40,036 bases of DNA from an uncultured Elusimicrobia bacterium (GTDB taxonomy: Bacteria; Elusimicrobiota; Elusimicrobia; Elusimicrobiales; Elusimicrobiaceae), in contig CAMZGO010000015.1 in NCBI GenBank assembly GCA_947306425.1, positions 1 to 40,036 on the forward strand, written 5' to 3'. The notes beneath the pieces are model-generated. The model worked only from the letters and a program-made list of their open reading frames with translations. It was not told the DNA's origin and searched no databases. Position numbers and translations under genes: made by a program. Positions 1 to 40,036 of the stretch are shown piece by piece (within the stretch, counting starts at the first letter, position 1; each line of letters begins with the position of its first letter).

Positions 1-55
1 AGATGACTATGGGAGCGAATACACCTATGACGAAAGAGACACAGAAATTTATTAA
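1..55. repeat. Left copy of 55-bp terminal direct repeat (circular closure)
   Basis: Bases 1-55 are identical to 39982-40036. The reading frame that ends at 40036 and the gene that starts at 69 fit together only if the ends are joined. An exact repeat of this size is typical of a k-mer overlap left on a circular contig, so the true genome is probably 39,981 bp. A biological terminal repeat is possible but less likely, because this one lies inside coding sequence. Confidence 0.9.
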
Positions 56-68
56 GGAGATAAACAAG

Positions 69-290
69 ATGAATGAACTTGAAAGAGCCGTACAACAATA
101 TAACGCAGTTGTACAACAAAATAAGGATTTACAAAGAGAGTTAATCCACTCAAAAGAAATAATTACGAACATATTGACTTATCTTTTAGGGGAGTATGTT
201 GTAGTAAAGCCAAATAAAGAGAATGAAAAATTGCAAGTTATCATAAATAAAATAATAGAAATAGTTGAGGAGGGTAATGATGTTTCATAA
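69..290 (+). CDS. Small coiled-coil protein, unknown function
   Basis: I do not recognise this 73-residue protein. It starts MNELERAVQQYNAVVQQNKD and its first 45 residues are rich in Q, E, K and L with heptad-like spacing, suggesting a short coiled coil; a second helix follows at the C-terminus. I chose the ATG at 69 because AAGGAG lies at 54-59, directly after the stop (53-55) of the gene that crosses the circular junction. Earlier in-frame ATGs at 3 and 9 would extend the protein by 22 or 20 residues into that gene, and AGGAGG just before the junction could serve the one at 9. It is part of the early rightward operon and slightly overlaps the next gene. Confidence 0.6.
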   Translation: MNELERAVQQYNAVVQQNKDLQRELIHSKEIITNILTYLLGEYVVVKPNKENEKLQVIINKIIEIVEEGNDVS

Positions 291-549
291 TACATACCGT
301 ATTGAAAAAACTTTTGAATGTAGGACCTGTATATGTGTAACGTATAGCGAAACGGTACAATGTGGAACTATAAAAATACGTAGGACGGGCGCTCCTAATA
401 TGAAATGGACTTTTGAGGAGAAAACAAAAGCCGATATAGATTTTGCCTTTATTAAAAAATTTGTCTTTGAATTTCTATTTAAGGACGTTTTTGATATGGA
501 TGAGATTTTAGAGTTTATGGAGAAAAATTTACAGGAGGTTAAAAAGTAA
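280..549 (+). CDS. Small early protein with Cys cluster, unknown function
   Basis: The product has 89 residues and no family I can name. Its N-terminal half holds a CRTCIC cluster and a further cysteine about ten residues on, which could bind metal. The C-terminal half is acidic and helical. The ATG at 280 sits about 6 nt after GAGGAGGG (267-274); the ATG at 277 is also possible and would add one Met. It overlaps the preceding gene by 11 nt, and its TAA shares a base with the ATG of the methyltransferase (TAATG), so the two are probably translationally coupled. Confidence 0.55.
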   Translation: MFHNTYRIEKTFECRTCICVTYSETVQCGTIKIRRTGAPNMKWTFEEKTKADIDFAFIKKFVFEFLFKDVFDMDEILEFMEKNLQEVKK

Positions 550-1355
550 TGCAGATTATAGATTTAAGAAAACGTCTGACAATAGAAATCAATCAATGCA
601 TAAATAATATCATTTTCGCGGATTGTTTAGACTTTATGCAGATGTTACCTGATAAATCCATAGACGCAATAATAACTTCTCCACCTTATAACTTATTAAA
701 TTCAAGCGGTAATGGGTTTAAGCCGCATAATGACAAATCTCGTTGGAAAAACGCAAAAATTAAGCAGGGGTACGCAAATTTTAATGATAATATGCCTTAT
801 TTAAAATATATAGAATGGCAAAAGAGCGTATTAAAAGAGTGTTATAGGCTATTAAAAGATGACGGGGTTATTTTTTATAATAATAAAAATAGAGTACAAA
901 AAGGCATTTTAGAAAACAGAGCCGATATTATTAAAGATTTGCCATTAAGACAAATAATAACATGGCAAAGAAGCGGCGGTATGAACTTTAATGACGGCTA
1001 TTTTTTACCTACTACGGAGCAAATTTACATGATTGCGAAAAAGGATTTTAAACTCGTAAAGGGCGCTAATAAATTTACGGATGTATGGAAAATACCTCAA
1101 GCGAGAAACAATCCACATCCCGCGCCATTTCCTCAAGAATTAACGGATCGTATTATATCGAGTATTGATAAAAAGTTAATATTAGATCCGTTTGGTGGTT
1201 CCGGTACTACGGCATTATCTTGCTTAAAATACAATAGGGATTTTATTATTGTAGATAATGCTTTTGATTACTGTGATATGGCTTTAAAAAGAATTCTTAA
1301 ATATAAACCGGTAAATATCTTTGAATGGTTTAAATCCTTTAGGAAAAGAGCCTAA
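549..1355 (+). CDS. DNA amino-methyltransferase (N6-adenine or N4-cytosine), beta class
   Basis: This 268-residue protein should transfer a methyl group from S-adenosylmethionine to the exocyclic amine of adenine or cytosine. The catalytic motif IV TSPPY is at about residues 43-47. The SAM-binding motif I, DPFGGSGTT, is at about 213-221. Catalytic before SAM-binding is the beta-class order of the N6_N4_Mtase family. An SPPY motif does not settle which base is methylated. No restriction endonuclease lies next to it, so it is best read as an orphan methylase protecting phage DNA from host restriction or affecting regulation. The ribosome binding site is GGAGG, about 12 nt upstream. A second methylase is encoded at 39221-39772. 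Confidence 0.9.
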   Translation: MQIIDLRKRLTIEINQCINNIIFADCLDFMQMLPDKSIDAIITSPPYNLLNSSGNGFKPHNDKSRWKNAKIKQGYANFNDNMPYLKYIEWQKSVLKECYRLLKDDGVIFYNNKNRVQKGILENRADIIKDLPLRQIITWQRSGGMNFNDGYFLPTTEQIYMIAKKDFKLVKGANKFTDVWKIPQARNNPHPAPFPQELTDRIISSIDKKLILDPFGGSGTTALSCLKYNRDFIIVDNAFDYCDMALKRILKYKPVNIFEWFKSFRKRA

Positions 1356-1358
1356 CAC

Positions 1359-1387
1359 TTTAAATTTAAAATATAATGCGTTATAAT
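1359..1387 (+). promoter_or_regulatory. Sigma70-like promoter for the exported-protein gene
   Basis: TTTAAA at 1359-1364, a 17-bp spacer, and a perfect TATAAT at 1382-1387. It lies in the 52-nt gap after the methyltransferase and just before AAAGGAGG. The gene at 1408 can therefore be transcribed apart from the early operon, including in a lysogen. Confidence 0.55.
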
Positions 1388-1407
1388 ATAAAAGGAGGCG
1401 CCACTCT

Positions 1408-1734
1408 ATGAAAATCAATTATCTCAATTTATTTTTAAAAGCAATAGTATTTGCTCTTATTGTACTTGCTTTAAAAACCTTTTTTAATGGGGTTGCGAGG
1501 GCTGATGAGTTTACAGAGATATTAAATACGGGATATACCCCTGTATCAACGGATTACAGGCCGACTCATTTATATCCTAAAAATTATGACTATTATAAAA
1601 ATGACTTTGACAATAGTACACCTCAACCCGTACCGGTTTATGATATGCCTACGGGATTAACGAGGGTGGAGTTATCTCATCCGGTGGAAAACCCTTTTAC
1701 TACACCGACTCCTACGTTTAAATTAAAAAATTAA
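1408..1734 (+). CDS. Exported small protein, candidate moron
   Basis: The 108-residue product starts with a textbook Sec signal peptide: a short positive start (MKINYLNLFLK), a hydrophobic core (AIVFALIVLAL) and a likely signal peptidase I site after VARA, before DEF. The mature part of about 75 residues is rich in Tyr, Pro, Thr and Asn, has no cysteine, and matches no family I know. It has a strong ribosome binding site (AAAGGAGG) and its own promoter at 1359-1387. An exported protein with its own promoter, set among DNA metabolism genes, is the usual look of a lysogenic conversion (moron) gene, for example one altering the host surface or blocking superinfection. That role is inference. Confidence 0.6.
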   Translation: MKINYLNLFLKAIVFALIVLALKTFFNGVARADEFTEILNTGYTPVSTDYRPTHLYPKNYDYYKNDFDNSTPQPVPVYDMPTGLTRVELSHPVENPFTTPTPTFKLKN

Positions 1735-1751
1735 AATTTGTTTACATACTA

Positions 1752-1779
1752 TTGACAAAAGTTTATTATCGTTTATTAT
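1752..1779 (+). promoter_or_regulatory. Promoter upstream of excisionase-like gene and replication block
   Basis: TTGACA at 1752-1757, a 16-bp spacer, and TATTAT at 1774-1779. The spacer end and -10 form ATTATCGTTTATTAT, the same element found over the -10 of the two late promoters at 29381 and 35706, so a common regulator is plausible. Confidence 0.6.
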
Positions 1780-1799
1780 TGTTATATGGCTTAATGCCT

Positions 1800-1813
1800 A
1801 TTGTCGAATACTC
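1800..1813 (+). promoter_or_regulatory. Leader motif copy 1 (ATTGTCGAATACTC)
   Basis: Exact TGTCGAATAC at 1802-1811, ending 26 nt before the ATG at 1838 and followed by TTGGAGG. It lies about 20 nt downstream of the -10 at 1774-1779, so it is in the 5' leader. Confidence 0.7.
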
Positions 1814-1837
1814 AATTAAATATTTTGGAGGTCGTAA

Positions 1838-2086
1838 ATGTCAAAAACTTTTGACGGCATTTTACACTTTGATTGTACTGAAATGTCTAACGAATACGGG
1901 GACTCAGCGCAAAGTTGGAGACGCCAAGCCCGTTTGGGTAAGGTACCCGCAATTAGTTATCGTAGAAAATGGTATTTTAATCCGGAGAGGGTTTTTAAAG
2001 TATCAGTAAAACAAAATGCCTTTGTAGGGGAAAGTGTAAATAATGCAAAACAGGGAGTTAAAGTCGATTTGTCCGACTTTGAATAG
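1838..2086 (+). CDS. Excisionase/MerR-like helix-turn-helix DNA-binding protein
   Basis: This 82-residue protein has a winged-helix pattern like that of excisionase and HTH_17 proteins: a Ser/Trp-containing helix (SAQSWRRQARLG), a turn (KVPAI), and a wing with basic and aromatic residues (SYRRKWYFNPERV). Such proteins bend DNA for excision or act as small regulators. It is the first gene after a strong promoter and a leader motif, has a good TTGGAGG site, and its 3' end overlaps the primase by 44 nt. It could direct the serine integrase (as a recombination directionality factor) or regulate the ATTATCGTTTATTAT promoters. The sequence does not choose between these. Confidence 0.6.
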   Translation: MSKTFDGILHFDCTEMSNEYGDSAQSWRRQARLGKVPAISYRRKWYFNPERVFKVSVKQNAFVGESVNNAKQGVKVDLSDFE

Positions 2087-4181
2087 GGACGATTTAATCC
2101 TTAATTATACGGACGCCGGTTATACTTTAACACCATTAAAAGGTAAAATCCCATTAGTTAAGGATTGGGTTAAAACTGAATATGATCCGTTTTTGTCTCC
2201 GTCAGAGATTAAGGGTAATTATGGAGTAGTTTTACAGGATGATGACATCATAGTAGATGTGGATCCGCGTAACTTTCCAAAGGGAGAGAACTCTTTAGCC
2301 CGTTTAATAGATGATTTAGGGGTAGCAAAATCAGATTTTCTAACCTTTACCGTTAAAACCGGTGGGGGAGGCTTGCACTTGTATTTTAAAAAGCCAAAAG
2401 ATTTTAAAATAAGAGGCGGCTTAAAAGAATATCCGGGCGTAGAATTTAAGACAAAAGGACAACAAATAGTAGGAGCCGGCTCAATACATCCGGACTCTAA
2501 AAAACCTTATGAGGTTAAAAAATGCCCTTTTGCTCCTAAACAGGCCCCTCAAGCATTATTAGATTTAATCAAAAGAGCGGATATAGAACTTGTAACGGAT
2601 AATAGAGAGCCTGTTTATACAGACTCAGAGCAAAACGCTTTAAGATACATCAAATTTTTACAATCTTGCCCTCCGGCTATTGAGGGAGAGGGTGGAGACG
2701 TTTTAACCTTTAAAACGGCTTGCAGAGGTAGAGATTTTGCTTTATCTCCGGCTAAGACGTTTGAGTTAATGGTTGAACATTTTAATCCGAGATGTACTCC
2801 TGTATGGAACATTGAGGATTTAAAGAAAAAAGTTGATAACGCTTATTCATATAATAATGATGTAGTCGGTAAACATACGGCTGAAAGTGATTTTGAAAAG
2901 GTTTTAACTCTTGAGGAGGAGGTTGTAGGGGAACATGAGGAGGAGTTAAAGTGGGATGTTACCCGTAACAATGACATTAAGCCTACAATCCGTAATGTTG
3001 TAAACTATCTTTTATGTAAGGAATATCCGCTATTAGGGATTTTACAGTTTAATGAATTTACAGGGGATATAGTTTTTGTTAAACCGTCTCCATGGCATAA
3101 CGGTAAGAAGTTAGGAACGTGGACGGACTCAGACGCTATACAGTTCAAATATTGGCTATCAAGAGTTAGAGGTTTTAATGTTTCAACGGCATTATGTCAA
3201 GAGGCTATTATTATTGCCGCTGAAAAGTTTAAATATCATCCTGTTAGAGAATATTTAAAATCTCTTGAATGGGACGGGGTTAAAAGAATTGATACATGGT
3301 TGAGCAAATATGCCGGAGTTGAGGATAATCCTTATACGAGAGCCGTAGGATGTAAAACTCTTGTAGGCGCCGTAGCACGTGTATTTAATCCCGGTTGCAA
3401 GTTCGACCAAATGCTTGTACTTGAGGGAGAACAGGGTATAGGTAAAAGTACCTTAATATCAATTTTAGGCGGCAAATGGTATGGAGATGTCTCAATTACG
3501 GATACGGATAAAGATACCATTGACGCCATGAGGGGATGTTGGATAGTTGAAGTCTCCGAAATGGTATGTAGTCGTAAGGTTGAGGCTGATAAATTAAAAT
3601 CATTTTTATCTAAAGCAACGGATAGAGTACGTTTAGCATATCGTAGAAATGCTGAGGATTATCCGAGACAGAGTATTTTTATCGGCACTATCAATCCGGA
3701 GGACAACGGATATTTAAAAGATCCAACGGGTAATAGGAGATTTTGGCCCGTCTATTGTACAAAAATAGATTTTAACGGGTTAAAAGATGATAGAGACCAA
3801 TTATGGGCCGAGGCGGCAAGCAGATATTTTAAGGGCGAAAAATTATTTTTAGATAAAAAAGAAATTCAAGTAATGGCCCATACTGAAACAGAAAAAAGAA
3901 TGTTTAAAGATCCATGGCTTGATGTAATCGAGGAATGGATGAATAAAAAAGATGTTGAGACGGGTAAAGTTCGATATGTTGTAACATCTAAGGAAATTTT
4001 AGAGGAATGTATCGGATTATCTATCAGCCGAGTCGGCCAAAGAGAATTAAGCCGTATCTCAAATATTATGTGTAAAGAGTTAAATTGTGAAAAAGGTAAA
4101 TTCTATCAAGCAAAAACAGGTAAAACAGTTAGAGGTTATCGCAGAAAAACAGTTGATTTAGCAGAATTAGGATTAGAATGA
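2043..4181 (+). CDS. Prim-pol / VapE-type primase-helicase
   Basis: The 712-residue protein joins two replication domains. Residues ~15-190 match the bifunctional primase-polymerase (prim-pol) fold: a DVDPR acidic motif at ~70-75 and GGGGLHLYF at ~107-115, as in AEP primases. Residues ~370-640 match the virulence-associated E (VapE) helicase family, with a Walker A motif GEQGIGKST near 462-470 and a Walker B-like WIVEVSE near 500. It should prime and unwind DNA at the phage origin. The start at 2043 follows AGGGGAAAG and lies inside the previous gene; no later in-frame Met would keep the whole prim-pol domain. Its stop overlaps the helicase start as ATGA. Confidence 0.9.
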   Translation: MQNRELKSICPTLNRDDLILNYTDAGYTLTPLKGKIPLVKDWVKTEYDPFLSPSEIKGNYGVVLQDDDIIVDVDPRNFPKGENSLARLIDDLGVAKSDFLTFTVKTGGGGLHLYFKKPKDFKIRGGLKEYPGVEFKTKGQQIVGAGSIHPDSKKPYEVKKCPFAPKQAPQALLDLIKRADIELVTDNREPVYTDSEQNALRYIKFLQSCPPAIEGEGGDVLTFKTACRGRDFALSPAKTFELMVEHFNPRCTPVWNIEDLKKKVDNAYSYNNDVVGKHTAESDFEKVLTLEEEVVGEHEEELKWDVTRNNDIKPTIRNVVNYLLCKEYPLLGILQFNEFTGDIVFVKPSPWHNGKKLGTWTDSDAIQFKYWLSRVRGFNVSTALCQEAIIIAAEKFKYHPVREYLKSLEWDGVKRIDTWLSKYAGVEDNPYTRAVGCKTLVGAVARVFNPGCKFDQMLVLEGEQGIGKSTLISILGGKWYGDVSITDTDKDTIDAMRGCWIVEVSEMVCSRKVEADKLKSFLSKATDRVRLAYRRNAEDYPRQSIFIGTINPEDNGYLKDPTGNRRFWPVYCTKIDFNGLKDDRDQLWAEAASRYFKGEKLFLDKKEIQVMAHTETEKRMFKDPWLDVIEEWMNKKDVETGKVRYVVTSKEILEECIGLSISRVGQRELSRISNIMCKELNCEKGKFYQAKTGKTVRGYRRKTVDLAELGLE

Positions 4182-5965
4182 GAAAACAGTATAAAGAATA
4201 TCAGAAAACAGGAATTGATTTTTTAACGAGAAAAAGCCGCAGAACTTTTTTACTTGCGGATGATATGGGATTAGGTAAAACCGTAGAGGTAGCCGGAGCA
4301 TTAAATGTTATTAGGCCCAAAAAGGTTTTAATTGTAGCCTTAGCCTCTCTCAAAATAAATTGGATGAGAGAATTAACTACATGGCTTAATTATGATTTTG
4401 AGTGCCAAATTGTTAATAAGACAAAAGATACTATAAGTAAATCGGCTCAAGTTATAATAATCAATTACGATTTAATTATTTATCCGGAAATCTTTAAACA
4501 ATTAAAGGCCCTAAATTTTGATGTATTAGTTATGGATGAGGCTCATTGTCTTTCAAATATGGAGGCAAAGAGGACAAAAAGAATACTCAATAATGAGGGC
4601 TTAGTAAGAAATGCTAAAATCATTTTTGCTTTGACAGGGACTCCGGTACGAAACAGGCCAAAAGATTTTTATGTAATGCTGAAAGTTTTGGCTCCGGAAG
4701 TAATACATCCGTTTTTAGCCTATGAGGAGTATGCTAAGAGATATTGTGCCGCTTATAGAGACTCATACGGAGTATTACAAGATAAGGGAGCCTCAAATAT
4801 TGATGAATTAAGCGAGAGGTTAAAAGATTTTATGTTAAGACGTACAAAAGAGGAAGTATTAAAAGAGTTGCCTCCGGTTATTGAGAAAACTATACCTCTT
4901 GAAATCACTCCGGACATTATTGAGGTTTTGGCTGAGGAGGAAAGTTTACTTGAGGACATGAACGAGTATAGCCCTAATAGTGAATTAGGGGTTATGGCTA
5001 CAATTAGGAGACAATTAGGGGAGGCAAAAGTCCCTCAAGTCATAGAGTATGTTAAAAATATTTTAGCAAAAGAGGATAAAGTTGTTATATTTGCATACCA
5101 TAGAGAAGTTATAAATCAGATACGTAAGGCTCTTTGTGGTTATGGAGTGAGATGTATCCAAGGCGGTATGAACGCTCAATTAAAGCAAATAGAAGTGGAT
5201 TTATTTGTTAATGATCCAAACAGTAGAATTTTTGTAGGACAAATGACGGCCGCCGGTTTTGGAGTGGACGGGCTACAAAAAGTTTCTAATAATGTTGTTT
5301 TTGCTGAGATAGATTGGGTACCCGGAAATATGGATCAAGCGAGGGATAGACTCGTAAGAATAGGCCAAGAGCATACGGTTATTGCTCATTATTTAGTGGC
5401 TCCGGATACATTAGAGGAAAACATGATGAAAAGTGTAATAAATAAGGGTAAGGTCATTACCCGGTTATTGTCGAATACTAAACAACTTAAAAAGGAGGAA
5501 AAAACTATGACAATCGAACAATCACTTGACCGTATCGCAGTAGCATTGGAGGCCATTGTAGCGGCTATCCCTAATGAGGCTCATTGTGGATGTGCAAAAC
5601 CTCAAGAAGTGGCTCCGGCTGAAACACCTAAAAAAGAGGCTCCTAAAAAAGCCGCTAAAAAAGCCGCTCCAAAGCAAGAGGCTCCGGCTGAGCCTGTTCA
5701 ACCGGAAGTAGTTGAGGCAGAAGTTGTACAAGAGGATGATTTAGACTTAGGTTTAGATACTACTCCGGCTGAGCCTGTTAAGACTTATACGGCTGATGAT
5801 GTACGTAGTGCAATTAGTGATTTTATCACATCTTTTGAGGACATTAAAGAGGGTAAAAAAGCCGCTTTAGAAGTTCTTAATCGTTATGGCTACTCAAAAA
5901 TTCCGGAAATAGCAGAAAAAGATTTTGCCGCTATTATTGCTGATGTTTCAAAAGGAGACAAGTAA
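4178..5965 (+). CDS. SNF2-family DNA helicase/translocase fused to a second gene product
   Basis: Residues 1-429 form a superfamily 2 SWI/SNF-type ATPase: Walker A ADDMGLGKT at ~27-35, DEAH at ~120, the TGTP motif, and a C-terminal helicase lobe ending with the motif VI-like QARDRLVRIGQ. Phage proteins of this type are usually about 430-460 residues long. Here the frame runs on to 595. Residues 430-443 translate a copy of the intergenic leader motif and its ribosome binding site. Residues 444-595 are a separate module that starts MTIEQSLDRI and has Ala/Pro/Lys-rich linkers. The codon at 5465-5467 is TTA, where TAA would end the helicase just before the leader. One base change therefore seems to have fused two genes. 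The helicase probably works in replication or recombination; it overlaps the primase by 4 nt. Confidence 0.88.
   Translation: MRKQYKEYQKTGIDFLTRKSRRTFLLADDMGLGKTVEVAGALNVIRPKKVLIVALASLKINWMRELTTWLNYDFECQIVNKTKDTISKSAQVIIINYDLIIYPEIFKQLKALNFDVLVMDEAHCLSNMEAKRTKRILNNEGLVRNAKIIFALTGTPVRNRPKDFYVMLKVLAPEVIHPFLAYEEYAKRYCAAYRDSYGVLQDKGASNIDELSERLKDFMLRRTKEEVLKELPPVIEKTIPLEITPDIIEVLAEEESLLEDMNEYSPNSELGVMATIRRQLGEAKVPQVIEYVKNILAKEDKVVIFAYHREVINQIRKALCGYGVRCIQGGMNAQLKQIEVDLFVNDPNSRIFVGQMTAAGFGVDGLQKVSNNVVFAEIDWVPGNMDQARDRLVRIGQEHTVIAHYLVAPDTLEENMMKSVINKGKVITRLLSNTKQLKKEEKTMTIEQSLDRIAVALEAIVAAIPNEAHCGCAKPQEVAPAETPKKEAPKKAAKKAAPKQEAPAEPVQPEVVEAEVVQEDDLDLGLDTTPAEPVKTYTADDVRSAISDFITSFEDIKEGKKAALEVLNRYGYSKIPEIAEKDFAAIIADVSKGDK
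5467..5480 (+). promoter_or_regulatory. Leader motif copy 2, inside the helicase frame
   Basis: Exact TGTCGAATAC at 5469-5478, followed by AAAGGAGG and an ATG at 5507. It lies inside the open helicase frame. Elsewhere the motif often sits just after a stop codon. Confidence 0.7.
5507..5965 (+). CDS. Internal in-frame gene: Ala/Pro/Lys-linker protein, possibly made separately
   Basis: From the in-frame ATG at 5507 a protein of 152 residues can be made without the helicase. The start has the leader motif, an AAAGGAGG site and normal spacing, so the translation signals of an independent gene are intact. The protein has a short helical start (MTIEQSLDRIAVALEAIVA), a CGC pair, a low-complexity linker with AAKKA-type repeats and EAEVV, and a C-terminal helical domain of about 60 residues (from TYTADDVRSAISDFI). 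I do not recognise the C-terminal fold. It ends one base into the next gene (TAATG). It lies just before the DUF2800 nuclease and ssDNA-binding genes, so a recombination or replication partner role is plausible. Confidence 0.6.
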   Translation: MTIEQSLDRIAVALEAIVAAIPNEAHCGCAKPQEVAPAETPKKEAPKKAAKKAAPKQEAPAEPVQPEVVEAEVVQEDDLDLGLDTTPAEPVKTYTADDVRSAISDFITSFEDIKEGKKAALEVLNRYGYSKIPEIAEKDFAAIIADVSKGDK

Positions 5966-7251
5966 TGCCGGTAGATACAGGACATAGCCAAGTAGGAGCC
6001 TCAACGTGTGAGCGTTGGTGGAATTGTCCGGGGAGTAATGCTCTTATAGCGACTCTCCCGACACCTCCGGCTACAAGTTATGCCGCTGAGGGTACCGTTG
6101 CTCATGCTCTTTGTGAACATGTACTCAAAAATAAAGTTTGTTTTTGCGCTCAATGGGACGCTACCTCTATGATTGGAGAAGTTATGGAGGCGGATGATTT
6201 TGAGTTCAAAGTAACGGACGAAATGGCTAATGCCGCTAATTTGTACGTAAATACTATACTTGAGGACGCTAAGCGTATTGAGTGTAATTTAAGAAAATCC
6301 GTACAATTAGAGGGCAATAACAAAGAGGCATGGAAACTTTGGGACAAAGATACCCAAGAGAAAATATATCAGCCATGGGTAAATATTGAGCAACCGTTTA
6401 CTCTTGATGATGTGGATCCGGAGGCAAGAGGTACAAATGACGCCTCAATTTTCGTACCGGGCGAGACTCTTATCGTTTATGATTTTAAATATGGTAAGGG
6501 AGTCCCTGTCGAGGCTATCGAAAATAAACAAATGCTTTATTATGCGATAGGTGCGGCCGGCGATAAACTTATGAATTTTAAGTCTATTGAATTGGTAATA
6601 GTTCAACCGAGAGCGGAACATCCTCAAGGCCCGGTAAGACGTTGGATAACAACACCTCAATACGTTAATACTTTCAAACAGGAATTAGCAAGACGTATTA
6701 AGGCTACTCGTACATCCGACAAAACAGAGACGGGTAAATGGTGCCGTTTCTGTAATGCAAAAATGATTTGTCCGGCAACTCGTACAAAGGTTAATGAAAT
6801 TGCAAAAGCAGATTTTCAAGAGCCTGTTAAGGCAAATGCTTTAAAATCTCCGGACAGATTAACACCTTTAGAGTTAAAAGTCCTTTTAGACAACGCCGAT
6901 TTAATTGAAAATTACATTAAAGAGGTAAGAGAATACGCATTTAACCTCTTAGACAGGGGCGGTACAGTTGAGGGATATAAACTCGTTAAGGGTGGTAAAG
7001 CCCATAGAAAATGGGAAAATGAGGATTTAGCGGCCTCAATGCTTGAGTTAGAGTTTGGGGAGGATGAGATTTATAAAACATCTTTAAAATCTCCGGCCCA
7101 AATTGAAAAATTAGGCGGCTCCGCTAAAGAAGTCGTAGAGTTATATTCTATCCGTCCCGATAGTAAACTCGTACTCGCAAGAGATACAGACGTTAGGGAA
7201 CGTCAAAATCAAAAGGCCCTCGCTGATTTTGATGATATTGATTTAGGGTAA
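5965..7251 (+). CDS. DUF2800 family, PD-(D/E)XK nuclease-like, Cas4/RecB-type
   Basis: The 428-residue protein fits the phage DUF2800 family: an N-terminal CERWWNCPGS, then SYAAEGTVAHALCEH, then a PD-(D/E)XK-like core with GTNDA at ~155 and DFKYGKG at ~173. A cysteine set (one Cys near residue 85; WCRFCNAKMICPATR near 255-270) resembles the iron-sulphur ligands of Cas4/AddB-like nucleases. The family belongs to the PD-(D/E)XK superfamily and usually sits beside a DUF2815 ssDNA-binding protein and a family A polymerase, as here. It should act in DNA end processing during recombination. Its ATG overlaps the previous stop by one base. Confidence 0.8.
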   Translation: MPVDTGHSQVGASTCERWWNCPGSNALIATLPTPPATSYAAEGTVAHALCEHVLKNKVCFCAQWDATSMIGEVMEADDFEFKVTDEMANAANLYVNTILEDAKRIECNLRKSVQLEGNNKEAWKLWDKDTQEKIYQPWVNIEQPFTLDDVDPEARGTNDASIFVPGETLIVYDFKYGKGVPVEAIENKQMLYYAIGAAGDKLMNFKSIELVIVQPRAEHPQGPVRRWITTPQYVNTFKQELARRIKATRTSDKTETGKWCRFCNAKMICPATRTKVNEIAKADFQEPVKANALKSPDRLTPLELKVLLDNADLIENYIKEVREYAFNLLDRGGTVEGYKLVKGGKAHRKWENEDLAASMLELEFGEDEIYKTSLKSPAQIEKLGGSAKEVVELYSIRPDSKLVLARDTDVRERQNQKALADFDDIDLG

Positions 7252-7264
7252 TTGTCGAATACAG
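7251..7264 (+). promoter_or_regulatory. Leader motif copy 3
   Basis: TGTCGAATAC at 7253-7262, directly after the TAA of the DUF2800 gene and 29 nt before the ssDNA-binding gene. AAAGGAG follows. The trailing CTCAAACAA is changed here to AGTAAAACAG. Confidence 0.7.
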
Positions 7265-7291
7265 TAAAACAGTAAAGGAGTAAAAAAAATC

Positions 7292-7882
7292 ATGGGAACG
7301 ACAACATCAAAAAAAGTAGTAACACCTACATTTAGAGCAAGTTTCGTAAATGTGTTTGAGCCGAGACAAAATGAGCAAAGCGGAAAATTAGAATACTCCG
7401 TAAAGATGATTTTCGATAAGGACGCTGATTTAACCGGATTAAAGGAAATCATTAAAGAGGCTATTAGGAATAAATGGGGTAATAATCCTCCTAAAAATCT
7501 TAAAATGCCTTTGAGAAATGGTAATGAGTCAGATTTAGACAAATATCCGGAGGACGCTGATAAGGTTATTGCTAACGCTAAAAGTGTTGCATATCCGCCG
7601 GGACTTATTGACGCTAAAACAAAACAAGAGATTTTAGATCCAAAAGAATTTTATAGCGGTTGTTATGCAAGAGCCTCATTAGTTGCTTATGCTTATGATA
7701 ATGTAAGTAAAGGCGTTGCTTTTGGCTTGCAAAACCTATTAAAAATTAGAGACGGCGAGCCTCTTGTTAATCGTGCAAGCGCTGAGTCTGATTTTGCCGG
7801 CATAATTGACTCCGTACAAAATGAAGTAGGAGAGGACACTACATCTGAAAATGATGACATTTTAGGGGACTTAAATGATTAG
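7292..7882 (+). CDS. DUF2815 single-stranded DNA-binding protein
   Basis: The 196-residue product fits the DUF2815 family, OB-fold ssDNA-binding proteins of phage replication modules and functional equivalents of T7 gp2.5. Supporting features are the N-terminal TPTFRASFVNVFEPR and KLEYSVKMIFDKD beta strands, a central LKEIIKEAIRNKWG helix, YPPG and FYSGCYARASLVAYAYD, plus an acidic C-terminal tail (TTSENDDILGDLND). An acidic tail is typical of phage ssDNA-binding proteins that contact polymerase. The gene has its own leader motif and an AAAGGAG site, as expected for a protein needed in quantity. It overlaps the polymerase start by 8 nt. Confidence 0.85.
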   Translation: MGTTTSKKVVTPTFRASFVNVFEPRQNEQSGKLEYSVKMIFDKDADLTGLKEIIKEAIRNKWGNNPPKNLKMPLRNGNESDLDKYPEDADKVIANAKSVAYPPGLIDAKTKQEILDPKEFYSGCYARASLVAYAYDNVSKGVAFGLQNLLKIRDGEPLVNRASAESDFAGIIDSVQNEVGEDTTSENDDILGDLND

Positions 7883-9866
7883 TGTTCATTTAGACTTTGA
7901 AACACGTAGTATGGTAGATGTAAAAGATACAGGTCCATGGAGATACTCCATGGATCCCTCTACCATACCTCTATGCCTATGCTTTACAGTTGATGACGAG
8001 GAGGTAAGGTTAATCTCTCATGAGGATTTTGAGAATACTTATGATATTTTTGGGGATTGTTATTATACACCTAATATGGAATTGATTAACCAATTAGCCT
8101 TAAACGAGTCGGCAATTTTTAAGGCTCATAACTCAATGTTTGAATACTGTATATGGAATAATGTATTACATAAAAAATACGGTTTTCCGGCTTTATGGGA
8201 TATTAAAAGGTGGGATTGTACGGCGGCAAAGGCCGCAAGTCATGCCCTCCCTCGCTCATTAGGCGGTTGTGCATTAGCATTAAGGCTCAGCGAGAATAAG
8301 GACGAAACAGGTAAAAGGGTTATGTTACAACTCTCTAAACCTCGTAAGCCCTCTAAGAGCGATCCGTCAATATGGGTAGAGGATCCGGAAAAATTTGAGA
8401 CGCTTTATGATTATTGTAAGCAAGACGTAGTAGTAGAGCGAGCAATAGATAAAGCCGTCCCTAATCTCAATAAGCAAGAAAAATTGATATGGGAATTAGA
8501 CCAAGCCATAAACTCAAGAGGTATTAAAATTGATACCAAAGCCTTAGATATTGCTCTAAAATTCATTGATGAATTTAAAATCAGACTCAATACAGAGTTA
8601 AAAGAATTAACTAATGGAGCCGTTGAAAAGGCTACGGAGACAAAAAGGCTAACGGAATATTTACGCTCATTAGTGCCTATTACGGATTTAAGAAAATCTA
8701 CTGTTGATGATTGGATAAAAAATACTGATGATAAGAAAATAAAGAGGGTACTTGAAATACGCTCACAGGGTGGAAAATCATCAACGGCTAAACTTGAGTC
8801 AATTAAAAATAGAGTATGCTCAGACGGTCGAGTACGTGATATTTTGGTATATCATGGAGCAAGTACGGGACGTTGGGCCGGAGCCGGTATTCAAGTACAA
8901 AATTTCCCTCGAGGCATGGGATACAACTCTGATAAAGTTTTAGATTGTCTTTTATTAGATGATTTAGATATTTTTGAGATGATGTATCCGGACGTTATAA
9001 ACGCTATAAGTGCCGGACTCAGAGGCTTTATTATTGCTGAGGACGGTTGTGATTTTGTTACGGCCGATTTTTCTCAAATTGAGGCGAGGGTTGTAATGAT
9101 GTTAGCCGGATGTCAAAGAGGCATAGATGATTTTAAGCATGGACGAGACATTTATTTAGCATTGGCTCAAGAAATTTACAAACGCCCTTTAACTAAAAAG
9201 GATAAAGAGGAACGCCAATTAGGTAAAGTCGGAGTCTTAGGTTGCGGCTTTCAAATGGGAGCGGCAAGATTTAAAGAACATGCTAAAAATCAAGCCGGCT
9301 TAATTATCTCTGAGGAGTTGGCTGAGAGAACGGTAAAAACTTATAGAGAGACATATCCGGAAGTTGTTAAACTTTGGTATGCTCAAGAGAGAGCCGCTAT
9401 TTTAGCCGTTAAAAATCCGGGCCGCTTATTTGTTGAGGGGCCTATCAAGTGGAAAGTACAGGGTAATTTTTTATATTGCCGTTTACCGTCCGGAAGATGT
9501 TTAGCATATCCGGATCCACAAATAAAAATTATAAAAACAAAATGGGATACCGAAAAAGAGTCATTAACCTTTATGGCTATCGTAGGCCAAGCGAAAATAT
9601 GGGCGAGAGAACACACCTACGGGGGTAAACTCGTTGAAAATATTGTACAGGCTACGGCAAGAGACTTAATGGCTAACGGTATGCTTAACACCGAAAAAGC
9701 CGGTTATAAATCTGTTATGACGGTACATGACGAAGTTATCTCAGAAGTACCCGAGGGCTTTGGAAGTGTTGAGGAATTTGAAAAATTGCTATCAACTCCT
9801 CCGGAATGGGCTAAAGATTATCCCATTAAGGCTGAGGGGTGGAGAGGCAAAAGATATAGAAAATAA
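7875..9866 (+). CDS. Family A DNA polymerase (Pol I type) with 3'-5' exonuclease
   Basis: The 663-residue polymerase replicates the phage genome. Residues 1-210 form a DEDD 3'-5' exonuclease: HLDFETRS at 5-12 carries the first Asp-x-Glu pair, and YDYCKQDVVVER near 180 the last acidic motif. The polymerase domain has motif A (TADFSQIEAR, catalytic Asp near 398), motif B (the RQLGKVGVLGCGFQMG stretch near 447-462), and motif C (VHDE near 616-619). It is of the short phage type without a 5' nuclease. The start overlaps the ssDNA-binding gene. A leader motif follows straight after the stop. Confidence 0.95.
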   Translation: MISVHLDFETRSMVDVKDTGPWRYSMDPSTIPLCLCFTVDDEEVRLISHEDFENTYDIFGDCYYTPNMELINQLALNESAIFKAHNSMFEYCIWNNVLHKKYGFPALWDIKRWDCTAAKAASHALPRSLGGCALALRLSENKDETGKRVMLQLSKPRKPSKSDPSIWVEDPEKFETLYDYCKQDVVVERAIDKAVPNLNKQEKLIWELDQAINSRGIKIDTKALDIALKFIDEFKIRLNTELKELTNGAVEKATETKRLTEYLRSLVPITDLRKSTVDDWIKNTDDKKIKRVLEIRSQGGKSSTAKLESIKNRVCSDGRVRDILVYHGASTGRWAGAGIQVQNFPRGMGYNSDKVLDCLLLDDLDIFEMMYPDVINAISAGLRGFIIAEDGCDFVTADFSQIEARVVMMLAGCQRGIDDFKHGRDIYLALAQEIYKRPLTKKDKEERQLGKVGVLGCGFQMGAARFKEHAKNQAGLIISEELAERTVKTYRETYPEVVKLWYAQERAAILAVKNPGRLFVEGPIKWKVQGNFLYCRLPSGRCLAYPDPQIKIIKTKWDTEKESLTFMAIVGQAKIWAREHTYGGKLVENIVQATARDLMANGMLNTEKAGYKSVMTVHDEVISEVPEGFGSVEEFEKLLSTPPEWAKDYPIKAEGWRGKRYRK

Positions 9867-9880
9867 ATTGTCGAATACTC
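9867..9880 (+). promoter_or_regulatory. Leader motif copy 4
   Basis: The fullest form, ATTGTCGAATACTCAAACAA, with the decamer at 9869-9878. It starts straight after the polymerase stop and ends about 24 nt before the next ATG, with AAGGAG between. Confidence 0.75.
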
Positions 9881-9902
9881 AAACAACATAAGGAGATTTA
9901 AA

Positions 9903-10181
9903 ATGTTCAAATTGATTAGGAAATATTTACAACAACGTAAAGTAAAAAAGTTTTTAATTGCTTGCGAGTTGCAACGTCTAAAAGAGGATTTTGTTTATCG
10001 TTATTTGTTGAATAACTATGAAAGAGAACTAAAAGGAAAAGTTGATTTTGGCGCATGGTGGTATGCCTCACGTGATATGGAACGTATTAAAATGACGGGC
10101 CAATTAAATAAGGCTTATACTTATGCCAAAAATATTTTAGAAAAAGAACGTAGAGAGGCTATGGCTCCATGGGTAAAATGA
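9903..10181 (+). CDS. Small basic protein, unknown function
   Basis: The product has 92 residues, is lysine- and arginine-rich and almost wholly helical (FKLIRKYLQQRKVKKFLIA, then LLNNYERELKG). I recognise no domain. It is preceded by a full leader motif and AAGGAG, which suggests a significant expression level. It lies between the polymerase and the Holliday junction resolvase and overlaps the latter by 13 nt, so a role in DNA metabolism, possibly by binding nucleic acid, is reasonable but unproved. Confidence 0.65.
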   Translation: MFKLIRKYLQQRKVKKFLIACELQRLKEDFVYRYLLNNYERELKGKVDFGAWWYASRDMERIKMTGQLNKAYTYAKNILEKERREAMAPWVK

Positions 10182-10660
10182 TTGTCGGAATAGATCCCGG
10201 CTCTCATGGCGCTATATCTTTTGTATCTTTAGACGGTTTATATCGTAAAGTTTTTGGCTTTTCAAAGTACACCGAGTACGATATAAAGGATTTAATTATA
10301 GAGCATAGAGACTTTTTAGGCTACGAATTTAAAGCGTATATCGAGGAAGTTCATGCTATGCCGAGAGACGGGAAAGTACAGGCTTTTAGTTTTGGCAAGA
10401 ATTACGGATTTTGGATAGGACTCTTAACGGGGTTAGGAGTCCCATACCAAACAGTAATACCGCTGAAATGGCAAAGCGTATTAAAGTTAAAAGTTAGAGG
10501 GCTTGAATATAAGCAAAAGAAAAATGAATTAAAAGCAAATGCTCAAAGGCTTTTTCCTCAGTTAAAGCCAACTCTTGAGACTTGCGACTCATTACTTATT
10601 GCTGAATACGGCCGCCAAATTACCTTAAAAGAAATTAGGGAGGCCCGTCATGGAAATTAA
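10169..10660 (+). CDS. RuvC-like Holliday junction resolvase
   Basis: The 163-residue protein fits the phage RuvC/RNase H-fold resolvases, which cut four-way junctions before packaging. The catalytic acids visible are Asp9 in VGIDPGSHGAISF, Glu59/60 in AYIEEVHAMP, and Asp140 in TCDSLLIAEYGR. The FSFGKNYGFWIGLL segment is also typical. Length matches the family (about 160-190). The ATG at 10169 follows GAGAGG by about 11 nt; an in-frame ATG at 10178 is also possible. It overlaps a 54-residue gene by 11 nt and comes after the polymerase, an order common in temperate phages. Confidence 0.88.
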   Translation: MGKMIVGIDPGSHGAISFVSLDGLYRKVFGFSKYTEYDIKDLIIEHRDFLGYEFKAYIEEVHAMPRDGKVQAFSFGKNYGFWIGLLTGLGVPYQTVIPLKWQSVLKLKVRGLEYKQKKNELKANAQRLFPQLKPTLETCDSLLIAEYGRQITLKEIREARHGN

Positions 10661-10814
10661 GAAATGTAAAATAGATATAAATAAAATCCCTAAAGAGGAT
10701 AAAGAGATTATAGGGCGTAGGTTTTTGGCTTGTGTAAAGGACTATTTTAAAAAGCCCGGCGTAGAGGAGGAGTACAAACTATGGCTCGCTCAACGTAATA
10801 AAAATTTTGTTTGA
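10650..10814 (+). CDS. 54-residue conserved-looking small protein
   Basis: A short gene with a GGGAGG site about 5 nt before its ATG, overlapping the resolvase by 11 nt. It encodes MEIKKCKIDINKIPKEDKE and so on to YKLWLAQRNKNFV. It is a charged helical protein with a single central hydrophobic patch (IIGRRFLACV). I do not recognise the family. The tight coupling to the resolvase and the good ribosome binding site are the reasons to call it real. It ends 14 nt before the integrase ATG. Confidence 0.6.
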   Translation: MEIKKCKIDINKIPKEDKEIIGRRFLACVKDYFKKPGVEEEYKLWLAQRNKNFV

Positions 10815-10828
10815 TTTATAATTTATTT

Positions 10829-12442
10829 ATGAATAACGCCGTAACCTATAATAGATTTTCTCCGGGCCCTAATCAAAGGGAGGAGAGTATCACAGGACAA
10901 CTACGAGAAAATCACCGTATGGCTGAGCAAAAAGGCTTAACGGTAATACACGATTATATAGACCGCTCATTAACCGGTAGATCTGATGATCGTCCGGAAT
11001 TTCAAAAGATGTTGAAAGACGCTGAGAGCGGTCTATTTCAGTATGTGATATGCTATCAGACGGGCCGTTTTGCTCGTGATAGATTTGACGCGATAATCTA
11101 TAAAAGAAAATTGAAAAAATTAGGAGTAAAAGTAATTTACTCAAAAATGAATATTCCGGACGGCCCGGAGGGAATAATTTTAGAGAGTGTGCTTGAGGGC
11201 TTAGATGAGTATTATTCTGAGGAGTTAAGACAAAAAGTTATAAGAGGGCAATACGATAATGCTTTACAGGGTAAAGCCTCCGGTGGCCCTGTACCTTATG
11301 GCTACAAATTATCTGATGATAAATTTTATATGATTGATGAGGATAAAAGTATCATTGTTAGAGAGATTTATAATCGTTATGCCGCCGGAGAGTCCATAGT
11401 AGCAATAACGGAGGACTTAAACCGGAGAGGATTAAAGACGGCCAAAGGAGAAAACTTTAATAAAAATTCTTTACACCGTATGCTAAAAAATCCAAAATAC
11501 TATGGGCTATTGATATTCAAAAGTAAAGACGAAAGTTATGACGAGGTACGAAAAGAGGACGCTATACCGGCAATTATCACAAAGGATTTATATATGAAAG
11601 TACAGGAAAGAATAAACCAAAATAAACATAAGACGGCTAAGACACTTGCAAAAACATTACCCGTAACATTTTTATTAAGTGGTAAAGTTTTTGACGGGAC
11701 ATGTGGAGGCTCTATGGTAGGGGATAGCGGCACAAGTAAAACAGGCCAAACATATTATTACTATACATGCAATAACAAAAAATCTAAAAAAGGATGTAAA
11801 ACAAAATCAATTAAAAAAGATTTTTTGGAGGATTTAGTTATAAATACTACCAAAGAGAGTATTTTAGTACCGGACGTTATGAATTTTATATCAGACAGTA
11901 TCTCTCAATTACAGGATGAAAATTATGACGAGAGCATGCTTAATAGTATGACGTCCGAATTAAAGCAAGTCAAAGCAAACATAAAAAACCTTATGGCCGC
12001 TATTGAGAGAGGTATTATAACGAATACAACTAAAGAGCGCTTATTAGAGTTGGAGAGGAGACAGGATGTATTAGAGGCTCAAATACAAATAGAGAGAAAA
12101 AGAATTGAGGCTCCTAAAACTGTTACGGATAAAGTTTTATTTTATCTCGAAAAATTTAAAGACGGGGACGCTAATGATGACATGTACCGTAAAACTTTAG
12201 TAGATATGTTTGTAGAGGGGATTGTAGTAAATCCGGAATACATCACTATTGCTTATAAATACAACGGGGATAACGATATTATTGACGTACCATTTAATTT
12301 AAAAGACTCATCCGATAATAGTGTTCGGATGAGTCTCATAAATTGGAGTTTACGATACAACATCCGAACTCTGAAACGCCCTCAAATAGCCTTTGATATA
12401 AAAAATGGGTGGATACTTTACACATTTAAAAGAGCGGCATAA
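10829..12442 (+). CDS. Large serine recombinase, phage integrase
   Basis: The 537-residue protein should integrate the phage by serine recombination between attP and attB. The resolvase domain (about 1-145) has the nucleophile Ser11 in YNRFSPGPNQREESITGQL, the DRSLTGRSDDRPEFQKML block, and GRFARD with catalytic arginines. A Recombinase domain follows (GGPVPYGYKL onwards), then a zinc ribbon and a C-terminal coiled coil. The zinc ribbon lacks the first cysteine of the usual CxxC pair: VFDGTCGGSM has one, with later ones at YTCNN and GCKTK. I took the ATG at 10829, since an upstream TTG would add only six residues. No clear ribosome binding site precedes it; TATAAT lies at 10817-10822, so a very short leader is possible. 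Confidence 0.92.
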   Translation: MNNAVTYNRFSPGPNQREESITGQLRENHRMAEQKGLTVIHDYIDRSLTGRSDDRPEFQKMLKDAESGLFQYVICYQTGRFARDRFDAIIYKRKLKKLGVKVIYSKMNIPDGPEGIILESVLEGLDEYYSEELRQKVIRGQYDNALQGKASGGPVPYGYKLSDDKFYMIDEDKSIIVREIYNRYAAGESIVAITEDLNRRGLKTAKGENFNKNSLHRMLKNPKYYGLLIFKSKDESYDEVRKEDAIPAIITKDLYMKVQERINQNKHKTAKTLAKTLPVTFLLSGKVFDGTCGGSMVGDSGTSKTGQTYYYYTCNNKKSKKGCKTKSIKKDFLEDLVINTTKESILVPDVMNFISDSISQLQDENYDESMLNSMTSELKQVKANIKNLMAAIERGIITNTTKERLLELERRQDVLEAQIQIERKRIEAPKTVTDKVLFYLEKFKDGDANDDMYRKTLVDMFVEGIVVNPEYITIAYKYNGDNDIIDVPFNLKDSSDNSVRMSLINWSLRYNIRTLKRPQIAFDIKNGWILYTFKRAA

Positions 12443-12444
12443 GA

Positions 12445-12471
12445 AAAATCCCACTCGCTGAGTAGGATTTT
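12445..12471. terminator. Bidirectional terminator between integrase and leftward late genes
   Basis: AAAATCC and GGATTTT arms with an inner ACTC/GAGT stem and a 3-nt loop, one mismatch per strand. It follows the integrase stop by 2 nt and separates two converging transcripts. The A/T arms give a short U run in either direction. Confidence 0.7.
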
Positions 12472-12487
12472 ATGTCAAAAAACAACT

Positions 12488-12733
12488 TTAATTATTCTTA
12501 TTAAATTTTCTGATTAGTCGTAGCAATCTCGCTTGATCTCTTGTTGTCATACAATTCTTATACTTGACGGCTAACATTAAAATCTCCTCAGAAATATCGG
12601 AGGCTTTTTTAAGTTTCTTTTTATCCTTAATTACCTCTGTTTCTGATTGGCGCTCTTTACTCGTCTCAGCAAAAGAAAAGAAATTAGACAGGGACTCAAA
12701 TAACGCCTTTATCATTAAACTAATCCCTGTCAT
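12488..12733 (-). CDS. Last gene of the late operon, 81 residues, unknown
   Basis: The product begins with an amphipathic or weakly hydrophobic segment (MTGISLMIKALFESLSNFFSF), followed by a very basic/acidic middle (KDKKKLKKASD) and a helical end rich in Arg and Lys. I know no matching family. GGAGG lies inside the last codons of the upstream gene and about 8 nt before this ATG, so translation is coupled. Being last in the lysis cluster, it could assist lysis (for example at the inner membrane), but no spanin lipobox or true membrane span is seen. Confidence 0.55.
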   Translation of the reverse strand: MTGISLMIKALFESLSNFFSFAETSKERQSETEVIKDKKKLKKASDISEEILMLAVKYKNCMTTRDQARLLRLIRKFNKNN

Positions 12734-12737
12734 GTCT

Positions 12738-13037
12738 CTACTCCTCCAACAAAATTTTACCGGCCTCGACTAATTTCTCGCCGATAGCAACTATCGCCTC
12801 AGCCCCCAATTTCAACCCTAAAAGATGAGCCTTACGCTTATCCTCATTAAGTTCATTTTCTGCTTTACTTTTTAGTGTTACGAGGTTGTTAATAATCCTG
12901 TCGGCTTTTTTCTGCAAAGTTTTATAAGCAAATGTTTTAACCGCCGGGATTACTTTTTCGTCCACTAATTTTTGAATAAAAGGTTTTGATATTGTCAAAA
13001 GCCCTTTAATTTGTTCTTTTAGTTCTGCAACGTCCAT
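12738..13037 (-). CDS. 99-residue all-helical protein near the lysis genes
   Basis: Preceded by AGGAGGGAC, this gene encodes a protein that looks fully alpha-helical (MDVAELKEQIKGLLTISKP and so on, ending EKLVEAGKILLEE), with amphipathic spacing and no cysteine. The C-terminal third (LLGLKLGAEAIVAIGEKLV) is the most hydrophobic part. I do not recognise it. It lies between the endolysin and the last gene. The DGR here lacks an obvious Avd accessory protein, which is also a small helical bundle, but the position and sequence are not enough to call this Avd. Confidence 0.6.
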   Translation of the reverse strand: MDVAELKEQIKGLLTISKPFIQKLVDEKVIPAVKTFAYKTLQKKADRIINNLVTLKSKAENELNEDKRKAHLLGLKLGAEAIVAIGEKLVEAGKILLEE

Positions 13038-13046
13038 AAGTCCCTC

Positions 13047-13460
13047 CTACTTTACTTTGTAATTATCAATAGCCTGTTTTCTATTTTTGCCCCTAACAAA
13101 AGAGACGTGTATCCAAATATTACCTTTTGAGTCTCTTTCAAAAAGTAATTGATCGTATTCAAGATTATCCCTAATCCATTCAAAAACTTTATGTAAATCA
13201 TATCCCTTAACTACAAAATCGGCCGCTTGTCCTTTTAAATGTTGAGAGGTATTTTTGCCTCCTACTTTTGTATTCAGTTGAGAGCAACGATACCCGGATG
13301 TAACTATAAAAGGTACCCCAAAATGTGTTCTTGCCGGATTTAAAACATAATAAATTACATCAAGCATACAATCTAATGCTTGAATAGGAGGCATATTATT
13401 TATGTTATTTGCTACCGCCGTATCAGAGTGTATTAACTCACTCAATTTAAAAAATAACAT
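13047..13460 (-). CDS. Peptidase M15-type endolysin (D,D-carboxypeptidase-like)
   Basis: The 137-residue enzyme should cut peptide stems in host peptidoglycan at lysis. It matches the short Peptidase_M15_3 phage family: FKLSELIHSDTA at the start, then the zinc site in SGYRCSQLN, SQHLKGQAADF (His and Asp ligands near 75 and 82), and WIHVSF (the last His near 117). I chose the ATG at 13460 because GGAGGG precedes it by about 6 nt and because the family begins at this point. A frame extending 27 residues upstream would overlap the holin-like gene and adds only a basic segment. It starts one base after the stop of the upstream gene. Confidence 0.85.
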   Translation of the reverse strand: MLFFKLSELIHSDTAVANNINNMPPIQALDCMLDVIYYVLNPARTHFGVPFIVTSGYRCSQLNTKVGGKNTSQHLKGQAADFVVKGYDLHKVFEWIRDNLEYDQLLFERDSKGNIWIHVSFVRGKNRKQAIDNYKVK

Positions 13461-13461
13461 C

Positions 13462-13698
13462 CTAACCCTCCGCAATAATTTTGTTATAAATCGCGTCCAC
13501 CTTATTCTTAATATCGCCAACTGTCTCTTTAATATGCTCATGATCTTGTATCGTTGCGAATTTCTTTTCGCAATCGTCCATTATTTCCCTATGCTTTTTC
13601 TCTAACTGCTCAGGAGTAACAACTAAGCGTTGCTGATATAGAAAAACCAACACTACAATTATTATTGGAGCATATTCAAGTATCGCTTTAGCGTCCAT
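13462..13698 (-). CDS. Single-span membrane protein, probable holin
   Basis: The 78-residue product has one N-terminal transmembrane helix (YAPIIIVVLVFLYQQ at about 9-23) and a charged, coiled-coil C-terminal part (TPEQLEKKHREIMDDCEKKF onwards). It stands directly before the endolysin, and is the first gene after a promoter and a leader motif, which fits timed lysis expression. Single-span phage holins are known, but this family is not one I can name. An antiholin or spanin-like part is an alternative. The start at 13698 follows AGGAAAATTTA; an in-frame start ten codons upstream would translate the leader motif. Confidence 0.6.
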   Translation of the reverse strand: MDAKAILEYAPIIIVVLVFLYQQRLVVTPEQLEKKHREIMDDCEKKFATIQDHEHIKETVGDIKNKVDAIYNKIIAEG

Positions 13699-13715
13699 TA
13701 AATTTTCCTGTTTAA

Positions 13716-13725
13716 GTATTCGACA
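13716..13725 (-). promoter_or_regulatory. Leader motif copy 5 before the holin-like gene
   Basis: Exact TGTCGAATAC on the minus strand, followed by TTAAACAGG, 17 nt before the ATG. The TATAAT at 13731-13736 would place the transcription start at or next to the first base of the motif. Confidence 0.75.
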
Positions 13726-13730
13726 CAACC

Positions 13731-13761
13731 ATTATACACTATTTTGAGAAAAATGTGTAAA
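13731..13761 (-). promoter_or_regulatory. Lysis-gene promoter
   Basis: Minus strand: perfect TATAAT at 13736-13731, with TTTACA 19 bp upstream (13761-13756); the spacing is long, so the -35 is uncertain. It lies between the RT terminator and the holin-like gene and would let the lysis genes be expressed apart from the structural operon. Confidence 0.5.
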
Positions 13762-13792
13762 TTTTTGTAAAAAGTTTTACATTACTTAAAGA

Positions 13793-13808
13793 GAGGGCAA
13801 AAGCCCTC
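13793..13808 (-). terminator. Terminator after the reverse transcriptase
   Basis: GAGGGC and GCCCTC arms with a 4-nt loop, just after the RT stop codon. The U run is short (TCTTTAAG), so efficiency may be moderate. Confidence 0.55.
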
Positions 13809-13812
13809 CGCT

Positions 13813-14130
13813 CTAAGTAACAGGGTTGATTAACTCTTGTACTTCCTCAACGGTAAAACCTCTAAGGAATAACAAAGCATTAGGATCCTCTCTTAATTCC
13901 TCGAGTATTCTCTTAGTTTCAGCCTCCGGATCCATGCCGTCTTTTTCCTCAACGACTCTGTAATTATCTCCCTCCGGAGCCTCCTCTCCGTCATCCAACT
14001 CTCTAACTCTAAACCAACTAAACCTACTGTCTAAAAGAGTTTGTAGAGCCTGTCTCGTTTCGTTAGGATAATTCTCTATACAGTTGAGATAATCCTGTTT
14101 TGTGTTAAGTTCTTTTGGAAATCCACGCAT
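13813..14130 (-). CDS. In-frame internal gene in the RT C-terminus, possibly made separately
   Basis: The minus-strand ATG ending at 14128 is preceded by AGGAGG with a 5-nt gap, an ideal translation start inside the RT frame. It would give a 105-residue acidic protein beginning MRGFPKELNTKQDYLNCIEN and ending with a helical domain (RGFTVEEVQELINPVT). The sequence resembles short hypothetical proteins found near phage tail-fibre genes, from memory rather than a search. The RT core before it is of normal DGR length, so this looks like a small gene fused in frame to the RT that may still be made by itself. It could be a tail-fibre chaperone or an RT cofactor. Confidence 0.5.
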   Translation of the reverse strand: MRGFPKELNTKQDYLNCIENYPNETRQALQTLLDSRFSWFRVRELDDGEEAPEGDNYRVVEEKDGMDPEAETKRILEELREDPNALLFLRGFTVEEVQELINPVT

Positions 14131-15153
14131 ATTAACCTCCTTTTGTTTTTGTTTTGCGTCTTGTAGTAACTCATCTAATTTTATCAACGTCATTAGATTA
14201 TATGTATCAGCCCACTTGAGCCAACCGTATGTACTTGCTATACTTGAGCAATATGTCTCAAGAGATATTTCTTTATTTGCTAATTGGCCCGGTAATTTTT
14301 TCAGCCGTCTTTTAACACGTTTAGCCGTACTCTTTCGTAACAGAGTATAATCCGGAAAATGTCGATAGCCTAAAAAATCAACGCCTCTACTTGTTTGAAA
14401 TAAATCACACTTGCTCAAAGTTAATTTTAATCTTTCTGCTAAAAACATCTCAATCTTTTTGGCCGCGTCTTTTAAAAATTCTTTATCGTCATGAAATAAA
14501 CAAAAGTCATCACAATATCGGATATAATCTTTTATCCTTAATTCGTGCTTAACAAATTTATCTAATTCATTCATGTACAAATTGCCAAACAGTTGAGAGG
14601 TTAAATTCCCGATAGGAGAGTTAGTCTCTCCCGGAAATGAATAAACAATATCTCTCAAGAGCCATAGAGTATTTTTGCATTTAATTTTACGCTCTAACAG
14701 GCTCATAAGTATATCATGATTTATTGAGGGGTAAAAATGTCTTATATCCCCTTTTAAGCAATATTTATTACGTTTAACAAATTCTTTTGTACGGGTACTG
14801 CCGCTATGTTGTCCTTTACCTTTTCGACAAGCGAAAGAGTCATCAATAAAAGTTTTTTCAAATATCGGCTCAATAATATTAACTAAAGCATGTTGTACAA
14901 TCCTATCCGGAGCAAATGGTAAAATATAGATTGTCCGTTTTTTAGGCTCATAAATAATTTTAGTTGTATATCTTGATGTCTTAAAAGTTTTATTGACTAA
15001 GGCCTCTCTAATTGCTTTTAGATTAGCCTCCTCATTCTTTTCAAATTTTTGTACGCTCTCAAATTTTGAGCGACATCTCCGGGCCTTTTTGTATGCCGAT
15101 TTAATATTTTCCGGATCTATTATTTTGTCCCAAAGATTACCATGTCTTTTCAT
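13813..15153 (-). CDS. DGR reverse transcriptase with C-terminal extension
   Basis: The 446-residue protein is the error-prone reverse transcriptase of a diversity-generating retroelement. RT motifs: a basic N-terminal region, KGDIRHFYPSI at 134-144 (catalytic Asp136), PIGNLTSQ at 180-187, and YCDD at 213-216 (Asp215, Asp216). The PIGNLTSQ form, ending SQ where other RTs have SP, is the signature of the DGR clade. The core ends near residue 340. Residues 342-446 are an acidic extension (EELREDPNALLFLRGFTVEE near the end) with its own internal start site (see 13813-14130). The RT copies the template repeat RNA at 15298-15409, misincorporating at adenines, to rewrite the tail fibre gene. No recognisable Avd gene lies between the template and the RT. 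Confidence 0.95.
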   Translation of the reverse strand: MKRHGNLWDKIIDPENIKSAYKKARRCRSKFESVQKFEKNEEANLKAIREALVNKTFKTSRYTTKIIYEPKKRTIYILPFAPDRIVQHALVNIIEPIFEKTFIDDSFACRKGKGQHSGSTRTKEFVKRNKYCLKGDIRHFYPSINHDILMSLLERKIKCKNTLWLLRDIVYSFPGETNSPIGNLTSQLFGNLYMNELDKFVKHELRIKDYIRYCDDFCLFHDDKEFLKDAAKKIEMFLAERLKLTLSKCDLFQTSRGVDFLGYRHFPDYTLLRKSTAKRVKRRLKKLPGQLANKEISLETYCSSIASTYGWLKWADTYNLMTLIKLDELLQDAKQKQKEVNMRGFPKELNTKQDYLNCIENYPNETRQALQTLLDSRFSWFRVRELDDGEEAPEGDNYRVVEEKDGMDPEAETKRILEELREDPNALLFLRGFTVEEVQELINPVT

Positions 15154-15271
15154 ATAAAAAGCCTCTTACTTTCAATTTCTTTACTAACAAAAAGCCTATC
15201 CCTCTTTGGCTTGCGCCTCCGATTAGTAGTGTATTTTGCCCTATCGGACAGGGCTATGAGTTCAGTTGTCG

Positions 15272-15291
15272 AAAGGGGATTACTCCCCTTT
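15272..15291 (-). ncRNA. Hairpin flanking the DGR template repeat
   Basis: AAAGGGG and CCCCTTT arms (7 bp) with a 6-nt loop, 6 nt beyond the 3' end of the template repeat in the RNA sense. It may stabilise or define the priming end of the template RNA. No matching hairpin follows the variable repeat. Confidence 0.6.
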
Positions 15292-15297
15292 ATACAT

Positions 15298-15409
15298 CTC
15301 AGCCTGCGACCGCCATTGTTCGCGTTCGAGTTAGACGAGGCATTGTTGAAATTACGACAACGGGGACCAGTGTACCCACCGTTATTCCAATTACCACCGG
15401 CAATCACAA
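15298..15409 (-). ncRNA. DGR template repeat (TR)
   Basis: This 112-bp repeat aligns without gaps to 15456-15567, 158 bp away. The two differ at 16 positions, and at every one the TR has adenine on the minus strand; 25 adenines are present in all. Adenine-only divergence is the mark of DGR mutagenic retrohoming. Translated in the VR frame it reads GGNWNNGGYTGPRCRNFNNA, rich in AAC/AAT Asn codons, the usual design for maximal diversity. It lies between the target gene and the RT, and its RNA is the template for reverse transcription. Confidence 0.95.
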
Positions 15410-15436
15410 AGTGAACGTAACTCATAGCCTTAAACT

Positions 15437-17134
15437 TTAAAACTCGACATGACAACTCAGCCCGCGACCGCCATCGGACGCGTACGAGGCAGACGAGGCA
15501 CTGTTGAAAAAACGACAACGGGGACCAGTGTACCCACCGTCAGCCCAACGACCACCGGCAAGCACAACGTATGCTGAGCCGTACTGTTGTCCTTTATTAC
15601 CGCTACCGTCCGGAGCCGACCAACCTGAGCCGCCTCCTCCGATTAAGCCCTTAGTAAATTGCCATTGGAGGCCGCAACCCTCCTCAATAAAGTATTTAGA
15701 AATCATACGTTTACCGGCCGTATCTGAGTGTCCCCCTGTTGTATCCGGAGACGGTTGAGCGGCACCGGCTACGGCTGTCTTATAATTCGACATATCCATA
15801 CATACCGAAAATTCATCTTGTCCTATCATCTCTGAGGATACGGTAAATAAATCCTCAACAAAGTCATGATAAGTTCTTGTATGAGTTCTTGTTGCTCCAT
15901 ATACTGAGCCTGTTAATGAGCCTGTACCGGAGTTATTATATATAAAACACCATTTACGTAAAACATCAACGTATGCTTTTCCGGCGTTACCTCCATTTGC
16001 TTTAAAATTATAAGCCCAAACTGAGTTAGGGATAATATCCCCGGCGTCATAACCGGCCGCCGGATGATCCGCTTGAGGAGCATTAGCGGCCGTTACTCCT
16101 ACACAAAGAGTATGAAAACCGCCTAACTTACGAGATGTGTACTCGTCATAGTCAGCCGGATATGTAGAGTTTAGAGATACTTTCCACTCAAATACCTCAT
16201 TAACACTATCCCAACAAAGATATATGTAATAATCTTTACCGGCCGTTAATGCTGAGCCTGTATCTAATGCTGATACGACATCAAGAGTAACATTATTCTT
16301 TTGTATATAATATTTTTTGGTTAAGTCCTGTAACTCTAACAAAGCAAATACCGGGCCTTTAATTATAACCTTTTGATGTTCTGCTCCGGCATTTGTGATA
16401 AACGGAGTATTATACGCCTCAAAAGATTTTAAAGGCATATTAACTAAATCGCCCTCATCATTTCTGGCCCAATAGGTTAAATCCTCCTCCTCCGGAATTA
16501 CGCCTAAAGCGGCATTAACTAAATCGGATATTTCGCCTTTTATACCCTCACACTTATCCTTTAAGTCTGAGCAATCATCTTTTAAGTCCTCACAATCGTC
16601 TCTAATGCTATCAACTTCTTCTACTAAGTCATCCGGATTAGTTTCACAATTTTTAAGTGTCGCAACATTATCCTCAACTTCCCAATATGTAGCCTTACCG
16701 TCTTGAGGGGTATCAAATATAACATCCGTAATATTTGAAAATGTTGGAGTTTTAACCGCCCTATCAACTTGCTCTTGTAATTGCTGATCTATCATGCAAG
16801 CCCTATCAAGAGCGTTTTCAATGGTTTTCTCAACATATTCCGTATCAACCGGAATATTAGCCGGCTGAGTAATATCTATTACCCTATATATTCCGGCTTG
16901 TTCATCAACCGTAGGCGCTACCGTAAAGGTAACAGTACCACCGTCTCCAACTTTGTTAATCGTTACGGTATAATCAGTATTTAATACTAACGGATCGCCC
17001 GTTTCCCCTGTCTCTTTTGTAATTTTATAAACCCTTAAATCGGTTTCTTTAAAAATTTTAAAAGAGAAATCAAAAGCAACTGTTACACCGTCCCCGTCTT
17101 GTAATGTTTTGTTTGTACTATTCGTTACCGACAT
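15437..17134 (-). CDS. Tail fibre / receptor-binding protein, DGR target
   Basis: The 565-residue protein is the DGR-diversified tail fibre. Residues 1-130 resemble the T7 gp17-type tail-fibre N-terminal domain that attaches to the tail (GDGVTVAFDFSFKIFKETDL, then a Pro-rich VDTEYVEKTIENALDRACMI helix). Residues ~170-200 form an acidic coiled coil (DDCEDLKDDCSDLKDKCEGI). The C-terminal ~130 residues have the look of a C-type lectin-like DGR variable domain, ending GGRWADGGYTGPRCRFFNSA and GGRGLSCHVEF. Residues ~523-560 are encoded by the variable repeat. AAAGGAGG precedes the ATG. It should bind the host receptor and change specificity through the DGR. Confidence 0.92.
   Translation of the reverse strand: MSVTNSTNKTLQDGDGVTVAFDFSFKIFKETDLRVYKITKETGETGDPLVLNTDYTVTINKVGDGGTVTFTVAPTVDEQAGIYRVIDITQPANIPVDTEYVEKTIENALDRACMIDQQLQEQVDRAVKTPTFSNITDVIFDTPQDGKATYWEVEDNVATLKNCETNPDDLVEEVDSIRDDCEDLKDDCSDLKDKCEGIKGEISDLVNAALGVIPEEEDLTYWARNDEGDLVNMPLKSFEAYNTPFITNAGAEHQKVIIKGPVFALLELQDLTKKYYIQKNNVTLDVVSALDTGSALTAGKDYYIYLCWDSVNEVFEWKVSLNSTYPADYDEYTSRKLGGFHTLCVGVTAANAPQADHPAAGYDAGDIIPNSVWAYNFKANGGNAGKAYVDVLRKWCFIYNNSGTGSLTGSVYGATRTHTRTYHDFVEDLFTVSSEMIGQDEFSVCMDMSNYKTAVAGAAQPSPDTTGGHSDTAGKRMISKYFIEEGCGLQWQFTKGLIGGGGSGWSAPDGSGNKGQQYGSAYVVLAGGRWADGGYTGPRCRFFNSASSASYASDGGRGLSCHVEF
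15456..15567 (-). repeat. DGR variable repeat (VR)
   Basis: The recipient copy, at the 3' end of the tail-fibre gene and ending 19 bp before its stop codon. Relative to the TR, 16 of 25 template adenines are replaced (in plus-strand terms T to C, G or A), and no other base differs over 112 bp. The central stretch 15512-15540 has no changes. Confidence 0.95.
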
Positions 17135-17145
17135 ATTGACCTCCT

Positions 17146-20100
17146 TTATTCGTCATCCTCGTCATAGTTATCCTCATCATCATCTTTAGCCTTACTGCCT
17201 CCTTTTTTCTCAATTACATAAGGAGACCAACCGGCAAATAGTTTTATTAAATTACCATACTCGCCTTTTTCTGCATACTTAGGCCCTTTATCGCTAAAGT
17301 CGATAACAGGCTTTAAGTTAATACCGGATAACGGCGCTACTTCTTTTGTCAATGTTAAAATACATTCCCAAATATCCTCAGCCTCAATTTCCTCCGGCTT
17401 AATTTTCTTAAATGCTTTTTCTATACTTTGAAATGGTTTCATAAGAGCCGTATCAAAGTTTCCAAAATTATCAACCTTTTTACCGTTTATCCTCATAGCG
17501 GCCCAAAATGCCGTACTCAATAAATCCCCTACAATCGGATAAACATTAAACGGGCCTAAAACTGTTGCTCTTAATTGATCGTCATCATCCCATGCCATAC
17601 CGTTTGTAATGAACTGTACGAGGTTAGGGAGTATGATGTGCATAATAGCAATAGTCTTAGCGGCTTGTACTATGTCCTCTTTTCTACCGCTTACGATAGC
17701 GTCTCTTATCGCATGTAATTCAGCCCTCGCCTGTTTCATCTGATCGGATGTAAACATAACCAAAGCCTTTTGAAATACGTTATTACTTCTCTGCCATGCT
17801 GATAATTGATCTACATGTCCGGATTGTTGATATTTGTCAGCGGCTCTCTCAAAGGCCTCCATAGCCATTTTCTCACTACCGGTATTTTTTAAGGTACTTT
17901 GGTAAACCGTCCAACCGCCCATTATAATACTCCATTTATCCCCAAATTGAGTAAACCAAAACATCCATTGTCTCAATCCATGCATTTTGGTAAACAAGTG
18001 GAATTGATTAGAGCGCATTAAGTCTCTCATCTCCATACTCAAAGCGTCAGCCCTATCCTTTAGAAAATCCGATTTAGATAATGTCTCAACCGCCCTTTGA
18101 GGATTTTTAAAGAAATCAGCAAGTCCCATAGCAAAATCTTTAGCGGAAATATCATTAGCGAAAACTCCGATAGCCGTCATCTGCTTTAACGCTATCTGAG
18201 CCTTAATACCTAATAAACCTCCCTGTAAATATGTTCTATATTTATTAAGGCCTCTTAATTCCGCTCTTGCCGTCTCTATGCCGTCTCTCTTTATATCGTT
18301 TATAAATTGATCTACGACTCCTAAAATACTGTCCCCGTATTTATTTATAATTTTGTCCCTAATTTCTTTATTCTTAAATATCGTATCCATGTCAGTAACG
18401 AGGCTATCCATAGCGATAAAATGCTCATTTTGGGATATATGATCCGCTAAACATATCATATCGTTTTGTGGAGCAATAGCCGTCTTAACATTGGTACGGG
18501 CTTTATATGATGACGGTTGCATACTTAACCGGAATAATACCTCATTCCTCCAATCATAACCGTCCTGTATTTCTTTTGAGGACCTTTTGATAGGAGAATA
18601 AAACTCATTAGCCGGCATATCCATACCGTATTTTTCTCTATAAAATTCATTAGTATATTTTCCGTACTCTTTATAAAATTGTAACTGCCAATCAGCAAAA
18701 GCCTTATCCTCCGGAGTTAAAAACTCATTGATTAGACTTTGAGTTGATTTTTGAGTAGCCGATACATCCTCATCAAAAGTATATTTATTACCCTCAACAA
18801 AAGACTCTCTAAGTGTAGGATCTTTCATTTCCATGTAAAGTTTACGAGCCTCAGCCCTACTCATCTGTAATGTTACGGTTTCGCCGTCTTGATTTACGTA
18901 TTCTCCGACATCAACTATAACCCCGTCCTCATTACATTTTTTCAAAAACTGTCTATCGTTTTTAAGTCCGTAAATATTTTTAAATGACTCATTAACTTTT
19001 TTAGTAGCCGTCATAATGCCATGTATCTTTTTCATTTTAGCCGGGAATATATCTAACATCTTTTGCAATTTATGGGCTTTATCATCTAAAGACAAAGTGT
19101 GCATTAAGCCCTCCCACCCGTCAAAGGTATGGCCCAATGTTCTCAAAAATTGAGAGAATACTTTTTTAAATCCCGGAGCCTTACGATCGACTACAATCTC
19201 TCCGGCGTCTCCCTCAATAGATTTTATAGCCTCGGATACAATTTGCTCTTTATGTTCTCTCTTAGCCTCTGCTTTTAATTCAGCCGCTACTTTACCGTCC
19301 ACGATTAACATTTTAAGCATACGGGCCAACGGTAATAAATCCTTAGCCGATTTTTCATTTAAGCCGCTAAAATTATACAAAGCCCTAATTTTAGATATTT
19401 CATCCTCTGTTAAATCTCTGTCCTTAGCCTCGTCAAAAATTTTCTCAATTTCAGCATAAGCCTCCTCAGTTGTTAATCCTGTTGCCTCTTTGATATTATC
19501 CAAAACTTTTTGTATATCCGCCGTAAATTTACCTACCGGAGTCTTACCCCCCTTTTTAGGTTTAGCCTGTTTCAAAAGTTTATCAATATATTTCAACGCG
19601 CCTTTTTTGTTAGCCCTCTCCTCTAACTCTCCGATTTTTTGTATAAGGCCCGGTAAAGCCTTTTGTAATTTTTCTTGAGAGTTAATATCCCTCAACGTAG
19701 TTAAAAATTTTGCCTTATCACTATTAGGCATATCAGAATTTTTAATAAGCGAAAGAGCCGTATTTTGTACGTCTCTAATTTCCCTACGAGTTAATCTCGC
19801 TCCTGTTTTTAAAGCATTAGCGATAGCCCTCATAGTTCTTTTCAAAGCCCCTAAGCGTTGGTTTTTATATTGTTTAACAGACATATCAATTTGTCCGTTT
19901 TCATCAATAACACCCTCGCTTAATCCGGCTCTCTCCTCATCTAAGGCCGCTCTCTTTTCAGACAGAGTATCAGCCTCTTTAATAGCATTTTCCACGTCCT
20001 CATTTAAGGCCAAACGCTGAGACTCTAAATCTTTTATATTATTTTGTAGAGCCTTAATCGTTTTCTTATTTTTAGCAATAGTGGTTTTAATCTCGGCCTT

Positions 20101-22068
20101 ATCTGTGTCTATCTCGGTGGTTTTCAACGCCTCGTCTAATTCCGCGTTCTCTTTTTCTAACTCGTTTATTTTCTCTTGTAATTTATCTTGTTTTTCCTCT
20201 ATCTTAGTTCTTTTTTCTCTTGCCTTATCCTCTTTAACTTGAGCCTTTTCAATATCGTTATCGAGGTCTCTAATTTCTTTTGTTAATTCTTTTTCTCTTG
20301 CCTTACTTGATTTTTCCTCTATATCGGTTTTTTCTTTTTCCTCAAATTCAGCAATAGCAATATCCGCTAACTCTTGCTTTTCCTCAGTAGTTAGCGTTTC
20401 TTTATTTTTAATCTTTTGTTGTAACTCCTCTTTCCGGGCCTGTCTGTTAGTAGTTTGATTTTCTTGTTCAGACATTTTAGCACTCGTATTTACCATTTCC
20501 TCTTTAATAAGGTTTTGGTAATCTTGCTCATATTTGATCTCGTCTTTTAATTCTGATAATCTGCTTTGCTCATCCGGAGATAAATTTTTCTTTTTGCTCA
20601 AAGAGTTATATTCGCTTTGCATAGACTCTAAATGTTCATTACTTAAATCTAATTCAGACTCTAACTCGGACATTGTATTTTGCCCCTCTGCGACCGTATC
20701 AAAAGAGATACCTCCCTGTAATACTAAATCCCCTGTGGTAATTGCCTTACCCTCTGATAAGTCTTGTATGTTTTGCTCAATTTCTGCTTTAGTACCTATC
20801 TCTCCTCCGGAGCCTTTAACACTTCCGACATTAGCATTATAAACATCAAACGGAGTAGATACTAAACCCATAAGAGCCATAGCGGCCGCCGTCTGAGGCC
20901 CTGTTTTAGTTATAATGTTTTTCCAATCCTCAGCCGTAGGCTTAGCGCTTTCAACACTATCGGCTTGAGCCGCTAATAAAGTCATTGTATTAGATACGAC
21001 ATCCTGTAACATTTCTGTACTAACTTCCGTACCCATTCTTTTAAAATATTCTTTTGTAACTTTTGTAATAGCACTACTTAACATCTTTTTAGCCGTAGGA
21101 CTATTTTTAACGCCGTCCCATAACATTTTAGCGGCCGCTTTTTTAGCGGCACCCTTTATAGGAGCCGTCATTACACCAAAACTACATACCTCTAAAAGCC
21201 CGTTAAGAATACCACCGGATATACCGGCTACCTTAGCGGTTTTATCATCAATACCTTTTTCTCTTAAATCCATGTATAAATTCATACCCTCAACATCAAT
21301 AGAGGTATGAAAAGTACCTAAGAGCATACCATTACTGATACCCTCAACAACACCGACTACGGTACCTCCAATACGTCCGGCTCCGGCTCCAACGGCGGTA
21401 CCTCCGCCCGGCTCGACAACCGTACCGGCTCCGGCTCCGGCTATTTGTCCCTGTAACCCTCTTATCCCTACTGATACGGGTACAGTTGCGAGAGAATATG
21501 CCGCACCTTTTTTAAGTCCCTCTCCATAAAAAGGTAACATCTGAGCGGCCTCCCCAAACATAGTCTTAAAAGGATTAGCCCTAAATTTAGCAAAAGAAAA
21601 TTCCGGGGCCTCTGTAATTCCGTATTTGTCTAAAATTTCAGAGTGCCGGCTTTGAGTTAATGCTTTGGCGTCCTCGATAGACATTTTACCGGACCATACT
21701 TGCTTTGCTAAGTCGGCCCGATATTGAGTCATATTACCCATATCGAATTTTATTTTAGCCTCATCCCAAACGCCTAAATTTTTTGTTTTAGCCGCCTCCT
21801 CATCATAAGGCTCTAAGTTATTCCAATCAATATCGTTGTTAGAGTTTTGACCGTAACCGTTTTCATCAATAGGTACAAGATTATTATAGTCAATAACCTC
21901 ATCTTGGTATTGAGAGTCATCCGGAGGTAAATCTTGAGACTCCGGTAAAACATTAGGGACAGGAGGTAAAGCCTCCATATCCATACTATCATTTATTGCA
22001 TTTAAACTATTTGCGTCAATCGGATCTAAACCGTTAAAGTCTATATCCGGATTATATTCATTATCCAT
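17146..22068 (-). CDS. Giant internal virion (ejection) protein, T7 gp16-like role
   Basis: At 1640 residues this is the largest gene product. Its N-terminus is acidic with repeated DY/WNNLEPxDE-type motifs (for example DIDWNNLEPYDEE and VIDYNNLVPIDEN). Residues ~185-420 hold several Gly/Ala-rich hydrophobic segments that could cross membranes. Residues ~440-740 form a very long coiled coil. The C-terminal ~550 residues are a globular part with many aromatics (WMFWFTQFGDKWSIIMGGW), ending in an acidic tail (KAKDDDEDNYDEDDE). Position after the gp14- and gp15-like genes and its size point to the protein ejected with the DNA to form a trans-envelope channel. I see no clear lytic transglycosylase motif. 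Confidence 0.75.
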   Translation of the reverse strand: MDNEYNPDIDFNGLDPIDANSLNAINDSMDMEALPPVPNVLPESQDLPPDDSQYQDEVIDYNNLVPIDENGYGQNSNNDIDWNNLEPYDEEAAKTKNLGVWDEAKIKFDMGNMTQYRADLAKQVWSGKMSIEDAKALTQSRHSEILDKYGITEAPEFSFAKFRANPFKTMFGEAAQMLPFYGEGLKKGAAYSLATVPVSVGIRGLQGQIAGAGAGTVVEPGGGTAVGAGAGRIGGTVVGVVEGISNGMLLGTFHTSIDVEGMNLYMDLREKGIDDKTAKVAGISGGILNGLLEVCSFGVMTAPIKGAAKKAAAKMLWDGVKNSPTAKKMLSSAITKVTKEYFKRMGTEVSTEMLQDVVSNTMTLLAAQADSVESAKPTAEDWKNIITKTGPQTAAAMALMGLVSTPFDVYNANVGSVKGSGGEIGTKAEIEQNIQDLSEGKAITTGDLVLQGGISFDTVAEGQNTMSELESELDLSNEHLESMQSEYNSLSKKKNLSPDEQSRLSELKDEIKYEQDYQNLIKEEMVNTSAKMSEQENQTTNRQARKEELQQKIKNKETLTTEEKQELADIAIAEFEEKEKTDIEEKSSKAREKELTKEIRDLDNDIEKAQVKEDKAREKRTKIEEKQDKLQEKINELEKENAELDEALKTTEIDTDKAEIKTTIAKNKKTIKALQNNIKDLESQRLALNEDVENAIKEADTLSEKRAALDEERAGLSEGVIDENGQIDMSVKQYKNQRLGALKRTMRAIANALKTGARLTRREIRDVQNTALSLIKNSDMPNSDKAKFLTTLRDINSQEKLQKALPGLIQKIGELEERANKKGALKYIDKLLKQAKPKKGGKTPVGKFTADIQKVLDNIKEATGLTTEEAYAEIEKIFDEAKDRDLTEDEISKIRALYNFSGLNEKSAKDLLPLARMLKMLIVDGKVAAELKAEAKREHKEQIVSEAIKSIEGDAGEIVVDRKAPGFKKVFSQFLRTLGHTFDGWEGLMHTLSLDDKAHKLQKMLDIFPAKMKKIHGIMTATKKVNESFKNIYGLKNDRQFLKKCNEDGVIVDVGEYVNQDGETVTLQMSRAEARKLYMEMKDPTLRESFVEGNKYTFDEDVSATQKSTQSLINEFLTPEDKAFADWQLQFYKEYGKYTNEFYREKYGMDMPANEFYSPIKRSSKEIQDGYDWRNEVLFRLSMQPSSYKARTNVKTAIAPQNDMICLADHISQNEHFIAMDSLVTDMDTIFKNKEIRDKIINKYGDSILGVVDQFINDIKRDGIETARAELRGLNKYRTYLQGGLLGIKAQIALKQMTAIGVFANDISAKDFAMGLADFFKNPQRAVETLSKSDFLKDRADALSMEMRDLMRSNQFHLFTKMHGLRQWMFWFTQFGDKWSIIMGGWTVYQSTLKNTGSEKMAMEAFERAADKYQQSGHVDQLSAWQRSNNVFQKALVMFTSDQMKQARAELHAIRDAIVSGRKEDIVQAAKTIAIMHIILPNLVQFITNGMAWDDDDQLRATVLGPFNVYPIVGDLLSTAFWAAMRINGKKVDNFGNFDTALMKPFQSIEKAFKKIKPEEIEAEDIWECILTLTKEVAPLSGINLKPVIDFSDKGPKYAEKGEYGNLIKLFAGWSPYVIEKKGGSKAKDDDEDNYDEDDE

Positions 22069-23663
22069 TATTTTACAACCTCTCTACGTCCGTCCGGATA
22101 TATTCTATAAACACGTCCGCTACTTTTGTCTTTAAATAATTGTCCGTTTTTAGGAATATTCTGTAAATGTGGATTAGTTCTCTGAGTCTGTCTCGTAGTA
22201 ACCCCTTTTACAATACTTTGCATTTGAGCCTCTGTCAGAGGTTTACCCGTTTGAGCCTCTGCCCTCTCGGCCCGTTTTACAAATTCCCCTGTCATATTGT
22301 TAATAGCGTCAAGACGTTTAGCGTCATCCCCTTTATAATTTGTTTGAGCAAATTTATAAATTTGAGTGTATCCTTTGGAGTAATTATCGTCTCCCTTTAA
22401 TGTACCCTGTGGGCGTCCGAATATATCCGTACGCATATCCTTAACTCTTTTAACTCTACTTTTATTGAGTTTAATCATGTAGTTATCATATTGCTCTCCG
22501 GTAAAATACTCTCTATTTTCCTCTACTAAATTTTGAAATTTAAGTATGTCCTCTAATTCAGCATTAGGGCTAATCTTACCGCTCTTACCGGATATTCTCG
22601 CCCATTCTTTTGTAACCTTATCATGCGCTATTTGTTGATTTTTCTTAAAGTTCTCTTTCTTAGCAATTTTCTCAGACTTAGTAAATTGGGTTAATAACGC
22701 TCCTATTGTACTGTCCTTAGCCCCAATCGCTTTTAAGGCCTTTTTATCAGCCGCGTACATACTCGGAGTATATTTACCCTCTGAGGCTAATATAGTAGCA
22801 TTTTCTCTTATGTTATATGCTGATAATAAATTATTAGTCCTTGCTTGGGCGGTCTGAGCCGTTGCCATTGTCTTAGCCATTTTCTTTAAACTTAATTTTT
22901 TCTCCGGGCTTATAATAGAGTCTAAGGCTCCGGAGTCTAAAACGGCATTAACTTGATTAGGAGTCTTACGATCTAACAATCCCATAATATAAGACTCGGC
23001 TATATTCTCTTTAGCCTTTTGTATTTCTTTAACCCCTTTATTACCATAAGCCATTTTTATAGAGTCGCTTAACGGATTACCGTTAGCGTCAATATAATTA
23101 TCAAAGTTTAAACATTCAGCAAGAGTCTCTAAACTTCCGCTTTTACTTGCACGAGTCATAAGACCGTTAATCATACTATCTATTTTGCCCTGTGCATTTG
23201 CGGTATCCTGTCCGACTTGCCATGTATGTAATTCACTCAATTTTCCTCTAAAACTATTTGTGATAATTCCGGCCATTTTTTCTTTAACGGCAATATCAGT
23301 AGTGTTATCAAGTTCAGCCATTCTCGTAGCAATTAACTCTCTACCTCTTGCCTCAACATTTTTTACGGCCAACTGAGGATTATTTATATTGTTTGCTTTT
23401 TCTTCCTCGATAATGTCATACATTTCATTTTCAATAGCGATAGATCTATCATAAGCCGTCAGAGTGTCATTAACATTCTTAATTTTAGCATTGATAGCGT
23501 CCACTTCTTTTTGCTTTTCAGCCGCTAATTTAAAAGTGGTATCCGCTATTTTATCTACATTACCTTTTAAATGCCCTGTTAATTGAGCGGCTGAGTTATC
23601 AACCACTACGGGCATTATTGATGAGGCTAATTTATCTTGTGTATATTGTGGTACCTTTGCCAT
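22068..23663 (-). CDS. Internal virion protein, T7 gp15-like role
   Basis: The 531-residue protein is mainly helical and rich in Lys, Ala and Asn. It begins MAKVPQYTQDKLASSIMPVV and contains long helices (ARGRELIATRMAELDN, ENIAESYIMGLLDRKTPNQV). Its place between a gp14-like and a very large gp16-like gene supports a role as a core/ejection protein inside the capsid. Its stop codon shares a base with the ATG of the next gene (TAATG), so the two core proteins are probably made together. The ribosome binding site is AGGAGGAG. Sequence motifs alone would not prove the role. Confidence 0.7.
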   Translation of the reverse strand: MAKVPQYTQDKLASSIMPVVVDNSAAQLTGHLKGNVDKIADTTFKLAAEKQKEVDAINAKIKNVNDTLTAYDRSIAIENEMYDIIEEEKANNINNPQLAVKNVEARGRELIATRMAELDNTTDIAVKEKMAGIITNSFRGKLSELHTWQVGQDTANAQGKIDSMINGLMTRASKSGSLETLAECLNFDNYIDANGNPLSDSIKMAYGNKGVKEIQKAKENIAESYIMGLLDRKTPNQVNAVLDSGALDSIISPEKKLSLKKMAKTMATAQTAQARTNNLLSAYNIRENATILASEGKYTPSMYAADKKALKAIGAKDSTIGALLTQFTKSEKIAKKENFKKNQQIAHDKVTKEWARISGKSGKISPNAELEDILKFQNLVEENREYFTGEQYDNYMIKLNKSRVKRVKDMRTDIFGRPQGTLKGDDNYSKGYTQIYKFAQTNYKGDDAKRLDAINNMTGEFVKRAERAEAQTGKPLTEAQMQSIVKGVTTRQTQRTNPHLQNIPKNGQLFKDKSSGRVYRIYPDGRREVVK

Positions 23664-23671
23664 ATCTCCTC

Positions 23672-24259
23672 CTATGAAATTCCCGAACTCAACGGAGCAT
23701 ATACATTAGTCTTAACCCCTCCAAAAAGTGTGGCCGTACTTGATGTACCAACTGATGAACCGCTTGCCGTTGTACCCCAACTTACATTAGCGGCTTTTGT
23801 TGTACCGCCTCCCATTTTAAGTCCGGCCGCTTTTGCACTCATAGCGGTTGTTGCTACCGTAGTTAAGGCGTCAGTAAATCCACCTAACAAAGCGTTACGC
23901 CCGTTATTGAATTGTTGTTTACCTAATGATTGATAGTAACTTACTTGAGCGTTGCCCTGTAAACGTAACATATCAATTTCCTGTTGCCCTAAAACTGCCG
24001 TCTCATGCAAAATTTCTAATGGGGTACCTCTGCCGGTATCCATTCCGTTTTTAGCCATAGCCATTACTTGCTGAGCGGCCACTTTATCTATTTCACGTCT
24101 CTTTTGTTGTATCGCTAAATCGTTTTCATTTCTCGCTATTTGAGCCTGTCTCATATAAGCAATACCGGCCTCAGTATTAGCGGAGTGTTGTTGTATTCCC
24201 TGTACGATTGACATACCGGCTGATACGGCGGTTAGCGCTACTAATGCTCCTGTACTCAT
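23672..24259 (-). CDS. Internal virion core protein, T7 gp14-like
   Basis: The 195-residue protein begins MSTGALVALTAVSAGMSIVQ, a hydrophobic helix, then QHSANTEAGIAYMRQAQIAR and a helix with QQKRREIDKVAAQQVMAMAK, followed by RGTPLEILHETAVLGQQEID. This pattern (N-terminal membrane-active helix, then a long helical hairpin) is that of T7 gp14-family core proteins, which insert in the outer membrane at DNA ejection. The start at 24259 follows GAGGG and overlaps the upstream stop as ATGA. A start six codons upstream is possible but would not match the ribosome binding site. Confidence 0.8.
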   Translation of the reverse strand: MSTGALVALTAVSAGMSIVQGIQQHSANTEAGIAYMRQAQIARNENDLAIQQKRREIDKVAAQQVMAMAKNGMDTGRGTPLEILHETAVLGQQEIDMLRLQGNAQVSYYQSLGKQQFNNGRNALLGGFTDALTTVATTAMSAKAAGLKMGGGTTKAANVSWGTTASGSSVGTSSTATLFGGVKTNVYAPLSSGIS

Positions 24260-24702
24260 TCTTTTACCCTCGCCCATATATTCATATCGTTACCTAAGTT
24301 ATCGTATTTTCTAAGAGTTCCCTCTTTTTCAAATTTCAAGAATTTTAGCCAACGATTATGTAACTCATCATCTGTGGCCCTAATTTGTATCCTATGATAA
24401 CCGTTTAATATTCCGGAGTTCATAGCCTTTAAGATAGTACGAGAAAATTGGAATACGTACTCATGTAAATATTTTGACGGTAGTACCCATAATTCACATA
24501 CTCCGGGCCATAAATCTTGGACTCCCATGATAGCAATTACTCTACCCTCGCAAATTATAGTACCGGCTTTTTTGCTCATTTCAAAAACTTTCAAAGCCGT
24601 TTGAACATTAGCGAGCGTAAAAGTTGTATTCAACTCATAGTCTCTAACATCCATTACTTCTACATGTTCCGCTTTAAAAGGTATTACAATCGCTTTACTC
24701 AT
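24256..24702 (-). CDS. GNAT-fold phage protein, DUF2833 / T7 gp13-like
   Basis: The 148-residue product resembles the T7 gp13 (internal virion protein A, DUF2833) family, which has an acetyltransferase-like fold. It shows an N-terminal strand (IVIPFKAEHVEVMDVRDYE), CEGRVIAIMGVQDLWPGVCE, and a WLKFLKFEKEGTLRKYD C-terminal block like GNAT proteins. In T7 it helps assemble virions. It lies between the tail nozzle and gp14-like genes, as in T7. The ATG at 24702 follows GGAGACTATTG and overlaps the upstream gene by 8 nt. Confidence 0.8.
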   Translation of the reverse strand: MSKAIVIPFKAEHVEVMDVRDYELNTTFTLANVQTALKVFEMSKKAGTIICEGRVIAIMGVQDLWPGVCELWVLPSKYLHEYVFQFSRTILKAMNSGILNGYHRIQIRATDDELHNRWLKFLKFEKEGTLRKYDNLGNDMNIWARVKE

Positions 24703-27061
24703 CAATAGTCTCCATAAAAATATCTATTGCCTGTATCGTACATGGTAGAGGTACATCCTGTACGACATAACAAAATTTTCTGTACTCTGTATTATCTCTT
24801 ACATCCTCTCTCATATTTCCGGAAAAAAGAGGACTTGGCCTGTTAGTTTTATGCTCAGCCTTACGAAAAGCAACTTTAGATAAATCGTAAAGGCTCGTGC
24901 CGTACTTAACCCCTAATGTATTCAAAAATTCAAATACAACCTTAAATACATGACGAGGCTTATTTTGTGCTGAGCCTGTTGTCCCTCCGGCTTGAATATT
25001 CATAGTCTTTAATAATCCTCTGTATGAATATCCAATATGTACAACGTCCGCTTGATTATCTAATGTAATTTTTCCGTCCGTAACGACTCTATCATTATGG
25101 AGCGCACCGTCAGTAACGACACTAACCGTCTCGCCCTCTAAATGTTGCAAGCCGCTAATTTTAGATGTTGTTAAAGTCCATTCTCCCGGAGCCAAAGATG
25201 ACTTATCAAAATTACTTGATAATAGACATTTAACCGTTGTAGCATTTGTGTATTCGACAATAGTCATACGGCCGCTACCCGTACCGTCCTCATCATGAAT
25301 ACGCCATATTTCACGATCAACATCCTCAGCGTCAAAAAGAGAATTACTACTCGTTACCGTTACCACCTTATTAGTATCCGGAGTACCTATCGTTAATGTT
25401 GTATCAGTATCAATACCTAACCGACTTCCGTCATAAGTCAGACAACTATCTAAATGACTTTCTAACTTCTGTCTTTGGTACATATCGTTACTCCAACGCT
25501 CTTTATCGACACTCTCATTACTATCATCCGTATAAAAATCCTCAAGCGTTTTATATTTTTCAAAATCCGTAATAAATTCTACATAGCGTCTTGTCTTACC
25601 GTTAATATATCTTTCAACGATTAACCATAATTGCTCATAGTTATCTTTACGAGGCATAATGCCGGCACTAATAACTTTACAATTTGTGCCGCCTATAATC
25701 TGTCTATGCCAACCGGAAATATCCTCAGACTCATGGTATGTTAAGCCGATTAACTTACCGTCTTTTCTAACGTGCCATAAAATGTCCGGCCTACTTTGTT
25801 GGAATACGATCTCTCTTGTACCACCGTCTAAAATTAAATCCGATACCAAATTTTTATCCGTTGCTTTATAAGAGTCATAATATAGATCATACTCTAAGCA
25901 ACGCAATATCAAGCCGCCTCTTTGGAGATAAAATAAAGAGTTTCCTCGAGGGACAGGCTTAACCTTTTCACAACCGCAAGAGTCGATAGGCCTAATCAAT
26001 ACCCCACTCTCAGCGCTAAATGCTGAGTCGTACCCGTCAGCACTCACAACCCTACGAACACCGCCAAAAGTTCCTACTAGGAAATATCTATCGTTAGCCG
26101 TCAGCCATTGGATAGACTCCACTTTACCCTGTGAGGGATTTAAGAAAACTTTAATAGCGTCATTGGCTAAATTGCCTGTTGTAAAATCATCATATCTCGG
26201 AGTCCCGTCATCTGATTTAGGGCCGCGACTCATTATCATCATTTCCGGATCATCATCCGTACCACCATAAATAAGTCTGCCGGCTCCGTCAAAGCAAACG
26301 GAGTGAGGGTATTTTCCCGTACCCGTAAATGGATCACTTGTACGAGCAAATGTATTAAACGTCCAATTTGTATGGCCGGTACGTGTTAATTTTCTCGGAG
26401 GATATTTAGGATGTACAAAATAAGACGTATCAGCGTTTTGAGCGAATTGTATCTTATGTAGATACTCCATAATCTCCTCATCCGACAAGCCCGTAATATC
26501 TGTATAAGGATTGGTTATTTCATAGATTTTATTTACAGTACCTCCGGAGGTATATGTTAAATCTGTTGTATCAATATCCTCCTCATCCTCATCTTGTAAT
26601 GTAAATGTATTACTCGTAGAGTTCGCAATAAAATAAGAGCGGCCGTTTAATACATCTATTGAGCCTACTAAGTCATTAAGAAAAATCTCATCCCCGTCTG
26701 AAAATCCATGAGAGGCTATTGTAAATTCTCCCGTAGCAACATCAACCGCCGTAATTGATTTATCATTCTCAACGATAATACTTTCGTCTTTATAAAAACG
26801 GAAATATCCCGGAGTACATTCTACTAAATATGCTTGCTCATCTGAGAACTGAAAAGGTATTAAACGCCCTAAAGAATTATTTTTTGTAGGATTAACAAAA
26901 CGAGTACCCGTTCTATATTTTGCCGGGCCCGTTGCCTCAAGTATAAAATTTTCTATACGAGCGCAACCATTACCATAAACCTTAATATCACTTCTCGCAC
27001 CAACTGAGGGACATAACTCTCCCCCTACAAAATTCATACATGTTTGATTTACGTCTGGCAT
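24695..27061 (-). CDS. Tail tubular protein B (tail nozzle), T7 gp12-like
   Basis: The 788-residue protein forms the lower tail tube (nozzle). The N-terminal MNFVGGELCPSVGARSDI and ATGPAKYRTGTRFV motifs are typical, followed by beta-rich repeats with Gly-Asp loops. Length matches the family. It is encoded after tail tubular A, the normal order. An exact copy of the leader decamer lies inside this gene at 25250-25259 (encoding IVEYT), without an associated start codon. The gene starts after AGGGA, a weak ribosome binding site. Confidence 0.9.
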   Translation of the reverse strand: MPDVNQTCMNFVGGELCPSVGARSDIKVYGNGCARIENFILEATGPAKYRTGTRFVNPTKNNSLGRLIPFQFSDEQAYLVECTPGYFRFYKDESIIVENDKSITAVDVATGEFTIASHGFSDGDEIFLNDLVGSIDVLNGRSYFIANSTSNTFTLQDEDEEDIDTTDLTYTSGGTVNKIYEITNPYTDITGLSDEEIMEYLHKIQFAQNADTSYFVHPKYPPRKLTRTGHTNWTFNTFARTSDPFTGTGKYPHSVCFDGAGRLIYGGTDDDPEMMIMSRGPKSDDGTPRYDDFTTGNLANDAIKVFLNPSQGKVESIQWLTANDRYFLVGTFGGVRRVVSADGYDSAFSAESGVLIRPIDSCGCEKVKPVPRGNSLFYLQRGGLILRCLEYDLYYDSYKATDKNLVSDLILDGGTREIVFQQSRPDILWHVRKDGKLIGLTYHESEDISGWHRQIIGGTNCKVISAGIMPRKDNYEQLWLIVERYINGKTRRYVEFITDFEKYKTLEDFYTDDSNESVDKERWSNDMYQRQKLESHLDSCLTYDGSRLGIDTDTTLTIGTPDTNKVVTVTSSNSLFDAEDVDREIWRIHDEDGTGSGRMTIVEYTNATTVKCLLSSNFDKSSLAPGEWTLTTSKISGLQHLEGETVSVVTDGALHNDRVVTDGKITLDNQADVVHIGYSYRGLLKTMNIQAGGTTGSAQNKPRHVFKVVFEFLNTLGVKYGTSLYDLSKVAFRKAEHKTNRPSPLFSGNMREDVRDNTEYRKFCYVVQDVPLPCTIQAIDIFMETIDE
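25250..25259 (-). promoter_or_regulatory. Leader motif copy 6, inside the tail nozzle gene
   Basis: Exact TGTCGAATAC on the minus strand within coding sequence. No AGGAG or start codon at the usual distance follows. It may be chance or a site used in another way. Confidence 0.35.
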
Positions 27062-27065
27062 GTTT

Positions 27066-27713
27066 CTAATCCCTAAAAATTAAATATTTTGAGGCACTAC
27101 TCGTACCGACCATATTACGAGCGCGGCGATATTTACTCCTCTGTATTCTTTGAGGCGGTCTCTCTTGACCGTCTATTGAAATGATTTTAGCCTCTGCGGC
27201 CTCTATCTGTTTCGCTAATCTATCCATGAGAGTTTGTTTTCCGGTTTTCTTAAAAGCAATATTCAAAGCCAAATATAACGAAAATAATTGTACAAACCCG
27301 GCGTCAAATAATCTCACGTCATCAACTCTTTTTATATATCGCAATTTAACGGACGGAGCCTCCTCATTATTTAAGAGCAAGTGTTCTCCCGTTAAATCAA
27401 AATCTAAGTCAATTAAAGAATTATGCTCATCCCAACTTATCAGCCTTAGAAAATCATTAGGCAATACGTAGGCGTCTGAGTAATCAAATTCCGGAGTATT
27501 TAATGCGTCTCTCATAATTATTTTTCTGCCTTTAGCAAAATTCCAAACGTAATTACGTAGTATGTATTCCAATACTACGTAATAATGTCTCGCGCATAAC
27601 TTCTCGTTATCCGTTTCCGGATTTTCAATATTTGCTACATCCGCCTTTTCGTTAAGATGATCCATAGCAATATTACATATATCTACTGCCGTTTTTACCC
27701 CTGTCTGAGCCAT
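27066..27713 (-). CDS. Tail tubular protein A (head-tail adaptor), T7 gp11-like
   Basis: The 215-residue protein joins the portal to the nozzle. It has the family layout: an N-terminal helix (VDICNIAMDHLNEKADVANI), CARHYYVVLEYILRNYVWNFA, a YVLPNDFLRLISWD loop, LRYIKRVDD, and a C-terminal helix (FSLYLALNIAFKKTGKQTLM). These match the T7 gp11-like/gp4-type adaptors. AAGGAGATAAC precedes the ATG. A strong hairpin at 27728-27757 separates it from the preceding capsid-region gene. Confidence 0.9.
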   Translation of the reverse strand: MAQTGVKTAVDICNIAMDHLNEKADVANIENPETDNEKLCARHYYVVLEYILRNYVWNFAKGRKIIMRDALNTPEFDYSDAYVLPNDFLRLISWDEHNSLIDLDFDLTGEHLLLNNEEAPSVKLRYIKRVDDVRLFDAGFVQLFSLYLALNIAFKKTGKQTLMDRLAKQIEAAEAKIISIDGQERPPQRIQRSKYRRARNMVGTSSASKYLIFRD

Positions 27714-27727
27714 GTTATCTCCTTATA

Positions 27728-27757
27728 AGTAAAGTGCGCACGAGGGCGCACTTTACT
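27728..27757 (-). terminator. Perfect 12-bp hairpin between capsid and tail genes
   Basis: AGTAAAGTGCGC pairs with GCGCACTTTACT around a 6-nt loop. On the minus strand no U run follows, so it may be a processing or mRNA-stabilising structure or a weak terminator that lowers tail gene levels below capsid levels. Confidence 0.65.
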
Positions 27758-27787
27758 ATTAAATTCATAAAATACTTCTTGCTATCA

Positions 27788-28282
27788 TTAGCCCTGTACA
27801 AAAGTACCTACAACTGTAACAGTACCCGCCGCGCTTGGAGCGGTATTTATTGTTAATGCTATGTCGTATGTATCTTTTCTGTTAGCCAATGTATGTCCGG
27901 CAAGTTCGTATAATTGCTTACATCTGTCAGCAATATCAACGGCCGCTAAACCGTTAGCCGGAGATGTGGTATGACCGGTATGTAAATCTAAACCGTCATA
28001 AAGACAATCTTTATCGATTACCGCACCTTTGTCCCCACAATAAAGGCCTAAGTCAGCGTCGCTTGTACCGGAGCCGATTACATCATTCATGATTTTAATA
28101 TCGACCGGAATTAAGCAAGGGTTTAAGTCCGGGAATATTCTGTAAACGGAATTTGCTGAGTCGCTTGCCCCTGTTTCAAAAGTTTGTACGATAGTAACCA
28201 TTTTGTTACCATGACATTTAGCGGCTTGAGCCAATTTACCTTTTTCGGTATCGTCATTTACGTATATATCTACTACTGCCAT
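27788..28282 (-). CDS. Structural protein after the capsid gene, possible head decoration
   Basis: The 164-residue product is beta-rich and ends in a Thr/Val-rich strand pair (AAGTVTVVGTFVQG). It begins MAVVDIYVNDDTEKGKLAQA. No domain is recognised. It follows the major capsid gene with a good AAGGAG site and sits before the head-tail adaptor, a place often taken by head decoration or stabilising proteins. High expression is likely since it shares the capsid promoter. Confidence 0.6.
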   Translation of the reverse strand: MAVVDIYVNDDTEKGKLAQAAKCHGNKMVTIVQTFETGASDSANSVYRIFPDLNPCLIPVDIKIMNDVIGSGTSDADLGLYCGDKGAVIDKDCLYDGLDLHTGHTTSPANGLAAVDIADRCKQLYELAGHTLANRKDTYDIALTINTAPSAAGTVTVVGTFVQG

Positions 28283-28335
28283 TTGTGTTTTCTCCTTATG
28301 ATTAAAATTATCTAACTAACCACTAAGGCTACTGA

Positions 28336-29223
28336 TTAAGTAGCCGTAGTAGTAACTTTTTGTATCTGTACACCCTCTGTACGAACTGCACCCATTTCGA
28401 GTATAGCCTGTACTTGAGTTGTTTCGTAGTAATCATTTCTTTCCTTAATGTCAAGATTTACTACTGAAACGCCAACCGCAATACCCTCAGTTGTAGCGGC
28501 AAAACATTGTCTTGTACCGCTTATAACCGGTATGATAGGATTACGAGCGTCAGCCGCGAATTTAACAATATCTAAGCCAACTGCGTTTTGGATTTCTCCC
28601 TTATCAACAACATATTGACGAGAGTAGTCTCCGGAAATAAGTTTAGTTTCACTCATTAGGGCGGTATGTTCTTCCCCTGTGATACCTAAAACTTTCTTAA
28701 CCGGCATATCAGTACCTACGTCAGCGTCAATCCAATTTTCTTGGATTTCGAGTAATTTTTCATAAGTTAAACCACCCGTAGCATTAACGGTAACAACGCC
28801 GTCTTGAGCCGCTGTCAATTTATTTTCAAAATCTCTACCTGTCCAAACGTCAGCGAACATAGCCTCAACGACTAATCTATCAAAACGTCTTTCAAGGCCC
28901 GCAACGATTGATTTTGCATATAAGCCTTTAGGATCTAACAACGCACCTCTAATATCAGATGAGTCGATAGGTAAAGTAATTGCAAAACGTCTGCGAGTGA
29001 TTTTACGTCTCAAGTGTTCAATGTCTTGGAATACTACCGGTTGTATTCTACCTTTAACCTCAGTAGCCTCAACATCTCCCAATCCGTCATAAGCGAATTT
29101 ATCGCCATTCATTTTTAAAATCTGTACATAAGGTCTCATACGTGCTTTAACTTGTTGAGCCTTAATATGCACCATATCGCCAAATTGGATTTTTAGTGCA
29201 TTATCAATAGTTTGACCTGCCAT
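28336..29223 (-). CDS. Major capsid protein
   Basis: The 295-residue protein lies directly after the scaffold gene, has its own promoter, a long structured leader and the strong GGAGGAG site expected for the most abundant virion protein. The sequence has the mixed alpha/beta character of HK97-fold coats (N-arm MAGQTIDNALKIQFGDMVHI, RRRFAITLPIDSSDIRGALL, AKSIVAGLERRFDRLVVEAM). It recalls the Phage_capsid_2 family, though this is from memory and only moderately sure. No signs of truncation. Confidence 0.85.
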   Translation of the reverse strand: MAGQTIDNALKIQFGDMVHIKAQQVKARMRPYVQILKMNGDKFAYDGLGDVEATEVKGRIQPVVFQDIEHLRRKITRRRFAITLPIDSSDIRGALLDPKGLYAKSIVAGLERRFDRLVVEAMFADVWTGRDFENKLTAAQDGVVTVNATGGLTYEKLLEIQENWIDADVGTDMPVKKVLGITGEEHTALMSETKLISGDYSRQYVVDKGEIQNAVGLDIVKFAADARNPIIPVISGTRQCFAATTEGIAVGVSVVNLDIKERNDYYETTQVQAILEMGAVRTEGVQIQKVTTTAT

Positions 29224-29261
29224 ATTTTTGCTCCTCCGATTTTTTAAATTTTTGAGTTTAA

Positions 29262-29271
29262 GTATTCGACA
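29262..29271 (-). promoter_or_regulatory. Leader motif copy 7 before the capsid gene
   Basis: Exact TGTCGAATAC on the minus strand followed by TTAAAC, 38 nt before the capsid ATG and about 110 nt downstream of the capsid promoter. This copy shows that the motif is a leader element and not a fixed part of the promoter. Confidence 0.75.
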
Positions 29272-29375
29272 ATCGGTTTCGCTACCCGTTAAACGGACGT
29301 TACCTCACAAGATACTGCTTGTGTTACAGGATAACATTTTTTATCATCAAACGGACCTAATATGGCTACCCGTTG
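29272..29375 (-). promoter_or_regulatory. Structured 5' leader of the capsid mRNA, possible RNA switch
   Basis: On the minus strand the leader holds AACGGGTAGC twice (29374-29365 and 29290-29281) and GTCCGTTT twice (29356-29349 and 29298-29291), in mirrored order around a stem-loop (29335-29299) with CACAAG/CTTGTG and GTTA-CC/GG-TAAC pairs. The CCGTT and AACGG blocks can pair within each copy or across the stem-loop, giving two exclusive folds. Confidence 0.5.
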
Positions 29376-29380
29376 ATTAC

Positions 29381-29409
29381 ATAATAAACGATAATGCAAA
29401 TTTTATCAA
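29381..29409 (-). promoter_or_regulatory. Late promoter for the capsid operon
   Basis: Minus strand: TTGATA (29409-29404), a 17-bp spacer, TATTAT (29386-29381). The spacer end and -10 make ATTATCGTTTATTATG. A 22-bp box beginning GTAAAC and ending ACGAAATA lies at 29450-29429, 19 bp upstream of the -35, with the same spacing as at 35754-35775. Confidence 0.75.
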
Positions 29410-29471
29410 TAATTTATTAAAAAATATTTATTTCGTTGAATAGTGTTTACTTTGGTTTAACATAAAAAAAA

Positions 29472-29493
29472 ATGAGGGGCGCTAACCCCTCAT
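29472..29493 (-). terminator. Rho-independent terminator after the scaffold gene
   Basis: ATGAGGGG and CCCCTCAT arms, 6-nt loop, followed on the minus strand by a run of eight or more T. It ends the terminase-portal-scaffold transcript so that capsid genes depend on their own promoter. Confidence 0.9.
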
Positions 29494-29513
29494 CACATGA
29501 AAAAATTACGGTT

Positions 29514-30488
29514 TTACTTGTCGCCACTCAATTTGCCTATTCGTCCGTAAATCTCATCTACCTCTTGTTTAAGAGTGTCATATTTTGGATCTGTCGCGTC
29601 CATATTCATTAAAGTAGCCATTTTATTTTGAGCCTCACTCTTTAATGAGTCAATACTTTGTGAGTTATGTCCTGTACCTTTTAGAGCGTTCAAATCGTCT
29701 TGACTAATGTATTTATCGGACACACCTTTTAAAACACTTGCCATGATAACTAAGTTTTCATTACTTAAACTATCTAACCCCGGCTTAAATTCCGGAGGAG
29801 TAAATTGTTGTAATAAAGCCTTAGCCACATTTTGTACGGCCTCTCTCTCAGTTCCCCATGTCTTATCAGCGAGAGCGTTATAATCAGCGTCAGCCATAGC
29901 CTGTGCTTTCTGCATTTCAGCAAATTGGGCCATAGCCTCCCCATTAGCATTAAGCATAAGGTTATCGTAGCCCTCAGCCAAAATACTTGCTTGCTTTGGA
30001 GTTAGAGCGGCTTTTTGGAATAAATCAGTAATTTTATCCTCAAAGCCCTCATTATGAAAACCTTTTAGATTATCCGGTAGATGAGACTCCGGCAATTTAT
30101 AAATGCTTTTATCTTTTGGCCTAATCATATCCAAATAGTCATCTTGCTCTTTATCAGTAGCCTCCGGTCCGGGTATGCTAATTTTTTTACCTATAAGATT
30201 TTGAGCATTATCAAATTCCTTAAATAATCTTTCCGGAGAGTCTATGGCTTGCATATAAGGTTTATCTAAATAATCCTTAGCATAAGTATTTTTAAATTCT
30301 CCAAAATCAAAATCTTGGCCTCCGTCAGAGCCGCCGTCTCCCCCGTCTCCTCCGTTACCGTCTCCTCCGTTACCGTTTACATCATATTCAGAGCCGGCAC
30401 CTCCACCGCCTCCGGCGCCGCCGTCTCCTCCGTCATCTGCAAAATAGCATGGGCCAATCGCATGTAAAATTTGTTCTCTAAGTGTCAT
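29514..30488 (-). CDS. Capsid assembly scaffolding protein
   Basis: The 324-residue acidic protein lies between the portal and major capsid genes, the usual place of a scaffold. Residues ~20-60 are a Gly/Asp low-complexity stretch with repeated GGDGG units. The rest is helical and charged (SIYKLPESHLPDNLKGFHNE, KITDLFQKAALTPKQASILA, typical of T7/P22-like scaffolds), ending with a basic DEIYGRIGKLSGDK tail that may contact the coat. The ATG follows GGAGGACTTAAACA and overlaps the upstream gene by 11 nt. A strong terminator follows. Confidence 0.85.
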   Translation of the reverse strand: MTLREQILHAIGPCYFADDGGDGGAGGGGGAGSEYDVNGNGGDGNGGDGGDGGSDGGQDFDFGEFKNTYAKDYLDKPYMQAIDSPERLFKEFDNAQNLIGKKISIPGPEATDKEQDDYLDMIRPKDKSIYKLPESHLPDNLKGFHNEGFEDKITDLFQKAALTPKQASILAEGYDNLMLNANGEAMAQFAEMQKAQAMADADYNALADKTWGTEREAVQNVAKALLQQFTPPEFKPGLDSLSNENLVIMASVLKGVSDKYISQDDLNALKGTGHNSQSIDSLKSEAQNKMATLMNMDATDPKYDTLKQEVDEIYGRIGKLSGDK

Positions 30489-30795
30489 TGTTTAAGTCCT
30501 CCTTTAATTGCATGTACTCTATTTCCTTTAACTGTTCTTTATCTATGAGCCTACGTATTTCATAATATACGGTTTTACGGGCCTCATTATACAGGGACGA
30601 GTTAGTATTTATCTCCTGTGTATTTATGTCTAAAACTAAACTTGAATTACCAAATCCACATTTTAGCATTAGGAAATTAAAAAATACTTTCCCGTCCGGA
30701 CTTTGAGCGAGACGGTTAATTACCCGCTTTACTTGGTTAATATCCGGACTCACTTGATTAGTCTTGATTTCCTTTTTATTTTCTTTTTCCGCCAT
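30478..30795 (-). CDS. Bbp19-like small phage protein
   Basis: The 105-residue product sits between portal and scaffold. Its centre (RLAQSPDGKVFFNFLMLKCG, then YNEARKTVYYEIRRLID) follows the pattern of the Bbp19-like domain found in this place in many podoviruses: a start with 'SPDGxxxxxxL', a loop and a helix with E-RxxVxxIxRLL. The first 25 residues are a charged Lys/Glu tail. Function in assembly is not known to me. Its stop overlaps the scaffold gene and its ATG overlaps the portal stop (TAATG). Confidence 0.65.
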   Translation of the reverse strand: MAEKENKKEIKTNQVSPDINQVKRVINRLAQSPDGKVFFNFLMLKCGFGNSSLVLDINTQEINTNSSLYNEARKTVYYEIRRLIDKEQLKEIEYMQLKEDLNNDT

Positions 30796-32519
30796 TATGC
30801 CGCCGCTCCGTTATTCGCATTTTGCATTGAGTTAATCTGTGCAACATTTCTACCAATTTCAGATTGTTGTCTTGCTTGTTCTAATTGCATAATCTGAGCC
30901 TGTTGCTCTGCCCTCGCTTTACGTATGGATTGTACAGTTTGCATATCTTTAAGCATATCCTCATCCGCTCCGGACAATTTAGCGATACGGCGTAACATTT
31001 CGTCAGTATCAATATTATCCAAAATTTCCGGTACTGCGGCGGCTACACTTACGGCAAAATTGGCCGTTTCAATAGTTCCCTGTAACTCCTCACTCTGCAT
31101 AGTTCTTTTAGCCGGAGAGATAAAATCGAGGTCATAAACATCTAAGCCGCTAAGTATTCTTTGAGCGATTTCCTCCGGAATATAAATAGTCCTAATGCCT
31201 CTTTTTAATAATTCCAATTCCTCAATAGAATTTTGTAAAACGCCAAATAATCCTCTTTTTAACAGGATATTAAATGTACGTTTTATCATTGGAGTAATAA
31301 CCTCCATTTCCTGTCTTGCATAAAAAGTACCTAAAGATTGACCTCTGAGGGCATTTCTTAATTGAGCCTCCCCAAAAGTCATACGAGTCTCATTGTTAAA
31401 GTCCAAAAGCCTATCAAGATAAAAATGATTATTGATAGACTCTTTTAAAGTTTCAATATGATTATACGAACTTTGTAACTCTCCTACGGTATAAAGAGGC
31501 TCTATCGGTTTACCGTTATTTATGCGGCCCGATACAGAAAATACATTGATTGCCCCGGCGCTTGTTTCAATAGTTCCGGCACCTAATGAGCCGTCATCAT
31601 AAACGGCCAACGGTGGATCTAATTGCTTTTCTGTCGCAATACTAATAGCCTCTCTTGTAGCATTAGCCTCAAGAATATCCGGCATAGCGACCATAGCCGG
31701 AGAGCGTCCGTATTTTTCTCCTAAAACTTTGATAAACCTACCGACAAATACCGGCATTTCCTCAAAGCCGCTCTCTTTAATAATTTTTCTACTGCATATC
31801 TCAATATGGATAGAGGCAATAGGCATATCCTTAGCCCCGTATTTTTTAGGGTTTCTGTCAAGTCGAGGCTCGATAACATGTAACACTTTTATCTTGTCCT
31901 CTAAATTTCCGTCAAGAAATGCCTTTTGAGTTTTAGAGCCTAAATTTTCTAAGCCATACTCTTTTACTGCATTTCTGATAGTCATTTCAATCTCAACAAA
32001 AACAGTATCTATTAAACCGTCTGTACCCTCATCAACACACATAGATTTAATATCCCATGCGGTATATCTGATAGGACAACTCAAATCAGTTTCATCCTCC
32101 GATACATAAATACCGGAAATACCAAAAGAGCCTTGATCCAACATATACTCATCAAGAGCCGTAACTAATCCGGCCCTCGTATTATCCATGATAGTGTGCA
32201 TTTGAGAATTTACATGTTTAAACCATGCTTTTATCTCCTGTGTATCAGAAGTATCCCACGTAGGTTTTACCTTAAATGTACGCGGTCCGTTAGGCCAAAG
32301 GTTATTAACCATTACATTAGCCATTATGCTATTTGCTCTCAACCCGGTATTATCGTATATATCCCCGTCCACGAAAATACCACCGTTAGGAGTTTTCTCT
32401 AAATTATATTTTTTGTTAAATACATACTCGCTAATAAGTTCATAAATCCCATGGAGTGTGGCCTTTTCAGATTTTAACTTTTGATGTCGAGATAATAAAA
32501 CATCAACTTTATTAGCCAT
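30795..32519 (-). CDS. Portal protein (head-to-tail connector), T7 gp8-like
   Basis: The 574-residue protein should form the 12-subunit DNA gate. It has the podovirus portal pattern: an N-terminal helix with LHGIYELISEYVFNKKYNLE, SIMANVMVNNLWPNGPRTFK, SQMHTIMDNTRAGLVTALDE, DQGSFGISGIYVSED, and a C-terminal Gln-rich helical barrel (IRKARAEQQAQIMQLEQARQ). Size and place after TerL match. Its stop overlaps the next gene by one base, and AAGGAGG precedes its start. Confidence 0.92.
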   Translation of the reverse strand: MANKVDVLLSRHQKLKSEKATLHGIYELISEYVFNKKYNLEKTPNGGIFVDGDIYDNTGLRANSIMANVMVNNLWPNGPRTFKVKPTWDTSDTQEIKAWFKHVNSQMHTIMDNTRAGLVTALDEYMLDQGSFGISGIYVSEDETDLSCPIRYTAWDIKSMCVDEGTDGLIDTVFVEIEMTIRNAVKEYGLENLGSKTQKAFLDGNLEDKIKVLHVIEPRLDRNPKKYGAKDMPIASIHIEICSRKIIKESGFEEMPVFVGRFIKVLGEKYGRSPAMVAMPDILEANATREAISIATEKQLDPPLAVYDDGSLGAGTIETSAGAINVFSVSGRINNGKPIEPLYTVGELQSSYNHIETLKESINNHFYLDRLLDFNNETRMTFGEAQLRNALRGQSLGTFYARQEMEVITPMIKRTFNILLKRGLFGVLQNSIEELELLKRGIRTIYIPEEIAQRILSGLDVYDLDFISPAKRTMQSEELQGTIETANFAVSVAAAVPEILDNIDTDEMLRRIAKLSGADEDMLKDMQTVQSIRKARAEQQAQIMQLEQARQQSEIGRNVAQINSMQNANNGAAA

Positions 32520-32529
32520 TTTAACCTCC

Positions 32530-32943
32530 TTAATTTCCTAAGATTGCACGTCTGCCAACCGGAGCATTACCTAATACACCGCTTGATGATGTGCTAAGTA
32601 AAGACAAAGAGCGAGATTGTGCCGTTCCTGTACTTGTTGTACTTGCCGTTTCTGTTGAGCCGGATGATGACGCCGCCGATTGCTGAGAGGCAAACGCACT
32701 CGCCGCCTTTTCAGCCCCCTTAGACTCTCCCATTTTCTGTCCTAATTTCGTAGCCCCGTACGCGAGACCACCAACCGCTAAACCTGTTGCAACGGCACCA
32801 CCTACAACGGCCGCCGTACTTGCCGCCGCCGTACCGGCCATTACGGCACCACCGGCCGCTATACCTGCGGCAATACCACCGCCACCTACTGCCGTTCCGA
32901 TCGCCGTACCTATTGCACCAAAAATTACCGCTAATGTTGCCAT
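32530..32943 (-). CDS. Gly/Ala-rich hydrophobic protein, probable virion or membrane-active
   Basis: The 137-residue protein has a long N-terminal Gly/Ala-rich region with GxxxG-type spacing (GAIGTAIGTAVGGGGIAAGI, then VGGAVATGLAVGGLAYGATK), able to form one or two membrane helices. A Ser/Thr/Ala-rich linker (QQSAASSSGSTETASTTS) and a basic end (NAPVGRRAILGN) follow. I know no exact family. Small proteins like this between TerL and portal in podoviruses can be virion-associated. Its start overlaps TerL by 13 nt. Confidence 0.55.
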   Translation of the reverse strand: MATLAVIFGAIGTAIGTAVGGGGIAAGIAAGGAVMAGTAAASTAAVVGGAVATGLAVGGLAYGATKLGQKMGESKGAEKAASAFASQQSAASSSGSTETASTTSTGTAQSRSLSLLSTSSSGVLGNAPVGRRAILGN

Positions 32944-34517
32944 AAGTTAATACCTCCTATATCTTTATTCTTACTACGTCTTATCCTGTTTAATGTTTTC
33001 AAAGGCCCGGAATTTCTACCGGCATTATCAACACCAACTTTTCTAAATTTTTCTCCGGCTTTTTGTTTCCTTACCGGATAAGCGAAAGTTAGCCAAAATG
33101 CGTCAGAGATACCCGGCGATCTGCCATAAACCTTACGGATATTATCTTTACTTTCAATATAAATTAAACCTCTTGATGTCTCTTTTGCACGAGGGACACA
33201 AAGCAAGTCGGTATAAAATGCCTCGTCATCCGGAATAGATTTATTATCCTCCTCAATCCAATCACGAGCATTACACGCCATTTCTGCCCTCTTATTTAAG
33301 TATTTATCGTCCTCGATAGGACGTTCAGAAAAATTAACAGTTTGTACAATATCGCCATAACCTAATTCTTTTAATCGGCTTGCGATAGCGTCCCCATAAC
33401 CATAATCTATAAAAAGTTTGTCGATATGATGAGTGTCAATTAAATTAGCCAATTTTCCGACATATTCCATAGGCTCCATAACCTCAGCCCATTCCTTATA
33501 CATTGGTACTACATTCCCACGTCTAAGAACTAAATCAGCCGTATCTTTACCACTTCCTTTTGGATCAAAGCCGGCAATTAAAGGATCATTTAAGTTTATA
33601 GCGACTTTCCTTTTTCTCGCCCTCATAGCCTTTTCAGCGTTAATCAACGGATCGCCGGATGTTTGAAAACACTCCATAATATTAGCGGGGTACTCTTGCA
33701 TGAATTTCCACTCGCTACCCAAATCTTTTATTTTACAACGGCGCCAATAAATTTGCTCATTATCTAAGCCGTATGTATCCTTTAAGGATTGCTCCTCCTC
33801 TGTTACCATAAAATCAGTAGGTACGGGCCTACGGTATTCATCCATCCAAAACCATGGGATAAATAGGAGCAAATAATCTCCCTCGCCCTTTGCGGCCTCC
33901 ATACAAGCCCTATAAAACCAATTACCCATACCGTTACCGGTGGACTCAATAAAAATTTCTGTATCATCTTCCTCTGATACAGATTGCAAAATTCCTGTTT
34001 GTATATCGTCAGTATTCTCAAAAAACGCCGCCTCTGATAAGTGTAATAATTGAGTTGTAAAGCCTCTGCCAACGTCTCCACTTCCGGCGGTACCTACTGT
34101 ATATTCTGAGCCATTATCAAAAATAAGTTGTCTCTTATTACTAACTACTGCCGCCGGTTTAGCCGACTCCGGACACAACTCATGGTATCTATCCACCATT
34201 TTGAAAAGAGCGCCCGTAGTAGTTGCTTGATGAGACAATATGAAAGTAGATATATTACCCAAACGGTTATTCTTATGATAGAAACGGCCCGCCACATACG
34301 TAGATATACCTCCCTGTCTTGCTTTTGGGATAAGAACTCTTACGCGGCCCGTTTTCTTTTTCTGTTCCTCAACGGCTTTATGGATATACAACTGTACTTT
34401 ATTTAAGTCAAACGGCACTACCTTACCGGCTTTATTTTTAATTCTCAAACAATTATGAGCAAAATAAATAAAGTCATTAGTTAGTCTATTGTGTATTTGT
34501 ACAAGTTGCTCATCCAC
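32931..34517 (-). CDS. terL: Terminase large subunit
   Basis: The 528-residue packaging motor has an ATPase domain with a Walker A-like PKARQGGIST near residue 60 and an acidic Walker B-like region (TQLLHLSEAAFF), followed by an RNase H-fold nuclease whose acids are in AGFDPKGSGKDTADLVLRRG (~315-335), LFIDYGYGD, and the last ISDAFWLTFAYP. The start was set to the GTG at 34517, one base after the TerS stop, with GAGG 6 nt before. A frame extending ten codons upstream overlaps TerS and has no ribosome binding site. Confidence 0.9.
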   Translation of the reverse strand: MDEQLVQIHNRLTNDFIYFAHNCLRIKNKAGKVVPFDLNKVQLYIHKAVEEQKKKTGRVRVLIPKARQGGISTYVAGRFYHKNNRLGNISTFILSHQATTTGALFKMVDRYHELCPESAKPAAVVSNKRQLIFDNGSEYTVGTAGSGDVGRGFTTQLLHLSEAAFFENTDDIQTGILQSVSEEDDTEIFIESTGNGMGNWFYRACMEAAKGEGDYLLLFIPWFWMDEYRRPVPTDFMVTEEEQSLKDTYGLDNEQIYWRRCKIKDLGSEWKFMQEYPANIMECFQTSGDPLINAEKAMRARKRKVAINLNDPLIAGFDPKGSGKDTADLVLRRGNVVPMYKEWAEVMEPMEYVGKLANLIDTHHIDKLFIDYGYGDAIASRLKELGYGDIVQTVNFSERPIEDDKYLNKRAEMACNARDWIEEDNKSIPDDEAFYTDLLCVPRAKETSRGLIYIESKDNIRKVYGRSPGISDAFWLTFAYPVRKQKAGEKFRKVGVDNAGRNSGPLKTLNRIRRSKNKDIGGINLWQH

Positions 34518-34518
34518 T

Positions 34519-34899
34519 TTAAGCCTCGTTATGTTTTGCCAATTCACTTAAAAACTCTTGATAAGTCATTGATACAGAGGCCGTCTCGACACTTTGTTTT
34601 GGTTTACCTAAAATCCTATCAAATATCATATTCATGGCTCCCGTATCTCCGTTAGCGGCTTTTTCCGCTAATCTTATCCACATGACCTCAATATTAGTCA
34701 TTCCTTTGAAACGAGGCTCAAGTACATACATCTCAAGTTCCTCATCCCATTCTCCCTCATACGGCAAAGAGGCGGCCACTTGGGCCAACTTCTTTACCGA
34801 TTGAGTATTTACTATTTTTCCGTACGTAGGCTCCGGTACTCCGTTTACCCACGTTATCATTACTTTATTTTGTACGGGTGGTTGAAATTCGTTACTCAT
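34519..34899 (-). CDS. terS: Terminase small subunit
   Basis: The 126-residue protein is directly before TerL. Its block RLAEKAANGDTGAMNMIFDR with ILGKPKQ is widespread in phage small terminase/DNA-recognition proteins. The first 60 residues hold a Trp-containing region (MITWVNGVPEPTYGKIVNTQ). It should bind the packaging start site and hand DNA to TerL. It overlaps its upstream gene by 8 nt and its stop is one base from TerL. Confidence 0.8.
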   Translation of the reverse strand: MSNEFQPPVQNKVMITWVNGVPEPTYGKIVNTQSVKKLAQVAASLPYEGEWDEELEMYVLEPRFKGMTNIEVMWIRLAEKAANGDTGAMNMIFDRILGKPKQSVETASVSMTYQEFLSELAKHNEA

Positions 34900-35545
34900 T
34901 AGTACCGTTTTCGTCTCCGTCTAAATCGTCAAGTAAATCATCAACATCCTCATCATTTGTAGAGTCAGTTGTTGCCTCGTCTGTTGTTTCGCCTGTTACA
35001 TTTTCATCATTAAGAGCCTCTAACTCTTTATTGTATTCGTACTCCTTAACTTGCTCAGCGTAAACAGTTTCAAATTTTTCCGGATCATCTTGAGCCAATG
35101 TTATCATTTCACGAATTTTAACTACATCATTATTATAGATTTCTGTATTGATACCTAAATCATTTTCATCTATAAACTGTTGTAATTGCTCAACATTCAT
35201 TATTTCAATGTCATTAGCCTTTTTAGGTTTTGCGCCTGTATTGTTTTCGCATTTAATTACGCTATAAGTTCTAACAGATGTATAATCCGGATACTTTTTA
35301 ACCATAAGATTACGTATCGGATTACCTGTTTCATTAACGCCTTTTTTAAATGCTGATAACGGATTAGCAAGCAATTCCGGAAAAGTTACGGCTAACTCAT
35401 AAACTTTTGCAAGTAAACCTCTGTCATCTCTACAATAATACTCTCCGGCAAAAGTATAAGTTACGCCTTTTTTAACAGTTTCATTTTTCTGTTGAGTTTT
35501 TGCCGCCATACTTTTAGCGGCTTTGTTTTTGTTAGCATTTGCCAT
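34892..35545 (-). CDS. First gene of the late operon, acidic C-tail, unknown
   Basis: The 217-residue protein has a basic Ala/Lys-rich N-terminus (MANANKNKAAKSMAAKTQQK), a central globular region with TFAGEYYCRDDRGLLAKVYE and ELLANPLSAFKKG, a 'NVEQLQQFIDEN' helix and a strongly acidic Asp/Glu/Thr C-terminal tail (DVDDLLDDLDGDENGTNE). No function is known to me. Because it is first after the late promoter and just before TerS, it may bind DNA or protein during packaging, or regulate late expression. AAAGGAG precedes its ATG, and its leader is about 135 nt long. Confidence 0.65.
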   Translation of the reverse strand: MANANKNKAAKSMAAKTQQKNETVKKGVTYTFAGEYYCRDDRGLLAKVYELAVTFPELLANPLSAFKKGVNETGNPIRNLMVKKYPDYTSVRTYSVIKCENNTGAKPKKANDIEIMNVEQLQQFIDENDLGINTEIYNNDVVKIREMITLAQDDPEKFETVYAEQVKEYEYNKELEALNDENVTGETTDEATTDSTNDEDVDDLLDDLDGDENGTNE

Positions 35546-35680
35546 AAATTCTCTCCTTTTGTTTGAGTGCTGAATATAAGCAAACGCTTAGTGCCGGTCT
35601 CCCCTCTCTGTACCGTAAAACTTTTGAGAGTTGTTATGCAATATACGACATAATAGGCGTTTTCAAATATTCAAATTTAA

Positions 35681-35690
35681 GTATTCGACA
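35681..35690 (-). promoter_or_regulatory. Leader motif copy 8
   Basis: Exact TGTCGAATAC on the minus strand, 15 nt downstream of the late promoter -10, so near the 5' end of the terminase transcript; 135 nt before the first ATG. Confidence 0.7.
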
Positions 35691-35705
35691 ATATTTTTTA
35701 ATTAC

Positions 35706-35734
35706 ATAATAAACGATAATACAAATAACATCAA
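35706..35734 (-). promoter_or_regulatory. Late promoter for the terminase-portal-scaffold operon
   Basis: Minus strand: TTGATG (35734-35729), 17-bp spacer, TATTAT (35711-35706). The region from -22 to -7 matches the capsid promoter almost base for base. A 22-bp box (35775-35754), starting GTAAAC and ending ACGAAATA, lies 19 bp upstream of the -35, as at the capsid promoter. Confidence 0.75.
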
Positions 35735-36301
35735 CATTTTATAAACTTTTCTATATTTCGTTTAGTATCGTTTACTATGTGTATAAGCCCTAAAAATTAT
35801 ATATTTTTATATTTTTTTTCTGCGGGAGAGAGGGGAGAAAAAACTATTAAAATTTTTATGTATAAAAGCGGGGGAGGGGGTTACAAAAATAAAATTATAA
35901 AGGGATAAAGGGCTGAAAATTTTATGTAGTGCATAATTAGGGGTACTTCCCGCCCCCGAGAGCCGCCGGCTCGTGGGTTGCTATGGGGGTAAAAAAGAGG
36001 GGGCCCCGGTATCAAATCCGGACAATTAACTTTTCAACCTAACAGGCTAAACAATTCAATTTTATATGTACATCAAGTTTTTAACTTAATAAGATGTACA
36101 CTAAAAGCCAATGAGGGCGAGGCTTTCAGCCTTTTATGTATCGTTTCGATATGTACTGATAATAAATATTATGTAACACAGGGAGAGCCAAGCCCTGAGC
36201 GAGTTAGCGACATTAAACACAAATAAACAAAATAAACTTTATTAACTGTTAAGATGAGCATATTTTTAAAAAATTTAATCATCTAAAAAATACATGGCTT
36301 T

Positions 36302-36414
36302 TCTCCCCTCTTTAGCGCAAAAATTTTTAACTCATGTATTTTTTAACTTTTGCCCTACACATACCCCTATATATTATATATTAACATCATTATTTTATTA
36401 TATTAGAGGGGAGA
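36302..36414. repeat. Inverted repeat pair 2 of the CTCCCCTCT family
   Basis: TCTCCCCTCT at 36302-36311 and AGAGGGGAGA at 36405-36414, 10 bp perfect, enclosing very AT-rich DNA and one half of the CATGTATTTTTTA inverted repeat. Confidence 0.75.
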
Positions 36415-36465
36415 CATGGGAGAAACCTTAAAAACCTTATATAGATTGATAGTTTTTTAGCCTCC

Positions 36466-36501
36466 CTCCCCTCTACCCCTCTCTTACCCTCAAAGGGGAG
36501 A
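36466..36501. repeat. Inverted repeat pair 3 of the CTCCCCTCT family
   Basis: CTCCCCT at 36466-36472 and AGGGGAG at 36494-36500 form a compact hairpin with a 21-nt loop. AAATTTTTTA follows, as after pair 4. Confidence 0.7.
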
Positions 36502-36611
36502 AATTTTTTAACATTACTAATCATTATTAAATGCTGATAAACTGTTACAAACGATTAAACGATAATAAACATATTAAACTATAATACATAATATAAATAA
36601 ACCTCTACGGC

Positions 36612-36646
36612 CTCCCCTCCCGGTCGCGAGTGAGAGAGGGGAGAAA
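36612..36646. repeat. Inverted repeat pair 4 of the CTCCCCTCT family
   Basis: CTCCCCTC at 36612-36619 and GAGGGGAG at 36636-36643, an 8-bp stem with a GC-containing loop, then AAATTTTTTA. This copy could also act as a terminator. Confidence 0.7.
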
Positions 36647-36704
36647 TTTTTTATTTATTATTGTTTACTACTATTTATTTATATTTACAATTTGTAATAA
36701 AATA

Positions 36705-36737
36705 TTGACGACTAGACCGCCTCTGATGTAATATAAT
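36705..36737 (+). promoter_or_regulatory. Possible promoter for the small RNA
   Basis: TTGACG at 36705-36710 with TAATAT 18 bp downstream (36729-36734), or TATAAT at 36732-36737 with 21-bp spacing. Spacing is not ideal. It precedes two related hairpins and no gene. Confidence 0.4.
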
Positions 36738-36741
36738 AATT

Positions 36742-36923
36742 ACTTGAAAACTAAATAAAAAATATTTGAGCGGAAATGCTTTTATATAGTCGGTTTTAGT
36801 CCGTTAAAGGCATTTCAAAAACAGATAAACAGTAAAACAGAAAAAAAGCGCATAAATATTTTATATAATCGGTTTTAATCCGTAGTTGTATAAATATAAT
36901 TATGCGCTTTTTTGTTTATCTGT
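36742..36923 (+). ncRNA. Candidate small RNA with two homologous hairpins
   Basis: Hairpin A (36773-36816): GAAATGC/GCATTTC, extended by UUUA pairs to about 12 bp. Hairpin B (36846-36911): a stem of about 14 bp, AAAGCGCATAA with TTATGCGCTTT, nested in a second inverted repeat ACAGATAAAC/GTTTATCTGT (36822-36831 with 36914-36923). The two apical regions share TATATARTCGG, TTT, TARTCCG, with R = G in both places of A and A in both places of B. A T6 run ends stem B like a terminator. No open frame is present. Confidence 0.55.
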
Positions 36924-36947
36924 ACTCAAATAAAGCAAAAGAAAAAA

Positions 36948-36987
36948 CCGGAGGCAAAGCCCCCGGCAAGCCGCCGGACTCCTCCGG
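36948..36987. repeat. GC-rich stem-loop
   Basis: CCGGAGG (36948-36954) and CCTCCGG (36981-36987) flank a loop that is nearly all G and C, in strong contrast to the AT-rich surroundings. It ends 9 nt before an orphan leader motif. Confidence 0.6.
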
Positions 36988-36995
36988 CCGCTTAA

Positions 36996-37009
36996 ATTGT
37001 CGAATACTC
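36996..37009 (+). promoter_or_regulatory. Leader motif copy 9, orphan
   Basis: ATTGTCGAATACTCAAACAA followed by AAGGAG at 37018-37023, but no start codon at the right distance and only a two-codon frame (ATG at 37050) beyond. It may mark a lost gene or have a non-translational role. Confidence 0.6.
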
Positions 37010-37127
37010 AAACAATCAAGGAGCAAACGCTCACAAGGTCGCCTAAGTATGTATTAACATTATAAACGATATTTAACAAAAGTAAATATCTTATTAAGTA
37101 ATGTTTACATGTACAATTAGGCAAATT

Positions 37128-37158
37128 AAAAGGCGTTTCAGAACTTGAAACGCCTTTT
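37128..37158 (-). terminator. Terminator after the AbrB-like gene
   Basis: Perfect 12-bp stem AAAAGGCGTTTC/GAAACGCCTTTT with a 7-nt loop, 27 bp after the stop codon. It would work in both directions. Confidence 0.85.
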
Positions 37159-37185
37159 AATGTTAGTACATTGATAATTAAATAT

Positions 37186-37404
37186 TTAAAATGGGATTTC
37201 ATCATCCGGGATTGTGTCATCTGTTCCGGTTGATGACTCATCCAAAGCAAAGCCGGATAAAATAACTGTCTTTGAGTCCTCATTTACTCGCATATCAAAA
37301 GAGTATTTTTTAAAGTCTTTTGATTTAATGCCTAAGCGTTTTAAATCGCTTGAGGGAATAATGACCGCGACACTTGAGCCGGCTTTAGTGAATTTGCTTA
37401 TCAT
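37186..37404 (-). CDS. AbrB/MazE-like regulator with an SSB-type C-terminal tip
   Basis: The 72-residue protein has a SpoVT/AbrB-type swapped-hairpin pattern: KFTKAGSSVAVIIPSSDLKR, then LGIKSKDFKKYSFDMRV and SKTVILSG, like MazE and AbrB DNA-binding proteins. An acidic linker (DESSTGTDDT) leads to the last six residues DDEIPF, almost the same as the C-terminal tip of bacterial SSB, which binds RecO, PriA, RecQ and other partners. It is transcribed away from the early operon, and its promoter holds the operator ATTAGTAAACTAAT in its spacer, so it is likely autoregulated. No CI-like repressor is present, so this is the best repressor candidate. AAAGGAGG precedes the ATG. Confidence 0.7.
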   Translation of the reverse strand: MISKFTKAGSSVAVIIPSSDLKRLGIKSKDFKKYSFDMRVNEDSKTVILSGFALDESSTGTDDTIPDDEIPF

Positions 37405-37442
37405 TTGGGCCTCCTTTCATAATATATTTATGGCTCATTATC

Positions 37443-37471
37443 AGTATAACATTAGTTTACTAATAATGCAA
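37443..37471 (-). promoter_or_regulatory. Promoter of the AbrB-like gene
   Basis: Minus strand: TTGCAT (37471-37466), 17-bp spacer, TATACT (37448-37443). Operator 1 lies entirely in the spacer, so bound protein should block RNA polymerase. Confidence 0.7.
37451..37464. promoter_or_regulatory. Operator 1, ATTAGTTTACTAAT
   Basis: Perfect 6+2+6 palindrome between the -35 and -10 of the leftward promoter. Confidence 0.7.
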
Positions 37472-37505
37472 CATAATTACACTATTTATATGAAGTTTTG
37501 TAACA

Positions 37506-37519
37506 ATTAGTACACTAAT
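37506..37519. promoter_or_regulatory. Operator 2, ATTAGTACACTAAT
   Basis: Perfect copy of the palindrome, ending 2 bp before the -35 of the rightward promoter. Confidence 0.7.
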
Positions 37520-37521
37520 AG

Positions 37522-37550
37522 TTGAATAATATTTTTAAATTTGTTATACT
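37522..37550 (+). promoter_or_regulatory. Early rightward promoter
   Basis: TTGAAT (37522-37527), 17-bp spacer, TATACT (37545-37550). It would start the early operon about 23 nt before the ATG at 37580. It is bracketed by operators 2 and 3. Confidence 0.7.
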
Positions 37551-37564
37551 AATAGTGTACTAAT
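37551..37564. promoter_or_regulatory. Operator 3, AATAGTGTACTAAT
   Basis: One mismatch from the palindrome, lying on the likely transcription start of the rightward promoter. An overlapping TACTAAT half site begins at 37547. Confidence 0.6.
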
Positions 37565-37579
37565 ATTTAAGGCGATTAA

Positions 37580-37780
37580 ATGAAAAAAGTAAAACAACAG
37601 GAAATTTTAAACATTTTAAAACCTTATAGCATGGAGGTTATAACTCCGGGCGAGGGTTGCAAAGTGATTAAAATTGATGAGTTTTTAAGCGCTTGTATTT
37701 TGAAATACAGGCACCAATTAAGAGCCGTTAATATTAGTTATAGTGTCGAATACTCCAAACAAAATGAAAGCGAGGTTTAA
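37580..37780 (+). CDS. First early gene, 66 residues, unknown
   Basis: The small basic protein begins MKKVKQQEILNILKPYSMEV and has a beta-like centre (ITPGEGCKVIKIDEF) and an ACILKYRHQLRAV helix. As the first gene under the operator-controlled early promoter it occupies a Cro-like position, but I do not see a helix-turn-helix. AAGGCG precedes the ATG by 5 nt. Its last ~12 codons translate a leader motif and the next gene's ribosome binding site; its TAA is one base before the next ATG. Confidence 0.6.
   Translation: MKKVKQQEILNILKPYSMEVITPGEGCKVIKIDEFLSACILKYRHQLRAVNISYSVEYSKQNESEV
37744..37753 (+). promoter_or_regulatory. Leader motif copy 10
   Basis: Exact TGTCGAATAC, inside the end of the 66-residue gene, 28 nt before the ATG at 37782. 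It is followed by a 23-nt block identical to one before the gene at 38396. Confidence 0.7.
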
Positions 37781-37781
37781 A

Positions 37782-38288
37782 ATGGAAAATTCAACAGAAA
37801 ACAAAAACATGTTATCAGTGGACGAACTCAAAGGGGCTATCACTTTAAATTGTGATTATTCCCGCAACTTGTGCGATTATTCCGGTTATTATTATTTATG
37901 TGATGTGATTTCCGAAATTGCCGACAGTAACACAAGTATTTATTATTCAGATATTATTAAATTTATATCTGAAAATGTGGAAAAGGTTAATGACGCAATC
38001 GAGGAAATGGGTTGGGACGGTTGCGGCTCTGATTTGTACAAAGCGGGCCAAATGGCTGAATATTTAGACATAGAGCGCCGTATATATGACGAATTAGACG
38101 AGGCTATGCTAAATTTTTGCTATAACTATATTTTGTATGATTTAGAGATTAAGGAAATTACACCGGAGCAAGAGGACGAAATCGAAAGCCTATGTTATAG
38201 AGTGGATAATAACGCAACTTTAGACACTTTCGAGGACTTTTTAAAAGAGTTATTAACTCCGGAAAATGACGAAACAGAGGAGGATTAA
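37782..38288 (+). CDS. Early acidic protein, antirestriction-like size, unknown
   Basis: The 168-residue, very acidic protein begins MENSTENKNMLSVDELKGAI. It contains several Tyr-rich stretches (CDYSGYYYLCDVISEIADSN), MGWDGCGSDLYKAGQMAEYL, and a Glu-rich end (LKELLTPENDETEED). Highly acidic early phage proteins can mimic DNA, as antirestriction proteins do, but no known motif supports that here. The start at 37782 follows GCGAGG; an in-frame ATG at 37764 would add MKARFK. The hammerhead ribozyme starts 3 nt after the stop codon. Confidence 0.6.
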   Translation: MENSTENKNMLSVDELKGAITLNCDYSRNLCDYSGYYYLCDVISEIADSNTSIYYSDIIKFISENVEKVNDAIEEMGWDGCGSDLYKAGQMAEYLDIERRIYDELDEAMLNFCYNYILYDLEIKEITPEQEDEIESLCYRVDNNATLDTFEDFLKELLTPENDETEED

Positions 38289-38291
38289 AAA

Positions 38292-38360
38292 ATCCGCTGA
38301 TGAGTCTTTGAAAATTAAGACGAAACCGGGGGCGCGGCTCTTATCGTTCCCGGTCCGGAT
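38292..38360 (+). ncRNA. Type I hammerhead ribozyme
   Basis: All core parts are present: helix I ATCCG (38292-38296) with CGGAT (38356-38360); CTGATGA (38297-38303); helix II GTCTT/AAGAC (38304-38308, 38317-38321) with an 8-nt loop; GAAA (38322-38325); helix III CCGGGGGCG/CGTTCCCGG (38326-38334, 38145+200 i.e. 38345-38353, with two G-U pairs); A15.1-U16.1 as 38325/38354; and C17 at 38355. Cleavage should fall between 38355 and 38356. It lies between two early genes, so self-cleavage would split the mRNA. The leader decamer starts at 38360, in the last base of helix I. Confidence 0.92.
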
Positions 38361-38369
38361 GTCGAATAC
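38360..38369 (+). promoter_or_regulatory. Leader motif copy 11, directly after the ribozyme
   Basis: Exact TGTCGAATAC starting 4 nt after the predicted cleavage site, so the cut mRNA would begin CGGATGTCGAATAC. TTAA at 38370-38373 can pair with TTAA at 38285-38288, making this motif an internal loop of a longer helix I. Confidence 0.8.
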
Positions 38370-38395
38370 TTAAACAAATGAAAGCGAGGTTTAAA

Positions 38396-38614
38396 ATGGT
38401 ATTTGAAATTAAAGGCGGACTCAGTACAAAAGAATTTGTACTAACTTATGACAGGGCAAAAGATAAATATTATCTTGACCAAAACGCATACGGGGATATG
38501 TGGACAGACACATTTTATGGAGAATGGGCGCTTGAGGAATATTTGCGCGACCGTTGGCAATTCTCACAAGAGCAAATTAACTCACTTTATGGAAGTATGG
38601 AGGAGGTGGCTTAA
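38396..38614 (+). CDS. 72-residue early protein downstream of the ribozyme
   Basis: The protein begins MVFEIKGGLSTKEFVLTYDR and continues with a YYLDQNAYGDMWTDTFYGEW segment and a helical end (LRDRWQFSQEQINSLYGSME). I know no family. Start: the ATG at 38396 follows GCGAGG; an in-frame ATG at 38378 would add MKARFK, as in the gene at 37782, with the same leader. Its mRNA is expected to have a 5' end made by the hammerhead ribozyme. It is followed after 2 nt by the next gene. Confidence 0.65.
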   Translation: MVFEIKGGLSTKEFVLTYDRAKDKYYLDQNAYGDMWTDTFYGEWALEEYLRDRWQFSQEQINSLYGSMEEVA

Positions 38615-38616
38615 TT

Positions 38617-38961
38617 ATGCAAAAAGATATTATTTTATGCTTATCTCTTGACGGCCTCAAAAATGATATAGACATTGAGGACATAGAGCAAACTTTAATT
38701 AACGATTTTGGTAATTTTTGCAAAATCAGAAAAATAAACTCCGAGAATTTACAAAAGTTTTTTAAACAGTTTGAGAAGTTGGAGGAGCCTTTAGAACAGT
38801 TTAGCGTTAAAGTTGATGACGTAAACAGATTTAAGGACATTAACGAGCCTATAAGCGCGGAGAAGTGGGACTATTTAGACCGCTACTATTTTAAACCGCT
38901 TGAGGATGAACTACAAAAGGCTCAAGAGATTTATTATGATACTTTAATTGAGGAGGAGTAA
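38617..38961 (+). CDS. 114-residue acidic early protein, unknown
   Basis: The protein begins MQKDIILCLSLDGLKNDIDI and is rich in Asp, Glu, Asn and Phe, with a beta-alpha start and long helices (NLQKFFKQFEKLEEPLEQFS, PLEDELQKAQEIYYDTL). No domain is recognised. GGAGGTGGC at the end of the previous gene serves as its ribosome binding site, so the pair is coupled. Its last codons contain the GGAGGAG for the next gene. Confidence 0.65.
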   Translation: MQKDIILCLSLDGLKNDIDIEDIEQTLINDFGNFCKIRKINSENLQKFFKQFEKLEEPLEQFSVKVDDVNRFKDINEPISAEKWDYLDRYYFKPLEDELQKAQEIYYDTLIEEE

Positions 38962-38967
38962 AAAACC

Positions 38968-39102
38968 ATGAATAATATAATTTATTTTAATGAGTTGGCC
39001 CGCTTAATAATGAGGCTAAGGCGTATCAATTTGTCAGATGACGAGATAAAACAAATGTTAGGAATAAACTACAAAGCGGATTTAGATAAATTTTTAAAAT
39101 AA
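38968..39102 (+). CDS. 44-residue small protein, possibly helix-turn-helix
   Basis: A short gene with GAGGAGG 9-10 nt before its ATG. The product MNNIIYFNELARLIMRLRRI has a basic helix, then LSDDEIKQMLGINYKADLDK, whose spacing looks like two short helices with a turn (possible DNA binding). It is too short for a firm call. The tight spacing to its upstream gene and the good ribosome binding site are the main evidence. Confidence 0.5.
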   Translation: MNNIIYFNELARLIMRLRRINLSDDEIKQMLGINYKADLDKFLK

Positions 39103-39111
39103 CCTCGCTAA

Positions 39112-39166
39112 GACAAACGGGGCGCTTGAGGGAAAATGTTTACACCTCAAGCGCTTTCGTTTTGTC
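39112..39166 (+). terminator. Long hairpin, possible attenuator or terminator in the early operon
   Basis: CGCTTGAGG (39123-39131) pairs with CCTCAAGCG (39145-39153), extended by GACAAACG with CGTTTTGTC across an internal loop. The gap 39103-39220 also has TATAAT at 39178-39183 and a leader motif, so transcription may stop and restart here. Confidence 0.6.
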
Positions 39167-39186
39167 CCTGTACGGGTTATAATTTT

Positions 39187-39200
39187 AATGTCGAATACTC
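39187..39200 (+). promoter_or_regulatory. Leader motif copy 12 with an upstream TATAAT
   Basis: TGTCGAATAC at 39189-39198, 5 nt after TATAAT (39178-39183); a start from that -10 would fall at the motif, as at 13725. GGAGGGCC follows before the ATG at 39221. Confidence 0.65.
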
Positions 39201-39220
39201 AAAAACAATGGAGGGCCAAT

Positions 39221-39772
39221 ATGGCTAAAAAAGATTACGACTCGATAAGAGACGATTACAAGACGCCTCCCGAAATATACGAGAGACTTTTAAAGTATGC
39301 ACAGATAGAAAAATTTGATTTAGATGTATGTTGCTCCGAGCATAACATACCGGCTAAGGCTTATAATGATGTGTTTTTTGTGGACGGATTACAAACGGAA
39401 TGGATAGGCAAATGCTTTTTAAATCCTCCGTTTAAAGAGACTATTAAATGGGTACGTAAAGCCGTTGAAATGGTTAAAAAGTATAAATTTAATACCGAGG
39501 TTTTTTGTGTACTACCGGGCGATAGATTTGAAACAAAATTTTATCAAGAGTGCATTTTGCTTAATCCGGATTGCCTTTTTGCTTTTTTGCCTTTTAAACA
39601 GGGCTTTATTATTCCGGGCCAAGAGGATGAGCCTATAAAACCGAGTCAGAAAATTATTATAGCAATATTTACAAAACGTGCGGCCGAGTGGGCTTATAGT
39701 TGGAATTATTACGATTGGTTTAATACAAAGGCATTTACAGGGGTTGCGGCCTCTCCACGTAGAGAGGGGTAG
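39221..39772 (+). CDS. Phage-type DNA N6-adenine methyltransferase (Dam family)
   Basis: The 183-residue protein matches the phage Dam family: DDYKTPPEIYERL at 11-23, FDLDVCCSEHN at 32-42, WIGKCFLNPPFKE with catalytic NPPF at 68-71, and VFCVLPGDRFETKFYQE. It should methylate adenine using SAM; such enzymes are usually short and have no SAM motif I in the classic form. The ATG at 39221 follows GGAGGGCC; an upstream in-frame ATG at 39188 would translate the leader motif. With the methylase at 549-1355 the phage has two. Confidence 0.85.
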   Translation: MAKKDYDSIRDDYKTPPEIYERLLKYAQIEKFDLDVCCSEHNIPAKAYNDVFFVDGLQTEWIGKCFLNPPFKETIKWVRKAVEMVKKYKFNTEVFCVLPGDRFETKFYQECILLNPDCLFAFLPFKQGFIIPGQEDEPIKPSQKIIIAIFTKRAAEWAYSWNYYDWFNTKAFTGVAASPRREG

Positions 39773-39775
39773 TCT

Positions 39776-40036
39776 ATGAAAAAATATAAAGATTACAAAG
39801 ATTATAGCGGGCAATATTACAGGCGGTGGACGGTTACGGCTATCGAATGTTATAAATCCGGATGTAATTGCTCAAAATGTGAACTTATAAACGGTTTAGA
39901 CTCTATAACAAGATATACATGCCGGATGAAACAAGCCGTAATGGAATTAGTTAGGAGAGTCGGAGCGCCGGATTTAGGAGGAGATGACTATGGGAGCGAA
40001 TACACCTATGACGAAAGAGACACAGAAATTTATTAA
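39776..40036 (+). CDS. Cys-rich small protein crossing the circular junction
   Basis: The 86-residue protein begins MKKYKDYKDYSGQYYRRWTV and has CYKSGCNCSKCELING, followed by a later Cys in RYTCRMKQAV. The C-x4-C-x-C-x2-C set could bind zinc. It ends with an acidic, Tyr-rich tail (GSEYTYDERDTEIY) encoded by the terminal repeat. The stop codon at 40034-40036 equals 53-55, and the next gene starts at 69. The start follows GAGAGGGG. Similar small zinc proteins occur in phage early regions, but I know no function. Confidence 0.65.
   Translation: MKKYKDYKDYSGQYYRRWTVTAIECYKSGCNCSKCELINGLDSITRYTCRMKQAVMELVRRVGAPDLGGDDYGSEYTYDERDTEIY
39982..40036. repeat. Right copy of 55-bp terminal direct repeat
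   Basis: Identical to bases 1-55. It contains the 3' end of the gene at 39776, so the molecule is circular or circularly permuted. Confidence 0.9.

Follow-up and report, generated by a model that had tools for sequence, protein, structure and literature searches.

Hammerhead ribozymes have been known to flank phage genes since 2011, often several at a time; one of the genes so flanked is ardA, an anti-restriction gene (Perreault et al. 2011, PMC3088659). Tandem phage hammerheads flanking ardA are reported there to cleave both in vitro and in E. coli, and long phage transcripts were proposed as the targets which hammerheads process. The role of bacterial and phage hammerheads has been described as an open question (PMC6155905). 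The hammerhead described here lies in a window of 40,036 nucleotides, the whole of the DNA stretch analysed (contig CAMZGO010000015.1), between two genes of a tailed phage, an ocr-like anti-restriction gene and the early gene orf72. The original prediction took this setting to be unusual; hammerheads flanking anti-restriction genes in prophages are already described in PMC3088659. Neither the overlap with a stop codon nor the joined leader was found in the literature searched, whose coverage was partial, a result that does not establish novelty. Papers on ribozymes in Elusimicrobia phages were also sought, and none came up.

Structure and relatives of the hammerhead

A complete type I hammerhead ribozyme was read from the sequence of the forward strand at 38292-38360; its core is intact, and all three helices and C17 are present. 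The upstream gene ends with a UAA codon at 38286-38288, and helix I (AUCCG/CGGAU, 38292-38296/38356-38360) starts after a gap of three nucleotides, as had been predicted. It is followed by the CUGAUGA core (38297-38303), stem II (GUCUU/AAGAC, 38304-38308/38317-38321) with the loop UGAAAAUU, GAA at 38322-38324, which A15.1 at 38325 extends to GAAA, and helix III, whose nine pairs (38326-38334/38345-38353) are closed by A15.1-U16.1 (38325/38354). With U16.1 at 38354 and C17 at 38355, all core nucleotides named in the original prediction are in place and agree with the type I consensus (CUGANGA at 38297-38303, GAAA at 38322-38325, A15.1-U16.1, and H17 at 38355), from which the predicted cleavage site follows as 38355/38356, directly after C17.

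From the stop codon onward the minimum-energy fold is exactly this hammerhead, three helices with helix I open (-23.9 kcal/mol). When ten or more upstream nucleotides are added, folding of the window sequence gives a competing hairpin, AGGAUUAAAAAAUCC, which sequesters helix I; as a conserved switch this hairpin was ruled out, since the near-identical phage P357 is unable to form it. The strand before helix I is A-rich and conserved among relatives, and may take part in a tertiary contact between a helix I loop and loop II, with which its conservation is compatible without being proof. A further suggestion, that helix I contains an internal loop made by the leader motif discussed below (distal UUAA/UUAA), was rejected, this loop being absent from the minimum-energy fold and not evident in the sister phage P139.

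A covariance model was built from 19 other phage loci, one of its rows being P139, with the window excluded. It scores 68 bits at 38288-38364 (E 3e-19), and for this reason the hammerhead is not considered a chance match; the rest of the 1.44-Mb assembly holds no other convincing match, the next best reaching 17.4 and 17.2 bits (E 0.13-0.16). In the proposed check against the Rfam covariance models, the best match, RF03152 (RAGATH-1 hammerhead, E 3e-4), is a weak one at 34.2 bits, below the gathering cut-off of 56.3, and no Rfam model exceeded its gathering threshold in the scan of the window hammerhead. Among the scanned stretches carrying this hammerhead, none reached an Rfam hammerhead threshold at its position.

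The 29-nt core with stem II was found in 67 viral-contig stretches and 21 genome contigs, with carriers including the crAss-like genera Cacepaovirus and Buhlduvirus. In 19 aligned sequences helices I and III vary yet pair, with 98.4% of cells paired and double-sided changes in 68 cells against 19.4 in shuffles, a signal abolished by sliding the partners; stem II is invariant in this alignment only because the search pattern fixed it. When helix III was located first, without using helix I, the first four base pairs of helix I formed in 70 of 81 loci, against a mean of 7.3 with the 3' strands shuffled among loci. The helices are kept by compensatory change among relatives, and it is these relatives which settle that the hammerhead is real; covariance model, fold and pairing agree on the complete type I ribozyme, of a known class, which had been proposed. 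Widening the set to other stem II sequences brought in 104 further matches, at most eight per contig. The exact pattern of hammerhead plus TGTCGAA was too loose and was used for one locus (L091) only. One phage contig (L045) has eight hammerhead matches inside about 4 kb, and a crAss-like Buhlduvirus carries a second hammerhead of 31 bits (L002:1656-1712).

A pattern search of viral contigs for relatives of the ocr-like gene and orf72 confirmed none; the sister phages P357, P139, P342, P345 and P055 were found instead through the terminase and the hammerhead pattern. Proteins of P357 are mostly 90-100% identical to those of the window phage, with a few genes at 33-58%, and the terminases of the other four are about 60-63% identical to that of the window phage. 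The hammerhead stands directly 5' of the orf72 homologue in P357, P342, P345 and P055. The same region of P139 contains three hammerheads, one followed by a gene that leads to orf72, and two after it. The distal part of helix III has different base pairs in the window phage and in P357, and pairing is kept, with the ocr-like and orf72 proteins 94-97% identical (97% for the ocr-like homologue). The gene upstream of the ribozyme varies, being the ocr-like gene in the window, a 56-aa ORF in P357 and others elsewhere. Since a near-identical phage was binned with a Bacteroidales genome and P342 and P345 with Gastranaerophilales, the host is uncertain, and the binning of the window counts as weak evidence for it.

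Gene junctions and the leader motif

The ocr-like gene (37782..38288, forward strand) encodes 168 amino acids (PHROG 2568, E 1.2e-7). Upstream of it and of orf66, a sigma-70-like sequence at 37522..37550 on the same strand (TTGAAT, 17 nucleotides, TATACT, with TG) is a weak candidate for the operon promoter, coming from a consensus scan which found 13 such sites where 8.9 were expected. Downstream of the ribozyme, on the same strand, are the ribosome-binding site GCGAGG (38384-38389) and the ATG (38396) of orf72 (38396..38614); orf114 and an ORF of about 44 codons (38617..39103) would make up the rest of the downstream message. The operon is proposed to end at an inverted repeat read from the sequence at 39108..39167 (forward strand), GCGCTTGAGG...CCTCAAGCGC with a T-rich tail, which resembles a terminator and falls outside the consensus terminator scan, as this takes loops of 8 at most. 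That scan gave no terminator-like site on this strand between the ocr-like gene and orf72 and the spacing is short, and we therefore assume co-transcription of the two genes. Elsewhere in the window, a reverse transcriptase gene (phrog_1423) at 13813-15153 on the reverse strand lies near tail fibre genes, as in a diversity-generating retroelement.

This placement is typical. With ORFs called mechanically throughout, 43 of 72 loci have the stop codon of an upstream ORF of at least 45 codons no more than 8 nt from helix I, for comparison with the 6.4% of all same-strand TAA triplets that close an ORF of that length. In the wider set of related phage hammerheads, 57 of 88 have the stop of an upstream ORF at -14..+7 relative to the core, where random positions give 10% and other CTGATGA sites 20/108; in 22 of these 57 the UGA inside CUGAUGA itself serves as the upstream stop. 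Downstream, no more than 80 nt from the cut, 46 of 69 loci have a start codon with a ribosome-binding site, against 22%; in the wider set the count is 39/88. Phage hammerheads thus commonly touch or overlap the stop of the gene before them and have a ribosome-binding site after them, and the window, where the ribozyme starts 3 nt after the ocr-like gene and 36 nt separate the start of the leader motif from the next ATG, is no exception, contrary to what had been supposed. No single recurring function was found among the downstream and upstream genes, 50 loci each.

The motif in question, TGTCGAATAC, has 12 exact copies, all in the window contig, where 2.05 matches with at most one mismatch were expected, and zero copies in the rest of the 1.44-Mb assembly; it is, as the original prediction had noticed, a repeated leader before other genes of this phage. 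The copy after the ribozyme (38360-38369, forward strand) starts 4 nt 3' of the predicted cut, its first T being the last base of helix I, and the leader of the ocr-like gene, with the motif at 37744..37753 on the forward strand, is nearly identical. Another copy (25259) lies inside a tail gene, and no start is obvious near those at 35690 and 36998. The last of these follows GC-rich inverted repeats in a stretch (36998-37060) with no clear gene, which is kept in P357 and is possibly a small RNA. At 5469-5507 motif, ribosome-binding site and ATG occur within one open frame (4178-5965), in which two genes seem to be fused in frame, since its C-terminal 152 aa match separate PHROG families. All sister phages have a conserved element, which may be structured, ahead of the motif copy that stands before the major capsid gene: CCGTTnnnCGGGTAGCG (29262-29320, reverse strand, in the window), for which there was no convincing Rfam match.

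In P342, P345, P139 and P055 the motif is mostly TGTCGAACAC. The three P139 hammerheads are followed by TGTCGAACAC, TGTCGAACAT and AGTCGAACAT, all running into GTCGAACAY; the P139 ribozymes run into the motif variant of P139 itself, and the junction is therefore kept while the motif changes. The predicted joining of cut and motif is borne out in the window and recurs in P139. It does not extend to every relative: P342, P345 and P055 have a plain A-rich leader without the motif after the ribozyme, so that two sister lineages keep the ribozyme before orf72 without the motif, and the constant part is the ribozyme and not the junction.

Other self-cleaving ribozymes occupy similar positions. One related contig (L293) has the order pistol, gene, hammerhead, gene, pistol, each ribozyme standing before the leader AAAAAGAAAAGGAA or nearly so, and the leaders being nearly alike around AAAAGAAAAGGAA. 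A pistol (L333), a twister-P5 (L299) and type II hammerheads (L294, L280) were found about 1 kb or less from a hammerhead on the same strand. Two further hammerhead-like sequences, which differ in stem II sequence, precede the same leader in L293 (1400-1980, reverse strand).

Proposed role and alternatives

We consider it likely that the ribozyme acts in cis as gene punctuation, cutting a co-transcribed early message between the ocr-like gene and orf72. Cleavage at 38355/38356 would leave an upstream fragment ending in the GC-rich hairpin of helix III with a 2',3'-cyclic phosphate, by analogy with the general hammerhead reaction, and a downstream fragment starting 5'-OH-CGGA-UGUCGAAUAC, with almost the same leader as the other genes of the phage, after which the ribosome-binding site of orf72 would follow. 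The neighbouring genes would gain separate message ends without host nuclease, promoter or terminator. Of the idea that the ribozyme separates the stability or dosage of two messages, the separation is a likely effect; a consequence for stability or dosage is something we infer, as we do cleavage in cells. The occurrence of unrelated ribozymes at the same kind of junction argues that cutting is the function, and the consistent placement, together with the exchange of unrelated classes at successive junctions in one phage, points to cleavage as the selected function.

A second explanation, possible but doubtful in our estimate, makes the motif a phage promoter or transcript start for orf72, the ribozyme mainly trimming upstream read-through RNA so that 5' ends match. 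The motif stands before genes on both strands and, within the assembly, is confined to this contig; from one phage to another its copies change in concert, and it is therefore probably read by a factor acting in trans. Of 41 non-redundant copies, 6 have a TATAAT-like hexamer that ends 5 nt upstream of the motif, where other distances give about 0.6; this spacing would put some transcript starts at the motif. These six copies, however, represent only a few orthologous gene groups. The motif copies at hammerheads lack a -10 hexamer at this spacing, and at -1 they have A in place of the usual T; a scan of the ORFs turned up no phage RNA polymerase among those covered.

The closeness of the stop codon, 3 nt before helix I here, within 8 nt in 43/72 relatives and inside the core in 22/88 others, could also mean that translation gates cleavage, with the ribosome which ends the ocr-like gene covering helix I and only ribosome-free messages being cut. 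We regard this as unlikely, as compact phage genomes would place stops in the same way even if nothing were regulated, and the UAA may have been retained because folding requires it in a loop. That the element is a remnant, decayed or mobile, which no longer has a role would fit a core which occurs in many unrelated phages, and so spreads, and scores below the Rfam thresholds; it is very improbable given that pairing is kept under sequence change, even between the near-identical window phage and P357, and that diverged phages still have the ribozyme in front of orf72.

Under the punctuation reading, gut phage hammerheads at the stop of a first gene probably cut one long message into separate ones. 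To a wider generalisation we give an even chance: that in many tailed phages the early operons are punctuated by self-cleaving ribozymes that can replace one another, abutting or overlapping the previous stop and leaving a common 5' leader on the next message, without protein factors.

Comparison with described ribozymes

The prophage hammerheads of Perreault et al. (PMC3088659) lie between phage genes, as here, and in both cases an anti-restriction gene is adjacent, although ardA and the ocr-like gene belong to different gene families; the overlap with the stop codon and the junction to a phage-wide leader, seen here, are not described in the accessible part of that paper. RAGATH-1 (RF03152) and the window ribozyme are alike in type I layout, core and A-rich strand 5' of helix I, and differ in stem II and spacing. 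The stem II subclass of the window scores below the Rfam thresholds. In related contigs, pistol and twister ribozymes of phages sit at junctions of this kind, those of L293 with nearly the same leader, and have unrelated folds. The HDV-like theta ribozymes of gut phages (PMC10879173) are likewise small, self-cleaving and tied to RNA processing, but are of a different class and associated with suppressor tRNAs, unlike the window hammerhead. To these systems the window adds a phage-wide leader motif; the ribozymes of a sister phage are followed by it too, in the variant which belongs to that phage.
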